DNA of 64,000 nucleotides from Longimicrobiales bacterium (lineage in GTDB: Bacteria; Gemmatimonadota; Gemmatimonadetes; Longimicrobiales; Gaopeijiaceae): contig OX638356.1 of assembly GCA_951813395.1 (NCBI GenBank), positions 3,980,501 through 4,044,500 of the forward strand, given 5' to 3'. Of the stretch, positions 1 through 64,000 are shown piece by piece. The notes beneath the pieces are model-generated. The model did not search any database. It was not told the origin of the DNA and saw only the letters and a list, made by a program, of their open reading frames with translations. Position 1 is the stretch's first letter. The number at the start of each line of letters is the position of its first letter. Made by a program: the position numbers and the translations under genes.

Positions 1-1353
1 GACTTCGCCGCGCGGGAACGTGTGAGGTTCTACCGGGAACTCGACGAGTTCCTGCGCATTCCGTCCGTCTCGGCGAAATCGGAGCACGACGGCGACACGG
101 CGCGTGCGGCCGACTGGGTACGAGAGCAACTGGCAAGCGCGGGGCTGGTCGCCGAGGTCATCGCAACCCCGGGCCACCCGGTGGTAGTCGGAGAGTGGCG
201 AGGCGCCGGACCACGAGCCCCAACGGTCCTCATCTACGGCCACTATGACGTGCAGCCGGCGGAGCCGCTGGAGTTGTGGGAGACGCCTCCGTTCGAACCC
301 GACATCCGCAACGGACGCATCTACGCTCGTGGTTCCGCGGACGACAAGGGACAGCTCTTCCTGCATATCAAGGCGCTGGAAGCGCACCTCGCCACCCACG
401 GCCGGCTGCCGGTCAACGTCGTCGTACTGGCCGAGGGGGAAGAAGAGGTGGGTTCGCCCAACCTCGTTCCGTTCGTCAGGGAACACAGCGAGCGTCTCGC
501 GGCCGACACGGTCGTCATCTCCGACTCGGCCATGTTCGCCCCCGGGATTCCTTCCCTCCTCTTCTCCCTCCGGGGACTGGCCTACTTCGAGATCCACGCG
601 ACCGGACCCGCCTCGGACCTGCACTCCGGCGCCTACGGCGGAGCAGTCGTCAACCCGGCCAATGCGCTGGCCCGGGTCATCGGAGGGCTGCACGACGAGA
701 CCGGACGGATCACCATTCCCGGGTTCTACGACGACGTGCTGACCACGCCGCAGGAGACCCTGGACGGCATCCTCGGCCTACCGTTCGACGCCGACGACTA
801 CGCCCGCGAGGTCGGTACGATACCCGCGGGCGGGGAGCACGCCTTCTCTCCCCTCGAACGGCTCTGGACAAGGCCGTCCTGCGATGTCAACGGCATGTGG
901 TCGGGGTACACGGGCGAAGGCGCCAAGACCGTTCTGCCGGCAAAGGCCTCCGCCAAAGTCAGTTTCCGGCTGGTCCCGGATCAGTCTCCCGACCGCGTAA
1001 AGGTGCTGCTGGAGGAGCACCTGACGCGCGTCGCACCCCCCGGCGTCCGGATGACGGTCGTCGAACTGCACGGCGGACGACCGTGGCTGGCCCAGCTGGA
1101 GGGACCGCTGTTCACCGCGGCGGCCAATGCGCTGGAGCGCTCCTTCGGCACGCGTCCGGTGCTCACGGGCGAAGGCGGCAGCATCCCCATCGTCGTGGAA
1201 CTCGAGGAGATCCTCGGTGCCAGCTCGCTACTCCTCGGATTCGCGCTTCCGGGCGCGAACATGCACGCACCCAACGAATGGTTCGCGACGGACTGCTTCG
1301 AAAGGGGGATCGACACGCTGATCCGCCTCTACGACGAACTGGCGCAGATCTAG
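1..1353 (+). CDS. M20 family dipeptidase/carboxypeptidase-like metallopeptidase (5' partial)
   Basis: Zinc-dependent M20 peptidase, probably hydrolysing dipeptides or N-acyl amino acids in the cytoplasm. The frame is open to the window edge (DFAARER precedes the GTG at 22), so the true start lies outside and only a few residues are missing; family members are about 450-460 residues. Visible motifs are the first metal-binding motif YGHYDVQP, the bridging Asp in ARGSADDKGQ, the catalytic Glu pair in EGEEEVGS, the SDS ligand region, the dimerisation-lid segment DLHSGAYGGAVVNPANAL, and a C-terminal NMHAPNEW carrying the last metal His. No signal peptide is visible in the part present. It converges on trpE with only 6 bases between the two stop codons. 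Family assignment is firm; the substrate is not determined. Confidence 0.9.
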   Translation, partial: DFAARERVRFYRELDEFLRIPSVSAKSEHDGDTARAADWVREQLASAGLVAEVIATPGHPVVVGEWRGAGPRAPTVLIYGHYDVQPAEPLELWETPPFEPDIRNGRIYARGSADDKGQLFLHIKALEAHLATHGRLPVNVVVLAEGEEEVGSPNLVPFVREHSERLAADTVVISDSAMFAPGIPSLLFSLRGLAYFEIHATGPASDLHSGAYGGAVVNPANALARVIGGLHDETGRITIPGFYDDVLTTPQETLDGILGLPFDADDYAREVGTIPAGGEHAFSPLERLWTRPSCDVNGMWSGYTGEGAKTVLPAKASAKVSFRLVPDQSPDRVKVLLEEHLTRVAPPGVRMTVVELHGGRPWLAQLEGPLFTAAANALERSFGTRPVLTGEGGSIPIVVELEEILGASSLLLGFALPGANMHAPNEWFATDCFERGIDTLIRLYDELAQI

Positions 1354-1359
1354 CTTAGC

Positions 1360-2874
<1,515 letters not shown>

Positions 2875-2940
2875 TGATCGCAAGACCGCGATGGGTGATT
2901 CGGACCGCAGACGTTTGACTATCTTCAAGGAATGTAAGCG

Positions 2941-2946
2941 AAGGAG
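2941..2946 (+). promoter_or_regulatory. Ribosome binding site of the DUF2723 gene
   Basis: AAGGAG lies 8 bases before the ATG at 2955 and fixes that start. The same 80-base stretch must also hold the divergent trpE start region. Confidence 0.7.
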
Positions 2947-2954
2947 ACACCGCG

Positions 2955-5336
2955 ATGCGTCTGACGGATACAACTTCCGGGGTGGCCGCCCGAAGCCGCC
3001 CTCCGTACCTGTGGGCCGCGGCGGCGGCCGCGAGCGTGGGACTGCTCTACGCCCTGACGCTGGCCCCCACCACGGCGTTCTGGGACACCAGCGAGTACAT
3101 TGCGACCGCTCACATTCTCGGAATACCGCATCCGCCGGGGAATCCGCTGTTCGTCGTCCTGGCCCGGACCTGGGAGATCATTCTCAGTCCCCTGGGTCTC
3201 TCCACCGCCGTCAGCATCAACCTCTTCTCCGCGTTGATGGGGGCGCTTTCCCACGGACTGTGGTTCCTGGTCGTGCATCACGTTCTCCGGCATTTCTCCG
3301 ACAGCCGCCGCTTCAGGCTCGTCGGGGCCGCCGCCGCGGTGCTGTTGAGCGCCACGGCCTTCACGGTCTGGAACCAGTCCAACGTCAACGAGAAGGTCTA
3401 CACCGTCTCGCTGTTCACGATTGCGCTCCTTTCCTGGCTCGCGTTTCGGTGGAGGGAACGCGTCGGCCAGCGCGGCAACGACAACATCCTCGTGCTGATC
3501 GTCTTCCTCCTTGCGCTCTCGGTCGGCAATCACCTGATGGCGTTCCTGGCGGCCCCGGCGCTGCTCGTGTTCGTCCTCGCGGTCCGCCCGCGCGTCTTCG
3601 GCAACCCAAGGCTGTACCCGGTCGCGATTGCGGCAGTCGTCGCGGGTCTCAGCATTCACCTGTTCCTGCCCGTGCGTTCGGAGCTCGGCCCCGTGATCAA
3701 CGAAGCCGAACCGATCTGCGAGGGCGTCGGCGAGGCGCTGGGCAGCATCGTCACCTACGGGATCGCGGGGTGCGAGGACCTTTCCGAGGCACTCAAGCGG
3801 GAGCAGTACGACAAGCCGCCCCTGATCCCGCGTCAGGCGCATCTCGCGTCGCAGATTCAGAACTGGCTCCAGTACTTCGACTGGCAGTGGGCTCGTGGCC
3901 TGTCCGCCAACGATGTGCTGTTCGGGAACAGCAGACTTGCGCTGACGGCACTGTTCATCGGACTCGGGGTGTTCGGTCTGGCCGAGCACTACCGGCGCGA
4001 CCGCGCCAGCTGGCTATACCTGATCTCCCTCTTCGGGGTGCTCTCGGCCGGGCTCGTCTTCTATCTGAACTTCAAGTACGGGTACTCGATGCCGGATCTG
4101 GAAGGTGAGGACCTTCAGCGGGCGATGGACCGCATGGGCGCCCTGACGCCGGACCAGGTGAAGGAGGTGCGTGAGAGGGACTACTTCTTTGTCGTCGGCT
4201 TCTCGGTCTGGGGTCTCATCGCGGGCATCGGCATTGTGGCGCTGTGGGAGCGGTTGACCCGGAAATCGGGCCGGCCTGCCGGGTACACGGCGCCGGTGCT
4301 CGCGCTGGCGGCAATCCCCCTTGTGCTGAACTTCGGCTTGGCAAGCCGGGGGGGAGACTACGCCGCGCGTGACTGGGCCCACAACCTCCTCATGAGCGTC
4401 GAGCCGTACGGGCTGCTCTTCACGAACGGCGACAACGACACCTTTCCGCTCTGGTATCTGCAAGAGGTGGAGGGCATCCGGCGCGACGTCACCGTGGCGG
4501 TCACCTCGTACCTGAACACCGACTGGTATGTCAAGCAGCTGCGCGCCCTGACCCGCCCGTGCACGGCGGAACAGGATCCCGACGCGGACCCCACCCGCAT
4601 CGTGTGCCAGCGCCCGTATACGGCAGAGAACACCGGCGCCATGTACACGCACGATCCGGCGGAGGCCGAAGCCGCCGGCAAGACGCCCATTCTCGTGGAC
4701 GAGCCGGTCCGGCCTCCGACGCGCGCGATCTTTCGCGACGACCTGGACGACGCCATCATCGACCAGGTGGTGCGCAGCTACGTTCCGATCGACGAGCCTC
4801 GCGACATCGACCTTGGTGCCGTGACCGCCAGCATGGCGGCCGGACAGTACCTCTACCCCTGGCACCAGTTCGCGCTTGCGGCGATCGCGAACTCCCTCGG
4901 GGACAGGCCGGTGTACTTTGCCTCGAGCGGCAGCGCCGCCCAGACATTCGGTTTGCGCCCCCAGGTCATCAGGCAGGGCCTGGCCTTCCGCCTGTCGCCC
5001 GGGGACCCTGCCGAGCTGTCATCGCGGGGGGTCGCGGCCAGCCTGATTACCTCGCCCTATGCGGGCGTGATCGGGCCATGGGTGGATATTCCGCGCACCC
5101 GGCTATTGGTCGACAGCGTGTTCGTTCATCGATCCGGGATTCCCGACGAGTGGGACTACTGGCCGGATCGTTCGACGCGGGGGATTCCCAACTACTACGC
5201 CTGGGTCTACCGCGCGCTCCGCCAGGACGCCGTCACCCGCAACGACATCGATGACATGGCGGCGCTGCAGGGCCGCGTGGAGGCGTGGACCCGGCTCGGC
5301 GCGATACCGGTTCCGACCGGGGAGGTGCAGCGCTAG
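2955..5336 (+). CDS. DUF2723 (TMEM260-like) multi-pass membrane protein, putative glycosyltransferase
   Basis: A 793-residue membrane protein. The N-terminal segment has a helix (YLWAAAAAASVGLLYALTL) followed directly by the acidic first-loop motif FWDTSEYIATAHILGIPHPPGNPLF. This is the hallmark of DUF2723 and resembles the DxE-type loop of GT-C glycosyltransferases. About ten further hydrophobic helices run to roughly residue 480, followed by a soluble C-terminal half beginning near GDNDTFPLWYLQEVEGIRRDV. Eukaryotic TMEM260 transfers mannose to proteins; bacterial members are common in Bacteroidota and Gemmatimonadota, and their substrates are mostly unknown. The GT-C role is therefore a family-level inference. 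It is divergent from trpE and convergent with the Rad50-like gene. Confidence 0.85.
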   Translation: MRLTDTTSGVAARSRPPYLWAAAAAASVGLLYALTLAPTTAFWDTSEYIATAHILGIPHPPGNPLFVVLARTWEIILSPLGLSTAVSINLFSALMGALSHGLWFLVVHHVLRHFSDSRRFRLVGAAAAVLLSATAFTVWNQSNVNEKVYTVSLFTIALLSWLAFRWRERVGQRGNDNILVLIVFLLALSVGNHLMAFLAAPALLVFVLAVRPRVFGNPRLYPVAIAAVVAGLSIHLFLPVRSELGPVINEAEPICEGVGEALGSIVTYGIAGCEDLSEALKREQYDKPPLIPRQAHLASQIQNWLQYFDWQWARGLSANDVLFGNSRLALTALFIGLGVFGLAEHYRRDRASWLYLISLFGVLSAGLVFYLNFKYGYSMPDLEGEDLQRAMDRMGALTPDQVKEVRERDYFFVVGFSVWGLIAGIGIVALWERLTRKSGRPAGYTAPVLALAAIPLVLNFGLASRGGDYAARDWAHNLLMSVEPYGLLFTNGDNDTFPLWYLQEVEGIRRDVTVAVTSYLNTDWYVKQLRALTRPCTAEQDPDADPTRIVCQRPYTAENTGAMYTHDPAEAEAAGKTPILVDEPVRPPTRAIFRDDLDDAIIDQVVRSYVPIDEPRDIDLGAVTASMAAGQYLYPWHQFALAAIANSLGDRPVYFASSGSAAQTFGLRPQVIRQGLAFRLSPGDPAELSSRGVAASLITSPYAGVIGPWVDIPRTRLLVDSVFVHRSGIPDEWDYWPDRSTRGIPNYYAWVYRALRQDAVTRNDIDDMAALQGRVEAWTRLGAIPVPTGEVQR

Positions 5337-5343
5337 ACCTGGA

Positions 5344-6813
5344 TTAGTCGATCTGCAGCCAGATCGTCCCCAGGCCCGATCGGTCACGGCGCAGGCGGCG
5401 TCCCTCGGGGACGTCCTCGACCCTGTAGAGCAGATCGAAGCACTCCGGGAATGCCGAAGCGACTCCGGACGTGGCCTTGACCAGGAGCAGGGGGATTCGC
5501 CGCGTGAGGTGTACCAGTTCGACCAGCGCTCTGTGGACGTCTTCCCGCCCGAGACGGTTTAGACCGGCGGGCAGGACCAATGAATGCAACGGTACGCCGG
5601 CATCCACCGCCAGCTCCGCCAATGCGATCCTGACCGCCAACTCGAGAGCCGCGAATTCCTTGCCGCCCCGGCGTCCCCCGTCGGCCCAGTCCGCAAAAAG
5701 CGCCGGGAAGACCCCCGCCAGGCGTCCTCCCGTCAGCGACAGCACCTTGCCGTGGATGCGCGCGCGGACGCGTTCACGCGTATCGCGCACAAGCCCGGCC
5801 CGCGTTTCTTCCATCTCGGCGCTCCCGCGCCGCCCGCCCAGCCGGGCTTCCAGGGCCACCAACTCCTTCAGACGACCGGTCGCGGCCTCCACCTCCAACC
5901 CCTGGATCTTCCGGCGCTCCAGCTCCTCGGACAGCTCGTTCACGGCGCTGTCCAGCTCGATCGCCCTGGTTTCGATCGCCTTGAGATCGTCGGGTTTGCG
6001 TTCAAGCTGATCCCTGCGCCTCCGCCACCAGCGTCCGTCCTGCACGACGGCTTCCCATTCCTCACGGCGGGCATTCCGCACGACTCCGGCGCTATCCTGC
6101 AGCGGCCGCCCACAGCTGCGGCACGCGGCCTCGTCCCCCTCCTCGTCGAGGCGCTTGAGGCGGTCCCGCAGCTCGCGTTCGCGATCCCGGTACAGCAACA
6201 GCCGCGTCTCGGCATCCTGGCGCTCGCGCACCCACGCCATCATCCCCGCCTCCGCGTCCCCATGCACCTCCGTGGCTTCTCCACGCACTTCCCGCAACTG
6301 CGCCTCCAGCGCCTCCACGCCCTCACCGGACCGATTCAGCCGCTCCACATCCTCCTTCGCCTCGCGGATCATGCGACGCACGAATCCGTCCAGCGCCCCG
6401 TCGGCCACGGAGTCACCGTCCCCTTCCGGCGCGAGCAGGCGCCCCAACTCACGTACCTTGCGGGCGGTCTCGGGACCCTGGCTAAGCGTGCCCGCCGCCG
6501 ACAGCCATGTCGTCACGGGTCCGCCACCGAACCACACGGCCGCGTACTCCTCGCGCGAGAGGGCGTGCGCGGCCAGTATCGGCGCCAGGACCTCCTCGAA
6601 GGCCCGGCCGCCCACCCCCATGGTCCCGTCGCCCGTGCGTACCAGGACCCTCGGTCCGCCAGGTCGACCCGGCCTCGTAAAGCCCTCGCGCAGCGAGGAC
6701 ATGAACTCCCCCCAGAGGGGGCCGCCATCCGCGGCGAAGGCGACCAGACCACGCGCGTCCTGGAGGTCGAGCACCGGACCGCGCAGACCCGCCTGCAGCA
6801 CATCGATCTTCAT
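5344..6813 (-). CDS. Rad50/SbcC/YhaN-like protein lacking ATPase motifs, with zinc-hook CxxC
   Basis: A 489-residue protein laid out like a miniature Rad50: N-terminal lobe (1-130), coiled coil (about 140-220), a CRSC zinc-hook-type motif at residues 231-234, a return coiled coil (about 250-350) and a C-terminal lobe (355-489). The ATPase residues are gone. Where a P-loop GPNGAGKS is expected there is AADGGPLWGEF (residues 27-37). The signature region reads RRGGKEFAALELAVRIALAE (381-400) without LSGG. Walker B reads SLVLPAGLNRLG (411-422), with Pro-Ala in place of Asp-Glu. It starts by a 4-base ATGA overlap with the Mre11-like gene, so the two are probably made together as a complex. A structural or DNA-bridging role is inferred. 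Rad50 ancestry is a reading of architecture and position, not of a search. Confidence 0.72.
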   Translation of the reverse strand: MKIDVLQAGLRGPVLDLQDARGLVAFAADGGPLWGEFMSSLREGFTRPGRPGGPRVLVRTGDGTMGVGGRAFEEVLAPILAAHALSREEYAAVWFGGGPVTTWLSAAGTLSQGPETARKVRELGRLLAPEGDGDSVADGALDGFVRRMIREAKEDVERLNRSGEGVEALEAQLREVRGEATEVHGDAEAGMMAWVRERQDAETRLLLYRDRERELRDRLKRLDEEGDEAACRSCGRPLQDSAGVVRNARREEWEAVVQDGRWWRRRRDQLERKPDDLKAIETRAIELDSAVNELSEELERRKIQGLEVEAATGRLKELVALEARLGGRRGSAEMEETRAGLVRDTRERVRARIHGKVLSLTGGRLAGVFPALFADWADGGRRGGKEFAALELAVRIALAELAVDAGVPLHSLVLPAGLNRLGREDVHRALVELVHLTRRIPLLLVKATSGVASAFPECFDLLYRVEDVPEGRRLRRDRSGLGTIWLQID

Positions 6814-7898
6814 GCCGGCGCCCTCCCCGCCACGGGGACCGCACCAGGCGCGGACCCGACCAGCCCGGACACTTCGGCACCGGACTCGCCGCGGCCACGA
6901 CGCGCGCCCCTGTCACCTCTCCCGTGCGAGGTTCCCTGTCCCGGCAGCGCGTCTATCCTCAGTTCGGCCACCCGTCGCCGCACCCGCGCCAGGACCTCGC
7001 GGTCGAGCACGGCAAGATCGTCGGCCGAAAGGCCCCTCACCGGAATCCGCAACAGCTTCCCGTCTATCCCCCCGGGGACTCCTCCCAGCGCCTCGCTCAA
7101 GCGCCGCGTCACCGTCGCGGTCCCGCCACCCGTCGCTTCCACGGGCGCCAGGCTCACGGCGGCCCGCGCCTCCACGGGCCAGAAGGTCACTTCGCGGCCC
7201 GATCCCGGACCACGGCCGGATCGCGCCTTGTCCGCCCCGAGCCGAGCGGTGATGAACCCCTTGGCCGTCGCGGCCTCGGCCCACGGATCGGCACCCACCC
7301 GTTCGAGAGAACCCGCGTAGTGGGCGCGCTCGGTGATGGTGGTGTAGGTGTGGTTGGATCCCAGCGCGACGTAGTCCCATCCGTCCAGCCGTATCCGGAC
7401 GGCGTGGGAACGTCCGGCCGCCAGCGCAGCGTGCATGACGAGCACGTTGCACGTGGCCGCCGGGTCCGGTGCGAGATCGACGGTGCGAGACCCCATCAGC
7501 GCGCGGTGCGGCACCAGGGTGACGCTGACCTCGCCTTCACGCAGGCTCAGCCGACGGACTGCATTGGAGGCCACCTCGACCGCCTCCATGGCGCCGACCA
7601 CCGTGAGCGGCCCGTCCCGGTCGGCGTCCAACGGTGTGTCCCTCGCTCCGGCAGCAACCGCCACAACAACCCCGGGAAGTCTCTCGCGCAGCGTACGCAC
7701 CGCGCGTCCGAAGGCCGCGATCGGAGTGGCCGTTACGTCGGGGTGGTCGAAGACATCACCCGACACGACCACCAGCTCCACGCCGATCTCCGCAATTCGC
7801 GCCAGCGCGGTCTCGAAGATCCGTAGAACGTCCCGGGCCCGGCCCGCTCCGGCACCGCCGTACCCCAGGTGCAGATCCGAGATGTGCGCCAGCTTCAC
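6810..7898 (-). CDS. Mre11/SbcD/YhaO-like metallophosphoesterase fold with lost catalytic residues
   Basis: A 362-residue calcineurin-like phosphoesterase. The GTG at 7898 is chosen because it overlaps the upstream stop (GTGA) and has GGGAGG 8 bases before it; the protein then begins VKLAHISDLHLG, as Mre11 proteins do. Motif I (D8, H10) and motif II (SGDVFD, D48) are intact and the motif IV His (VMHAA, H156) is present. Motif III GNHD is changed to GARD (84-87), losing the metal Asn and the catalytic His. Motif V GHxH is changed to GSNH (180-183), losing one metal His. Nuclease activity is therefore doubtful. It is coupled to the Rad50-like gene downstream and the membrane protein upstream. 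The C-terminal 40 residues are low-complexity Gly/Arg/Ala. Confidence 0.78.
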   Translation of the reverse strand: MKLAHISDLHLGYGGAGAGRARDVLRIFETALARIAEIGVELVVVSGDVFDHPDVTATPIAAFGRAVRTLRERLPGVVVAVAAGARDTPLDADRDGPLTVVGAMEAVEVASNAVRRLSLREGEVSVTLVPHRALMGSRTVDLAPDPAATCNVLVMHAALAAGRSHAVRIRLDGWDYVALGSNHTYTTITERAHYAGSLERVGADPWAEAATAKGFITARLGADKARSGRGPGSGREVTFWPVEARAAVSLAPVEATGGGTATVTRRLSEALGGVPGGIDGKLLRIPVRGLSADDLAVLDREVLARVRRRVAELRIDALPGQGTSHGRGDRGARRGRGESGAEVSGLVGSAPGAVPVAGRAPA

Positions 7899-9241
7899 GC
7901 CGGATCCTCCCGTCGGTCCTCCGCCGTCTGTGCCGGCAGCGGTGACGACCGCATGCCCGGCAACGGTCCCGGCGGTTCCGGTGACCTGCTGAAACACCAG
8001 AGTTCATCCCTCCGCGGAGCCAGACGGGGAGGCCCCCGAGAGCCCTCCACGGCTCCCACGTAGCGGACGACATCCATCCCCGCCGCGAACCCGGCATCCG
8101 CGAGCGTGTCGGGCAGTCGCCCGCGGGGACCACGGATCCAGGCGCGTTCGATCTCCTTGTCCCGCAACGCGCACAGGAGTACCCCCAGCGGTTGCGAATG
8201 AGCCAGCGACTCACCCAGGGCTCCCCACTCGGCCACGACCGTGAGGCCGCCCTCCTCGGGGATCAGAGAAGACACCATCCGACTATCGTCCCACCCGAAG
8301 CCCCTGCACGCCAGAGCCCGCACGGCCGCATCCGGCTCGTACATCGTCCAGGCCCGCCGTTGGGGCTGGACGGACCAGCTGCCCGCACCCACGTAGAACA
8401 CGGCAGCGTCCTCGGCCAGCGTGCTCTCGACGGCCGTCCGCCAGTCCCCCGCGGGCGGGCGATCGACCGCAACGTCCCGCCCGCGCTCGAGCAGTACGTG
8501 GACCGTCGTTTCCGGAATCAGGGTGTGCCACGCCTCGAAGCGAAGTTCGGGACGGTCCGGACTATGCAGGACCATGCGTCGGCGGGGCACCCGGTCAAAG
8601 ATCCACCCCTGGAAGCGCGCCCCCGCCGCGGCCAGTACCGTGGCTCCGAGGAACGCCGTGACGGCCAGGACCGGACGGCCCAGAAAGGTACCGACCATCA
8701 GCGATCCGACCACGGTACCAAGGAGAACGCCGAGCCAGACCTGCCGTCTGCCGCTCGTTTCGAGTACGGCGGCGAAACCGCCGAGCCTGCCGAGAACCCC
8801 GCCGGCAAAGTAGGCGGGAAGCGCGGCCGTGAGCGCGAGTCCGGTCCCCTGGGCCAGGGCCACGCCCTCGAACCCGGCCATTGCCTCCCACACGGCCGTG
8901 AACCCGGCGCCAAGAAGCAGCGCCACCAGAAAACCCACCCATCCGCGCGCCGCCGCGGGGACCGTCTCCTCGCTTTGACTTCCGTTGCCCACCCAGAGCC
9001 CGGCGATCAGGGAGACGGCCGCGATTCCGAGCAGCACCGCCAGCGCCCGCAGCAGGCCATGCGTTCCGTCAAGCACGCTCCCCGGACCGGAGGCAAGCGG
9101 ATCGGCCACTCCGGCACCGAGGCCCCTGACCAGCCACTGCGCATCGTAGAGAAGGACGGCCGCGCCCGTTGCGATCGCGATCGCCAGAGACGTTCCCACG
9201 AACAGCGCGGGAATCCAGAGCATGCGCCGGGCTCTGGTCAT
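7895..9241 (-). CDS. Membrane protein of unknown function in the Mre11/Rad50-like operon
   Basis: A 448-residue protein I do not recognise. The first ~215 residues contain about six hydrophobic helices (first at roughly 8-32, then near 62-85, 103-122, 130-155, 168-190 and 190-207). The remainder is a soluble domain of about 230 residues with no catalytic motif that I can name. The ATG overlaps the flavin reductase stop (ATGA) and its own stop overlaps the Mre11-like GTG start (GTGA), so it belongs to one translationally coupled unit. It might anchor the following pair at the membrane, but only gene order supports that. Confidence 0.6.
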   Translation of the reverse strand: MTRARRMLWIPALFVGTSLAIAIATGAAVLLYDAQWLVRGLGAGVADPLASGPGSVLDGTHGLLRALAVLLGIAAVSLIAGLWVGNGSQSEETVPAAARGWVGFLVALLLGAGFTAVWEAMAGFEGVALAQGTGLALTAALPAYFAGGVLGRLGGFAAVLETSGRRQVWLGVLLGTVVGSLMVGTFLGRPVLAVTAFLGATVLAAAGARFQGWIFDRVPRRRMVLHSPDRPELRFEAWHTLIPETTVHVLLERGRDVAVDRPPAGDWRTAVESTLAEDAAVFYVGAGSWSVQPQRRAWTMYEPDAAVRALACRGFGWDDSRMVSSLIPEEGGLTVVAEWGALGESLAHSQPLGVLLCALRDKEIERAWIRGPRGRLPDTLADAGFAAGMDVVRYVGAVEGSRGPPRLAPRRDELWCFSRSPEPPGPLPGMRSSPLPAQTAEDRREDPA

Positions 9242-9843
9242 TGGTCCCCCGGAGGTTGCAGGAGTCCGTCGCAGTGCCCCGAGCCCGGGCGGTCCCCGGC
9301 CGTCGTCAGGTCTTCATAGCGGCCCCGGACGAAGACAAGTGGATCGCCCCCCGCGGCCTCTCCGTCGTTCACCTTGCCGACGAGGATCACATGGTCCCCG
9401 GCCTCGAAGGTGCGGTAAAGGCCGCAGGTCATCCAGGCCACCGCGCCTTCCAGTACCGGACCGCCGCCCTCCTTGACCGTAAAGGCGACGTCATCGAAGC
9501 GGTCCGTGCGCCTCCCCTCGGCAAACCGCACCGCCGTCGCCGCAGCGCCGGCACCGAGGATGTTCACGGCGAATGCGCCGTTCGCCAGGATCGCGCCCAG
9601 AGAGGACGACTTTTCGGATACGCACACCAGTACCAGCGGGGGATCCAGGGAGACCGACGTGACCGAGTTCGCCGTGAGGCCGACGGGCGTACCGTCGCGG
9701 CCCACCGCCGTGACGATGGTCACGCCCGTGGGATAGTGTCCCATGATCCTGCGGAATCGGGCCGATCCCACGGCAGCCGGCGACGACCGTTCCCGCCCGG
9801 AAACCGCGTCGCCCATGGCTGGAATCGAGGGTTCGCGACTCAT
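9238..9843 (-). CDS. Flavin reductase-like (FMN-binding split barrel) domain protein
   Basis: A 201-residue flavin-reductase domain protein of the type that supplies reduced FMN to two-component monooxygenases. The core reads FRRIMGHYPTGVTIVTA, GLTANSVTSVSLDPPLVLVC and FAVNILGAG, followed by GDHVILVGKV near the C-terminus. The ATG at 9843 lies 11 bases after the rsgA stop and has an AGGA ribosome site; longer frames would run into rsgA. It ends in an ATGA overlap with the membrane-protein gene. No monooxygenase partner is adjacent, so its electron acceptor is unknown. Confidence 0.88.
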   Translation of the reverse strand: MSREPSIPAMGDAVSGRERSSPAAVGSARFRRIMGHYPTGVTIVTAVGRDGTPVGLTANSVTSVSLDPPLVLVCVSEKSSSLGAILANGAFAVNILGAGAAATAVRFAEGRRTDRFDDVAFTVKEGGGPVLEGAVAWMTCGLYRTFEAGDHVILVGKVNDGEAAGGDPLVFVRGRYEDLTTAGDRPGSGHCDGLLQPPGDQ

Positions 9844-9854
9844 GGTCCTGTTCC

Positions 9855-10784
9855 TTACAACTCCGCGAGTATCGTCCGATAGCTCCGGTGCCGTTCCGGC
9901 TGGATGTGTCCATCCGCCACCGCCGCCAACACGGAGCAGTCCGGCTCGTGCACGTGTGTGCAGTCCTTGAAATGACAAGTTCCAAGGAAGGGACGGAATT
10001 CCGCAAAGCATCGATCCAGCTCGGCCGCCGCCACACCGCCGAGTCCGACGTCCGAAAATCCCGGCGTGTCGGCAACATGACCGCCGTCAGCGAGGGCGAT
10101 CAGCCGGCTGGACACCGTGGTGTGCTTGCCGATCCTGGAGCGTCGGCCGACACGGCGGGTGCGGAGGTCGAGCGAGGGCTCCACCGCGTTGAGCAGAGAC
10201 GACTTCCCCACCCCCGACGGCCCCGCCAGGGCCGACGACCCCGCGTGGATCACCGCGCGGAATGCCTCCATGCCCTTGCCCGTCACCGCCGACGTGGCCA
10301 GCACGGCACACCCCGCCGCGCGATACGCGCCCTCCAGCTCGGCCTGCACCGCACGGCTCCCCACCAGGTCCACCTTGTTGAGAACCAGGCGAACCTCCAT
10401 GCCCCCCGACGCACCCATGACCAGCATGCGGTCGATCACTTCCCGGCTGGGGCGCGGGTCCGCAACCGACGCCACCACCAGAAGCGTGTCGAGGTTGGCC
10501 GCCACCACCTTCGCGATCCTGCCCGAGGAGGCCCACCGCGACAGGAACGTCCTCCGCTCCCGCACGGACTCGATCACGAATGCACCGCCCGTCCCGGCCA
10601 CGATCTCCACACGGTCCCCGATCACAACCTTGCCGGGAACCGGACCGGTCCATTTGAGGCGCCCCCTGAGCGACGCCTCGACGATGCCCTCATCGGTCCG
10701 CACGCGGTACACGCCGCCGACCGCCTCGATCACCTGACCCGCCCTGGTGCCCGGGGCCCCCGCGCGCCCGGCGTTCACACCCAC
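9855..10784 (-). CDS. rsgA: Ribosome small-subunit GTPase RsgA (YjeQ)
   Basis: Circularly permuted GTPase that acts in late 30S subunit maturation. The 309-residue protein has an N-terminal OB fold, then NKVD (136-139) preceding the P-loop GPSGVGKSS (188-196), then DTPGF, and a zinc finger with C270, C275, H277 and C283; this permuted order is diagnostic. It starts at GTG with GGGAGGGA upstream. It lies 32 bases after the sigma-factor stop and is probably cotranscribed with it and with the flavin reductase downstream. Confidence 0.96.
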   Translation of the reverse strand: MGVNAGRAGAPGTRAGQVIEAVGGVYRVRTDEGIVEASLRGRLKWTGPVPGKVVIGDRVEIVAGTGGAFVIESVRERRTFLSRWASSGRIAKVVAANLDTLLVVASVADPRPSREVIDRMLVMGASGGMEVRLVLNKVDLVGSRAVQAELEGAYRAAGCAVLATSAVTGKGMEAFRAVIHAGSSALAGPSGVGKSSLLNAVEPSLDLRTRRVGRRSRIGKHTTVSSRLIALADGGHVADTPGFSDVGLGGVAAAELDRCFAEFRPFLGTCHFKDCTHVHEPDCSVLAAVADGHIQPERHRSYRTILAEL

Positions 10785-10816
10785 ACCCCCGGTCCCTCCC
10801 GGGGCATGCGTCGCGG

Positions 10817-11710
10817 TCAGGCCGCGAAGGACTTCAGGGCCTTGCCCTTGTCGCCTTCGCGAAGACGCCGCAGCGCCCTGTCCCGAAGCTGCCGGATCCG
10901 CTCCCGGGTCACACCCAGGAGGTTGCCGATCTCTTCCAGCGTGTGCTCCCGCTCGCCCTCCAGGCCGAAGTACAGCCTGAGCACGCGGGCATCCCGCGGC
11001 TCAAGCGTGCCGAGGGCGTTGGTGACCGCCTCGGTCAGGAGCCGGTTCTCCACCTCGAGCTCCGGCTCGGCCGCCTCTTCGGTGATGAAGCGCTCGACCA
11101 GCTGCGAGTCCTCACTGTCGCCAATCGGAGCGTCCAGCCGGATCTCCGCGGCGTTGAGCGTCTGCAGCGACTCGACGAGCTGCGGAGTCAGAAACGTCGC
11201 CTTGCCCAGCTCCTCGCTGGTGGGATCACGTCCCAGCTCCTGCTTGAGCCGCTCCTTCTCGCGAAAGATCCTGGCAAGGTCCGATGCGCGGTTGAGCGGC
11301 ACCCGAACCGGACGGCCGTGGTTGGCCAGCGAAGCCAGAATGGCCTGTCGGATCCACCACACCGCGTAGGAGATGAACTTCACGCCCTGCTCGGGATCGA
11401 ATTTCCGTGCGGCGGTTACCAGCCCGACGTTCCCCTCCTGGATCAGATCCGTCAGGGAAACGCCCCGGTTCTGGTATTTCTTGGCGACGCTGATCACGAA
11501 GCGAAGATTCGCCTTCGCCAGCGCCTGGATCGCCTCTTCGTCGCCCTTCTGAGCGCGCGCGCCCAGTATCTTTTCCATGTCGGGCGTAATCAGCTCGTGG
11601 CGACTTACGTCACGCAGGTACTGATCCAGCGCGGTCTGTTCATCCAGGCTGGCGTCGAATCCTGTAAGAGGATTGACTCGTCCCTTCCTCCGCCGAGTTT
11701 TCGTAGCCAT
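10817..11710 (-). CDS. RpoD/SigA-like sigma-70 family factor (297 residues)
   Basis: Sigma-70 factor with regions 1.2 to 4 but no region 1.1, which is the layout of group 2 (RpoS/HrdB-like) and some compact primary factors. Region 2 includes NLRFVISVAKKYQNRGVSL, DLIQEGNVGL and FDPEQGVKFISYAVWWIRQAI; region 4 ends with TLEEIGNLLGVTRERIRQLR. The N-terminus is basic (MATKTRRRKGR). The ATG at 11710 follows GAGAAGAAG; the longer frame from 11773 starts only about 2 bases into the predicted transcript. A strong housekeeping-type promoter lies upstream. A second similar factor is encoded at 38311, and which of the two, if either, is primary cannot be told here. Confidence 0.92.
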   Translation of the reverse strand: MATKTRRRKGRVNPLTGFDASLDEQTALDQYLRDVSRHELITPDMEKILGARAQKGDEEAIQALAKANLRFVISVAKKYQNRGVSLTDLIQEGNVGLVTAARKFDPEQGVKFISYAVWWIRQAILASLANHGRPVRVPLNRASDLARIFREKERLKQELGRDPTSEELGKATFLTPQLVESLQTLNAAEIRLDAPIGDSEDSQLVERFITEEAAEPELEVENRLLTEAVTNALGTLEPRDARVLRLYFGLEGEREHTLEEIGNLLGVTRERIRQLRDRALRRLREGDKGKALKSFAA

Positions 11711-11781
11711 CGCTTCTTCTCGTTTCTTCCGTAGCGAGCCGGATGCCGAGTCCGGCGTTCGCGCGGCATGCACAGCCTTTA

Positions 11782-11810
11782 ATCGTAGGGCTGTCGTGTT
11801 TCTGTGTCAA
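11782..11810 (-). promoter_or_regulatory. Sigma-70 promoter of the sigma factor-rsgA operon
   Basis: On the minus strand TTGACA (11810-11805) is followed by a 17-base spacer and TACGAT (11787-11782). The -35 is a perfect match to consensus and the -10 matches at four positions. The leader to the ATG at 11710 would be about 65 bases. Confidence 0.7.
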
Positions 11811-11873
11811 ATACTTCCTCATGCGCGCCGGCAGCACGCTCTGCAGTCGCTCCCCGTACCGTTTCCAGGTTCG

Positions 11874-13196
11874 TCATGCGCATGTGTTTCCGGTCTCCGC
11901 CGGGGTCATCGACAGCCTCTCCAGTAGCCAGTCCGGATCCACCTCGCGCCGTTCGAAGGTGAACAGCCGAAGCACCCGTGCGGTACGGTAGAGTTCCCGG
12001 CCAAGTTTCGGCAGATCCATCAGACCGGTGATTCCCTCCCTGCCCAGACGGACCACGCCACCCGGCCGATTCACCAGAACATCCAACTGGAACATGGCCT
12101 TCTTGACCGGGAAATCGAGGATCACTTCGCCCGGCTGCAAACCCAGCTCCGCCGCGATCCCGTCTTCCCAGCGTCTTTTCTCGGCCGTGTCTCCGCTGAC
12201 CCACCCGGGAACCGTACTTCCTTCGAGTTGCCAGGCGGGGATTTCCGTTGCCCGCTTGGGCAGACGTCGCTCGCGCAGCGCCGGCAGCCACCGGTCGGCC
12301 AGACGCGACGCCACCGGATCACGACTCGCGGCCGCTCTCCGGCGCAAGTCGTACAACAGCTCTTCGTCGGTGGGACCGATCAGCTCCTCTGGAGAAAGGA
12401 GTCCGGCCTCCACCGCAGTCTCCACGATACGCTTGTAGAGTCCCGTGCCCGCCCGGACCGCGTGGTGCCAGTAGACCGTGCGGAACATCTGGTACTTGGA
12501 GAAGAGGAGCGACTCGAGAGTGCTTAGCGACTTCAACCCGACGCCGACCTCCCACTCGCCCGTCACGGGGTCGCGGAGCAACATGAGACCCTGCAGCAGC
12601 CGCTCCACGTCCACCTCGCCATAGGGCACACCGCAGAAGCGCGCATCGCGACGCAGGTACTCCATCTTGTCCAGGTCGAGGCTGCCGCTCACCAGACCCC
12701 GCAGCGCGTTGTCCCCCTCGCCCTTGATGATCCGGTGGATCTCGTCGGCGGCGCCGGGGCCAAGCGGTTCCATTGCGGCCTGCAGCCCGGCCGACTCGAA
12801 GAAGCGGGCGCTCATCTCCTCGTGGTCCCCCACGATCCGTTCGGGTTCGAGCTCCTCGAGGGCGTGGGAGAAGGCGTAGTGCCCTATGTCGTGAAGAAGG
12901 GCGGCGTAAGGGATGAGGTGAGCCTTCCGCCAGACCTCTGCGGGGATCTCTCCGCTGCCCCGGAGGATGCGGAGCGCCCGCTCGGCGAGGTGATAGACGC
13001 CCAGCGCGTGGTCGAAGCGCGTGTGGGTCGCACCCGGGTAGACAAGATGCGCGAGACCGAGCTGGCGTATGTAGCGGAGCCGCTGGAACACGGCGGTATC
13101 GATGATCGCGACGGCGACCGGATCCAGCCGGATCGTGTTCCAGATCGGGTCACGAATGATGCGGGAACGTCCATGCCTGAACATGGAAGGCGACAT
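11874..13196 (-). CDS. HD-domain phosphohydrolase (dGTPase-like superfamily)
   Basis: A 440-residue HD-superfamily metal-dependent phosphohydrolase. Motifs are FQRLRYIRQLGLAHLVYPGATHTRFDHALGV, LLHDIGHYAFSHALEE (the HD pair), HEEMSARFF, and SGSLDLDKMEYLRRDARFCGV, the order typical of YdhJ/SAMHD1-like enzymes. The substrate may be dGTP or another nucleotide; this is not shown by sequence. The ATG at 13196 avoids overlap with the divergent UvrC-like gene; ATG 13184 is an alternative and neither has a strong ribosome site. The sigma-factor promoter lies in the 163-base gap downstream. Confidence 0.88.
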   Translation of the reverse strand: MSPSMFRHGRSRIIRDPIWNTIRLDPVAVAIIDTAVFQRLRYIRQLGLAHLVYPGATHTRFDHALGVYHLAERALRILRGSGEIPAEVWRKAHLIPYAALLHDIGHYAFSHALEELEPERIVGDHEEMSARFFESAGLQAAMEPLGPGAADEIHRIIKGEGDNALRGLVSGSLDLDKMEYLRRDARFCGVPYGEVDVERLLQGLMLLRDPVTGEWEVGVGLKSLSTLESLLFSKYQMFRTVYWHHAVRAGTGLYKRIVETAVEAGLLSPEELIGPTDEELLYDLRRRAAASRDPVASRLADRWLPALRERRLPKRATEIPAWQLEGSTVPGWVSGDTAEKRRWEDGIAAELGLQPGEVILDFPVKKAMFQLDVLVNRPGGVVRLGREGITGLMDLPKLGRELYRTARVLRLFTFERREVDPDWLLERLSMTPAETGNTCA

Positions 13197-13310
13197 TAGC
13201 GTGTTGGATGGGCGCTTGCAATGCCTGAACGGGACTTTGTTCGACGGCCGGGCCGCGCGCGGCCCGTCGGCCGAGCGCGTTGACCATGACCGAATAAATG
13301 GCGAAGTTGG

Positions 13311-14441
13311 ATGGCCATGGCGACCTCCGGACTCCGCGAAAAGGTGCGCGCGCGTGCCGAAGACCGGCCCGGCGTCTACCGCTGGCTCGGCCGGGGCGGC
13401 AGGATCCTCTACGTCGGCAAGTCCGTCCGCGTGCGGTCGCGCCTCCTGTCGTACTTTCGCGAGGAAACGGGCAAGGCCGCGCGCATGGTGGCCGAGGCCG
13501 AGGCCTTGAGCTGGGACTACACGCCCAACGAGTTCGCGGCCCTCTTCCGCGAGATGCGGTTGATTCGCGTCTGGCAACCGGAATACAACGTGCAGCACAA
13601 GCGCGAACGCCGATACGGATTCATCAAGGTGACGCGCGAGCCCGCGCCGCGGCTGATCCCGGTGTCACGGGTGCACGGCGACGGCGCTCGCTACTACGGC
13701 CCGTTCGGCCGGACCGCCTGGCTCGCGCGCGCCGTCCACGACCTCTCGCTGGCCACGGGACTGCGGGATTGTTCCGGCGACACCCCGATCCACTTCGGCG
13801 ACCAGTTCGAGATGTTCGGCGGCAGCAGGGTGCCACGCTGCATCCGCGTGGAGACGGGAACCTGTCCCGGACCCTGCTCGGGCCGCTGCACGACCGCCGA
13901 ATACGACCGGGGCGTCCGCCTGGCGCGGGCGTTCCTGGAAGCTCGGAGCAGGGCACCACTGAAAGAACTGGAGCGATCCATCGGGGAGGCGGCCGCAGAC
14001 CTCCGATTCGAATACGCGGCCACCATCCGGGACCGCATGGCCACCCTCGAGAAGCTGTGGAACCACCTCTCCGGCTTCCGTGGCCGGATCGAGACCTTCA
14101 ACCTGGTCTACCCGGTCTCGGGCTTCGGGGGCGAAGACCGGATCTACCTGATTCGCCGCGGCCGCCTGCACGGCGAACTCCCCTGGCCGAAGAGCGACGA
14201 GGCGCGCGGGCGGGCGAATGTCGTCGTGAGCGAGGCGTTCCGTCCCGTCCCTGCGGATCGGAACGGCGCGCTCGACGCCGACTCGGCGGCCGAGGTGCTC
14301 ATGACGGTGGCGTGGTTCAACAAGCGACCCCGTGAGCGAAAGAGGGCGCAGACCCCGGATCAGTGGATGGCGGGGTTCGCGGAGAGCACGCCGCAACACC
14401 CTGCGGTGCGCGCCGAGCGGGCGCGGCCTACTTCTTTCTGA
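13311..14441 (+). CDS. Short UvrC-like GIY-YIG endonuclease (N-terminal half with UVR motif)
   Basis: A 376-residue relative of the UvrC N-terminal half, about 60% of full length. The GIY-YIG nuclease keeps its catalytic set: GVYRW, ILYVGKSVRVRSRLLSYF with the Arg, and NEFAALFREMRLI with the catalytic Glu position. A cysteine cluster (RCIRVETGTCPGPCSGRC) lies where E. coli UvrC binds an iron-sulfur cluster. A UVR-like UvrB-contact helix (DLRFEYAATIRDRMATLEKL) follows. The RNase H-like 5' nuclease and HhH domains of UvrC are absent. It resembles Cho-type single-incision enzymes but with the UvrB-contact region kept. ATG 13311 or 13317 could be the start. It is divergent from the HD gene. Confidence 0.82.
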   Translation: MAMATSGLREKVRARAEDRPGVYRWLGRGGRILYVGKSVRVRSRLLSYFREETGKAARMVAEAEALSWDYTPNEFAALFREMRLIRVWQPEYNVQHKRERRYGFIKVTREPAPRLIPVSRVHGDGARYYGPFGRTAWLARAVHDLSLATGLRDCSGDTPIHFGDQFEMFGGSRVPRCIRVETGTCPGPCSGRCTTAEYDRGVRLARAFLEARSRAPLKELERSIGEAAADLRFEYAATIRDRMATLEKLWNHLSGFRGRIETFNLVYPVSGFGGEDRIYLIRRGRLHGELPWPKSDEARGRANVVVSEAFRPVPADRNGALDADSAAEVLMTVAWFNKRPRERKRAQTPDQWMAGFAESTPQHPAVRAERARPTSF

Positions 14442-15027
14442 CCGCCCATCGCAACGGCGGAATCACCTCGCCCCGGGCACTCGACTCGACAAGGACTCCC
14501 AGACGGCGGAGCCGCGTCTCCTCGCGCTTCGCGCTCAGAACCCACCACGTGACCTGCTTGCGGTAGGAGGGCCGGGCGTTCCGGAAGTACTCCCACGCAT
14601 CCGGCTCGGCCTTGAGGCGCTGCTCGTATTCGGGCGGGAACTCGACCTTCTTCTGCTCGTACGACGCCCGCTCCTGCTTCCGTGGATCGCGCGCCCGGAA
14701 CGCGGCCAGACCCGCCTCGGCCACGAGCCCTTCCGCCACCAGGTGCTCCATGCGGCCCAGATTGCGTGCGCTCCAGTGGCTTCCCTTGCGGCGGGGCGTG
14801 AAGCGGATCCTGTAGCTTCGGTCGTCGATGGACTTCCGGATGCCGTCGATCCAGCCGAAACACAGGGCCTCGTCCACGGACTCGGGCCAGGTCACGCTGG
14901 GCAGGCCCGTTCCCTTCTTGTAGTAGCCGACCCAGAGTTCGTCGATCCGGTCGTGGTTTTCCTCCAGCCACGCGCGCATGTCGGCGGGCGTGGCGAAGAA
15001 GCGCGGGCTGTTCCCCTCCCTACCCAC
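14428..15027 (-). CDS. YdeI/OmpD-associated family protein
   Basis: About 199 residues. The core FFATPADMRAWLEENHDRIDELWVGYYKKGTG, ALCFGWIDGIRKSIDD, YRIRFTPRRKGSHWSARN is the YdeI (OmpD-associated) family signature; its biochemical role is poorly known. The GTG at 15027 overlaps the stop of the penicillin acylase gene upstream, suggesting coupled translation. The ATG at 14973 would cut off the conserved FFATP segment. It overlaps the end of the convergent UvrC-like gene by about 14 bases. Confidence 0.82.
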   Translation of the reverse strand: MGREGNSPRFFATPADMRAWLEENHDRIDELWVGYYKKGTGLPSVTWPESVDEALCFGWIDGIRKSIDDRSYRIRFTPRRKGSHWSARNLGRMEHLVAEGLVAEAGLAAFRARDPRKQERASYEQKKVEFPPEYEQRLKAEPDAWEYFRNARPSYRKQVTWWVLSAKREETRLRRLGVLVESSARGEVIPPLRWAVRKK

Positions 15028-17536
15028 CGGGCACCAGCATCGTGCGCTCGGCAGCAACCGATTCCACCCGGTCGCGCGAATAGAGGACCGGGAAGAAGCG
15101 GTCGTTGGCCCAGAGCTCGAAGAGGTTGTTGTAGAAGGGAGAATCCGGGTCTCCGGACTGCCCCGGCGTATTGCTCCCGACGGCAAGGTCCCAGTCGCCC
15201 GTGTCGACAATGATCCGGAAGGAGGCGCCCGACGTCTGGTTGTCCCCGCCGCCCGTGTTGTTGAGCGTGAAGCTGTTGCCGCCCCGTGGCAGGGGTCCCA
15301 CGGTGAAGCGCGCGGCCAATTCCGCCGGAACCGCGCGCGACAGCGGGTGGAAGATGGTCGCGTGCTTGTAGTCCGGCTGGCCGTATCGCCAGCGGTCCAT
15401 GTCGCCGCCGAACCTCCCGCGCAGATCCGCCACCGCCTCCTCCAGGCTGCGGAGCAGCACCGCGTCCCGCCCGGCAATGGGATCATCGCCAAACTCCCCG
15501 CCGGGCGCGGTCAGGTGGCCGATGATCTTCACCATGGCCATGCCGCGCACGTGGGGGCGCGCGGATTCGGGCACGAGCGCGGCGTGGACGTTTGTGCGGA
15601 GCCGCCGCTCGAAGGCGTTGTAGATTCCCGCCGCGACCGATTCGGGGGCCAGCACGTGGTCCCAGGCCAGTAGCCGCCGGCGCGCCTGCCCGGTGTCCGC
15701 GTCGCCGGGCGCGACGTTCCGCAGCATCGGCACCAGGGTCCGCGCCGGGATCGAGAGATAGTCGGTCTGGAGCGCCATCATGTCGGCCATGGAATGAAGG
15801 CGCCCCGAGCCGAGGACCTCCGCCGCGCGCGCCCAGCGATAGGGATCGGACCACTCGAAACCGATCGCGTCCATGTACGGATAGTCGGCGGGTGTGAGGT
15901 GGTTGTTGGCGGTGGCGAAGTAGCCCTCATCCGGGTTGTAGACGCTCGGCTTGGCCTTGATGGGCAGGTAGCCGTCCCACTCGTAGCGGCCGTCGCCGGG
16001 CACGGGCACCAGGCCGGACCAGTTGCGGCGGATGGGCGCGATCCCGACCGCCTGCCAACCGATGTTACCCTCCCTGTCCGCCCAGACCATGTTCTCGCCC
16101 GGGATGTTGGAGTAGTTGCAGGCCTCGACGAACTCTTCCCAGGTGCGGGCCTGGTCCATGCGCAGGCTCGCCAGGTAGGGGGCGCCGCCGGGCTCCAGCC
16201 ACGCCGCGCGCACCGCGTAGGCTACCTGGTTGGCCGGATCCTCGAAGACGACCGGCCCGTGCCGCGTGTACTTGAACTCCGCCGTGTGCGGCCCGCGCCC
16301 CTTCACCGGGATCTCCTCGGTGATCACCGTCATCGTCTCCCAGTCATCGCGATACCGGTAGCGGTTGGAATCCTCCGGGTCGGTCTCGTACACGTACAGG
16401 TCCTCGCCGTCGGTCCTGAACACGGTCAGCCCCCAGGCCCCGTACTCGTTGTGGCCGATGCTGACCCCCGGGATCTCGGGCTCGCCGCCGCCGATCACGT
16501 TCCACCCCGGCCCGACCAGATGCACCCAGTAGCGCAGCGACGGGGAGGACTGGGCGCGATGGGGGTCGTTGGCCATGAGGGGAAAGCCGCTCTCGCTCAG
16601 ACGCCCGCTCACGACCCAGTTGTTTGAGCCGAGACTCTCGTAGTCCGGCCATCCGAGAGGGTCCTGTCCGCCCGCCGCGTCTCGCCCGCCGGCTCCCGCG
16701 CCGCGCGCCCGTGCTCCCGCCGCCTCCAACCTCGCGAATGCCTCCTCGTCCCCCCGGTGCTCCGGCGCCAGGTGCTCGGGCCGGAAGCGCACCGCCCCGC
16801 GAAAGGCGTTGTACACCCCCAGGATGTCGGCACTCAGAAGATCTCCGTCAATCGCCGGATCCAGCGCGATGTCGGGATCGCCGGGATGGAAGTTCGCGGC
16901 CCGCTTGACCATTGCGTCGCCCACCGCCGCGACGGCCCGCCCGTAGTTCAGCTCGGCACCGATGTTCCCCAACAGCCCCTGATGCCGCGAGATCACCACC
17001 TCCGGCGTCCACGGCTTCGGACGAATCCCCAGCAGTTCGAACTCGATCGGCAGCAGCGACGGGTCCGCCTCCGTCTCGGCGATGTAGGCGTTCACCCCGT
17101 CCACGTACGCCGGAATGATCACGTCGCCGCGGTCGTGGTAGTGGTTCATCTCCACGGTCATGTCGCCGCGGTACCTGAACAGCCGGAACCCGATGTCCCG
17201 CTCCAGTTCGCTCTCGCCGAGCATCTCGGCCACCGTGCCCGTCGCCTGAGCCCGCCACACCTCGAACTGGAACAGCCGGTCGCGCGCCGCCGCGTACCCC
17301 TGCGCAAAGAACAGGTCGTACTCGGTTTCGGCATAGATGTGGTTGATCCCCCAGCGGTCGCGGATGATCTCGACGGGGGCGTTGAGCCCGGGCAGGGAGA
17401 TGGTGGTGGACGAGAGGGCGTCGGCGGCGGTTGCGGGCGAGGTGTTCGGCGCGACCTGCGTGGCGGCGGCCGGCTGGACGCCTGCAAGCAGGACGAGGGC
17501 GGTGAGCGCGGAGGGCAAATTGCGAATGGCTGGCAT
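15020..17536 (-). CDS. Penicillin acylase family (Ntn-hydrolase) exported amidase
   Basis: An 838-residue exported precursor with signal peptide MPAIRNLPSALTALVLLAG ending near PAAA. The alpha chain starts PVEIIRDRWGINHIYAETEYDLFFAQGYAAARDRLFQFE. The linker leads to LGSNNWVVSG, where the Ser at residue 304 becomes the N-terminal nucleophile of the beta chain after self-cleavage. Downstream Asn/Arg motifs (GGNSFTLNNTGGGDNQTSGASFR) are also conserved. The family cleaves beta-lactam side chains, acyl-homoserine lactones or other amides; the natural substrate is not evident. The start was set at the signal peptide. It is divergent from the M24 peptidase gene and overlaps the YdeI-like gene downstream. 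Confidence 0.92.
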   Translation of the reverse strand: MPAIRNLPSALTALVLLAGVQPAAATQVAPNTSPATAADALSSTTISLPGLNAPVEIIRDRWGINHIYAETEYDLFFAQGYAAARDRLFQFEVWRAQATGTVAEMLGESELERDIGFRLFRYRGDMTVEMNHYHDRGDVIIPAYVDGVNAYIAETEADPSLLPIEFELLGIRPKPWTPEVVISRHQGLLGNIGAELNYGRAVAAVGDAMVKRAANFHPGDPDIALDPAIDGDLLSADILGVYNAFRGAVRFRPEHLAPEHRGDEEAFARLEAAGARARGAGAGGRDAAGGQDPLGWPDYESLGSNNWVVSGRLSESGFPLMANDPHRAQSSPSLRYWVHLVGPGWNVIGGGEPEIPGVSIGHNEYGAWGLTVFRTDGEDLYVYETDPEDSNRYRYRDDWETMTVITEEIPVKGRGPHTAEFKYTRHGPVVFEDPANQVAYAVRAAWLEPGGAPYLASLRMDQARTWEEFVEACNYSNIPGENMVWADREGNIGWQAVGIAPIRRNWSGLVPVPGDGRYEWDGYLPIKAKPSVYNPDEGYFATANNHLTPADYPYMDAIGFEWSDPYRWARAAEVLGSGRLHSMADMMALQTDYLSIPARTLVPMLRNVAPGDADTGQARRRLLAWDHVLAPESVAAGIYNAFERRLRTNVHAALVPESARPHVRGMAMVKIIGHLTAPGGEFGDDPIAGRDAVLLRSLEEAVADLRGRFGGDMDRWRYGQPDYKHATIFHPLSRAVPAELAARFTVGPLPRGGNSFTLNNTGGGDNQTSGASFRIIVDTGDWDLAVGSNTPGQSGDPDSPFYNNLFELWANDRFFPVLYSRDRVESVAAERTMLVPGG

Positions 17537-17676
17537 GGCAAACGGGGTCGAGGGGAGCTGGCTGAATGCCCACAAGGTAGCGCCCGACCGATGTTGCGCA
17601 CGATGTTGCCCGGGACGCCATGGCCAACCACGAGACCCGACCGCCGAAGTCGCCCCGTACCGAAGGAGCCATCCCG

Positions 17677-19050
17677 ATGAAGACCGCCAGACCGATCGCA
17701 CCCCTCCTGGCCCTCTGGCTCGCGGCCTGCGGCCCGCCCGCCGAGCAGCCCGCCGACGCATCCGAGGAACCCGCGCAGATCCAACCGTTGCCGACGCTTC
17801 GGGAACAGGCGGAGGAGCGGCAGGAGTGGCTGGAACTGCGGATAGGGAGGGTTCTGCCGAGGCTGATGGCGGAGTACGACGTACACATGTGGATCCTGTC
17901 GATGCGCGAATACGCGGAAGATCCCGTCTTCTGGTCCATCACCTCGCCGACGACTTTCGCCGCGCGCCGCCGCTCCATCTACGTCTTTACCCGGCAGGAC
18001 GACGGGTCGGTCGAGCGCCTGGCTCTCGGTGGGACAAGCCAGGGCGGAGTCTTCGAGGCGTACCGTTCCACCCGGCCCGCGCCCACGCAGCCGACTGCGG
18101 AACTGGTCGGCAACGAGCAGTGGCGGCTCCTGCGCGAACTGGTGGAGGATCGCGACCCTGAGAACATCGTCCTCAATATCGATCCCGACTGGGCGTTTTC
18201 GGACGGCCTGCACGCCGGGGAGCGCGAGGCGCTGGAGGAGGCGCTGGGTCCGGAACTGCTCCGCCGGGTGAAGCGGGAGCCACGCCTGGCCATGAACTAC
18301 ATCGCGCTGCGCCTCCCCGAGATGATGCCGCGCTACCGGAAGATCCAGGAGACCGTCCACGCAGTCATCTCGCAAGCGTTCTCGAATGCGGTGATCACGC
18401 CGGGCGAGACGACCGTCGAGGACGTGGAGTGGTGGATGCGCCAGCGCGTGCGCGACCTGGGCTACACGACCTGGTTCCAGGCCAACGTGGACGTGCAGCG
18501 CGCGGGCGAGTTGCCTTCGTCCGGCCCCAGGGTGATCGAGCGCGGCGACCTGCTCTGGACCGATTTTGGTGTGGTGGCGCTCAACCTCCACACCGACACG
18601 CAGCATCTGGGCTATGTACTGAGGGAAGGCGAAGCCGGGGTGCCTGCCGGACTGGGACAGTGCCTGGCCGCCTCCAACCGGCTGCAGGACATTCTCCTGG
18701 AACACATGGAGCCCGGGCTGAGCGGAAACGCGATCCTGGCCAACACGCTGGCACAGATGCGGGCGGAGGGGATCGACGGAACGGTCTACACACACCCGAT
18801 AGGGGACCACGGACACGGGGCGGGACCACTGATCGGCCGGTGGGATTCGCAGGAGGGTGTTCCTGTCCGCGGTGACGCAATCCTGTTGCCGTCGACCTGG
18901 CATTCGATCGAGTTGCAGGCGACGACGCCGATCCCGGAGTGGGGCGACAAGCCGGCCAGCTGCCGACAGGAAGAAGAGGCCTACCTCGACTCCGAGGGAG
19001 AGCGGCACTGGGCTTTCCGGCGCCAGAGCCGCTTCCACCTGGTCTGGTAG
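17677..19050 (+). CDS. M24 (Xaa-Pro aminopeptidase-like) peptidase, lipoprotein
   Basis: A 457-residue pita-bread-fold peptidase. The ATG at 17677 is preceded by AAGGAG and gives a lipoprotein signal ending LAACGPP. The C-terminal M24 domain supplies the metal ligands: Asp in LLWTDFGVVALNLHTDTQH, His in HPIGDHGHGAGP, and Glu in HSIELQA and near the C-terminus. The N-terminal creatinase-like domain is shortened. It is probably anchored in the periplasm and releases N-terminal residues from peptides, perhaps beside the neighbouring acylase; that link is inferred from adjacency only. The next gene follows after 39 bases with its own ribosome site. Confidence 0.86.
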   Translation: MKTARPIAPLLALWLAACGPPAEQPADASEEPAQIQPLPTLREQAEERQEWLELRIGRVLPRLMAEYDVHMWILSMREYAEDPVFWSITSPTTFAARRRSIYVFTRQDDGSVERLALGGTSQGGVFEAYRSTRPAPTQPTAELVGNEQWRLLRELVEDRDPENIVLNIDPDWAFSDGLHAGEREALEEALGPELLRRVKREPRLAMNYIALRLPEMMPRYRKIQETVHAVISQAFSNAVITPGETTVEDVEWWMRQRVRDLGYTTWFQANVDVQRAGELPSSGPRVIERGDLLWTDFGVVALNLHTDTQHLGYVLREGEAGVPAGLGQCLAASNRLQDILLEHMEPGLSGNAILANTLAQMRAEGIDGTVYTHPIGDHGHGAGPLIGRWDSQEGVPVRGDAILLPSTWHSIELQATTPIPEWGDKPASCRQEEEAYLDSEGERHWAFRRQSRFHLVW

Positions 19051-19089
19051 CTGGAATTCGACGAGGACCACAAGGAAGGAGAGACGGCC

Positions 19090-20295
19090 ATGAACGTGAA
19101 GCGACGACACCTCATCGGCGGCGCGGTCGCCGGCTTTGCCATTGCTCTTGCGTGCGCTCAGGACGCGATCGATGAAGCGACCTCCACCGGAGCCGGCGGG
19201 GGTGCCCAGGCACCCAGGTTCGAGGTGGACCCGTTCTGGCCGAAGCCGCTGCCGGAGCATTGGCTGCTCGGCTCCACGATCGGGGTGGGCGTGGACTCTC
19301 GCGACCACGTCTTCATCATCCATCGCCGCGCCTCGATCGACGCGCGCACCGAGTTGGGGGCGGAGGCCGATCCGCCAACGGCCGAATGCTGCCGCGCCGC
19401 GCCCGAAGTGCTCGAATTCGATCCCGGGGGGAATCTGGTCAACTCCTGGGGCGGTCCCTCCGACGAGTACGTGTGGCCCGCCTCGAACCACGGAATCACG
19501 GTCGACCACATGGACAATCTTTGGATCGGGGGCAACGGGGAAACCGACTCGCACATCCTCAAGTTCTCCCGCGACGGGCGGTTTCTGGCGTCCTACGGGC
19601 AACCGGAGGTGGGGTCGGAACCCGACAGCCACAGCGAGACGCGCTTCAACCGGGTAGCCAAGGTGGCGTTCGACGCCCAGGCCAACGAGGCATACGTCGC
19701 AGACGGCTACGGCGGGCGCCGCGTGGCGGTGCTCGATGCGTCGACCGGTGCGTTCAAGCGCTATTGGGGTGCCTACGGCAACGCCCCGGACGACACGCCC
19801 ACCCCGCCGTACGATCCGGACGCGCCGCCGCTCCAGCAGTTCCGCACGCCGGTCCACTGCGCCGAGCCCTCGCTGGACGGCCTGGTGTACGTCTGCGACC
19901 GCCCGAACGACCGGATCCAGGTCTTCCGAACCGACGGAACCTTCGTGGACGAGGTGCTGATCGCGCCGCGCACGCTGGGCGGCGGCTCAACCTGGGATCT
20001 CGCCTTCTCGCGTGATCCCGAACAGCGCTACATGTATGTCGCCGACGGCACCAACCACCGGGTCTACGTGATGGACCGCGCGTCGCTCGAGGTGCTGACG
20101 ACGTTCGGCGACGGAGGCCGACAGCCGGGCCAGTTCATCGGGGTGCACAGCATCGCCACCGACTCGAAGGGCAACGTCTACACGACCGAGACGTACGAGG
20201 GGAAACGCATCCAGAAGTTCGTGTACATGGGCCTGACTCCGGTGTCCGCCCAGAACCAGGGCCCCCCGTGGCGGACCGGAGCCAGTGGACGGTGA
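19090..20295 (+). CDS. NHL-repeat beta-propeller lipoprotein (peptidyl-amidating-lyase-like fold)
   Basis: A 401-residue exported beta-propeller. The N-terminus KRRHLIGGAVAGFAIALAC combines a twin arginine with a lipobox-like ALAC. Repeated NHL-type blades are visible as NLWIGGNGETDSHILKFSRDG, EAYVADGYGGRRVAVLD, GLVYVCDRPNDRIQVF, YMYVADGTNHRVYVMD and GNVYTTETYEGKRIQKF. Such proteins are annotated as peptidyl-alpha-hydroxyglycine amidating-lyase-like, but no enzymatic activity can be claimed. It follows the M24 peptidase and is probably cotranscribed. Confidence 0.8.
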   Translation: MNVKRRHLIGGAVAGFAIALACAQDAIDEATSTGAGGGAQAPRFEVDPFWPKPLPEHWLLGSTIGVGVDSRDHVFIIHRRASIDARTELGAEADPPTAECCRAAPEVLEFDPGGNLVNSWGGPSDEYVWPASNHGITVDHMDNLWIGGNGETDSHILKFSRDGRFLASYGQPEVGSEPDSHSETRFNRVAKVAFDAQANEAYVADGYGGRRVAVLDASTGAFKRYWGAYGNAPDDTPTPPYDPDAPPLQQFRTPVHCAEPSLDGLVYVCDRPNDRIQVFRTDGTFVDEVLIAPRTLGGGSTWDLAFSRDPEQRYMYVADGTNHRVYVMDRASLEVLTTFGDGGRQPGQFIGVHSIATDSKGNVYTTETYEGKRIQKFVYMGLTPVSAQNQGPPWRTGASGR

Positions 20296-20348
20296 GGGTG
20301 GATTCGGGGTCGGGGCAGAATATGTTGGGCCGCCCCACCCTTTCCCGG

Positions 20349-20732
20349 TCATTTCAACGGCAGGGGCCGGAACCTGGTTCCGGAAGGCGGGATCTGAAAC
20401 GCAAACGGCACTGGCGTGTTGCGAGCAAGTTCCTTCATCCGCGGCCAATTCCGGACAAGTTGCTGAATCAGTTGGCACCGATTGCGGTTCTTGCCTCCCA
20501 TGAAGAACGCCCCGACGCGGTTCTCCTTCAGGGCCGTTCGCTCCGCAGGTCGGTAGCGGATTCGGTTGTCGCGTGTCACGAGAAACCAACCCTCTGAGCC
20601 GACACGGGGCAGATACTCCGTGTCATCAGTGTCGTGGGGGAAGATCTCTGTGATGTGGATGACGTCTTCGCCGAACGCCTTCATCCCGCCCGCCAGCTGC
20701 GGGCTGAGGTTGTTGTCGACAAAGAACTTCAT
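20349..20732 (-). CDS. DUF5615 PIN-like toxin
   Basis: A 127-residue protein beginning MKFFVDNNLSPQLAGGM with a central FLVTRDNRIRYRPAERTAL. This is the DUF5615 (PIN-like, Mut7-C-related) family, predicted ribonucleases that act as toxins. The acidic residues (D6, then E and D positions) fit a metal-binding RNase site. The ATG at 20732 overlaps the stop of the DUF433 gene (ATGA), the usual antitoxin-first arrangement. Toxicity has not been shown by sequence. Confidence 0.8.
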   Translation of the reverse strand: MKFFVDNNLSPQLAGGMKAFGEDVIHITEIFPHDTDDTEYLPRVGSEGWFLVTRDNRIRYRPAERTALKENRVGAFFMGGKNRNRCQLIQQLVRNWPRMKELARNTPVPFAFQIPPSGTRFRPLPLK

Positions 20733-21436
20733 GCCGCCAATCCGCGTTCGAACTCCACTGCTGCCTCCACTTGCCGCTCTGTAAGGTTCCACCAGGCGCA
20801 TACCGCAGTGAGCTTCTCATTCTCGGCAACGAAGAGATCGTGAACGTTGGCGGTTTTCACACCGTGCCCCACGACCGTAGGCGCGCCGAACGACACGAAC
20901 GGGTCAAGCACGACAGGTCTGTTTCGGCCCAGGGGATACCACCGACGCGCCAAGCCCTCTGGGGACCCGAAATCGATCTCGGTGGCGAGCTGCCGAATGA
21001 CCGGTGCGATCACCCACTGCCCACCTGACAGCAGTTCCAGGATCGCTTTTCCCTTGTGTCGAACTTCAAGGTAGATGTTTGCGCCATCGGTAAAGAACGG
21101 CTGCCGTACGAAGTGGCTCGTCCCGAGAAGCTCGTGGGCTTCGTCAAGTGCGCGGCGCACCTTCTGCAGCGAAACGCCATGATCCAGAAACCGCCTCACG
21201 AAGAGCAAGTCCACGAGATCCAGAAAGGACGCATAGGTGCCTGCCGTCGTGCCACGACGCAGCACTGGGGGTTGGTGACGCACGCCGTCACGGTAGCTGT
21301 AGCCGTACCCACCCAACCAGCGGCGCACCCTGCTCGCGGTGAGGCCAACCAGACGACCGGCCTCGGCCGCCGGGTAGGATGGACGATCCAGTTGCACGGG
21401 GAAGGACGAATGGGTCACCTCTGGCGTATCCTCCAT
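20729..21436 (-). CDS. DUF433 antitoxin with MerR-like N-terminal DNA-binding region
   Basis: About 235 residues. The N-terminus (AAEAGRLVGLTASRVRRWLGGY) looks like a MerR/HTH recognition segment. The C-terminus carries the DUF433 core (VVLDPFVSFGAPTVVGHGV, then DLFVAENEKLTAVCAWWNLT). Length exceeds the usual ~80-residue DUF433 antitoxin because of a central region of about 100 residues. It probably represses its own operon and neutralises the DUF5615 partner. The start is uncertain: ATG 21436 lacks a ribosome site, while GTG 21418 has GGAGG 11 bases upstream. Base composition here is slightly less GC-rich than the neighbours, which suits a mobile toxin-antitoxin cassette. Confidence 0.75.
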   Translation of the reverse strand: MEDTPEVTHSSFPVQLDRPSYPAAEAGRLVGLTASRVRRWLGGYGYSYRDGVRHQPPVLRRGTTAGTYASFLDLVDLLFVRRFLDHGVSLQKVRRALDEAHELLGTSHFVRQPFFTDGANIYLEVRHKGKAILELLSGGQWVIAPVIRQLATEIDFGSPEGLARRWYPLGRNRPVVLDPFVSFGAPTVVGHGVKTANVHDLFVAENEKLTAVCAWWNLTERQVEAAVEFERGLAA

Positions 21437-21519
21437 GCCGATTTTGGGGGTGAGGAAGCCGAGGGACCGCCAAGGTCCGCAAGGCATTCAAAAAGTAACA
21501 GTCGATCTCGCCCCCAACC

Positions 21520-23217
21520 TCACCCCTCCCAGGTCACCCGTCCCCCCGCCACCGTCCGCAGCACCGGAATCTCCTTGATCGCGTCCGGGTCCGCGTCGTG
21601 CGGGTCCGAGGCCAGCACCGCGAAGTCGGCCAGCTTGCCCGCCGTCACCGACCCCTTGATGTCCTCCTCGAACGACGCGTAGGCACCGCCCATCGTGCAG
21701 ATCCGCATCGCTTCGGGCACGGTGATCCGCTGGCTGGGTCCCCACACGCGCCCGTCGAAGTCCTTCCGCGTGACCATGCTCTGGATCGCCATCAGCGGCT
21801 CGTAGGGCCCGGGCGTGTAGTCCGACGCCGGCGCGACCGGAATCTCGTAGTCCAGGAAAGAGCGGTGGGCGAACATCCACTCCATCTTCTCGGGCCCGTA
21901 CTCGACCCACTTGTTCCCGTGGTAGTGGGCGTAGGTGTAGAAGGGCGTCGGCACCGCCCCGGCGGCCTTGATCCGCGCGAGCAGGTCGGGATTCACAAGC
22001 GAGCAGTGTTCAATGCGATGCCTGGGGCCCGGCCTCGGCCACAGCTCCTGGACACGCTCGTACGCGTTGAGAACCATGTCGATCGTCACGTCGCCGTTGG
22101 CGTGTATGCCGACCTGCCAGTTGGCGCGGTGTGCCACCTCGACCGCCTCGTGGATCTCCTCCTGGCTCATCGTAAGGATGCCGTAGTCGTCCGGACGGCC
22201 CACGTACGGGGTGCTCATGCGCATCGTGCGCTCGGACGCCGACCCGTCGGCCCCGTACTTCACCCCGCCCACGCGCAGCCACTCGTCGCCGAGCCCGGTC
22301 GACACGCCCGCCTGGCGGAGGCTGTCGTACGGCCCCCGCATCATCATGTACACGCGGCAGCTCAGCTCGCCGTTGCGGTAGGCGGCCCCGTACGCTTCCA
22401 CGCTGTTGGCCGAAGTGCCCGCGTCGTGGAACGAGGTCAGCCCCTCCCTGGCCATCAGCTCGGTTATGAGCTTCACACCCGCGCGACGGTCGTCGTCCGA
22501 GTGCGTATTCGGGATCAGCGACGAGAACACGTAGTTCGCGCGCTCCGCCACCAGCCCGGTCAGCTCCCCGCCCTCGCGGTAGAACCTCCCGCCCGGCGGG
22601 TCCGGCGTCTCGGCGGAGATGCCCGCCGCCGCGAAGGCGCGCGAGTTGTAGACGCTGGTGTGGCCGCCCCGGTGCCCCACCACGGCCGGGTGGTCCGGCA
22701 CGGCCTCGTCCAGGTCAAGCCGGTTGAGCGGCCGCCCCTCGGCCAGCTTGGTGTCGTCGTACTTGAAGCCGCGGATCCATTCGCCCGGCGGCGTCTCGCG
22801 GGCCCGCGCCGCCATGAGGTCCTTGATCTCGGCGATGCTGCGCACGTCGACGTTCACGTCCTTGAGCTCCCGCACGCCAGCGCCCGCCGGGTGGGTGTGC
22901 GCATCGATGAAGCCCGGCGTGATGACCGCGTCCCCGTGATCGAAGACCTGCGTGCCCGCCCCGCGGAGCGCGTCGATTTCGCCGCGCAAACCCACCGCCA
23001 TGAAGCGGCCGTCCTTGACCGCAAGCGACTCTGCGGTGGGATTGTCGTCGTCCATCGTGTGGATCACGCGGCCGTGCACGATCAGGTCGGCGGTGGTGGC
23101 CGCGGAAGCGTCGGTGCGCAGGACGACACCCTGGCCGTCCCCGCAGCCCGTGAGGAATCCCGCGCCGACGGTGCCCGCAGCCGCTCCCAGGAACTGGCCT
23201 CGTGTCACTGACTTCAT
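21520..23217 (-). CDS. Exported amidohydrolase (YtcJ-like, metal-dependent)
   Basis: A 565-residue member of the amidohydrolase superfamily. The N-terminus MKSVTRGQFLGAAAGTVGA ending FLTGC is a lipoprotein-type signal. The metal site includes VITPGFIDAHTHPAG; downstream motifs are SFHDAGTSANSVEAYG, VGIHANGDVTIDMVLNAYE, RHRIEHCSLV and PVAPASDYTPGPYEPLMAIQ. The order fits YtcJ/N-substituted formamide deformylase-like enzymes. The substrate is unknown. It lies just upstream of nothing obviously related and 15 bases after the lepB stop. Confidence 0.88.
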   Translation of the reverse strand: MKSVTRGQFLGAAAGTVGAGFLTGCGDGQGVVLRTDASAATTADLIVHGRVIHTMDDDNPTAESLAVKDGRFMAVGLRGEIDALRGAGTQVFDHGDAVITPGFIDAHTHPAGAGVRELKDVNVDVRSIAEIKDLMAARARETPPGEWIRGFKYDDTKLAEGRPLNRLDLDEAVPDHPAVVGHRGGHTSVYNSRAFAAAGISAETPDPPGGRFYREGGELTGLVAERANYVFSSLIPNTHSDDDRRAGVKLITELMAREGLTSFHDAGTSANSVEAYGAAYRNGELSCRVYMMMRGPYDSLRQAGVSTGLGDEWLRVGGVKYGADGSASERTMRMSTPYVGRPDDYGILTMSQEEIHEAVEVAHRANWQVGIHANGDVTIDMVLNAYERVQELWPRPGPRHRIEHCSLVNPDLLARIKAAGAVPTPFYTYAHYHGNKWVEYGPEKMEWMFAHRSFLDYEIPVAPASDYTPGPYEPLMAIQSMVTRKDFDGRVWGPSQRITVPEAMRICTMGGAYASFEEDIKGSVTAGKLADFAVLASDPHDADPDAIKEIPVLRTVAGGRVTWEG

Positions 23218-23232
23218 CTGGTCCTCCAGTTG

Positions 23233-23958
23233 CTAGCGAACCCGGTCCCCGATGCGGCTTCCGCGTACCTCCGTGATCCAGGGAAAGGGCCGAAAGGAAT
23301 TGCGATCGTAGGAGAAGTAAATAAGGACCGCCCGACCCTTGAATCGCCAGCCCTCGAGAAACCCCCAGAGGCGCGAGTCGATACTGTCGTCGCGGTTGTC
23401 ACCGAGCATGAAGTAGTGGTCCGCGGGGACCACGATGGGGCCCCAGTTGTCCCGGGTGGGCCGGTAGCCGTCACTGGGCCCGCCGGCCAGGAAGTCCCGC
23501 TGCCACAACATCTGCGGATCATGACCGTCGGGGAGGTTCGTGGTGACGGCGTAGGGCTCGTCGTGCGCGTCGCCGTTGAGGTGCAGCACCCGGTCGCGCA
23601 TCTCCAGCGTGTCGCCGGGCATGCCCACAACCCGCTTCACGATGGTCATGTTCTCCTCGTGATGGGGATCGAAGACCAGGATGTCGCCGCGCCGCGGCTC
23701 CGAATAGCCCGGAATGCGGATGTCCGTGAAGGGAATGCGGGGACCGATCGCAAGCTTGTTCACGGCCAGGAAGTCACCCACCAGCAGGGTGTTCTCCATG
23801 GACCCCGAGTCGATCACGTAGTTCTCGAACAGGAAGATCCGGATGAACAGGAAAACGACGGCCGCGATGGCCAGAGAGCGGACCCACTCGAGCGGTCCGC
23901 CGCGCCGGCTCTGACGCCGCTTGCGTCGCTTGCGTCGCTTGCGTCGCTTGCGTCCCAT
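23233..23958 (-). CDS. lepB: Signal peptidase I
   Basis: Membrane-bound serine protease that removes signal peptides from Sec/Tat substrates, of which this window encodes many. One N-terminal membrane helix (about 28-45) follows a strongly basic head made of RKR repeats. The catalytic Ser is S53 in SGSMENTL and the general-base Lys is K108 in VKRVVGMPGD. The conserved GDNRDDSIDSR box is also present. At 241 residues it has a normal length. The basic head is encoded by a perfect 9-base tandem repeat. Confidence 0.95.
   Translation of the reverse strand: MGRKRRKRRKRRKRRQSRRGGPLEWVRSLAIAAVVFLFIRIFLFENYVIDSGSMENTLLVGDFLAVNKLAIGPRIPFTDIRIPGYSEPRRGDILVFDPHHEENMTIVKRVVGMPGDTLEMRDRVLHLNGDAHDEPYAVTTNLPDGHDPQMLWQRDFLAGGPSDGYRPTRDNWGPIVVPADHYFMLGDNRDDSIDSRLWGFLEGWRFKGRAVLIYFSYDRNSFRPFPWITEVRGSRIGDRVR
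23919..23954. repeat. Four perfect 9-base tandem repeats inside lepB
   Basis: The 9-mer GCTTGCGTC occurs four times without change. Read from lepB it encodes Arg-Lys-Arg units, so gain or loss of a copy keeps the frame and only changes the length of the cytoplasmic basic tail. Confidence 0.85.
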
Positions 23959-23968
23959 CGCGGGCGCC

Positions 23969-25480
23969 TCAGCCTTCCGAACGAGCCCGGGTGAAGGGCC
24001 CGCCGACCACCCGCTTCACATCGTCCATCTCGGCGCCCGCCCCCTCCGGCGGCTTCGTGGCCAGACTGACCCCGATCGTCACGGCGAACCCGACCGCGAA
24101 GCCCGGGATCATCTCGTAGAGGTCGTAGACGTGCTCCTTGACCAGCAGCACCCAGAGCACCGCCGTGAGGAAGCCCGCGATCATGCCTGCAAGCGCCCCG
24201 GCACGGGTCGTCCCCCGCCAGAATAGCGAGCACAGCACCACGGGAGTGAACGCGGATGCCAGCCCCGACCACGCGAACAGCACGAACCAGAAGATCATGC
24301 GGCTTTCGGGGAGCGCTACGGCCAGGCCTCCCAACCCGATCACCACGGTCAGAAGGCGTCCGATCAGAGACAGCCGCCGGTCCGAAAAGTCCGGTCGGAA
24401 CACCTTCTGCACCACGTCCCGCACCACCGCCGACGACGCCAGGATCAGAAGCGAGTCCACGGTCGACATGATCGCCGCCAGCACGACCACCAGGATGACG
24501 CCTGCCACAATCGCCGGAAACAGCTCCGTGGACATCACCGGCAGGATGGTCTCGTGGTCGGCCAGGCCCGGGAACAGGACGCGCCCGGCCACTCCGGTCA
24601 GCACCGCCCCGATGTCGAACACGATGATGCACAGCACCGCGATGACCCCGCCCTCCGAAATCTGGCCGCGGTCGCGCGCCGACATGAACCGCGTCAGCAG
24701 CTGGGGCGCGCCCAGGAACGCGAGCCCGATCCCGACGAAGCTGATGGCGCTCATCACCCCCATCACCGACATCCCGTGCTCGCCCATGGGACGCAGCAGC
24801 GCCGGATCCGCCGCGCCGATCGCCGCCATCGTCTCAACCCATCCGCCCGCCTGCCAGATCCCCACGATCGGCAGCACGAGCAGGCACAGGAACATGAGCA
24901 CGCCCTGAAGGACGTCGCTGTACGCCACCGCCTTGAATCCGCCGATGCTGGTGTAGACGAAGATCACGGCGGCGCCGATCAGCACGCCCCCCTCGTAGCT
25001 CGTGCCCAGAAACGACGAGAACGCCTTCCCCGAGGCCGTGAGCTGCGCGGCCGTGTAGGCCCACACCATGCTGAAGATGATCACCGCGCTCACGATCCGG
25101 ATCGCGTGGGCGGGGTCCCGGAAGCGGTCCGAGAGGTAGTCGGGCACGGTGATCGCGTCGTAGCGGTCGGTGTACTCCTTGAACGGCCGCGCGACCAGCG
25201 CCCACGCGAGCGCCACCCCGATCACCTCGCCAAGGACGATCCACAGCGCGTGGAACCCCACGAGGTACCCCATCCCCGTCAGTCCCAGAAGCAGCCACCC
25301 GCTCTCGCCGGTCGTGTTCGACGAAAACGCGATCACCCACGACGGCAGCTTCTTGCCCGCCACGTAGAATCCCGACACCGAGCGGCTCTCGCGACTCGCC
25401 CACCATCCGATCCCGATCAGGATCGCAAAGTAGAAAACGAGGACGCCGATGATCGCGCCGTTGGCGCCTGCGTCACCCAC
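23969..25480 (-). CDS. Sodium/solute symporter family (PutP-like) transporter
   Basis: A 503-residue SSS-family protein with about 13 membrane helices. The fold signature is visible as GFYVAGKKLPSWVIAFSSNTTGESGWL, VPDYLSDRFRD, IVVYTS-type helix VIFVYTSIGGFKAVAYSDVLQG and AAIMSTVDSLLILASSAVVRDV. It resembles Na+/proline transporters, but the substrate could be another amino acid used by the aminotransferase/MmsA pair downstream in the map. The GTG at 25480 is preferred because it overlaps the stop of the small gene upstream and has GGAG 7 bases before it. Confidence 0.9.
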   Translation of the reverse strand: MGDAGANGAIIGVLVFYFAILIGIGWWASRESRSVSGFYVAGKKLPSWVIAFSSNTTGESGWLLLGLTGMGYLVGFHALWIVLGEVIGVALAWALVARPFKEYTDRYDAITVPDYLSDRFRDPAHAIRIVSAVIIFSMVWAYTAAQLTASGKAFSSFLGTSYEGGVLIGAAVIFVYTSIGGFKAVAYSDVLQGVLMFLCLLVLPIVGIWQAGGWVETMAAIGAADPALLRPMGEHGMSVMGVMSAISFVGIGLAFLGAPQLLTRFMSARDRGQISEGGVIAVLCIIVFDIGAVLTGVAGRVLFPGLADHETILPVMSTELFPAIVAGVILVVVLAAIMSTVDSLLILASSAVVRDVVQKVFRPDFSDRRLSLIGRLLTVVIGLGGLAVALPESRMIFWFVLFAWSGLASAFTPVVLCSLFWRGTTRAGALAGMIAGFLTAVLWVLLVKEHVYDLYEMIPGFAVGFAVTIGVSLATKPPEGAGAEMDDVKRVVGGPFTRARSEG

Positions 25481-25682
25481 GGCCACCGCTCCGGTCCCGT
25501 CGCGCCTGCGGGGCCTCCGGCCCACGTGCGCCGCCGCTTCCCGTCCCGCCGTCCCGCGCACCGCCACCCTGCCCGCGATCCGCCCCCGCGTGGATCCGGT
25601 ACGCCGCCACGACCAGCGCGAGGCCCGGCAGCGTGCTCAGCGCCATCAGGAGCCAGGTGTCGAGGGGCAGCCCGGCGATCAT
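25473..25682 (-). CDS. Small single-helix membrane protein upstream of the symporter
   Basis: A 69-residue frame starting IAGLPLDTWLLMALSTLPGL, with one membrane helix and a Gly/Arg-rich tail. Its stop overlaps the symporter start by a few bases, as for an accessory subunit made with the transporter. I do not recognise the family. The Gly/Arg-rich C-terminus could be simple GC-driven sequence, so the gene is only moderately supported. Confidence 0.5.
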   Translation of the reverse strand: MIAGLPLDTWLLMALSTLPGLALVVAAYRIHAGADRGQGGGARDGGTGSGGARGPEAPQARRDRSGGRG

Positions 25683-25752
25683 GTCACTGCCGGTCCGGCG
25701 CTGCCGCCAGCCCGTCCGACTTCGCTTGCCGCGGGCTGCCGAGTCGCCGCGA

Positions 25753-27066
25753 TCACCGGGCCGCCTCCACCGCGGCGCAGGCCCGGCCCAGGCGCGCGAT
25801 CACCTCGTCGGTCTCGGCCTTCGAGATCAGGAGCGACGGCCCCAGGCGGATGACATGGCCGTGCAGCCCCCCGATCCCGATCAGGAGACCCTCGTCCCTT
25901 GCGGCGTTCAGCAGCATGCCCGCCAGGCGCGGCGCGGGCTCCTTCGTGACCGGGTCCTCCACCAGCTCCAGCGCCTGCATCAGGCCCATCCCGCGCACGT
26001 CGCCGATCCAGTGGTGCGAAGCCGCGAGGCTGTAGAGGGCGCCGCGGAGCTGTTCGCCGCGCTTGCTGGCCCGGGTCCGCACGCCTTCCGCGCGCATCAC
26101 GCCCAGGGCTGCCACCATCGCGGCCATGCACACCGGATTGCCCCCGAACGTGGACAGCGTCTTGCCGCGCCAGCTGCCCGCGATCTCGTCGGTGGTGATC
26201 GTGGCGCCCACGGGCATTCCCCCGGCGATCCCCTTTGCCATGACCATGATGTCGGGCACCACGTCCCAGTGCTCGATCCCGAACCAGCGACCGCCCGTGC
26301 GCCCGAACCCGGCCTGCACCTCGTCCGAGATGAAGAGGCCGCCGTACGAACGGATGATCTCGGCCATCCGCTGGAAGTAGCCCTTCGGCGGTACGATGTA
26401 GCCACCGACGCCCTGGATCGTTTCGGCGATGAACGCGGCCGGGCGCCCGTTCGTCGTCGTCTCGATCACTTCGATCAGGTCGCGTACGTAGATCTCGACC
26501 AGCTCCTCGTCGCTGGACGTGCCGAACGGAGCGCGGTACGGATACGGCGAGAGCGCGTGCGTGATCCCGGTCACCGTGCTGGGAAGAACGCGCCACGGTG
26601 CATGCGCCGTGACCGATATGGCAGAACTGGTACGGCCGTGGTACGCCTGGCGCAGCGCGATGATCTCGGTGCGGCCCGTGTGCAGCCGCGCCGCCTGCAA
26701 CGCGGTCTCGATGGCCTCGGCGCCGCTGTTCAGGAAGAAGGTGCGGGTGAGGCCGCCCGGCGCGATTTCGGCCAGGTGCCGCGCCGCCTCGACCTGACGA
26801 TCATTGACGTACAGCGTCGATGTGTGTCCCACGCGGGCCACCTGTTCCTGCACGGCCGCGACCACCGCCGGATGGCAGTGGCCCAGCGAGGTGGTGAGGA
26901 TCCCCGCAAAGGCATCCAGGTACTCACGCCCGTCGGCGTCCTTCACCCGGCACCCCTTGCCCTCGGCGATCACCACCGGCTCCTGGTACAGGGGCGTCAC
27001 GCAGTCGAAGATGTACTTGCGCTGCTCGGCGAAGATCCCGGCGCCGCGGCTCGCTACTGCTTCCAT
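25753..27066 (-). CDS. Class III PLP aminotransferase (omega-amino acid/alanine-glyoxylate type)
   Basis: A 437-residue fold-type I aminotransferase. Motifs are GILTTSLGHCHPAVVAA, FFLNSGAEAIETALQAAR, AYHGRTSSA, LFISDEVQAGFGRTGG with PLP-binding D248, and MVMAKGIAGGMPVGA with the Schiff-base K278. It resembles alanine-glyoxylate aminotransferase 2 and beta-alanine-pyruvate transaminases. Adjacency to mmsA suggests it makes a semialdehyde (from beta-alanine or beta-aminoisobutyrate) that MmsA converts to an acyl-CoA; this is inferred from context. ATG 27066 was chosen because the upstream frame is inside mmsA. Confidence 0.9.
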   Translation of the reverse strand: MEAVASRGAGIFAEQRKYIFDCVTPLYQEPVVIAEGKGCRVKDADGREYLDAFAGILTTSLGHCHPAVVAAVQEQVARVGHTSTLYVNDRQVEAARHLAEIAPGGLTRTFFLNSGAEAIETALQAARLHTGRTEIIALRQAYHGRTSSAISVTAHAPWRVLPSTVTGITHALSPYPYRAPFGTSSDEELVEIYVRDLIEVIETTTNGRPAAFIAETIQGVGGYIVPPKGYFQRMAEIIRSYGGLFISDEVQAGFGRTGGRWFGIEHWDVVPDIMVMAKGIAGGMPVGATITTDEIAGSWRGKTLSTFGGNPVCMAAMVAALGVMRAEGVRTRASKRGEQLRGALYSLAASHHWIGDVRGMGLMQALELVEDPVTKEPAPRLAGMLLNAARDEGLLIGIGGLHGHVIRLGPSLLISKAETDEVIARLGRACAAVEAAR

Positions 27067-27086
27067 GTTTTCCGTTCCGTGTTGGT

Positions 27087-28547
27087 CTACCAGCGTGAGA
27101 TCACCACCCGCTGGTCGGTGAAGAAGGACACCGCGTCGCGGCCCTGCGCCTTGAGGTCGCCGTAGAACGAGTTGCGGGTGCCGCCGAACGGGAAGAACGC
27201 CATCGGCGCGGCGACCCCGATGTTGATCCCGATCATCGAGATGCCCGCATGGTAGCGGAACTCCCGCGCGGCACGGCCCGAGTTGGTGAAGATCGACGCG
27301 GCGTTTCCGTAGCGGCTCTTCGCCAGCATTTCGAGCGCGGCCTCCAGGCTCGGCGCCCTCGCCAGCCCCGCCACCGGGCCGAACACCTCTTCGCGGCCGA
27401 TCGGCATCGCGGGCGTAACGTCTTCGAAGACGGTCGGGCCGACCCAATGGCCGTCCGGATACCCCGGCACGCGCAGGCGGCGCCCGTCCATGAGCAGCCG
27501 TGCGCCGTCCCGCTCACCCTCGTCTATGAACCCGTTTACCCGGTCGCGGTGGGCGCCCGAGATCACGGGGCCCATGTCCACGCCGTCGTCGAGACCCCGC
27601 CCGACCCTGAGGGACGCGGCCCCGTCGAGGATTCCCTCGCGCATCGGCCCGTAGGCGTCGCCGACGCCGACCACCACCGACCCCGCCAGGCAGCGCTGTC
27701 CCGCGGACCCGAACACCGAGCTCACCACCGCATCGGCCACCATCCCGGGATCTGCGTCGGGCAGCACGATCATGTGGTTCTTCGCGCCGCCCAGGGCCTG
27801 CACCCGCTTCCCGGCGAGCGCGGCCCGCTCGTAGATGATCTTCGCCACCTGACTGGACCCCACGAACGACACGCCCGCCACGTCCGGGTGGTCGATCAGG
27901 GCCTCCACCGTCCCTTTGCGGCCGTGCACCACGTTCAGCACGCCCGGCGGCAGCCCCGCCCGCGCGGCCAACTCGACCACGCGCTGGTGCGTGAGCGGGT
28001 CCTGTTCGCTCGGTTTGAGCACCACCGTGTTCCCGGCGGCGACCGCGTAAGGCCAGAACCAGAGGGGGATCATCACGGGGAAGTTGTACGGCGTGATCAC
28101 CGCGAACACCCCGATCGGCTGCCGCCAGGTTTCGCAGTCGACGCCGCGCGCGACGTCTTCCAGGGCGTCGCCCATCATCAGGGCGGGCATGCCGGCCGCG
28201 TGCTCGACGTTCTCGATGCCGCGCTGCACCTCGCCCCGGGTCTCGGCCACGTTCTTGCCGTGTTCGCGCGAGAGGCGCACTGCAAGGTCGTCGTGGTGCT
28301 CGTCGAGCAGCGTCTTGAGGCGGAAGAGGACGCGGGCGCGCTCCACGACGGGGGTGCGGCGCCAGGAGGGGAAGGCAGCACTTGCCGCCGCAACCGCGAG
28401 ATCCACGTCGGCCCGGCCCGAGACGGGAACGGCGCCAAGCGCCTCGCCGGTCGCCGGATCGGTGACCGCGAGCTTCTCGCGGGCGTCGCCGGACAGCCAC
28501 TCTCCCGCTACGTAGTTGGCCGCGAGGCCGGGTTGGCAGGCCGTCAT
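27087..28547 (-). CDS. mmsA: CoA-acylating methylmalonate-semialdehyde dehydrogenase
   Basis: Oxidises methylmalonate or malonate semialdehyde to propionyl- or acetyl-CoA with NAD+ and loss of CO2, in valine, myo-inositol or beta-alanine breakdown. The 486-residue protein has PIGVFAVITPYNFPVMIPLWF, VLKPSEQDP, FVGSSQVAKIIYERA, LGGAKNHMIVLPDAD, and the catalytic C286 in SAGQRCLAG; this Gly-Gln-Arg-Cys context is typical of MMSDH. The C-terminal FPFGGTRNSFYGDLKAQG is also characteristic. ATG 28547 follows 4 bases after the EVE-gene stop. It lies upstream of the aminotransferase gene in the same direction, 20 bases apart. Confidence 0.93.
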   Translation of the reverse strand: MTACQPGLAANYVAGEWLSGDAREKLAVTDPATGEALGAVPVSGRADVDLAVAAASAAFPSWRRTPVVERARVLFRLKTLLDEHHDDLAVRLSREHGKNVAETRGEVQRGIENVEHAAGMPALMMGDALEDVARGVDCETWRQPIGVFAVITPYNFPVMIPLWFWPYAVAAGNTVVLKPSEQDPLTHQRVVELAARAGLPPGVLNVVHGRKGTVEALIDHPDVAGVSFVGSSQVAKIIYERAALAGKRVQALGGAKNHMIVLPDADPGMVADAVVSSVFGSAGQRCLAGSVVVGVGDAYGPMREGILDGAASLRVGRGLDDGVDMGPVISGAHRDRVNGFIDEGERDGARLLMDGRRLRVPGYPDGHWVGPTVFEDVTPAMPIGREEVFGPVAGLARAPSLEAALEMLAKSRYGNAASIFTNSGRAAREFRYHAGISMIGINIGVAAPMAFFPFGGTRNSFYGDLKAQGRDAVSFFTDQRVVISRW

Positions 28548-28551
28548 TCTC

Positions 28552-29028
28552 CTACCCCTCCTCGGAAGGCGCTGCGGCAATTCGGACAATATGCTCGAAT
28601 TCGGCCTCGGTGACCGGCTGCACCGAAAGGCGGCTGCGGTTCACCAGGACCATTTCGGCGAGTTCGGAAGTCGCCCGGATCTCGGGAAGGCTCACCTCGC
28701 GCGCGAACTTCTCGATGAAGCGGATGTCCACCATGAACCACCGGGGCGTCTCGTCGGTCGCCTTGGGGTCGAAGTACTTGCTGGACGGGTCGAACTGCGT
28801 GTGGTCGGGGTACGACTCGCGGCAGACCTCGGCGATCCCGGCAACGCCCGGGGGCTTGGCGTTCGAGTGGTAGTAGAGGACGCGGTCGCCGATCCGCATC
28901 TTGTCGCGCATGAGGTTGCGGGCGGCGTAGTTGCGGACGCCGTCCCAATAGGTGGTGCCGTCGCGCTCGAGGTCGTCGATGGAGTAGACGTAGGGCTCGC
29001 TTTTCATGAGCCAGTACTGGCGGGCCAT
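28552..29028 (-). CDS. EVE domain protein (thymocyte nuclear protein 1-like)
   Basis: A 158-residue PUA-like EVE domain, which binds modified bases in DNA or RNA in characterised relatives. The start MARQYWLMKSEPYVYSIDDL and the segments WDGVRNYAARNLMRDKMRIGD, YYHSN and PGVAGIAEV are the family signature. ATG 29028 follows AGAGGA. It is divergent from the PadR operon and 4 bases upstream of mmsA. Free-standing EVE proteins sometimes accompany defence loci, but nothing here indicates one. Confidence 0.92.
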   Translation of the reverse strand: MARQYWLMKSEPYVYSIDDLERDGTTYWDGVRNYAARNLMRDKMRIGDRVLYYHSNAKPPGVAGIAEVCRESYPDHTQFDPSSKYFDPKATDETPRWFMVDIRFIEKFAREVSLPEIRATSELAEMVLVNRSRLSVQPVTEAEFEHIVRIAAAPSEEG

Positions 29029-29192
29029 GGAAGTCCTCTGGGGAGTGGGCGTGTGCCGGGTGGGGGGGGCCTTGTCGTCGCCCCAAGATACAACGGGGCG
29101 GGGCGGCGCGCCGGGGGTGGGCGCGAGATGGATGCCCGGGAGGTCCCACGGTGAGACCGTGGTGCCACGCGCGTCCATTTGGCTATAGAGAC

Positions 29193-29221
29193 TTGCAATA
29201 TAAAGATACTCTATATATCAT
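29193..29221 (+). promoter_or_regulatory. Promoter with overlapping dyad for the PadR operon
   Basis: TTGCAA (29193-29198), 17-base spacer, TATCAT (29216-29221). Lying across it is an AT-rich dyad, ATATA (29198-29202) and TATAT (29212-29216) separated by 9 bases. This is in an otherwise very GC-rich setting and resembles sites used by PadR repressors, so self-regulation of the operon is likely. Confidence 0.6.
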
Positions 29222-29263
29222 TCGAAAGATCGGCCGGAGAACTCCGACGCGAGGCGGCACATC

Positions 29264-29590
29264 ATGCAGGTCACACTGTCCAAGCGGATCAACGAACTCC
29301 TGGTGTTGGCGGTCCTGGACCAGGGCCCGGCGCACGGCTACCAGATCGCGCTTGCGGTGGAAGAGCAGACGGGCGGGTCGTTCTCCTTCCAGCACGGTAC
29401 GCTCTACCCGATTCTGCACCGGCTCGAGGCCGACGGCAGGCTGCGCGCCGAGTGGCACGGGACCGGGCGCCGCCGCAAGACCTACGAGATCACCGGGGCG
29501 GGACGCGCCGAACTGGCGGCGGGGGCCGCAGAGCTGGAGGTGCAGTTCAGGGCGCTGCTGGGATTGCTGCGAGGGTGTCATGCCGCGTGA
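29264..29590 (+). CDS. PadR family transcriptional regulator
   Basis: A 108-residue winged-helix regulator. The domain reads INELLVLAVLDQGPAHGYQI, GGSFSFQHGTLYPILHRLEADG and GRRRKTYEITGAGR, the PadR N-terminal signature. It most likely binds the dyad in its own promoter and controls the two or three membrane-protein genes that follow. Its stop lies 11 bases inside the next gene, implying coupled translation. Confidence 0.93.
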   Translation: MQVTLSKRINELLVLAVLDQGPAHGYQIALAVEEQTGGSFSFQHGTLYPILHRLEADGRLRAEWHGTGRRRKTYEITGAGRAELAAGAAELEVQFRALLGLLRGCHAA

Positions 29591-30377
29591 GAATCCGCTG
29601 GCCCCGGTCGAGCGCGAGCTGAGGGTCGCGCCCCGGCACCGTCTGGATCTCGTCAACGAGGTGGACGCCGATGTGCTTGCGCTGCAGGCCGAGCTGGAGC
29701 GGCGGGGGTATGGTCCGGCCGAGGCGCGACGCGCGGCGGTTGCCCGGCTGGTTCCCGGCGGCAGGGTGATCCGGCAGCTCGAGGACCGGCACCGTCCTCT
29801 GCTGGGGCGCCGGGTGCTTGCTTCCGGATGGATGGACCGGGCGGTCGCGGTGGGAGCGGGAGCGGCGGCGGCTTTTGCGGGCGTTGTGGCTGTGGTCGCC
29901 ACCGCCAGCCCCGGGGGAGCCGGCATGACCGCCGCCATCAGGTGGCTCCTGGTGTTTGTGGCCGCGCTGATGGCCGCCAATCTGGGTCGGGCCGCCGCTC
30001 GGCTGTGGGTTCAGGGGGACCTGCGGCAAGAGGAACGGCAGCTGCTCTGGGCACGACAAACCGGGTTGATTGTTGCGGCTGTGGCGGCGGGCGCACTGGG
30101 CGCCGCGTGGGAAGGCTACCCGGTGCCGGGCACGAGCGTGGGCGCTGGCGGACCGGCGTTTGTGCCGCAGTCGGCAGTATGGGAGGCGATCGGGAGCGTG
30201 GCGGGCGTCGCGGTCGTCGGACTGGCCGTCGCGGTATTCGGACTGTTCGGGTGGCTCCTGGTCACGCCGCGCCTCATCACCGACGAAGAGTGCGAGCGGC
30301 GGATCGACGACTTTTTCGCGCAGTCGCGCCCGCGGCTCACGCCGGATTCAACGAAGGCGCAATCTCACGCACAATAG
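29580..30377 (+). CDS. PadR-operon membrane protein with permease-prefix-like N-terminus
   Basis: A 265-residue protein. The first ~70 residues are soluble and helical (HRLDLVNEVDADVLALQAEL, then RRGYGPAEARRAAVARL), resembling the permease-prefix segment found in front of MacB/FtsX-type transporters in PadR operons. Four membrane helices follow, near 90-112, 118-138, 160-180 and 205-232. No transporter core is attached, so this looks like a stand-alone prefix protein. The ATG at 29580 overlaps the PadR stop. Confidence 0.65.
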   Translation: MPRENPLAPVERELRVAPRHRLDLVNEVDADVLALQAELERRGYGPAEARRAAVARLVPGGRVIRQLEDRHRPLLGRRVLASGWMDRAVAVGAGAAAAFAGVVAVVATASPGGAGMTAAIRWLLVFVAALMAANLGRAAARLWVQGDLRQEERQLLWARQTGLIVAAVAAGALGAAWEGYPVPGTSVGAGGPAFVPQSAVWEAIGSVAGVAVVGLAVAVFGLFGWLLVTPRLITDEECERRIDDFFAQSRPRLTPDSTKAQSHAQ

Positions 30378-30414
30378 CTGAAGAATCAGGGACCAGGAAC
30401 CAGGGAGGAACACC

Positions 30415-30786
30415 ATGCTGTCATTCATCCAATCGCTCGGAATCATCCAGTTTCCGCTGTGGATCGTTCTCATCCTGACGCTCGTCCAGACGGTGCGGTG
30501 CACAGCCGAACTGGTGCGGCCGGAAGGCCCGGCAAGTCCGTTGCGCAGCCATTCAGTGCTCGTGCTCGGGGGGCTCGGCGCCAGCCTGGGCCTGTTGGGA
30601 AGCCTGATCGGCCTCCGCGTGACCGCCGGCGCGATCACTGCCGCGGGCGAAGTCAGCGCGGCGGTGGCGTGGGACGGCGTGAGCCTCGCGCTGGGGCCGT
30701 CCATCTTCGGGTTTTTCGTTCTGGGTCTGGCTTCGGTCGCGTGGCTGGCCCTGCAGTACGGCGCGGGACGGGCAGTCCGCGGTTGA
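30415..30786 (+). CDS. Small MotA/TolQ/ExbB-like membrane protein
   Basis: A 123-residue protein with three predicted helices (about 10-28, 45-70, 85-115). The central segment VLVLGGLGASLGLLGSLIGL and the later ALGPSIFGFFVLGLASVAWL resemble the conserved helices of TolQ/ExbB proton-channel proteins, although it is only half the usual length. AGGGAGGA lies 6 bases upstream. It is the third gene of the PadR operon. The relationship is tentative. Confidence 0.6.
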   Translation: MLSFIQSLGIIQFPLWIVLILTLVQTVRCTAELVRPEGPASPLRSHSVLVLGGLGASLGLLGSLIGLRVTAGAITAAGEVSAAVAWDGVSLALGPSIFGFFVLGLASVAWLALQYGAGRAVRG

Positions 30787-30803
30787 ATCCGCGGCGGGGC
30801 AGG

Positions 30804-32000
30804 CTAGCCGGCAGCGTCCTCGTCCTCGTCTTCGTCGGCCAGCTCGCCGAGGGGCTGCGTCAGCCGCGCGGCCACGTAACCGTTGGTACCGTCGGGTAGC
30901 CGCACCCGGAACCAGTCCCCCGATGCACCCATGACGCGAAGCGGTGTCGCGCCGTCCAATTCCGTGATCACGGACCCACGGAGCCCGGGGCCGGCACGCA
31001 AACGGACCCCGTCATTGGCGGGATTGACCCGGTCACCCAGCAGCGTCAGATCGGCCGTAACCTCTTGCAGCACGCCGCGAGGCGGATCGATGAACGGGTA
31101 CGGGTCGATCGGACCACGGCGGTAGAGGCCGAAATGGAGGTGCGGCGGCGTGGTCCGGGCATTGCCCGTGTTGCCCACGAAACCGACCGTGTCCCCGCGC
31201 TCCACGCGCTGGCCACTCCTGACGTACTGGCTGTCCAGATGCGCATAGTAGACGCTGACGTCGTGGACCGGGTCGCGCAGCCAGACCACCTTCCCACCCC
31301 GGTTCGTGACCCTCACGCGCCGTACGCTGCCCGCCACGGCCGCCAGCACCGGGGTGCCGCGGGGGGCAAAAATGTCCACGCCGTGATGCTGGCGCCTTCC
31401 CCCGTCGCGGGCAGCGCCGAACAGGCTCTGGACCGCACGCATGCCGTGCCCCTCCACCGGGAATCCCAGTTGCGCTTCCGCGGACACGGTGACCTGATAG
31501 CGGCCGCCCCGGAGCAGCTCGGGCTGCACGCGGAGGATGAACTCGCCGCCCCTCCAGGGCTCGTGCACGAAGGTGTGCGACAGTGAGTCGGACGAGATGA
31601 CGGGCCTGAGTGGATCCCCTTCGTCCTGCGGCATCCGGAACAGATCGATGAACAGCCGCGTGCCCTCTTCCGAGTCCAGCGACACATGGAAGGTCAGTCT
31701 GCGCCCTCTGGGGATGCTCAGCCGGTAGGCAACGGCTCCGGGAACTTCCGGCGAGATGTGCCCGCTTTCCTGAAACGGCAGCGTTACGGGCGTCGGGCCG
31801 GCCAAAGCGGCGCGTCCGGCCTCCGTCCAATCCCGTCCCAGGGCGGTCTCCGCCAGTCCGGCATCGCCAAGCCGGGCCTGGTACACCTCGTGGGGCGTCA
31901 TGTCGCGGAACCTGTCCTGCAATTGCTCCGCCTGCTCACAAGCCGTGAACACGACAACGGCCGCGAGCGCCGCCAGCCGGCACCACCGTCGTTGCACCAT
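30804..32000 (-). CDS. M23 family peptidase lipoprotein with C-terminal SH3 domain
   Basis: A roughly 398-residue envelope protein. The signal ends VVFTAC, a lipoprotein-type cleavage site. Residues about 205-310 form a LytM/M23 domain: HHGVDIFAPRGTPV (first zinc ligands), YYAHLDSQYVRSGQRVERGD and PPHLHFGLYRRG (HxH). The last ~70 residues (NDGVRLRAGPGLRG to GYVAARL) are a bacterial SH3 domain, followed by an acidic tail. It probably cleaves or binds peptidoglycan cross-links. ATG 32000 and GTG 31997 are both possible starts behind GGGAGG. It follows pckA by 23 bases. Confidence 0.88.
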   Translation of the reverse strand: MVQRRWCRLAALAAVVVFTACEQAEQLQDRFRDMTPHEVYQARLGDAGLAETALGRDWTEAGRAALAGPTPVTLPFQESGHISPEVPGAVAYRLSIPRGRRLTFHVSLDSEEGTRLFIDLFRMPQDEGDPLRPVISSDSLSHTFVHEPWRGGEFILRVQPELLRGGRYQVTVSAEAQLGFPVEGHGMRAVQSLFGAARDGGRRQHHGVDIFAPRGTPVLAAVAGSVRRVRVTNRGGKVVWLRDPVHDVSVYYAHLDSQYVRSGQRVERGDTVGFVGNTGNARTTPPHLHFGLYRRGPIDPYPFIDPPRGVLQEVTADLTLLGDRVNPANDGVRLRAGPGLRGSVITELDGATPLRVMGASGDWFRVRLPDGTNGYVAARLTQPLGELADEDEDEDAAG

Positions 32001-32023
32001 CAACCTCCCAGGCAGTTTCGCGG

Positions 32024-33652
32024 CTAGGCGGGCCCGGCCTCTCTCACGCCAGGTGATACCTGGCCTGCAAACTGCTCGAAATTCGCTCTAAACATAGCGG
32101 CAAGTTCGGCCGCCGCTTCATCATACTGCTTTCCGTCGGCCCAGGTTTCTCGTGGCAGGAGCACGTCGGGGGGAACATCGGGCACGCACACGGGGACGCG
32201 AAGACCGAACGCGGCGTCGACTCTCTCCGGCACATCGTCGAGCGCACCGTTCACGGCCGCAGCGACCATGGCACGCGTGTACGACAGTTTCATGCGGGCG
32301 CCCACGCCATGGGGCCCGCCCGTCCAGCCGGTGTTGACGAGCCAGGCCTTGGCCCCATGGCTGTGCAGCTTCTCCCCGAGCAGGTCCGCGTAGACCGCCG
32401 GGTGCTGGGGAAGAAACGGCGCCCCGAAGCAGGCGCTGAACGCGGCCTTCGGCTCGGTCACCCCGCGCTCGGTTCCGGCGACCTTCGCCGTGTAGCCCGA
32501 GAGGAAGTGGTACATGGCTTGCGCGCGACTCAGCCGTGCGATCGGGGGCAGCACGCCAAAGGCGTCCGCGGTCAGGAACACCAGGTTCTCCGGGTGTCCT
32601 CCCCTCCCCGACGGTACAGCATTCGAAATGAAGTCGATCGGGTACGACGCGCGGGTGTTCTCGGTGATCGCCCCCGAGTCGTAGTCGATCTGGCGGGTGT
32701 TCTCGTCCAGGATCACGTTCTCGAGGATCGTCCCGAACCGACGGGTCGCACAGTAGATGTCCGGTTCGCCCTCCGGCGAGAGTCGGATCGTCTTGGCGTA
32801 GCAGCCACCCTCGAAATTGAAGACCCCGTCGTCGCTCCAGCCGTGCTCGTCGTCGCCGATCAACCGGCGTTCGGGGTTGGCCGACAGGGTCGTCTTGCCT
32901 GTGCCGGAAAGGCCGAAGAAGAGCGCGGTGTCACCCGCATCGCCGATATTTGCCGAGCAGTGCATGGGGAGCACGCCCTGTGCCGGCAAGAGGAAGTTGA
33001 GGGAAGCGAAGATGGACTTCTTGATCTCGCCGGCGTAGGCGGTGCCGCCGACCAACACGACGCGATCCGTGAAGTTGACGACGATGAACGCGCCTGAATT
33101 GGTACCGTGGCGCTCGGGGTCGGCCTGAAGGGAGGGGGCGTGATAGACGACGAAATCGGGTGCGAAGGCGTCCCGGTCCCGGGCGTCGAGCCGCAGGAAC
33201 ATGTTACGCGCGAAGAGGTCGTGCCACGGGCTCTCCGAAATGACGCGAACGCTGATCCCGTACCGGGGATCGGCACCCGCCCTGGCGTCCCGAACGTAGA
33301 GATCGACTCCGTTCAAGTGCGCGATCAGCTCCTCCCTGAGCCGGCCGTAGTGACCCTGCGAGATCGGCATGTTCACCGGGCCCCAGTCGATCATGCCGGC
33401 TGTCTGCGGTTCTTCTACTACAAAGCGGTCGTTGGGCGAGCGCCCGGTGTGCGGAGAAGTCATCGTGACGAGACCACCCCCCTGCGCAATTCTTCCAGTG
33501 CCGAGGCGCAGCGTCTCTTCATAGAGCTCGGCGGGAGAAAGGTTGCGTCGAATGCACCCTCTGGGGGTCAGTCCCTGTGCTGTGAGATCCACCTGTGATG
33601 CCTCCAGGATCTGCGTGAGTGTTCGTGTTCCGAGTCGGCGTCGGCCCGTCAA
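32024..33652 (-). CDS. pckA: Phosphoenolpyruvate carboxykinase (ATP)
   Basis: Interconverts oxaloacetate plus ATP with phosphoenolpyruvate, the first gluconeogenic step. The 542-residue protein has the HTGRSPNDRFVV substrate segment, the kinase-1 P-loop GLSGTGKTTLS (247-257), the kinase-2/metal region RRLIGDDEHGWSDDGVFNFEGGCYAK, and the ATP-specific SGYTAKVAGTERG. The probable start is a TTG overlapping the maeB stop (TTGA), so the two genes are translationally coupled. This puts malic enzyme and PEPCK under joint control. Confidence 0.96.
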   Translation of the reverse strand: MTGRRRLGTRTLTQILEASQVDLTAQGLTPRGCIRRNLSPAELYEETLRLGTGRIAQGGGLVTMTSPHTGRSPNDRFVVEEPQTAGMIDWGPVNMPISQGHYGRLREELIAHLNGVDLYVRDARAGADPRYGISVRVISESPWHDLFARNMFLRLDARDRDAFAPDFVVYHAPSLQADPERHGTNSGAFIVVNFTDRVVLVGGTAYAGEIKKSIFASLNFLLPAQGVLPMHCSANIGDAGDTALFFGLSGTGKTTLSANPERRLIGDDEHGWSDDGVFNFEGGCYAKTIRLSPEGEPDIYCATRRFGTILENVILDENTRQIDYDSGAITENTRASYPIDFISNAVPSGRGGHPENLVFLTADAFGVLPPIARLSRAQAMYHFLSGYTAKVAGTERGVTEPKAAFSACFGAPFLPQHPAVYADLLGEKLHSHGAKAWLVNTGWTGGPHGVGARMKLSYTRAMVAAAVNGALDDVPERVDAAFGLRVPVCVPDVPPDVLLPRETWADGKQYDEAAAELAAMFRANFEQFAGQVSPGVREAGPA

Positions 33653-35940
33653 CCCGGGTCGCGCGACAACGCGATAATGTGACGGCCTCGGGTCCGGGCG
33701 TCTACCGATGCGATCCCGATGAGATGAACGACGTCCAGGACGCTGCAGCCCCGCTGGAGAATGTGGACCGGCTTCTTCATCCCCAGAAGAATCGGGCCGA
33801 TCACCTCCGCATTGCCCAACTGGGCCAGGAGCTTGTAGCAGGCGTTCGAGGCGCTGAGCGTCGGGAACACGAGCACGTTGGCGGGCCCCGTGAGATCGCT
33901 GAAGGGGTACTTCCTGGGAATGATGTCAGGGTCGACCGCAACATCGGCCTGCATCTCGCCATCGACCAGCACGTCGGGGGCCAGGCGTTTGATCAATGCA
34001 ACAGCCTCGCGGACCTTGGTGGCCTCGGGGTGCCGCACCGACCCGAAATTGGAGAATGACAGCATCCCGATACGGGGCTCGATCCCCAGATCCTTGACGA
34101 AGCGCGCGGCGGAGACCGCAATCTCCGCGAGCGTTTCCGGATCGGGATCGATGTTGACCGTAGTATCCGCGAAAAAGAGTGGATCGCGGTCACGGAAGGT
34201 GACCATGTGGAGTCCCGAAATGCGGCGCACCGAACGGGCGGTGCCGACCACCTCCAGGGCGGGTCTCAGGATCTGCGGATAGTTGGAATCGATGCCCGCA
34301 ACCATGGCGTCGGCGTCGCCGGCGCCGACCATCATTGCCGCAAAGTAGACCGGCTGGTAGGCGCGGGCGCGCGCTTCGGCGAGCGTGAGCCCCTTGCGCT
34401 CGCGGCGCTGATGGAACGCCTCCGCGTATGCGTAGCGAGTCTCCTCGACAGCGGGAGGATGTATGCACTCGACGCCCTGAAGGTCAATGCCCAGGTCCCC
34501 CGCAAACCGGTGGATCTTGTCGGCCTTCCCGATCAGCACGACGTGCGCCATCCCCTCTTCCACCGCCTGCGCCGCGGCCCTGAGCACACGCTCGTTGTAT
34601 CCGTCGGCGAGCACGACGCGCGCGGGCTCCAATCGCGCCCGTCCCAGGATTCGCTGCATCGCCTCGCGTCCGGGACCCAGGCTGGCTTCGAGGCGGCCTC
34701 GGTATTCCTCGAGCTCGAGATCGATCCGCGCGACGCCCGACTCCATGGCCGCGCTCGCAACTGCGGGAGACACGTGCAGCAGCACCCGGGGATCGAAGGG
34801 CTTCGGGATCAGGTATTCCGGGCCGAATTCGAATCCGTCGTCCCCGTACGCCTTGACCACCGATTCGGGAACCTCGTGGCGCGCGAGTTCGGCCAGCGCC
34901 CGCGTGGCGGCCAGCATCATTCCCTCGTCGATCCGGCGCGCACGGACATCCAGCGCGCCGCGAAAGAGGAAGGGGAAGCCGAGGACGTTGTTGACCTGGT
35001 TCGGGTAGTCGGATCGTCCCGTCGCCATGATCGCGTCGTCCCGGATCTCGGCTACCTCCTCGGGGGTCACCTCGGGGTCCGGGTTGGCGAGCGCGAAGAT
35101 GATCGGATTCGGCGCCATCGAAGCCACCATCTCCGGCGTGATCACGCCCTTTGCCGCGAGTCCGATGACCACATCCGCCCCTTCCAGGGCCTCGGCCAGC
35201 GTCCGCACCGGCCGGTCTGTGGCAAACGGTGCCTTGTACTCGTTCATCCCCGCCTCGCGCCCCTCGTAGATCACGCCGGCGCGATCCGTCATCACCAGGT
35301 TTTCCGGGCTGGCGCCCAGGCGGAGACAGTGGCGCGCGGTGGCCACCGCGGACGCTCCCGCTCCGACGAACACGATGTACGCGTCGCCAATGGCGCGCCC
35401 CGTAATCTCCATTGCATTGACGAGCGCCGCTCCCGCAATGATCGCGGTTCCATGCTGGTCGTCGTGGAAGACGGGGATCCGCAGCGTATCGCGAAGCGTC
35501 TCCTCGATCAGGAAGCACTCGGGTGCGCGAATGTCCTCCAGGTTGATCCCGCCGACCGTGGGCTCAAGCATCTGGCAGAAGCGGATCACTTCATGCGGAT
35601 CCTCGGTGCCGACTTCGATGTCGAAGACGTCGATGCCGGCAAACTTCTTGAAGAGCACGCCCTTCCCTTCCATGACCGGTTTGGCGGCCATGGCGCCGAT
35701 GTTCCCCAGCCCGAGAACCGCGGTTCCGTTGGACACCACCGCGACCAGATTCCCGCGCGCCGTGTAGCGGAACGCCTCTTCCGGGTCGCGATAGATGGCC
35801 ATGCACGGCTCTGCCACCCCGGGGCTGTATGCCAACGAGAGGTCTCGCTGAGTTGCGACCGCCTTCGTCGGGACGACCTCGATTTTTCCGGGGCGACCCT
35901 CCGAGTGATACTCGAGTGCGTCGCTTTCACGTGCCGACAA
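33649..35940 (-). CDS. maeB: NADP-type malic enzyme with C-terminal phosphotransacetylase-like domain
   Basis: Decarboxylates malate to pyruvate. The 763-residue length and two-domain layout are those of MaeB. The malic domain has LSLAYSPGVAEPC, NGTAVLGLGNIGAMAAKPVMEGK, FHDDQHGTAII and FVGAGASAVATARHCLRLGA (NAD(P)-binding). From about residue 430 a PTA_PTB domain follows (MQRILGRARLEPARVVLADG to the C-terminus), usually a regulatory domain that senses acetyl-CoA. It starts at TTG behind GAGAGGGAGAGA. It is the first gene of the operon with pckA. Confidence 0.95.
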   Translation of the reverse strand: MSARESDALEYHSEGRPGKIEVVPTKAVATQRDLSLAYSPGVAEPCMAIYRDPEEAFRYTARGNLVAVVSNGTAVLGLGNIGAMAAKPVMEGKGVLFKKFAGIDVFDIEVGTEDPHEVIRFCQMLEPTVGGINLEDIRAPECFLIEETLRDTLRIPVFHDDQHGTAIIAGAALVNAMEITGRAIGDAYIVFVGAGASAVATARHCLRLGASPENLVMTDRAGVIYEGREAGMNEYKAPFATDRPVRTLAEALEGADVVIGLAAKGVITPEMVASMAPNPIIFALANPDPEVTPEEVAEIRDDAIMATGRSDYPNQVNNVLGFPFLFRGALDVRARRIDEGMMLAATRALAELARHEVPESVVKAYGDDGFEFGPEYLIPKPFDPRVLLHVSPAVASAAMESGVARIDLELEEYRGRLEASLGPGREAMQRILGRARLEPARVVLADGYNERVLRAAAQAVEEGMAHVVLIGKADKIHRFAGDLGIDLQGVECIHPPAVEETRYAYAEAFHQRRERKGLTLAEARARAYQPVYFAAMMVGAGDADAMVAGIDSNYPQILRPALEVVGTARSVRRISGLHMVTFRDRDPLFFADTTVNIDPDPETLAEIAVSAARFVKDLGIEPRIGMLSFSNFGSVRHPEATKVREAVALIKRLAPDVLVDGEMQADVAVDPDIIPRKYPFSDLTGPANVLVFPTLSASNACYKLLAQLGNAEVIGPILLGMKKPVHILQRGCSVLDVVHLIGIASVDARTRGRHIIALSRDPG

Positions 35941-35967
35941 TGGTCTCTCCCTCTCTGCCGTGGCGGT

Positions 35968-35994
35968 CGGCAGGGCTTTCCCAGCCCTCTGCCG
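35968..35994 (-). other. Hairpin in the maeB leader
   Basis: The arms CGGCAGGGCT and AGCCCTCTGCCG pair around a TTCCC loop with a two-base bulge, about 28 bases before the TTG start. No T-run follows, so it is not a simple terminator. It may affect translation or stabilise the message. Confidence 0.4.
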
Positions 35995-36187
35995 GCAGTG
36001 ATCCTACCGGGAAGCACAGAGTGCCGTCAATTGGCCGCCGCGGACCTGCCCGGCACGGATCGCCGTACCGCGGCCACGAATCTCACCCGCACCGGCAACC
36101 CCTTTGACCATCACCGAGGTCTACGCATCTTGACAGGTCGTGACGCTACCTGCCTCCCGGGCGGCCCCCGGCCAATCCCATGAAACG

Positions 36188-38074
36188 ATGACACGCGCCA
36201 ACGCCCGATGGGCGATTCCCTCGGTGCTCCTGTGCGCCGCCTTCGCCGAACCGCAGGCGGCATCGGCGCTACAGGCTTCGGCAGCGGCGCCCGAGCCCGA
36301 GTGCGGCACGGCGCGGATCGGCAGCGTCTTCGTGGACAACCACACCATCTTCGAGCTGGACCGGGGGTCTCCCGCCGAAGGCGATGGCTGGGGCGCCTTC
36401 GCCGCCAAGGCACGTGCCTTCGCCAATCGCCTGCATTGGCGCACCCGGCGAGGCTTCATTGAAAACGAACTGCTCTTCGCGGCCGGAGACTGTCTCGACC
36501 CCCTGCTCCTGGACGAATCGGGGCGCATTCTTCGCGCCCTGCCCTTCCTCGCTGACGCGGACGTGTACGCCGTTCCCGTAGCGGCCGACGAGGTTCACGT
36601 CGTGGTCGACACCCAGGACGACTGGACGCTCAAGCTGGACGTGCGTCCAGAGTTCAACCAGGGCTTCAGAATCACCTACGCCGGCTTTACCGAGGAGAAC
36701 CTGTTCGGAACAGGCACGCTGCTCGGCTTCTACCTGCGGGAACGCGACGAGACCCGGGACCTCGGACTGGAACTGAGTACGCACCAGTTGGCAGGCACGC
36801 GCGTTGACGGCCGTATCGGCGGGGGCCGCACGCGCACCGGCGTTTTCTTTCACGAGTCGCTCACCTATCCGTTCGTCGGTGAGGTGGGACGCTGGGCCTT
36901 CATCGAGTCGTACTCCTACCGTGAAGACCTCTTCCGGTACGCGGCCCCGGTGGGGTCCCCGTTCACCAACGTCAGCCTGCCGATCCAGACCCGTCGTGCC
37001 GCGACCACCCTGGGGCTGCGTCTCGGGACACCCGGCGATCTCACGGTGCTGGGTGCGGGCATATCGTGGGAAGACGTCGCATTTTCCGGCTTTCCAAGTG
37101 ACGTTACGGTCGTGGAGGACTTCGACTTCTCCAACCCCGCCCCGGCCGACTCGGCCACTGTCGAGATGGTCCGTTCGCAGGTCAATCCCCGCCGCGCCGC
37201 GCACGTGAACGTCGTGGCGGGGAAGAGGAACATCCGCTACATCCGGCGCAACGGGCTGGATGCGATCCAGGGAAGCCAGGACATCAGGCTGGGCACGCAG
37301 GCGCTCGTCTCGCTCGGCTCCACGCTCGGCGCGTTCGAGTCTTCTCCGGGCAATGAGTCGCACGAACTGCGCGGCAGACTATCCCTCTTCGGAGGGGCGG
37401 CCGGAGACAGCTGGGTGTTCAACGCCGAGCTCAATGTCGAGGGAGCGCGACTCATCACCGGCAACCCCTCCGACCGGGGATTCCGGGATGTCCTGGGGGA
37501 ATTCGGCGCCTACTTCTACTGGCAACCGGGCCGGCGTCCGGCCGGTCTGGATGAAGCGCCCGGTCCGGCGGCCGCGGTTCCGCGCCACACGCTGGTGCTT
37601 GGCGTGAAAGGCGCGGGGGGCTGGAACAGCTTTCTCCCGTTTCAGCTGAACCTGGGGGGTCCTTTCGGGATACGAGGATACGACCGCGCGGAATTCCCGG
37701 CCGCGCAGAAGCTCGTGGCCCATCTGGAAGACCGTATCGCACTGGGCGGGCCCTTCAGCGACCTATTCGATCTCGGCCTCGCCGTGTTCGCGGATGCGGG
37801 CGCCGGATGGCAGGGCACGGTACCCTTCGCCGCCGATTCGGATCTCCAGAGTGCGGTGGGCGTGGGCTTGCGTTTCGTCTTTCCGGCGGGCTCACGCAAG
37901 GTTACGCGGGTTGACGTGGCCATTCCGATCAGGCAGGGAGGACTTCGCAGCCTGCAGTTCCGGGTGGGCTACAACGCCATCAGCCTCCTCTCGGGGTTCG
38001 GTGACGAGCAGGTCCGGCGGAGCCGCGGCGGAAGTCAGGCCGCCAGCCTGTTCGGCGGACAGTTCAATCGCTGA
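36188..38074 (+). CDS. Omp85/BamA-like outer-membrane beta-barrel protein with POTRA-like domain
   Basis: A 628-residue outer-membrane protein. The ATG at 36188 gives a signal peptide (RWAIPSVLLCAAFAEPQAAS). Residues about 60-170 look like one POTRA domain (RGFIENELLFAAGDCLDPLL, DVYAVPVAADEVHVVVDTQD). From about 190 onward alternating strands form a barrel, with GGPFGIRGYDR matching the conserved IRGY/VRGF loop-6 motif of Omp85 proteins, and it ends in a terminal Phe-rich strand region. It could insert or secrete a specific protein. The partner is not identifiable, and no bam or tam gene adjoins it. Confidence 0.75.
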   Translation: MTRANARWAIPSVLLCAAFAEPQAASALQASAAAPEPECGTARIGSVFVDNHTIFELDRGSPAEGDGWGAFAAKARAFANRLHWRTRRGFIENELLFAAGDCLDPLLLDESGRILRALPFLADADVYAVPVAADEVHVVVDTQDDWTLKLDVRPEFNQGFRITYAGFTEENLFGTGTLLGFYLRERDETRDLGLELSTHQLAGTRVDGRIGGGRTRTGVFFHESLTYPFVGEVGRWAFIESYSYREDLFRYAAPVGSPFTNVSLPIQTRRAATTLGLRLGTPGDLTVLGAGISWEDVAFSGFPSDVTVVEDFDFSNPAPADSATVEMVRSQVNPRRAAHVNVVAGKRNIRYIRRNGLDAIQGSQDIRLGTQALVSLGSTLGAFESSPGNESHELRGRLSLFGGAAGDSWVFNAELNVEGARLITGNPSDRGFRDVLGEFGAYFYWQPGRRPAGLDEAPGPAAAVPRHTLVLGVKGAGGWNSFLPFQLNLGGPFGIRGYDRAEFPAAQKLVAHLEDRIALGGPFSDLFDLGLAVFADAGAGWQGTVPFAADSDLQSAVGVGLRFVFPAGSRKVTRVDVAIPIRQGGLRSLQFRVGYNAISLLSGFGDEQVRRSRGGSQAASLFGGQFNR

Positions 38075-38157
38075 CCCCCGGCGAGGATTGTGCCCGTGGC
38101 GCGGACGGACGACGTTGACGCGACCCGCCGCAGGGGAGCCGCGGAAGTCACAAACAT

Positions 38158-38186
38158 TTGACTTCAAGCGGTTTCGGCGATAAAAT
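38158..38186 (+). promoter_or_regulatory. Sigma-70 promoter of the second sigma factor
   Basis: TTGACT (38158-38163), exactly 17 bases, TAAAAT (38181-38186): five of six consensus bases in each box. The leader to the TTG start at 38311 is about 118 bases. Confidence 0.75.
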
Positions 38187-38310
38187 GATCGCACTTTCTC
38201 CATAATCCGGGGAGCCGGTGCGAAGAGATCGCGCCGCGCTTCGCGATGCTCTCGGCTCCGGGATTTCCGGGAAAGCAAGGGATGGAAAAACCCTTCACAG
38301 GAGGACGGCA

Positions 38311-39171
38311 TTGTTCGCAGCCTCGCGCGGTCTCGATTCCTTTGATCAGTATCTCCAGGATGTGGAACGTTATCCCCTAATCTCGGATCCCGAAGAAGAA
38401 AGGGCGTTGGCGCGAAGAGCTCGAACAGGCGACAAGGAAGCGGCAGAGCGCCTCGTTACCGCCAACCTCCGGTTCGTCATTTCCTACGTGAAGAAGTACC
38501 AGGGACGCGGACTGGGACTCGCCGAGCTGGTGTGTATCGGGAACGAGGGGTTGTTGAAGGCCGTGAAGAAGTTCGATCCGGAGAAGGGCGTGAAGTTCAT
38601 CTCCTACGCGGTATGGTGGATCCGTCAGACCGTGCTCCAGGCCCTCGCCGAGCAGACCCGCTCCGTGCGCATCCCCCTGAACCAGAATTCGAATCTCGCC
38701 CGTCTGGCGCGGACCAACACGGCCCTGACGCAGCAGCTCGGCCGTACTCCAACCGACCAGGAACTCGCTCGCGAGATGGGTGAGCCGGTCGACACGGTCC
38801 GCGCACTGCGCCGGGTGGCCGCCGCCGAACTCAGCCTGGACGCGCCCCTGGACCGGGGAGACCGTGACAGTGCCAGCTTCGGGGAGCGTTTCGCCGGAGC
38901 CGACGCCGCCGAGATCGAGGAGGATGTCGAGGCTGTTGCCCGTCGCGACTACCTCGAAAGCATGTTCGACTGCTACCTCACCGAGCGGGAGCGGAAGATC
39001 CTCTACCTGTACTACGGTCTCGACGACGGCGAAGAGCGCACCCTGGAGGAAATCGGCTCGCTTCTCGGGGTCACGCGCGAGCGCATCCGCCAGATCCGCA
39101 ACCGTGCCTTCGAGAAGCTCCGCGACAGCCCGCACGGCGACTCTCTCCAGGGGTTCTGGACAGCCAACTGA
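38311..39171 (+). CDS. RpoD-like sigma-70 factor (286 residues, TTG start)
   Basis: A compact sigma factor with region 1.2 (DSFDQYLQDVERYPLI), region 2 (NLRFVISYVKKYQGRG, FDPEKGVKFISYAVWWIRQT), region 3 and region 4 (TLEEIGSLLGVTRERIRQIR). It lacks region 1.1. The TTG at 38311 follows AGGAGG by 8 bases and replaces a longer frame without a ribosome site. It differs clearly from the factor at 10817 in region 2.3-3, so the two are paralogues and not duplicates. The strong promoter and rare start codon suggest high transcription with limited translation. Confidence 0.92.
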   Translation: MFAASRGLDSFDQYLQDVERYPLISDPEEERALARRARTGDKEAAERLVTANLRFVISYVKKYQGRGLGLAELVCIGNEGLLKAVKKFDPEKGVKFISYAVWWIRQTVLQALAEQTRSVRIPLNQNSNLARLARTNTALTQQLGRTPTDQELAREMGEPVDTVRALRRVAAAELSLDAPLDRGDRDSASFGERFAGADAAEIEEDVEAVARRDYLESMFDCYLTERERKILYLYYGLDDGEERTLEEIGSLLGVTRERIRQIRNRAFEKLRDSPHGDSLQGFWTAN

Positions 39172-39195
39172 GCGCCTCCGGCTGATGTCGGGTAA

Positions 39196-39531
39196 CTAGT
39201 CCTCCGCTCTCGGGGTCAGCATGATCATCTCCCGGGCCCTGATTTCGGCCGTCGGAATCGTGACGCCGTCCCGCTCGTAGGAGTCGTACTGCAGGTACCC
39301 CTCCACAAACAGCTTGTCCCCTTTGGAGACGTAGTCCTCCGCCACCTGCGCGAGCCGGCCCCACAGGTTCACCCGATGCCAGTCGGTGCGCTCCTCAGGC
39401 TGCTCCCCGCCGGTGCGCCAGTTCGTGGCCAGGGAAATCCGGGCGACTTTCACCCCGGCGCTCGTGACGCGCACGTCGGGATCGCTTCCCACGTTCCCCA
39501 CCAGAATAATCTTGTTGACGGATCGGCTCAC
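39196..39531 (-). CDS. ssb: Single-stranded DNA-binding protein (short form)
   Basis: An OB-fold SSB of 111 residues: SVNKIILVGNVGSDPDVR, ISLATNWRTG, ERTDWHRVNLWGRLAQVAEDYVSKGDKLFVEGYLQ. GTG 39531 lies 8 bases after GGAGG. The protein ends PRAED directly after the OB fold, with no Gly/Pro-rich linker and no DDDIPF-type acidic tip, the part that recruits repair and replication partners in most bacteria. A longer SSB may be encoded elsewhere, making this a secondary paralogue. It converges with the sigma-factor gene. Confidence 0.92.
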   Translation of the reverse strand: MSRSVNKIILVGNVGSDPDVRVTSAGVKVARISLATNWRTGGEQPEERTDWHRVNLWGRLAQVAEDYVSKGDKLFVEGYLQYDSYERDGVTIPTAEIRAREMIMLTPRAED

Positions 39532-39702
39532 AGTGCATTCCTCCGTTATTGTCGGCTCGAGCGACAGGCACGCCCTCACGGCTGGCCCGATCCGCTCCCA
39601 CGCCGGTGACCGCTGCGCACGGAAGATGAGCCCGGCCGATGGGCGTCTACATAGCGGGATGGGACTGATTTTCGCGCGGCGTACCGGGAAGGCGCGGCCA
39701 AG

Positions 39703-42498
39703 CTACCCCTTGCAGTCGTACCAGGTCCTTCCCCTGCCCACATCGACCCGCAGCGGCACGTTGAGATCCATTGCCGATTCCATCACGTTGACGACCGTCC
39801 CCGTCACCTCGGCCACCCGCTCCTCGGCAACCTCGAACACCAGCTCGTCGTGGACCTGAAGGACCATGCGAACCCCGGGCGTCCCGCCGACGACATCGCG
39901 CAGCCGGATCATCGCCACCTTGATCAGGTCGGCCGCCGTGCCCTGGATCGGCGTGTTCTGCGCCACTCGCTCGCCGAACTGGCGCACGTTCCAGGCGCGG
40001 GCGCGCAGTTCCGGCACGAATCGGCGCCGTCCCATGAGGGTGGCCACGTACCCCAGATCCTTCGCCTGCGCCACCTGTTCATCCAGGAAGCGTCGCACGC
40101 CCGCGAACCGTTCAAAGTACTGCGCGATGAAGCGCTTCGCTTCCTCCATCGAAATCCCCAGCTGACGGGCGAGCGAGAACGGACCCTGACCGTACAGCGT
40201 GGCGAAGTTCACCGTTTTTGCCTGGTCGCGCATCCGTCCGGTCACTTCGTCCACGGGCACTTCGAAGATCACCGCCGCCGTCTCGCGGTGGACATCCTTC
40301 CCTTCGCGAAAGGCCGTGACAAAGACCTCGTCTCCGGAAAAGTGCGCCAGAATGCGGAGTTCGATCTGCGAATAGTCCGCGGTCATCAACAGAGACCCCG
40401 GAGGGGCGACGAATCCCCGGCGTATCTCCCGCCCTACCGCGGTGCGGATGGGGATGTTTTGGAGATTGGGGTCGGAGGACGAAAGCCGGCCGGTCGCAGC
40501 GACCGTCTGGTTGAATGTCGTGTGAATGCGCCGTGTCTCGGGGCTGACCAGCGCAGGAAGCGCGTCCACGTAGGTATTCCTGAGCTTCTCGAGCTGCCGA
40601 TAGTCGAGGAGAAGCCGCGGTAGCTGGTGTCCGCGAAGCGCCAGTTCCTCAAGCACCGACGAATCCGTGGAAGGGCCCGTCTTCGTCCGCTTCAGGACGG
40701 GCAGTTCAAGGCGCTCGAAGAGGATCTCCCGCAGCTGCGGCGTCGAGTTGATGTTGAACTCCGTGCCCGCCACGCGGTGAACGTCGTCCCGAATCAGGCG
40801 CAGTTCATCGCCCAGCTTGCGGCTCATCTCGGCAAAGAAGGCCGCATCGATCCCTACGCCGTTCACTTCCATGTCGGCCAGAACCGGGATCAGCGGGGTC
40901 TCCAGTTCCTCGAACAAAGACTTCAACGGGTTGTCGTCGGCTCCCGACAGCGGCTCCGCGAGTCGCTCGCGGAACAGGGACCAGAGCCGCATCGGCAACT
41001 CGACCTGCTCGCACGCGAAGGCATGGGCGTCCTCGGCGGACACCTCGCCCAGGGTGCGCCGTTTCCTGCCCGTGCCGAGCACCTTGGCCGGCGGCGTGGC
41101 CGTGACGCCGAGAAAGTCGGTGGCGAGGGCGGCGAGATCCTGACGGCGGCGTCCCGGGTCCAGGACGTAGGACGCCACCATGACGTCGCGGAAGGATCCG
41201 CCCAATTCCAGCCCGGCGCGCCGGCAAGCGATCAGCGAGCGCTTGATGTCATGGCCGATCTTGACGATCGCGGGGTCGGCCAGAACGGCCCGTATCGGAG
41301 CAAAGGCCTCGTGATCAAGCGGTGGCAGATTGGACGGGTGCGCGTCGTCCGCCTCCCCAAGCGCCAGCGACATGGTCGCCTCGTGCCCGACCGGCAGGTA
41401 GTACGAGGTGTCCGCTTCGGCGGCAACAGCCACTCCGGCAACACCGCCGCGCGTGGGTTGCAGGCTGCGGTTCAATACCGCCACGGCCATCCGTCCCTGC
41501 TCTCGGCAGGCCTGGGCAACCTCATGCAACTGGCCGGGATCCGTAACGAGCACGCGCTCGGATTGCGCCGCTGCCGAGGCGCTCTCGGCCGTGTCGGCAC
41601 CGGCCTCGGCGTCCAGCCGATCCAGCAGGGCCCGAAACTCCAGGTCGACGAACAGGGTCCGGAGGCGCTCGTTGTCGGGCTCCGAGGTCCTCAGGCCATC
41701 CAGATCCGTGTCCAGCGGGAGATCGGTGCGGATCGTGACCAGCTCCCGGGACAGCAGGATCTGCTCCCGGTGCTCCAGCAGCGACTCGCGCGGGCGCTTG
41801 GCCTTCACTTCCCCGGCCCGCGCGAGCACCTCGTCCAGGGTCCCGTATTGCTCCAGGAGCTTCACCGCCGTCTTGGGGCCGATTCCCGGCGCCCCGGGCA
41901 CGTTGTCCGAACTGTCCCCGACCAGCGCCAGGTAGTCCACCACCTGGCCGGGTGCGACCCCCAGCTTCCGGGTCGCGGCCTGTTCGTCCACCCAGTTGGC
42001 CGCTACGCCATGCGGCCCGCCCCGTCCCGGATTCAGCAGCAGCACACCGGGACCCACCAACTGAAAGAAGTCCTTGTCGCCGGACACGATCACCGCCTCC
42101 AGCCCCTCCGCCACCGCCCGCGCCGCCAGAGTCCCGATTACGTCGTCCGCCTCCCATCCCTCGACCGCAACCACCCGGTCGCGGAAGGCTTCGACCAGCT
42201 CCCGGATGCGTGGGAGACTGTCCCGCAACTCCTCGGGCATCTTTTCGCGCGTGGCCTTGTACTCCGGATACAGCTTCTCCCGGTGACTGCGCCCCGCATC
42301 GAAAACGACCGCAATGTAGTCGGGCTCGTAGTCGTCCCGGATGCCGTACAGGAAGTTGGCGAAGCCGAAGGGCGCCGACGTGTTCTCGCCCCGGGCATTG
42401 GTGAGGGGACGTCTCAGGAACGCGAAGAAGGAACGATAGATCAGCGCGTATGCATCGATCAGGAAGATGCGCGGGGCGGTTTTGGGTGGGATTTCCAT
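39703..42498 (-). CDS. polA: DNA polymerase I, 3'-5' exonuclease residues lost
   Basis: A 931-residue repair polymerase. The N-terminal 5' nuclease is intact (FLIDAYALIYRSFFAF, VVFDAGRSHREKLYPEYKA, WEADDVIGTLA, VSGDKDFFQLV, GDSSDNVPGAPGIGPKTA). The family A polymerase domain has TGRLSSSDPNLQNIPIRTA, ADYSQIELRILAHFSGD, RDQAKTVNFATLYGQG and QVHDELVFEV. The middle 3'-5' exonuclease-like domain has lost the four acids: FDTET reads VLNRS, the Asp of NLKYD reads Ser in DIKRS, and the YxxxD motif reads FACEQ. It should therefore lack proofreading, as in Thermus polymerases. ATG 42498 starts where homology begins. Confidence 0.95.
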   Translation of the reverse strand: MEIPPKTAPRIFLIDAYALIYRSFFAFLRRPLTNARGENTSAPFGFANFLYGIRDDYEPDYIAVVFDAGRSHREKLYPEYKATREKMPEELRDSLPRIRELVEAFRDRVVAVEGWEADDVIGTLAARAVAEGLEAVIVSGDKDFFQLVGPGVLLLNPGRGGPHGVAANWVDEQAATRKLGVAPGQVVDYLALVGDSSDNVPGAPGIGPKTAVKLLEQYGTLDEVLARAGEVKAKRPRESLLEHREQILLSRELVTIRTDLPLDTDLDGLRTSEPDNERLRTLFVDLEFRALLDRLDAEAGADTAESASAAAQSERVLVTDPGQLHEVAQACREQGRMAVAVLNRSLQPTRGGVAGVAVAAEADTSYYLPVGHEATMSLALGEADDAHPSNLPPLDHEAFAPIRAVLADPAIVKIGHDIKRSLIACRRAGLELGGSFRDVMVASYVLDPGRRRQDLAALATDFLGVTATPPAKVLGTGRKRRTLGEVSAEDAHAFACEQVELPMRLWSLFRERLAEPLSGADDNPLKSLFEELETPLIPVLADMEVNGVGIDAAFFAEMSRKLGDELRLIRDDVHRVAGTEFNINSTPQLREILFERLELPVLKRTKTGPSTDSSVLEELALRGHQLPRLLLDYRQLEKLRNTYVDALPALVSPETRRIHTTFNQTVAATGRLSSSDPNLQNIPIRTAVGREIRRGFVAPPGSLLMTADYSQIELRILAHFSGDEVFVTAFREGKDVHRETAAVIFEVPVDEVTGRMRDQAKTVNFATLYGQGPFSLARQLGISMEEAKRFIAQYFERFAGVRRFLDEQVAQAKDLGYVATLMGRRRFVPELRARAWNVRQFGERVAQNTPIQGTAADLIKVAMIRLRDVVGGTPGVRMVLQVHDELVFEVAEERVAEVTGTVVNVMESAMDLNVPLRVDVGRGRTWYDCKG

Positions 42499-42579
42499 AG
42501 GTTGACCGAGTGCGGCCCGGTCCGCGGCGCTCCGGCGAAGGTACGCTGCGGTTGGGCCGGCACGGGGCCCCGGAGTAAC

Positions 42580-42608
42580 TTGCCAGTGGACCAGCATGGC
42601 AATATAAC
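42580..42608 (+). promoter_or_regulatory. Promoter of the MscS operon
   Basis: TTGCCA (42580-42585), 17-base spacer, TATAAC (42603-42608), about 100 bases before the mscS start and divergent from polA. Confidence 0.55.
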
Positions 42609-42707
42609 GAGATCACAACGGATGCATCGGCGCTCGAATCGCCGCGATGTCTCCGGGACATGGCACATCCGAGAGCGGGCAGAGATGCGACATTCGGCGG
42701 CAGGTTG

Positions 42708-43955
42708 ATGAGAACCCGGAACCGGTCACGCCACCGCTCCCGCCCCTGGGCGCCCGGGATCCTCCTCGTGGCGCCCCTGGTTCTGGCGGGATGCGGCCAG
42801 GATGAGCCGCCGGGTGCCGGAAGCGATACGGTACAGGTGCCGGTGGTCGAGCAGTCCACGACCTCCGACACCATGCAGACGCCGGCGGCGGACTCAGTGG
42901 CGGCGACCGACTCGGCGGCCGTGGAGATCGACACGCCAGCCGATACCGCAATCGCGTCCGACGCCCAGGCCGTCGATTCTCTCTCGGCGAGGCTCAACGA
43001 GATCATGGCTGCGCAGGAACGTATCCTCGGCCGGCTGGAACAGATGGAGGCCGGGGGGGCGCAAGGGACGGGGTCGGCCGCCGATACGGCCGTGGACGAG
43101 GGCCAGGGGCTCGATCTGGAGGAAGCGCGGGACGAAGTCCAGAGTCTCGGAGTCAGCATCTTCTGGTCGCTGGTCGTGCTCGTGGTCTTCCATTTCATGA
43201 TCCGCGCCCTCATCTGGATACTGGAGACCCTCGCAGAACGCAGCGTCCGGCGCCGGCTGACGTTCAAGTGGCTGGTCCCCATCACGCGCATGCTGCTGTG
43301 GGGGATCGCGGGCTACCTGATCGTGCGCACGATCTTCCGGGTCGATGCCCAGGGATTGCTGGCCGCGAGCGCGGCACTCGGCGTCGCGCTCGGATTCGCG
43401 GCGCAGGACCTGCTCAAGAACGTCTTCGGCGGGCTGATCGTCGTGTTCGACCAGCCGTTTCAGGTCGGCGACAAGATCTCGGTTGGCGGGACATACGGGG
43501 AGGTGGTGTCGATCGGCCTCCGTTCGACGCGAATCGTGACCGCCGCCGACAACCTGGTCACCGTACCGAACTCCCAGGTCGTGCAGGAACAGGTGGCCAA
43601 CGCCAACGCCGGCCAACTCAACTGCCAGGTGGTCACGGACCTCTACCTTCCCGGCCGGGTCGACGAGAAGAAGGCCAGGGAAATCGCGTTCGACGCGGCC
43701 GTGACCTCGCAATACGTCTTCCTCGAAAAGCCCATTCAAGTCCTTGTCGCGGACCAGTTCCGCACCACGTTCGTGACCCACGTCAGGGTGCGTGCCTACG
43801 TTCTTGATCCGCGTTTCGAGTTCCTTCTGCAAAGCGACATCACCGAGCGTGCCAGGGAGGGCTTCAGGGCCGCGGGCCTGGCTGCGAAGCATGAATGGTA
43901 TCCACCCGCCGACCCGGCCGACGCCCCCGATTTCGGCGATCAGACAGCGCCGTGA
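42708..43955 (+). CDS. MscS-type mechanosensitive channel with lipoprotein-like N-terminus
   Basis: A 415-residue small-conductance channel relative. A signal ending LVLAGC is followed by an Asp/Thr/Ala-rich linker (about 35-95) and a short coiled coil (SLSARLNEIMAAQERILGRL). The MscS core then has helices at roughly 145-165, 185-210 and the pore helix AASAALGVALGFAAQDLLKNVFGGLIVVFDQPFQVGD, then VVSIGLRSTRI and VPNSQVV of the beta domain. The lipid-anchor-like N-terminus is unusual for MscS. Its stop overlaps the GTG of the next gene (GTGA), so the channel and the large ATPase-like protein are made together. Confidence 0.88.
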   Translation: MRTRNRSRHRSRPWAPGILLVAPLVLAGCGQDEPPGAGSDTVQVPVVEQSTTSDTMQTPAADSVAATDSAAVEIDTPADTAIASDAQAVDSLSARLNEIMAAQERILGRLEQMEAGGAQGTGSAADTAVDEGQGLDLEEARDEVQSLGVSIFWSLVVLVVFHFMIRALIWILETLAERSVRRRLTFKWLVPITRMLLWGIAGYLIVRTIFRVDAQGLLAASAALGVALGFAAQDLLKNVFGGLIVVFDQPFQVGDKISVGGTYGEVVSIGLRSTRIVTAADNLVTVPNSQVVQEQVANANAGQLNCQVVTDLYLPGRVDEKKAREIAFDAAVTSQYVFLEKPIQVLVADQFRTTFVTHVRVRAYVLDPRFEFLLQSDITERAREGFRAAGLAAKHEWYPPADPADAPDFGDQTAP

Positions 43956-46900
43956 CCCAGCCCCCCGAACCGCGCAAGCCCGATCACGCACCGCCCGGCA
44001 TGACCGACGACGGCATCGTCGCCGCGATCGCCACCGCCGTTCACGATCCCTACCGCGCCCTGTGGCAGGATCAGGAAGACCGGGCCTGGCAACCCGTTCG
44101 TCAAGTTCTCGCTCACGCGGTGGCCGCGCACGCGGAAGCGCTCGAACAGTTGGGCGACGCCGACCACTCCCGGGAGGAATACCGTCGCCGCACCGCGCGT
44201 GACGTGCTCAAGCCCATCCGCCTCGCACTGCGTCGCACCAACCTCGCCATGCAACTCCACGACCGTCTCGCCACGGCCACCCGGGACGCGCGCCAGGCAC
44301 TGAGCGAACTGCCCGTGCTGGTACGGGCCCCCATTGCGCCCACTGCGCTCCATGGCGCTCCCGGGCTGGGGGCCGCAGAGCGACTCGGGCGGTTCGCCGC
44401 GCGGACACTGCGCCCGATCGTCTGGCGGCGCAAGGACCACGATGTCGCTGTCGCCCGCCTGGCGCGCGCTCATCTCGGATCGAATGTGCTTCCGGCACAG
44501 GTGCGTGCCTTCCGCTCCAGTCAGCGCAACCGGGCCGAATGGCTGGGACGCATGGAGCGAGCGTGGTCCGCGTGGATCACCTCGGGCGTGGGAGGCCCGG
44601 GGGTTCCGGACAGCGCCGATCGGGTTCCGGAAGCCGCCGAGAAGCTTCAGAGCGATCTGACGGCCCTGCTTGACGGCATTGCAAGGGCCTCGGGGCGCGC
44701 GAAAGGCCAGGATTTCGGCCATCTCACGCACCGCCTGAAGGCGACCGTGGCCGTGGCCGGGACCGTTGCGGCCCGTGGGGACGCCGACACGCCCGGGGCC
44801 TGGGAGAATCCCGACCTGGCGCGCCGATGGGACGACTGGTCCGAGCAGGCGGCGACCCGCCTGGAGCTGTATCAGCGCCTACTCGGGGCGACAAGCGGTA
44901 CCCGTGCGATCAGCGGGCGCATGGTCGAGGACTGGGCACGCTCGGCGGCGGAGGTGGACAGCGTGTTGCAAGCCGTGGAAGGCGAACTGCGCGCCGGGCT
45001 GGAACGCATCGCCCGATCGGCGTCCGTTGCGGCACCCCCGCCCGACGCTCTGCGGCAGGAGCAGGCGAGAACGGACAAGCGTCTGAGAGAAGCGGCCAGG
45101 GCCATGGACGCACCGCCCCGCTTCGGCCGCGACCTGACCGCCAGCGCGGAAGAGGCCGTTGCCGACATCGAGGCGCTATGTCTCCAGCTGCCGGAGTCTC
45201 TGACAGTCCACGACATCCCCGATCCCGGCGAGCCCGTCCGCAGACCGGGGCGGGACGTACGAGAGGTCGAACTGCGGGAAGCGGCCACCCAGGCGTTCGA
45301 CACGCTCAGAATGGAGCGTATTCGCACGGCGCCGCGGGCGATGGTCGGCGCGCAGGAGGAAGTCCACGCACAGGTCACGGAGCTCCTCGAAGTATCCTCG
45401 TACGGGTATGAGGCGGCGATCGCCGAGACCTCGGACGCAGGCGCCGCCGAATCGGAACAGCCGATCGCGCTGGCCTCCAACGGGCTCGAGAGAGCGCTCG
45501 ACAAGGCGGCCCGGGCGCGGGAAGCACTGGAACGCGGGCTAGGGGCGGCGACAAGAAACGCGCTCGCCGAGGTCGACGAGGGGACCGAGCGGCTCAGGCG
45601 CAGGGTCACCGCCGACCGCCTGACCGCGGGCTACCTGGATGCGCGCTCCTACGTCGCGACCGAAATGGCTCGGGATTGGCTGCGCTGGCGCAAACGGCTC
45701 GCCCGGCTGGGCCGCGGCGTGGCCCTGGGGATCCGGAGCCTGGGCAGACTGCTGCGTCCCCTGGCCAGCACCCTGGGCATCCGCCCCCCACCTCCCGGCA
45801 CCACGGATCTCCGCGAACACACGCTGGCCTCCGCCGCACAGTTCACTCGCACGCTGCCGGTTGTCTACCGACGCCTGTTCGCCTTCGAGCCACTGACGGA
45901 CCCGAGATTGCTCGCCGGAAGGGAGGACGCCCTTGCCGAGGTCGCGGCCGCATGGGAGCGCTGGCCGGACGGCGGGCCGGGATGCCAGGTCGTGGTGTCC
46001 CCCCCGGGCACCGGCATTACGAGCTTCCTGAACGTCGTTGCCGCGCGCCTTGCCGAGGACGAACCCCGGGCCGTGAGGAAGATCCTGCGGACGCGAATTC
46101 GTACCGGGACCGCGCTCGCGGCGGCCCTGGGCGACTGGCTGGGCCTCGAAGAAACCGACGACCTCGACCTGCTCGCCGAACGCATTCTCCAGACACCTGC
46201 CGGCGCGATCCCCCGCGTTGTCATCATCGAGAGCGCGGAACACCTGCACCTCCGCGTTCGCGACGGAAGCCGCCTGTTCGAGCGCCTCCTCGGCCTCATG
46301 GCCAGAACCGAGACCCGGATCTTCTGGATCGTCTCACTGTCTTCACCCGCCTGGCAACTGGTCCGCAAACGCGCACCCGGCTACCTGACCGACGTCAAGC
46401 GCCTTTCGCTCTCGCCCCTCACGCCCGGCCAGCTGCGCGAGGCGATACTCGCGCGCCATCTGCGCAGCGGCCTGCCCCTGCAGTACGCGCAACCGACGCG
46501 GGGACGCGAGGCGATCCGCACCCGCGCGCAACGGATTGGCCGAAGCGACAAGCAACAACACCTCATCGAGAGGAACTACTTCGAGCGGCTGCACAGGGCC
46601 GCCCACGGATCCATCCGACTTGCGCTCTTCCACTGGCTGCGGTCCGCCGACTTCCAGTCGCTCGAAGGCAGCCTGCTTGTCCAGCCCCTCGAGCCGCTAA
46701 GCCCGCAATTGGAGATGCTTGACCTGACTCAGAGCTTTGCCCTGAAGGCGATCCTCGACCACGGTACACTCACCGTGGAAGAATACCGCGAGGTCGTGCG
46801 CGCTCCCTCGGCCCAGGCGCCGCACACGTTCCGATCACTCGTGGACCAGCAAGTGATCGAGATCCCCGGCGCCGACGACGGACCGAACAACCAGTCTCGT

Positions 46901-46999
46901 GCGCGGGTGGAACGGTCGCGGGCGGAACGCTATAGGGTCAGGCCATTCATGATCGGAGCGGTGATCGCCCACCTGCAATCCCGCAACATCCTTCACTAG
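43952..46999 (+). CDS. Large helical protein with degenerate AAA ATPase domain, coupled to MscS
   Basis: A 1015-residue protein with no assignable family. The first ~620 residues are helical, Ala/Arg/Glu-rich and probably coiled coil, with a basic segment near 575-600 that could contact membrane (WRKRLARLGRGVALGIRSLG). An AAA/STAND-like region begins near 645 (ARKLLAGREDALAEVA type entry). The P-loop-like VVVSPPGTGITSFLN has Ile689 where the essential Lys should be. The Walker B-like VVIIESAEHLHLR has Glu-Ser (from 760) where Asp-Glu is usual. A winged-helix-like end (ALKAILDHGTLTVEEYREVV) follows. GTG 43952 overlaps the mscS stop. The IS begins 5 bases after its TAG. Confidence 0.6.
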   Translation: MTQPPEPRKPDHAPPGMTDDGIVAAIATAVHDPYRALWQDQEDRAWQPVRQVLAHAVAAHAEALEQLGDADHSREEYRRRTARDVLKPIRLALRRTNLAMQLHDRLATATRDARQALSELPVLVRAPIAPTALHGAPGLGAAERLGRFAARTLRPIVWRRKDHDVAVARLARAHLGSNVLPAQVRAFRSSQRNRAEWLGRMERAWSAWITSGVGGPGVPDSADRVPEAAEKLQSDLTALLDGIARASGRAKGQDFGHLTHRLKATVAVAGTVAARGDADTPGAWENPDLARRWDDWSEQAATRLELYQRLLGATSGTRAISGRMVEDWARSAAEVDSVLQAVEGELRAGLERIARSASVAAPPPDALRQEQARTDKRLREAARAMDAPPRFGRDLTASAEEAVADIEALCLQLPESLTVHDIPDPGEPVRRPGRDVREVELREAATQAFDTLRMERIRTAPRAMVGAQEEVHAQVTELLEVSSYGYEAAIAETSDAGAAESEQPIALASNGLERALDKAARAREALERGLGAATRNALAEVDEGTERLRRRVTADRLTAGYLDARSYVATEMARDWLRWRKRLARLGRGVALGIRSLGRLLRPLASTLGIRPPPPGTTDLREHTLASAAQFTRTLPVVYRRLFAFEPLTDPRLLAGREDALAEVAAAWERWPDGGPGCQVVVSPPGTGITSFLNVVAARLAEDEPRAVRKILRTRIRTGTALAAALGDWLGLEETDDLDLLAERILQTPAGAIPRVVIIESAEHLHLRVRDGSRLFERLLGLMARTETRIFWIVSLSSPAWQLVRKRAPGYLTDVKRLSLSPLTPGQLREAILARHLRSGLPLQYAQPTRGREAIRTRAQRIGRSDKQQHLIERNYFERLHRAAHGSIRLALFHWLRSADFQSLEGSLLVQPLEPLSPQLEMLDLTQSFALKAILDHGTLTVEEYREVVRAPSAQAPHTFRSLVDQQVIEIPGADDGPNNQSRARVERSRAERYRVRPFMIGAVIAHLQSRNILH

Positions 47000-47036
47000 T
47001 ACTAGTACACCGGTTCAGAAGTTCGGTGACGTATTC

Positions 47037-47900
47037 TCATGCGGCTTCGCGGAGTGAGGGATGGGCGGGGGTGGGCGAGCGGGCCAGGAGGCGGTTGAGA
47101 TCGCAGCGGGTGAACTTCCATTCGAAGGGCGAGGCGATTTGCTGGTAGTGCTGCTGGAAGTCGAGGATGCGCTCGGCGACTGCGTCCTGGGAAGAGAAGT
47201 GGGCGGGGGTGAGTGCCTTGCGCTGGAGGATCGAGAAGTAGATCTCGATCTGGTTCATCCAGCTGGCGTGCGTGGGCAGATGCACCAGGGTGAGGTTGTC
47301 GAACCGTGCCTGGAGACGGTCGGCGGCGCGCTGGCCGCGATGGATCGTGCCGCCATCGACGATCCAGAAGACGCGCTCGGCGGACCGGTAGGGTTCACGA
47401 GCCATCACCTGGGCGACGAGGGCATCGAAGGCAACGATGGAGATCTTGGCGACGACGTCGCCGAAGAGCCGGGCTCGGTGGACGTCCCACGCGGCGATGT
47501 AGGCACAGACGCCATGGCGGCGGTACTCGTGCTCGACCCGCATGGAGCGTCCCGGACCCGGCGGCGTGATCGGATGGCGGCGGGTGCGGATCGGGATCTG
47601 CGTCTTCTCGTCGGCGCTGATGACGAACTCGTCGCCACAGAGCGCACGCCCGTTCCATTGCCGGTGATAGAGGTCGAGGACGCGCTCCGCCTTGGGCCCA
47701 AACTCGGGATCGCGCGGAAAGATCCAGCTCCGCCGGCTCCAGGGGCGCAGGGCGTCGGCATGAAGCCACCGCCAGATCGTGGTGCCGCTAATGTCGGCGA
47801 CGATGCCGGCCGCCAGGACCTGCCGCCGCAGTTCGGAGCGGCTGAAGCGCGACAGCGGCAGCCCCAGCGTGGAGGGCAGTTCACAGGCCAAGGCCTTCAC
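47037..47900 (-). CDS. IS630 transposase, C-terminal DDE part (second frame)
   Basis: 287 residues holding the catalytic DDE core: SADEKTQIPIRTRRH (first Asp), FWIVDGGTIHRG (second Asp) and HASWMNQIEIYFSIL (Glu). It also begins with KALACELPSTLGLPLSRFS, the second half of the helix-turn-helix region. In frame the GTG at 47900 is only a formal start; homology continues upstream (PPRVVAEV) into the end of the other frame, so it is probably made by frameshift fusion with the upstream part. Confidence 0.88.
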   Translation of the reverse strand: MKALACELPSTLGLPLSRFSRSELRRQVLAAGIVADISGTTIWRWLHADALRPWSRRSWIFPRDPEFGPKAERVLDLYHRQWNGRALCGDEFVISADEKTQIPIRTRRHPITPPGPGRSMRVEHEYRRHGVCAYIAAWDVHRARLFGDVVAKISIVAFDALVAQVMAREPYRSAERVFWIVDGGTIHRGQRAADRLQARFDNLTLVHLPTHASWMNQIEIYFSILQRKALTPAHFSSQDAVAERILDFQQHYQQIASPFEWKFTRCDLNRLLARSPTPAHPSLREAA

Positions 47901-48192
47901 TTCGGCGACGACCCGAGGGGGGAAAAGCCGGCGGCCGACCTCGCCGCGACCGGTCCTCGAGTCCCTCGAGGCGTTCTCGGAAGAAGCGTTTGCGCCACTT
48001 GCTCACCACCGGGCGCGGCATATCGAGACGCTCGGCGATCTCCTTGTTCTGGGTACCCTCGGCAGCCAGCAGGACGATCTTGGCGCGCACCACGTCCCGA
48101 TACGGTAACGTATACTGGCGGGCTCTCGCTTCGAGGACACGGCGTTCGTTGGGCGTCAACGTGATGACGTACGGGCTGGATCTGGGCATCAT
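47881..48192 (-). CDS. IS630 transposase, N-terminal helix-turn-helix part (first frame)
   Basis: 103 residues with two helix-turn-helix units (YRDVVRAKIVLLAAEGTQNKE, IAERLDMPRPVVSKWRKRF, LEGLEDRSRRGRPPAFPP). Homology with transposases stops at FPP and the last ~12 residues (SGRRRSEGLGL) are off-frame. The switch occurs in a TTTTCCCCCC tract near 47917-47926, where a +1 (or -2) shift joins the catalytic part. Confidence 0.85.
   Translation of the reverse strand: MMPRSSPYVITLTPNERRVLEARARQYTLPYRDVVRAKIVLLAAEGTQNKEIAERLDMPRPVVSKWRKRFFRERLEGLEDRSRRGRPPAFPPSGRRRSEGLGL
47917..47926 (-). other. Homopolymer tract at the IS630 frame switch
   Basis: The tract TTTTCCCCCC on the coding strand is where the two transposase frames meet. 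It may be a programmed frameshift site, as known for some IS630 members, or a slippage mutation that has inactivated this copy. Confidence 0.5.
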
Positions 48193-48281
48193 TGGCCTCC
48201 TGGTTGAACCAAGATGGCCATTCCTTACCGTAGGCGCCAGTGGCTTGCTGATACGTTCTATTATTTATGTCCATGTGTACT

Positions 48282-48374
48282 AGTCGCCGGGGGCAAGACA
48301 CCGCCGAGGGCGAGACACCATCGGAGCGAGGCGCCGCCGGGGCGAGTCACTGCCGAGGGCGGCACACCGGCGCG
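48282..48374. repeat. Imperfect direct repeats, 14-18 bases, about five to six units
   Basis: Consecutive units begin near 48282, 48296, 48313, 48329, 48345 and 48362. They share a pattern like AGNCACCGCCGAGGGCG with substitutions. The array starts at the right end of the IS and stops about 40 bases before the cold-shock gene stop. No gene is visible in it. Confidence 0.6.
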
Positions 48375-48415
48375 ACGCGGCGTCCCCGCGCGTCCGCCGG
48401 CAGGTGGTGGGACGG

Positions 48416-48616
48416 TCAGGCTCGAATCACGTTGGCCGCCTGCAGGCCTCGTTCCGTTTCCTGGAGTTCGAACTCCACCTCATCTCCCTCGGCGAGGGTC
48501 CGAAAACCTTCGCCCTGAATCGAGGTGAAGTGAACGAAGACGTCATCGCCGGAGGACCGGGAGATGAATCCGTAGCCCTTTGCGTCATTGAACCATTTGA
48601 CCGTCCCTCTTGCCAT
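48416..48616 (-). CDS. Cold-shock domain protein
   Basis: A 66-residue CspA-family RNA chaperone: [20 protein letters not shown] (RNP1) and [20 protein letters not shown] (RNP2), then [17 protein letters not shown]. Length is normal and the protein is a single OB fold that binds single-stranded nucleic acid. A 177-base gap separates it from the ABC permease upstream. Confidence 0.96.
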
Positions 48617-48767
48617 TCCTGCCGTCCTTCGAAGAAGCGTTGTACTTTAGGCCGCTTCCGGCGAGGAACGCGGCCATGGTAACGGCTGCACGATGGGGAT
48701 CGGCAGCAAGGGGCGTCAAGCAAGGGGACCGTACCTCCAGCAGGACACGCACATTTCTTTTCCGCTA

Positions 48768-48788
48768 ACCCTGACGTTACGTCAGGGT
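48768..48788. terminator. Perfect 10-base inverted repeat after the ABC operon
   Basis: Arms ACCCTGACGT and ACGTCAGGGT flank a single central T, 5 bases beyond the permease stop. The hairpin would end the leftward transcript, but it lacks a clear T-run; an operator for the csp gene is the alternative. Confidence 0.45.
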
Positions 48789-48793
48789 ATGGG

Positions 48794-50410
48794 TTATCCG
48801 GTGAACTCCAGCTCCCCGACGCGGTCACGTACCCTGCGCGTCACGAACCGGGGCATCAGCAAGGCCGCCACGGTGAGCGCCGCGATCGCCACCACGGTGT
48901 TCAGCGGTTGCGCATAGGCGAGCCATAGGAATAGCGGCAACAGCCCGACACCGACCATTCCCAGGAGCATGACCGCCATCACCGAACCGATGCGTCCCCC
49001 CGTACGGGGCGGCATCGCGAAGGGCAGACGCGGCGCGGCGAGCAGCGTCATGTGAGTCAGCACGTGGGCCATGAGCCCGAGCACCAGCGCGTGCGTCACC
49101 GCGTGCCAGATGTGGCCGAACACCCAGGCCAGCACACCGGCGAGCACGATCAGGTACGGGACGAGGAAGAAGACCGTCACACAGTTGCCGGCGTTGGCAA
49201 CCAGCCTGGCACGGTCGACGGGCGCCGCGAAAAACACCCACGCCGCCCGGTAGGATTCACTCCGGAAGAGGTTCTCCATCAACATCAGCGGCAGGACCAG
49301 CGCGGCGAGGTGGATGAGGAACAGGTCGCTCGCCCCGAACCCCAGCTCCACGAAGGGATCGGGAAGCGTCCCGTCCCTGAGTCCCATGAAGACGTAAAAC
49401 ACCGTGATCGGCAGGATGGACAGGACACCCAGCCTGAAGTTCATGTCGTCCCGGAACTGGCCGCGCACCAGCGTCGCGACCGCGTGCAACTCGGGAGACA
49501 TCCAGGCTCTTGCGCGTCCTCCAGTCACCCGTGGCCTGCGCGGGGCCGTGCTCCCCGACACGATCGCGCCCAGGCGCTCGGCGTAGGACAACGAGAGTCT
49601 GGCCCCCACGTAGCGCACGAGAACGACGATGCTCCCGAGCGCGGCCGCCGCGGACAAGAGGATGGGGGCGCTCCAGTTCCCCTCGGCGAGGGGGAGAAGG
49701 CTCGCGAACCACGTCGAGGGCAGCACAAGGAGCTGGATCGGTGGATCCACCGCAGTAGTCGGGAGCCAGTCGGTGTACATCATCAGAACCAGTGGAGCGA
49801 ATATGCCGAACCCGGCGATGAGCTGCAGGTAGGAGAGTGCACGCCGCAGGCGTCGTTGCGGAATCAGGTGGAGCATCGCCGCGTAGGCGTATACCATTGC
49901 CAGCGTGGTCCAGACAATGACCCCGGCCAGCGCCGCGATCCACGCCGTCGCGACCAGCGGCCCGTATTTCACCAGAAACGGGATCGCGGCGAATCCACCC
50001 ATCAGGCCGCCGATCGTCCCGGTGTAGACCAGGACGCTTGTCACCTTGACGACGAAGTACGTTCGCGAGGAGACGGGCTGATGGCCCAGGACCTCGTAGT
50101 CATCGGCCGAAACCACGATCGACTGGAAGTCGACCAGAATCGATGTCGCGATCATGATGCAGATCATGAGGAGCGCCACCGTGCTCGACATGAACGCGCC
50201 CGGCACAAGCCCGGCAGTGATGCCGATGTAGACGCCGAACAGCCCATACATCACCAGCATTCCCCAGGGAAGCTTGCGCCCGCGCTCTTCCGTGGACGTC
50301 GTTTGCAGGGCCTTGGCCGTCCGCAGCTGGGCCTTCAACATCGCGCTGGTGAGCACGCGCCACTGGGAATAGTCGGCTCCCGTTGCCTCGACGAGCCGAC
50401 GCGCGATCAT
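48794..50410 (-). CDS. ABC exporter permease (about 12 membrane helices)
   Basis: A 538-residue membrane protein with clusters of hydrophobic helices from about 50 to 290 and 345 to 525 and a loop region near 290-330. It resembles the long ABC-2-type exporter permeases that occur next to a CcmA-like ATPase. Segments include LPWGMLVMYGLFGVYIGITA and LMGGFAAIPFLVKYGPLVA. The ATG overlaps the stop of the ATPase gene, so the two form one transporter. The exported substrate is unknown. Confidence 0.8.
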   Translation of the reverse strand: MIARRLVEATGADYSQWRVLTSAMLKAQLRTAKALQTTSTEERGRKLPWGMLVMYGLFGVYIGITAGLVPGAFMSSTVALLMICIMIATSILVDFQSIVVSADDYEVLGHQPVSSRTYFVVKVTSVLVYTGTIGGLMGGFAAIPFLVKYGPLVATAWIAALAGVIVWTTLAMVYAYAAMLHLIPQRRLRRALSYLQLIAGFGIFAPLVLMMYTDWLPTTAVDPPIQLLVLPSTWFASLLPLAEGNWSAPILLSAAAALGSIVVLVRYVGARLSLSYAERLGAIVSGSTAPRRPRVTGGRARAWMSPELHAVATLVRGQFRDDMNFRLGVLSILPITVFYVFMGLRDGTLPDPFVELGFGASDLFLIHLAALVLPLMLMENLFRSESYRAAWVFFAAPVDRARLVANAGNCVTVFFLVPYLIVLAGVLAWVFGHIWHAVTHALVLGLMAHVLTHMTLLAAPRLPFAMPPRTGGRIGSVMAVMLLGMVGVGLLPLFLWLAYAQPLNTVVAIAALTVAALLMPRFVTRRVRDRVGELEFTG

Positions 50411-51258
50411 CAGGTGCCGTCGCTGCCTGCCGAGACGGGTGCGCCGCCGGCGTCGACCGGGGGCGCGGCCGCCGGCCCGTCGGGCACCGGCCCGTCGGCA
50501 TCCAGCGCGGTGAGGAGTCCGCGCGTAACCTCCGCTGCGTCACGCACGCCGGTCAATCGCGCGAATGCCTGTTCGAGGTTGGCGGCGCCCGTTTCGGCAG
50601 CGATTGTCGCAGCCGTGCCCTCGGCGACCTTCCGCCCCCCGTCGATGATCGTGATCCGGGTACAGATCCGTTCCACCACCTCGAGGATGTGCGAGCAGAA
50701 GAGGACCGTCCGGCCCTGCGAGGCCAGCTCGCGCAGCAGTTCCTTCACCACCAGGGCGGCGTTGGCGTCCAGCCCGTTCAGGGGTTCGTCCAGGAAGAGG
50801 ACGTCCGGGTTGCCGATCAGCGCCGAGGTGATCAGCACCTTCTGTCGCATTCCCTTGGAATGTTCCCTGAGAAGCTGATCCAGCGAGTCGAGCATACCGA
50901 AGAGGCTCATCAACTCGTCGATCCTCGCGCCCGCGGATCGGGTCGCGATGCCCCGCAGGCTTGCGACCATCATCAGGTACTCGCGCGCGGTGAGTGCCTC
51001 GAACATCGCCCCGGCTTCGGGCACGTACCCCACACGCCGTTTGACCTCCATGGGATCCTTCACCACATCGAACCCCGCCACCCGGGCCGAGCCCTGCGAT
51101 GGCCTGATCATGCAGGTGAGGATCTTCACGGTGGTGGTCTTGCCCGCTCCGTTCGGCCCCAGAAAGCCGAGGATTTCGCCCGGCTCCACCCGCATGTCGA
51201 GTCCCTGGACCGCGGCCTTGCGGTCGAAATAGCGCGTCAGCTCTCGTGTCTCGATCAT
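50410..51258 (-). CDS. ABC transporter ATP-binding protein
   Basis: A 282-residue nucleotide-binding subunit of the CcmA/ABC-2 type. Walker A is GPNGAGKTT (34-42). The signature is SKGMRQK, a variant of LSGGQ, followed by Walker B VLFLDEPLNGLD and the switch His in LFCSHILE. The C-terminal ~40 residues are a Pro/Ala/Gly-rich tail. Its start overlaps the lytic transglycosylase stop (ATGA) and its end overlaps the permease start, so all three are coupled. Confidence 0.93.
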   Translation of the reverse strand: MIETRELTRYFDRKAAVQGLDMRVEPGEILGFLGPNGAGKTTTVKILTCMIRPSQGSARVAGFDVVKDPMEVKRRVGYVPEAGAMFEALTAREYLMMVASLRGIATRSAGARIDELMSLFGMLDSLDQLLREHSKGMRQKVLITSALIGNPDVLFLDEPLNGLDANAALVVKELLRELASQGRTVLFCSHILEVVERICTRITIIDGGRKVAEGTAATIAAETGAANLEQAFARLTGVRDAAEVTRGLLTALDADGPVPDGPAAAPPVDAGGAPVSAGSDGT

Positions 51259-53657
51259 GAGGCCGGCCGCGCCGCCCCCTCACCTCCGTACAGCCACCGG
51301 TACAGCGCCCGATTCCGCACCACATTCTTCACGTAGCCGCGCGTCTCGGCGAAGGGGATGCGCTCGGTAAAGCGGTGAGCGTCTTCCGCTTCCGGAAAAC
51401 GCCGCCAGCGGTTGGCGCGGCTCGGTCCCGCGTTGTAGGCGGACAGGACCAGCGGGATGTCGCCTTCGTAACGGCGCATCAGGTCGGCCAGGAATCGAGC
51501 GCCAAGGTGCACGTTGAGTTCCGGTGTCTCGAGCGTTTCGGTGCGAAAGCCTCGGGGTCCGATCCGGCCCGCCAGTTGCCGCCCGGTCGCAGGCATCACC
51601 TGCATTAGACCGATCGCCCCCGCCGGCGACACGATGTCGGGGACGAATGCGCTCTCCTGGCGGATGATCCCGGCGACCAGAAAGGGGTCCAGCCCCAGGT
51701 CCCGCGCGCGGGACTCCACCAGTTCGCGGTGGGGGAAGGGGTACACGACCTGAAGCAGCGTGCGGTCCCACGGCCGGCCCGCGCCCCGAAGCTGCAGTCC
51801 CACGCGAATCCCCTCGAGCACGTGTCCGTTGGCGTGGAGCGCCACCGCCAGGCTGAGCAGTGCGTCGTGGGAGTCGCCCGCCATGGCCTTCAACGAAGCG
51901 ATCCGGGAAGCGACCGCCTCTTCCAGCCCGGCATCGTGCAGGAGCGTCAGCGTCTCCACTTCGGGAGCAAGCCATGGGGGTGCGGCCGGAACACTCGCCT
52001 CTTCGACGGGAACACCCGCGTCGGCCAGCGCCGGGCGGAACACCGAGTCCGCGGACGGATCGGCGAGGAACGCGTAGTAGGACGCGGGACTCTCCTCACG
52101 GATCCGGGCACGCAGCGCCTCGGCATCCGCAAGATCGCCGGCCTTTTCGGCGGCGTGCGCCCCCCAGTAGCTCGCCTCTTCCCAGCGACGCCCGGCCGGG
52201 AAGTCCTCCAGGTACCCCATGAACACCTGTCGAGCCGACTCGGTCTCGTTCCGGGCCAGGTGAATCTGACCCCAGCGCATCCGCGCCAGTCCGGCCCGAT
52301 CCGCCGAGGGCGACATGGACACGACCTGCCGATAGTGGTCGGCGGCCTGGCCGAGCCGCCCGGCGTCCTGATGGTCATCGCCCCGGAAGAACACGATGTC
52401 CAGCGCCGCCGGACTCCCTGGAAACCGCTCCACCAGACGGTCCTGCAGCGTGCGCGCGTCTCCGTATCGTCCCTGCCGGGAGCGGATGGACGCCCACGCT
52501 TGCAGGGCGGCAGCCGCGATCCCCGGGTCTTCGGCGCCCGAAAGCTCCCGGTAGACGGCCACCGCACGGTCGCGGTCGGCGCTGCCGTTGTACGCGCGTG
52601 CCAGGGCGAGGTGCTCGCGGTCGGTGAGGACCCCTCCCCGCGTGGCCACGAGCCTCCAGGCACGCACCGCGAGACCGAACTCGCCGCCGCTTCCCATGGC
52701 CGCCGCGACGAGGCGCAGTATCTCCGGGCCGGAGCCGGTAGCCACGCGCCAGTGCGCCATCGCGGCCTCCGTCGCCCTCGTGCCGCGGGTGGTGCGCCGC
52801 AACAGGTTCTCCATCGCATCGACCGACCCGGCGGAGTCGCCCAGCGCGAGCCGGAAGCGCCATTCGCGGTCGAGGAGCCCGGTGCGCGCCGCCCCGGCCA
52901 CCTCGTCGCCCCGCGACACGATGTCCACAAGGGACTCGAGCGCGCGTGCCGTGTCCCCCGCTGCAGCCCAGGCATCCATCTCCAGCGCCCAACCCAGCCC
53001 TAGGACCGCCGGGTCCCACACCAGCCCAAGCAGGTTGCGCACCGCCTCGGCCTCGCCCGCGACGGAAAGCGCACGAGCCGCCGCCAGCGCCGTCCAGTCG
53101 GCCAGCGCAGGTGCCCCGTCGCGAATCACGCCAACATGTTCGGCCGCGAGGTCCGGCACGCCCCTCGCCGCCGCAGCGCGGGCCAGGCGGGAATGCGCGA
53201 CGAGTGTCTCGCCGGCGTCGGCGTCGGCCGTCTCCACGAAGCGGGAGAATGCGGACACCGCCCCCCCGGCGTCGCCGGCGGCCTGGCGCCCGGTGCCGAG
53301 CACGAACCACACCCGCGGCGGCACCTCTTCCGCGTCGCCCGCCCCGGGCGCGAGCGCCGCGATGGCCCCGTCCCAGTTCTTCCACCCGGCTTCGGCCTCC
53401 GCCAGCACGAGACGGTCGGTCCAGGACGCCGATTCAACCGGCCCCAGGTGGGCCCGCAGCGCCCGGCTGGCCTTCCAGTGGCGGCCATCGGCCAGGTCCC
53501 GATGGATCGAATCGGGGATGGACGCGCCTACGGCCGCGCCGGGTTGCTCCTGGCCCGAAAGGGGGGTGGCGGCACAAGCGGCAGAGACCGCCGCCACAAA
53601 AAGACTCCGGGCAGCCCGCGCCGCGATTCCCGCTTCAAGAGGGCGGGAATGCCACAC
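51255..53657 (-). CDS. Soluble lytic murein transglycosylase (Slt70-like)
   Basis: An 800-residue exported peptidoglycan lyase. A signal peptide (RSLFVAAVSAACAATPLSGQ) precedes a long helical superhelix of TPR-like repeats (about 60-620), for example FPGSPAALDIVFFRGDDHQ. The C-terminal SLT domain has the catalytic Glu668 in IIRQESAF, then SPAGAIGLMQVMPATG and LVLSAYNAGPSRANRW. The start is a GTG. The arrangement with an ABC exporter and a TolQ-like gene suggests an envelope function, but this is inference from gene order. Confidence 0.92.
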   Translation of the reverse strand: MWHSRPLEAGIAARAARSLFVAAVSAACAATPLSGQEQPGAAVGASIPDSIHRDLADGRHWKASRALRAHLGPVESASWTDRLVLAEAEAGWKNWDGAIAALAPGAGDAEEVPPRVWFVLGTGRQAAGDAGGAVSAFSRFVETADADAGETLVAHSRLARAAAARGVPDLAAEHVGVIRDGAPALADWTALAAARALSVAGEAEAVRNLLGLVWDPAVLGLGWALEMDAWAAAGDTARALESLVDIVSRGDEVAGAARTGLLDREWRFRLALGDSAGSVDAMENLLRRTTRGTRATEAAMAHWRVATGSGPEILRLVAAAMGSGGEFGLAVRAWRLVATRGGVLTDREHLALARAYNGSADRDRAVAVYRELSGAEDPGIAAAALQAWASIRSRQGRYGDARTLQDRLVERFPGSPAALDIVFFRGDDHQDAGRLGQAADHYRQVVSMSPSADRAGLARMRWGQIHLARNETESARQVFMGYLEDFPAGRRWEEASYWGAHAAEKAGDLADAEALRARIREESPASYYAFLADPSADSVFRPALADAGVPVEEASVPAAPPWLAPEVETLTLLHDAGLEEAVASRIASLKAMAGDSHDALLSLAVALHANGHVLEGIRVGLQLRGAGRPWDRTLLQVVYPFPHRELVESRARDLGLDPFLVAGIIRQESAFVPDIVSPAGAIGLMQVMPATGRQLAGRIGPRGFRTETLETPELNVHLGARFLADLMRRYEGDIPLVLSAYNAGPSRANRWRRFPEAEDAHRFTERIPFAETRGYVKNVVRNRALYRWLYGGEGAARPAS

Positions 53658-53685
53658 GCGGACTGCCCGGAGCGGGGGATCTCTT

Positions 53686-54393
53686 CTAGTCGCCGGCCGA
53701 CCGGCCCGTCTGCATCGCGAAGAGGGCGTCGATCATCTTCTGGGCCGACTCCTCCATGTCGATCACGAGGTGGTCGATCCGCGACACGAAGAAGTTGTGA
53801 GCGATGCTCACGGGGATCGCGATCGCGAGCCCGGCAGCGGTGGTCGTAAGGGCGATCTTGATCCCTGACGCAACCGTGGTGGCGTCCACTTCGCCCGCCA
53901 GCTCGATCGCCTGGAAGGCCGCGATCATCCCCATCACGGTCCCGAGGAAGCCCAGCAGGGGCGCGACGTTCGTGAGCGTCGCAAGAACCACGAGCCCGCT
54001 CTCCAGCTTGGAAAGTTCGATAAGGCCCTGGTTCTCAATCGCCTTCATCACGCGATCCGTCCCTTCGTCCTGCCGTTCCAGCCCCGCGTGGAGGATGTTC
54101 GCAGCCGGGGAATCGGACTCCCGCGTTAGCTCCAGCGCTTCCTTGATCTGGTGCTGCGCGAGAAGATCGTCGACCGCGCGGAGCACCTTCCTGGTGGAGC
54201 TGCTCTTCCGGAAGATGTCGAAGAACTTCCAGATGATCACGAGAAAGCCCACCACCACACAGAGCCCGAGCGGCCACCGCATGTCGCCGGCGTCCTCCCA
54301 GGACTGCGCCATCTGCTCGGTGAAGGTGAGGTCTGGGGCTTCCATTCCAGGAAGCTGGAGCAGTACGTCAAAGACGTTCATCAAGCTGGCCAA
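53686..54393 (-). CDS. MotA/TolQ/ExbB proton channel family protein
   Basis: About 235 residues with three membrane helices: near 35-55 (PLGLCVVVGFLVIIWKFF), and two in the conserved core (LATLTNVAPLLGFLGTVMGMI and IKIALTTTAAGLAIAIPVSI). It energises outer-membrane or gliding machinery together with a TolR/ExbD partner. No such partner gene is adjacent. The TTG at 54393 is 5 bases after GGGAGG; the ATG at 54381 is an alternative. It is followed by the transglycosylase after 28 bases. Confidence 0.9.
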   Translation of the reverse strand: MASLMNVFDVLLQLPGMEAPDLTFTEQMAQSWEDAGDMRWPLGLCVVVGFLVIIWKFFDIFRKSSSTRKVLRAVDDLLAQHQIKEALELTRESDSPAANILHAGLERQDEGTDRVMKAIENQGLIELSKLESGLVVLATLTNVAPLLGFLGTVMGMIAAFQAIELAGEVDATTVASGIKIALTTTAAGLAIAIPVSIAHNFFVSRIDHLVIDMEESAQKMIDALFAMQTGRSAGD

Positions 54394-54592
54394 GGGAACC
54401 TCCCGCTTTCGGTCCTGTGCTGATGGTTGAAGTTGGCCGCACCCAACGCGCGACCCATGGAGTCTCGGACTTCCGAACCCATTTCGCAACGGCTTGCCAT
54501 AATGAGTATCGTTCGGGGGACTGTCAAGGACTCAAGAGCGCAACCCGGCGATGCTCCGACGCCAACCCGGGGCGGGACAATCACAGGGCCGC

Positions 54593-55471
54593 TCATCGCC
54601 GCCATGTCCACTCGCGGGAACCGTACTTCGTTTCCAGCTTCTTCGCCATGGCCAGCTCCTCGCGTGTCATTTCGCCAGGAGCCCAGCGTCCGCCGAATTC
54701 CTTGGCGAATCCCCATTGAATCGCGTCTACGATGCGCTCCCACGGTGGGAGCTCACCAAGGATCTCGGCCAGCGTGATCGGAAAACCGGTCGGAGCGGTC
54801 TCGGGCGCGATCCGCGCGTCGCATCCGGCGTCCACCCCGTTTCCGCCCTGGCTGCCAGCCCCGGCACCGGCAAACAGCGCGCCCTGGTCGGCAATCAGGA
54901 GCATGGACCCGTGCTGGAGGATCGTCCCCCCGACCCGGGCCTGCGCGCTCCCCACTAGCTTCCGCCCCCGCACCACCACCTCCCCCTCGGCCGGCTCCAG
55001 AAAACACGGTCCCGAATCAGGCGCCACGCCACGCCCCGTAGCACCCCCGGCATCGACCCCAAGGCGCCGCAATCCCCGCAAGAGCCCCCGGTTGATCTTG
55101 CGGTAGGCGGGGCGGAGCCCGCCGAATGCGCGCACCGGCAGCACGACGCAGTAGGTCAGCTCGCGGTCATGGATCACCGCGCGGCCGCCGGTGGGACGGC
55201 GCACCGCCTCCATTCCGGGATTGCGGCGGAGCAGGCCCCGGTACCCGACCGTGACGGGCTCGTTGCGTCCAAAGGAGAGTGTCGCCGCCGCCCAGCGGTA
55301 GAAGCGCACGGTGCCCTCACCCGGGCGCGCGAGTGCGGCGAGCGCATGGTCGCGCGCCATGTTGGTGCTGCCCGGGAGCCCTCCGTCCAGGACGACACGC
55401 CAGTTCAGGCGGCCCGCACCATCGGCCGCATCGGACGGACGCCTGCGGGTTGCGTCAGGGAACGTAGACAT
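54593..55471 (-). CDS. Lipoate-protein ligase A/octanoyltransferase-like (BPL/LPL fold)
   Basis: A 292-residue protein with the lipoate/biotin-ligase catalytic fold: RPTGGRAVIHDRELTYCVV carries the RRxTGGG-like loop and the catalytic Lys lies in VRGRKLVGSAQARV. It could attach lipoyl or octanoyl groups to GcvH and the E2 subunits. It lies in the same direction as gcvH and gcvP and the intervening hydrolase gene, and its ATG overlaps the hydrolase end by 17 bases. Whether it is LplA (free lipoate), LipM (octanoyl transfer) or another paralogue cannot be decided. Confidence 0.82.
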   Translation of the reverse strand: MSTFPDATRRRPSDAADGAGRLNWRVVLDGGLPGSTNMARDHALAALARPGEGTVRFYRWAAATLSFGRNEPVTVGYRGLLRRNPGMEAVRRPTGGRAVIHDRELTYCVVLPVRAFGGLRPAYRKINRGLLRGLRRLGVDAGGATGRGVAPDSGPCFLEPAEGEVVVRGRKLVGSAQARVGGTILQHGSMLLIADQGALFAGAGAGSQGGNGVDAGCDARIAPETAPTGFPITLAEILGELPPWERIVDAIQWGFAKEFGGRWAPGEMTREELAMAKKLETKYGSREWTWRR

Positions 55472-56141
55472 CTCCCGGACGCATGACCTGCACGGTGGCC
55501 CGGTCCCCGACGAGTGCGCGGAAACGCTCGGGGTCCTGGGCGATCAGGGGCCAGGTGTTGTAGTGGACCGGAATCACGACATCCGGTTCGATGAACCCCA
55601 CGGCCTCGGCGGCATCCTCCGGGCCCATGGTGAAGTTGTCGCCGATGGGCAGGATGGCGACGTCCACCTTGCCGCGAAGCAGCTGCATGTCCATGAGCAG
55701 CGACGTATCGCCCGCATGGTAGATCCGGGTCCCGTCCAGATGCATCAGGAACCCGCCGGGCACGGTGGTGAACTGCCCCGTCGTGTCGCCGTGCACCTGA
55801 CCCCCGTGCAGGGCCGGCGTCATCTTGACGCGACCGAAGGGGAAGTCGTACCCACCCCCGATATGCAGGGGATGGCCGTTCGTCACTCCCTGGGTTTCGG
55901 CGAACGAGACGATCTCGAAGGTGGACACCAGCGTGGCGCCGGTTTCCTTCGCCAGCGGCAAGGCGTCGGCAAAGTGGTCGAAGTGGCCGTGCGTGCAGAG
56001 GATGTAGTCCACCGCCCCGACCTCGGCACGCTTGATGTCCGAGACGGGACTGTCGTCGAAGAACGGATCGATCACCAGTCGGGTTCCGTCGTCGGTCTCG
56101 ATGCTGAACGTCGACTGGCCGTGAAAAATCAGCTTGGGCAC
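55455..56141 (-). CDS. UPF0173-type metal-dependent hydrolase (metallo-beta-lactamase fold)
   Basis: A 228-residue member of the UPF0173 group. The first motif is THGHFDHFADA, the later HAGD and the final HYNTWPLI; the start reads PKLIFHGQSTFSIET. GTG 56141 gives the usual length for the family. Substrate unknown. It lies between gcvP (73 bases upstream) and the lipoate-ligase-like gene. Confidence 0.92.
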   Translation of the reverse strand: MPKLIFHGQSTFSIETDDGTRLVIDPFFDDSPVSDIKRAEVGAVDYILCTHGHFDHFADALPLAKETGATLVSTFEIVSFAETQGVTNGHPLHIGGGYDFPFGRVKMTPALHGGQVHGDTTGQFTTVPGGFLMHLDGTRIYHAGDTSLLMDMQLLRGKVDVAILPIGDNFTMGPEDAAEAVGFIEPDVVIPVHYNTWPLIAQDPERFRALVGDRATVQVMRPGDVYVP

Positions 56142-56214
56142 GGGAAGATCTCTTTCTCGGGGGGCGCGGTTGCAGGAAGATGGAGGGCGCTGGCGCCACC
56201 GGCGAGCACCTGGC

Positions 56215-59097
<2,883 letters not shown>

Positions 59098-59124
59098 CAG
59101 AGGCAATTGCGGCCGGACCGCGGG

Positions 59125-59514
59125 CTATTCGCCGATGTGTGCACCATAGCTGGCGGCATCCATGAGGGTCTCCACCTCGTCGGGGTCTTCGAGGCGCATC
59201 TGGATCATCCACCCCTCGCCGTAGGGATCGCTGTTGACCAGCTCGGGGTCGTCATCCAGCGCTGCGTTGACGTCCACGATCTCGCCCGCGACCGGACAGT
59301 ACAGGTCGCTGACGGCCTTCACGGCCTCGATGGTGCCGAAAACGTCCATCGGGGCAAAGGAATCGCCCGGCTCGGGGAGTTCCACGTACACCACATCCCC
59401 GAGTTCGCCCTGGGCATAGTCGGTAATTCCCACGTAGTAGATGTCGGACTCTTCGGATTCTCTCAGATACTCGTGCTCGGTCGTGTACCTGAGTCCTTCG
59501 GGAATCAAGGACAT
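59125..59514 (-). CDS. gcvH: Glycine cleavage system H protein
   Basis: A 129-residue lipoyl carrier that shuttles the aminomethyl group from GcvP to GcvT. The start MSLIPEGLRYTTEHEYLRE and the lipoyl-lysine loop TIEAVKAVSDLYCPVAGEI with K66 are standard. It is the first gene of the gcvHP-hydrolase-ligase group. Confidence 0.96.
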   Translation of the reverse strand: MSLIPEGLRYTTEHEYLRESEESDIYYVGITDYAQGELGDVVYVELPEPGDSFAPMDVFGTIEAVKAVSDLYCPVAGEIVDVNAALDDDPELVNSDPYGEGWMIQMRLEDPDEVETLMDAASYGAHIGE

Positions 59515-59517
59515 GGT

Positions 59518-59819
59518 GGTCTCGCTTGAGGTTCGGGATGTCTCGGGCCTGAAAGCGACAGAAAAAAAGCCGCCCAGGGCAAGGGCGTCAACCCGTCGCC
59601 ACGATCGACATTGAGTCGCGGGACCGAATGGCGTGGCGCCACAGGACCGAAGGGCGCCCGGGCGCCGCCAAGATCGTCGTCAGGCCATGGGGCCGGAGGG
59701 CGTCAGGCGGCCGCTCCGAATCCAATGCGGAACTTTAGTGCGTAGGTTAGATTATCACCCCCCGTAAACCCGCTCGGCGCAAGCGCCAGGTCACGGTTCT
59801 ACTCGCTTCAGGAGGGATC
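59518..59819. other. 302-base divergent intergenic region between gcvH and acyl-CoA dehydrogenase
   Basis: No gene is visible. On the minus strand a GC-rich segment at about 59570-59600 (GCCCTTGCCCTGGGC) precedes a run of T near 59560-59566, about 45 bases before gcvH; it could be a leader hairpin or attenuator. A possible -10-like TAGATT lies near 59748 on the plus strand. No tandem glycine-aptamer pattern was recognised. Confidence 0.4.
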
Positions 59820-60983
59820 ATGACGACAATGATCCATTCGCCGGCGCTTACGGTTCTCGGCGACGACGAAGCCATGTTCCGCGAGGCGGTGCGTGACTTC
59901 GCAGAGTCGGAACTGGCGCCACGCGTACCGCGAATGGACGCCGCGCAGCAGATGGATTCCGAACTCATTTCGATGCTGTTCGAGCTCGGCTTCATGGCCA
60001 TCGAGATTCCCGAGCACTACGGGGGCATCGGCAGTTCGTTCTTCACGGCCACGATCGTGGTCGAAGAGCTCTCGCGTGTGGATCCGTCGGTGGGAGTCCT
60101 GGTCGACGTGCAGAACACGCTCGTCAACAACGCGCTCCTGAAGTGGGGCACCGAGGGGCAGTTGAGCCGTTATCTCCCGAAGCTGGCCACCGGCACGGTC
60201 GGCGCCTACGCCCTCTCGGAGGCGGGAAGCGGCTCGGACGCGTTCGCCCTGGACCTGCGGGCAATCCGGGACGCAGACGACTGGGTGCTCAACGGTCGCA
60301 AGATGTGGATCACGAACGGCGCCGAGGCTGGCCTGTTCATCGTCTTCGCCAACGTGCAGCCCGAACTCGGCTACAAGGGCATCACCGCTTTTCTGGTCGA
60401 ACGCGGCATGCCGGGCCTTGCGGTGGGGAAGAAGGAGGACAAGCTGGGCATTCGCGCCTCTTCGACTACGGAACTCGTACTCGACGAGGTGCCCGTTCCC
60501 GCCGAGAACGTGCTTGGGGAGCCGGGCCAGGGCTACAAGGTCGCGATCGAGACACTGAACGAAGGCCGGATCGGAATCGGCGCCCAGATGGTGGGCCTGG
60601 CTCAGGGCGCCTTCGATCACACCCTCAGGTACGTACAGGAGCGCGAGCAGTTCGGTCGTCCCATCGCCGACTTCCAGGGCGTCCAGTTCCAGCTGGCGGA
60701 CATGGCCACCGACATCGAGGCATCGCGCCTGATGGTCTACAACGCGGCCCGCCTGAAAGACCAGGACGCCCGGTTCCTTCGCGAGGGCGCGATGGCCAAG
60801 ATGTTCGCGTCGAGGACCGCGCAGGCGGTATCTTCCCGCTGCATCGATCTTCACGGGGGCTACGGATTCACTCGGGAGTACCCCGTGGAAAAACTCTACC
60901 GCGACTCGAAAATCGGCACGATCTACGAGGGGACCGACAACATGCAGCTGCAGACCATCGCAAAGGACCTGTTACGTGGCTAG
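59820..60983 (+). CDS. Acyl-CoA dehydrogenase
   Basis: A 387-residue FAD enzyme of the short/branched-chain type. Motifs are YALSEAGSGSDAFAL (FAD/substrate), WITNG, REQFGRPIADFQGVQFQLADM, and the C-terminal GGYGFTREYPVEKLYRD with the catalytic Glu370 in IYEGTDNMQLQ. The ribosome site AGGAGG precedes the ATG by 5 bases. It transfers electrons to ETF in fatty-acid or branched-chain amino-acid oxidation, in keeping with mmsA elsewhere in the window. It is probably monocistronic, because 102 bases separate it from tatA. Confidence 0.95.
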   Translation: MTTMIHSPALTVLGDDEAMFREAVRDFAESELAPRVPRMDAAQQMDSELISMLFELGFMAIEIPEHYGGIGSSFFTATIVVEELSRVDPSVGVLVDVQNTLVNNALLKWGTEGQLSRYLPKLATGTVGAYALSEAGSGSDAFALDLRAIRDADDWVLNGRKMWITNGAEAGLFIVFANVQPELGYKGITAFLVERGMPGLAVGKKEDKLGIRASSTTELVLDEVPVPAENVLGEPGQGYKVAIETLNEGRIGIGAQMVGLAQGAFDHTLRYVQEREQFGRPIADFQGVQFQLADMATDIEASRLMVYNAARLKDQDARFLREGAMAKMFASRTAQAVSSRCIDLHGGYGFTREYPVEKLYRDSKIGTIYEGTDNMQLQTIAKDLLRG

Positions 60984-61085
60984 CCCGCGCGCGCCGACGG
61001 ACGGACTTCCACGGGCGATTCCCGTGGGCGCGGGACCGGGCCGCGCAACCCGCGTGCACAACGCACGACCGTGCAAGGAGGGGCC

Positions 61086-61265
61086 GTGCCCCAAATAGGC
61101 TTCGGGGAAATCCTGTTCCTTCTGGGGATCCTGGCACTCATTTTCGGCGCCAAGCGCATTCCCCAGATCGCGCGCGGCCTCGGTTCCGGCATTCGGAACT
61201 TCAAGGGGGCGCTCCAGGCCGGCAGGAAAGCGGACTCCCAGGACATCGACGAACGGGACGCCTAG
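61086..61265 (+). CDS. tatA: Twin-arginine translocase subunit TatA/E
   Basis: A 59-residue TatA-type protein: IGFGEILFLLGILALIFGAKRIPQIARGLGSGIRNFKGAL, one membrane helix then an amphipathic helix, with a short tail. GTG 61086 lies 5 bases behind AGGAGG; a longer GTG at 61071 would overlap that site. No tatC or tatB adjoins. Several exported proteins in the window carry Tat-like signals and could use it. Confidence 0.9.
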   Translation: MPQIGFGEILFLLGILALIFGAKRIPQIARGLGSGIRNFKGALQAGRKADSQDIDERDA

Positions 61266-61381
61266 CAGTCGGTGGATGAACCCGCGCGAGCATCGAGACC
61301 GGTGAGGCGCAGGGCTGGCAGGTCCCGTTCCGGAAACACCTGCGCCTGCGAGCGGCGATCCAGCCGGGACCGAAGGTAGCT

Positions 61382-62560
61382 GTGACGCAGCCCCGCGGGC
61401 GTCTCGGCCTGCTCTTCCTGGCCGTGCTGGTCGATCTCGTCGGCTTCGGGATCGTCTTGCCACTCCTCCCCTTCTACGCCAGGGACCTGGGCGCGGGGGG
61501 CCTGCAGGTCGGCCTGCTGGTCACCGTGTACTCCGCGGTTCAACTGGTCATGGCCCCCTTGTGGGGACGGATTTCCGACCGCTTCGGACGTCGTCGCGTC
61601 CTCATTCTCGGCCTGCTGGGGAGCGCAGCCGCCTACATTGTCTTCGCCCGCGCCGATTCCCTGGCGCTCCTGTTTCTGTCGCGCATTGTCGGTGGGATCG
61701 GCGGCTCCACGATCCCCGTGGCCCAGGCCTACATCGCCGATGTAACGCCCCCCACTCGCCGGGCCGGCAACATGGGCCTGATAGGCGCGGCGTTCGGCCT
61801 CGGGTTCGTGATCGGTCCGGCCCTGGGTGGAATCCTGGCCGGCGTTTCCCCCGGCTCACCCACCGCACCGGGCTACGTGGCGGCAGGGCTGTGTTTCGCC
61901 AATGCGCTGGTGGCCGCACTTTGGCTGCCCGAGTCGAGGCAATCGAAGGATCGGGCGACTTCAAGGTTCAATCTTGGTGCGGCCCTCGCCGAAGTGCGGG
62001 GATCCGCTCAGATCAAGATCATCCTCGCGAGCTACCTGTTCATCACAATGGCCTTCTCCACCCTGCAGCCAACGCTGTCTCTGCTGGCATCCGAGCGGTT
62101 CGCCCTGGGAGCGCGCCAGGCGGGGTACCTCTTCGCCATGCTGGGGCTGGTCTCGGCGGTCTACCAGGGCGGCATCGTTCGCGCGCTCGTCCCGCGGATG
62201 GGGGAACGCCGGCTGTTCCGCTACAGTGCCGTACCCTTCGCGGCCGGCCTTATGGTGATCGGCCTGTCGACAGATCTCCGGCTGCTGCTCGCCGGCCTGG
62301 TCCTGCTGGGAATCGGCTATGGCGGCGCGGTCCCGGCGGTGCTGGGTCTCCTGTCACGGGCGGCGAGCCCCGAGCGCCAGGGAGGCGTGCTCGGCGTCGG
62401 CCAGAGCGTCGGGTCGTTCGCGCGGGTCCTCGGTCCGTCCATGGCCGGCGCCCTCTTCGACGTCAGGCTCGCGTTCCCCTACATGGCCGGTGCATTCCTC
62501 ATCCTGCTGGCGATGGTCGTGTCCCGTGGCATCGCACAGCCCGAAAAGGCAGCCCGGTGA
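61382..62560 (+). CDS. MFS efflux transporter (TetA/drug-resistance type)
   Basis: A 392-residue major facilitator with 12 helices. The first loop GRISDRFGRRRVL is the conserved MFS motif A, and IPVAQAYIADVTPPTRR is typical of TetA-like proton-driven drug exporters. GTG start at 61382. Its stop overlaps the start of the methyltransferase gene (GTGA). The substrate is unknown. Confidence 0.92.
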   Translation: MTQPRGRLGLLFLAVLVDLVGFGIVLPLLPFYARDLGAGGLQVGLLVTVYSAVQLVMAPLWGRISDRFGRRRVLILGLLGSAAAYIVFARADSLALLFLSRIVGGIGGSTIPVAQAYIADVTPPTRRAGNMGLIGAAFGLGFVIGPALGGILAGVSPGSPTAPGYVAAGLCFANALVAALWLPESRQSKDRATSRFNLGAALAEVRGSAQIKIILASYLFITMAFSTLQPTLSLLASERFALGARQAGYLFAMLGLVSAVYQGGIVRALVPRMGERRLFRYSAVPFAAGLMVIGLSTDLRLLLAGLVLLGIGYGGAVPAVLGLLSRAASPERQGGVLGVGQSVGSFARVLGPSMAGALFDVRLAFPYMAGAFLILLAMVVSRGIAQPEKAAR

Positions 62561-63303
62561 ACCTGACCGTCGTCCTCCACGAGCCCCAGGATCTGGTCAA
62601 CATCGCAGCAGCGGTGCGCGCCATGGCGAATATGGGCCTCGCCCGCCTCGTCGTCGTGAATCCCCGTGAGTTCGACGCGTGGCGGATCACGGGAATCGCC
62701 CACCGCACCGAGCACATCGTCGACACCGTAACCCGAGTTGACTCGCTGGAGCAGGCGCTGGCCGACGCCACGTTCGTGGTCGGCACGTCGGCACGCGCAC
62801 GCACGGCCCAGCGCAACTACTCGCGACCGCGTGAACTCGCGCCGCACATCCTCCGGCGCGCACGCGAAGGGGCCGTGGCCGTCGTGTTCGGCCGCGAGGA
62901 CCGCGGCCTCTCGAATGATGCCCTCGACCGCTGCCACGAGGTGATGGTCATCCCGACCACACCGGAGTATTCCTCGCTCAACCTGGGGCAGGCGGTGCTG
63001 CTCGTAGCCTACGAACTGTTTCTGGCCGGAGCCGGCGAGCCCGAGACCCTGCCGGTGGGAAAGCGCTCCCTCGGACCCGCCACGGCGGAAGAGCTGGAGG
63101 AGATGTACGCGGCGCTCGAAGCCGGTCTGGAGCGCGTCGATTTCTTCAAGGCCCGCAAGGCCGAGAGCGTCATGCGCACCCTCCGCACAGCCTTCGGCAG
63201 GACGACCCTGGACGCACACGAAGCCCGGCTTCTGGCCTCCATCGGCTACCAGGTGCGCAACCGGCTTGACCGGATCGCACGGAAAGGGAATTCACCGTCA
63301 TGA
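62557..63303 (+). CDS. TrmJ-like SPOUT RNA methyltransferase (tRNA Cm/Um32 type)
   Basis: A 248-residue SPOUT-fold 2'-O-methyltransferase. Visible motifs are NIAAAVRAMANMGLARLVVVNP, VFGREDRGLSNDAL and YSSLNLGQAVLLVAYEL (the SPOUT knot). The C-terminal extension (about 165-248) resembles TrmJ. GTG 62557 overlaps the MFS stop, and its own stop overlaps the next ATG (ATGA). TrmJ modifies position 32 of tRNAs; the exact target is inferred from family. Confidence 0.88.
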   Translation: MNLTVVLHEPQDLVNIAAAVRAMANMGLARLVVVNPREFDAWRITGIAHRTEHIVDTVTRVDSLEQALADATFVVGTSARARTAQRNYSRPRELAPHILRRAREGAVAVVFGREDRGLSNDALDRCHEVMVIPTTPEYSSLNLGQAVLLVAYELFLAGAGEPETLPVGKRSLGPATAEELEEMYAALEAGLERVDFFKARKAESVMRTLRTAFGRTTLDAHEARLLASIGYQVRNRLDRIARKGNSPS

Positions 63304-64000
63304 CCCGTCACCGCAGCAGCCCCATGGTATTCCTGGCAGCACGCATTCTCATCGCCTGCCTTGCAGTCGCCGCCTGCGCCTCCGAGGACCGCGCACCGGC
63401 CTCGGCCTCCACACAGCCCACATGGCCCGGCGACGAATGGCCCGTCTCCGACCCCGCCGCCGAAGGTGTCGACCCGGCGGCGATCGACGCGCTCGTGTCC
63501 GACATCGACGCGGGACGCTACGGCCTCATCGACCACTTCCTCCTCATCCGCAACGGCCGCGTCATCGCGGACCATCGCTGGGACCACCACGACACCTACG
63601 TCCAGCTCCTCGCGGCGCAGGACGACACGGTCGAGCACCAGTACAACTACGACCACCCCGCGTGGCACCCGTTCTACCGGGACACGCGCCTCCACAGTCT
63701 CCAGTCGGTTACCAAGAGCGTGATGGCCGTGGCATTCGGGATCGCGGTCGACGCCGGACACATCCCGCCGACAGGGGCGGAGGTCTGGCCGTACTTCACC
63801 GGATACGGGGTGGATCCTTCGGAACCCGGTCGCGCCGGCGCATCGCTCGAAGACTTCCTGACCATGCGCAGCGGCATCTCGTGGGCGGCCCCGGGCCAGA
63901 CCTACGACGACGGGACGCACCCGACCGTTGTCATGGAGACGAGCGACGCCTGGATCGACTATGTGGTGAACCGCCCCGTCGCAGTCGAGCCGGGCACCCG
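63300..64000 (+). CDS. Class C beta-lactamase-like serine hydrolase lipoprotein (3' partial)
   Basis: The frame is open to the window end (at least 233 residues). A lipoprotein-type signal ends LAVAAC, followed by a Ser/Pro/Ala linker. The catalytic SxxK is in LQSVTKSVMAVAFGIAVDAG and the region SLEDFLTMRSGISWAAPG is typical of beta-lactamase/DD-peptidase-fold esterases. A 6-His-rich stretch (HRWDHHDTYVQL) precedes it. The ATG overlaps the methyltransferase stop. Confidence 0.88.
   Translation, partial: MTRHRSSPMVFLAARILIACLAVAACASEDRAPASASTQPTWPGDEWPVSDPAAEGVDPAAIDALVSDIDAGRYGLIDHFLLIRNGRVIADHRWDHHDTYVQLLAAQDDTVEHQYNYDHPAWHPFYRDTRLHSLQSVTKSVMAVAFGIAVDAGHIPPTGAEVWPYFTGYGVDPSEPGRAGASLEDFLTMRSGISWAAPGQTYDDGTHPTVVMETSDAWIDYVVNRPVAVEPGT

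Follow-up and report, generated by a model that had tools for sequence, protein, structure and literature searches.

A Mre11-Rad50-like gene pair with degenerate catalytic motifs in a family-level group of Gemmatimonadota

The closest described systems to the gene pair analyzed here are the archaeal and bacterial Mre11-Rad50 complexes (SbcCD; P. furiosus and M. jannaschii Mre11), with which it has in common the gene order, the ABC-head and nuclease/cap folds, the zinc-hook apex and the ligands of metal site 1. In Mre11, site 1 is formed by D8, H10, D49 and H208 and site 2 by D49, N84, H173 and H206. Point mutants are the usual means of asking whether Mre11-Rad50 has essential non-catalytic work, such as end tethering, bridging or sensing. 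Unlike these complexes, the pair lacks Walker A and B, the ABC signature, the H-loop and N84/H85/H206. The Rad50 zinc hook has been described as a constitutive dimerization module (PMC6969161). The E. coli SbcCD variant H84Q was called nuclease-deficient and retained its DNA-stimulated ATPase (PMC6265447). In this variant and in the engineered P. furiosus H85S, the same catalytic histidine is substituted as in the family described below. Both are laboratory single mutants, whereas the loss found here is natural, clade-wide and affects multiple residues in both subunits.

Fusion proteins of Mre11 and Rad50 are known as well, for example Mimivirus R555 and SbcDC of Clostridium kluyveri and others (PMC3175470). 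In the R555-type fusions the Mre11 half is located ahead of the Rad50 half, as it is in 45 of the 79 relatives of the window pair. Mimivirus R555 keeps Walker A and B and most of the nuclease motifs (PMC3175470), in contrast to the family presented here, which has lost them. A one-polypeptide fusion of the R555 type was not encountered in the window, where the pair is split.

The window, meaning the whole analyzed stretch of 64,000 nucleotides, carries on its minus strand a pseudo-Mre11 gene (SbcD-like; 6810..7898, 362 aa, GTG start) and a pseudo-Rad50 gene (SbcC-like; 5344..6813, 489 aa, ATG start). Both frames are open and are joined by an overlap of 4 nt (ATGA). The following motif positions, all on the minus strand, were determined by alignment. 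In pseudo-Mre11, GARD replaces GNHD (residues 84-87; 7638..7649) and GSNH replaces GHxH (residues 180-183; 7350..7361), the first His of the latter being lost and the second kept. The correspondence to P. furiosus residues was read from the intact ortholog aligned with 1ii7. D8, H10, D48 and H183 are retained (P. furiosus D8, H10, D49 and H208), as is H156 (P. furiosus H173), and P. furiosus N84, H85 and H206 are replaced by A85, R86 and S181, respectively.

Pseudo-Rad50 consists of an ABC-type head fold, a shortened coiled coil and a zinc-hook apex; its length of 489 aa compares with approximately 815-910 aa in the intact orthologs. The Walker A site is emptied (AADGGPLW for GPNGAGKS, residues 28-35; 6709..6732), with W34 at the position of the P-loop Lys. 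The ABC signature site is emptied as well (GGKE for SGGE, residues 383-386; 5656..5667), the Walker B Asp-Glu is replaced by Pro415-Ala416 (5566..5571) and a T is found at the H-loop His site. The zinc-hook motif CRSC is present at residues 231-234 (6112..6123). A misalignment of the motifs was rejected, because the sites of the P-loop, the signature and Walker B align with those of the intact orthologs and are empty. An earlier note, made from the letters of the sequence, had described an ATGA-coupled pair with the Mre11/Rad50 layout and the CRSC at residues 231-234, the GARD and GSNH replacements, the missing P-loop and LSGG signature and the Pro-Ala at Walker B; each of these observations held.

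The profile matches of pseudo-Mre11 were weak (SbcD subfamily, E 2.6e-8; Metallophos, E 1.9e-5). Pseudo-Rad50 matched Rad50 at the level of the coil only (E 1e-3), and no Pfam family was matched by it in the profile search. Sequence profiles on their own hardly identify the pair. Its homology was secured by intact orthologs that other families of the order carry at the corresponding locus and by the structure matches.

L088, L089 and in part L090, from two further families of the window's order, carry an intact pair next to the same flanking genes. These are a flavin reductase gene on one side and, on the other side, a TMEM260-like DUF2723 gene with its neighbor. In the window, this TMEM260-like (PF11028) protein O-mannosyltransferase homolog is encoded at 2955-5336 on the plus strand and represents a conserved convergent neighbor of the pair. 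The intact ortholog is an archaeal-type Rad50 (PRK03918, E 6e-54). The window pair is orthologous to the second Mre11-Rad50 pair of the phylum, which is of archaeal type and occurs widely and in intact form outside the degenerate group (L088-L092, L203-L218); some copies share the flanking genes, and identity in the hook arm is approximately 35%. Unlike the window pair, this second pair retains GNHD, GHxH, GPNGAGKS, SGGE and LDE. A paralog of the SbcCD or YhaNO of the same genome was rejected, since the second Mre11-Rad50 pair of the phylum is a much closer relative.

Because intact pairs from other families, some at the same locus, mark the degenerate and intact pairs as orthologs, one ancestral loss suffices. 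In a tree of 72 Mre11 halves, a branch with an SH-aLRT of 99 separated the degenerate rows from the others, and one change was needed; this is a quick tree, in which long branches meet at the join of intact and degenerate rows. Both the DNA-cutting and the ATPase residues appear to have been lost a single time, in the ancestor of the family-level group of the window. The two halves are fused in 45 of 79 degenerate loci, and the split or fused state required 4-6 changes on the Mre11-half tree. This repeated fusion is good evidence that the two halves work together.

Rad50-like relatives were found in 201 of 249 genomes in the search of the phylum. In the family-level group of the window (f1, Gemmatimonadota), the degenerate pair was detected in 79 of 96 genomes, and all clear pairs contain the CxxC hook but are devoid of a P-loop, of GNHD and of an intact Walker B. 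A loss private to this genome was rejected in view of this family-wide occurrence. The alignment comprised 79 distinct degenerate Mre11 halves, 82 degenerate Rad50 halves and 9 intact outgroup rows, and the question of the earlier note whether the same residues are lost across a clade could be answered with yes. In the Mre11 halves, the metal-site-1 residues are kept almost throughout (D8 in 78/79, H10 in 77/79, D49 in 77/79 and H208 in 76/79). N84 and H85 were found in none of the 79 and H206 in 6, H173 is left in 50, and Arg replaces H85 in all 79. On the basis of these residues, pseudo-Mre11 is predicted to retain metal site 1 and to have lost site 2 together with the catalytic His.

Both hook Cys residues were identified in 82 of 82 degenerate Rad50 halves, none of which has the H-loop His or the P-loop Lys; the latter is replaced by Arg in 46 and by Trp in 21. 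Hook retention in the relatives found by pattern is partly biased, since the search patterns lay near the hook; it also holds in the set from the whole-protein search. The best-conserved stretch of pseudo-Rad50 in the family is the hook arm (residues ~190-280), an estimate free of this bias. At the Walker B acids, many genera have EE instead, and Pro-Ala, Gly-Asp or further combinations are found in the rest. More ATPase residues are lost in the genus of the window (Pro-Ala at Walker B) than in other genera, where partial Walker B acids (EE, GD) and a D-loop Asp persist, so that the loss of the ATPase may be graded. The motifs are intact in 9 of 9 aligned outgroup rows, one of which has Asp in place of H206. 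They are also intact in another 14 pairs from other families, over the length covered by the contigs; the pairs are full-size and intact in the other families sampled. A degenerate fused pair from a MAG labeled Gammaproteobacteria (L149) groups inside the Gemmatimonadota clade and is probably a mislabeled bin or contig.

The AlphaFold2 model of the window pseudo-Rad50 (48-row alignment) had a pLDDT of 89.8 and a pTM of 0.60. It shows two lobes and a long helical hairpin with the hook at its tip, the CRSC being located between helices 166-228 and 239-271. The best solved match in VIA-align was P. furiosus Rad50 3qkt (Z 16.7, rmsd 5.6, 262 residues), spanning residues 1-478 of pseudo-Rad50, with SMC and cohesin heads ranked just below; the Foldseek matches were SMC, Lamassu and Rad50 heads. 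The model suggests that an ABC-type Rad50 head of N and C lobes with an antiparallel coiled coil is retained. For the Mre11 half, a naturally fused relative (L153, 840 aa) was modeled (pLDDT 87.3, pTM 0.85). Over its first 315 residues the best agreement was with Mre11 4tug (Z 27.2, 282 residues, rmsd 3.2), and the Mre11 part also matches 3dsd, the DNA-bound P. furiosus Mre11-H85S, with Z 23.9. The Mre11 core and capping domain are thus predicted to be retained in this fused relative, which stands in for the window protein. A structure unlike Mre11/Rad50, considered earlier as a counter-indication, is contradicted by these predicted folds, for the Mre11 part via the fused relative. A defense-system reading (Lamassu LmuB or SMC-like ATPases) was rejected, as the PADLOC matches were weak, with E-values no better than 2.6e-4, and covered only the coil and hook arm, and no P-loop is present.

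The nearest named relatives of the window are the Gemmatimonadota MAGs L130, L131 and L133, whose Mre11 halves are 92-93% identical to it in the codon comparison; L125 and L129 are recorded as Longimicrobiales. In Nei-Gojobori comparisons with the three MAGs (dS 0.33-0.41), the Mre11 half had a dN/dS of 0.12 and the Rad50 half had values of 0.14-0.18. Elsewhere in the clade, pairs ranged between 0.03 and 0.29, with one outlier of 0.46 at a dS of 0.09. Inside the Rad50-like protein, values of 0.10-0.14 (N head), 0.16-0.22 (hook arm) and 0.13-0.18 (C head) were obtained; the low dN/dS of the N and C heads indicates that the emptied ATPase head is also maintained. These ratios point to purifying selection on both genes and both heads. 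A pseudogene or a sequencing error was rejected, because the frames are open in the relatives and dN/dS is low. Absent selection, and intact relatives next to a broken frame here, had been named as possible signs of decay. Selection was detected, and the intact homologs of other families stand beside window frames free of stops and frameshifts.

The genome of the window is a single contig of 4.09 Mb. It encodes an intact canonical SbcCD at 3.605 Mb (GDTGAGKS, CPVC, LSGGE, LDEG, GNHD), which is the second sbcCD that the earlier note had proposed to look for. A separate YhaO/YhaN-like pair is located at 3.931 Mb (L085; G000:C1:3925000-3941000); GNHD and GPNESGKS are present, and no zinc hook was seen in this pair. 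SbcD above the cut-off and SbcC were both found in the same 20 of 96 family genomes, 12 of which overlap with the degenerate pair. Canonical SbcCD is absent from 67 of the 79 carrier genomes in the family sample, so that the pair is generally not an accessory subunit of the SbcCD nuclease and its hook must usually pair with itself. One carrier with a degenerate fused pair (G189) has a second, divergent and motif-complete Mre11-Rad50 pair (L093, contig C160). In the genus g4 the pair is lost, and canonical SbcCD is present in all seven genomes sampled; in the two members inspected (L220, L221) the order rsgA - flavin reductase - membrane protein stands without the pair.

A polytopic membrane protein of 448 aa is encoded directly upstream of the pair (7895..9241, minus strand) and overlaps the start of pseudo-Mre11 by 4 nt. 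In 63 of 79 degenerate loci a homologous gene lies immediately upstream, and in 49 it overlaps the start of the Mre11 gene by 4 or 1 nt, so that most loci show translational coupling to a membrane-protein gene. For the window copy, no match in Pfam or NCBIfam was found; at their C-terminus some homologs have a spermidine-synthase-like domain, with a Pfam match below the cut-off (E 0.002). The membrane protein is a probable operon partner, frequent rather than obligatory. An obligate partnership was rejected, since the pair and the membrane gene each occur without the other.

With a probability of about 0.58, we interpret the pair as an ATP-independent, zinc-hook-joined DNA-binding or tethering complex that would have been kept by selection after catalytic loss. 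This interpretation draws on the orthology, the clade-wide loss, the selection, the retained fold, hook and site-1 residues and the repeated fusion of the partners. In the family ancestor, the two-metal nuclease chemistry and ATP binding and hydrolysis would have been lost, and the structural complex would then have been kept under purifying selection. The absence of nuclease and ATPase activity is predicted from the emptied motifs. By analogy with known zinc hooks, two pseudo-Rad50 subunits most likely join via the hook, and the pseudo-Mre11 core would keep one metal site for its structure. DNA binding without cutting is made plausible by the DNA-bound H85S structure and by E. coli SbcCD H84Q. 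In the cell, the assembly might tether DNA or protect its ends; without cutting and without an ATP-driven open/closed cycle, it would act as a static tether or cap. The proposal of the earlier note, a maintained pseudo-nuclease complex rather than decay, here extended to a presumed pseudo-ATPase, is supported by the clade-wide loss of the same residues, the purifying selection and the invariance of the His85-to-Arg change and the hook Cys.

The main rival to the tether or cap is a neofunctionalized one-metal phosphoesterase, in which pseudo-Mre11 would act on a new substrate through the site-1 metal, with the Arg standing in for the catalytic His, and pseudo-Rad50 would serve as a scaffold. 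Across about 80 sequences, the ligands of site 1 and the Arg-Asp pair hardly vary, beyond strict structural need; D8/H10/D49/H208 together with Arg/Asp could serve such a hydrolase, which counts against the structural reading. However, the catalytic His has been lost along with two second-site ligands (N84, H206), a di-metal centre has been proposed for the known chemistry of Mre11 (PMC6265447), and besides the Arg no new conserved catalytic candidate was seen, so that we regard this alternative as unlikely, at about one chance in five. Weak or absent selection, with frames open by chance, could be suspected from the extra loss of ATPase residues in the genus of the window, which fits drift in the head. 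The dN/dS of the pair, the open frames of its members, the invariant hook, the nearly invariant site-1 residues and the confidently predicted head fold make such a relic highly improbable.

Two further explanations place the pair beside other proteins, and both are considered improbable. As the window genome and other sampled members of its genus also carry an intact canonical SbcCD, the pair might act as its regulatory or dominant-negative partner via heteromeric pairing of the zinc hooks or of the Mre11 subunits. Against this, most carriers in the family sample (67 of 79) have neither canonical SbcC nor canonical SbcD, the fusion of the pseudo-subunits favors self-assembly, and the ancestry of the pair lies in another Mre11-Rad50 lineage than that of SbcCD. 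For the same scarcity of SbcCD, the allosteric role suggested in the earlier note is unsupported as a general function if the partner were canonical SbcCD. Alternatively, the coupled membrane protein may anchor the pair, which would then function at the cell envelope and not at DNA breaks. The frequent upstream position and short overlap of the membrane gene would fit such a complex, but several carrier lineages are without this gene, and the genus that lost the pair still keeps it at the locus.

Natural Mre11/Rad50 fusions are already known, and no earlier report of a natural Mre11-Rad50 pair with both activities lost was found in the open-access literature. Returning to the tethering or capping complex, we tentatively suggest, at somewhat less than even odds, that an ancient motor-nuclease of DNA-break repair was converted once, in this bacterial family, into an ATP-free, non-cutting, zinc-hook scaffold, often single-chain and co-translated with a membrane protein. 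This scaffold would have replaced the intact second pair and often persists without canonical SbcCD, its structural role alone being enough for selection. The family may offer structural work an ATP-independent clamp of the Rad50 fold, and it includes natural single-chain versions. As exactly the hook and one metal site are kept, a non-catalytic role is directly testable. Evolution appears to have made a separation-of-function mutant in both subunits and to have kept it across many genera, and part of the work of Mre11-Rad50 may need no catalysis at all.
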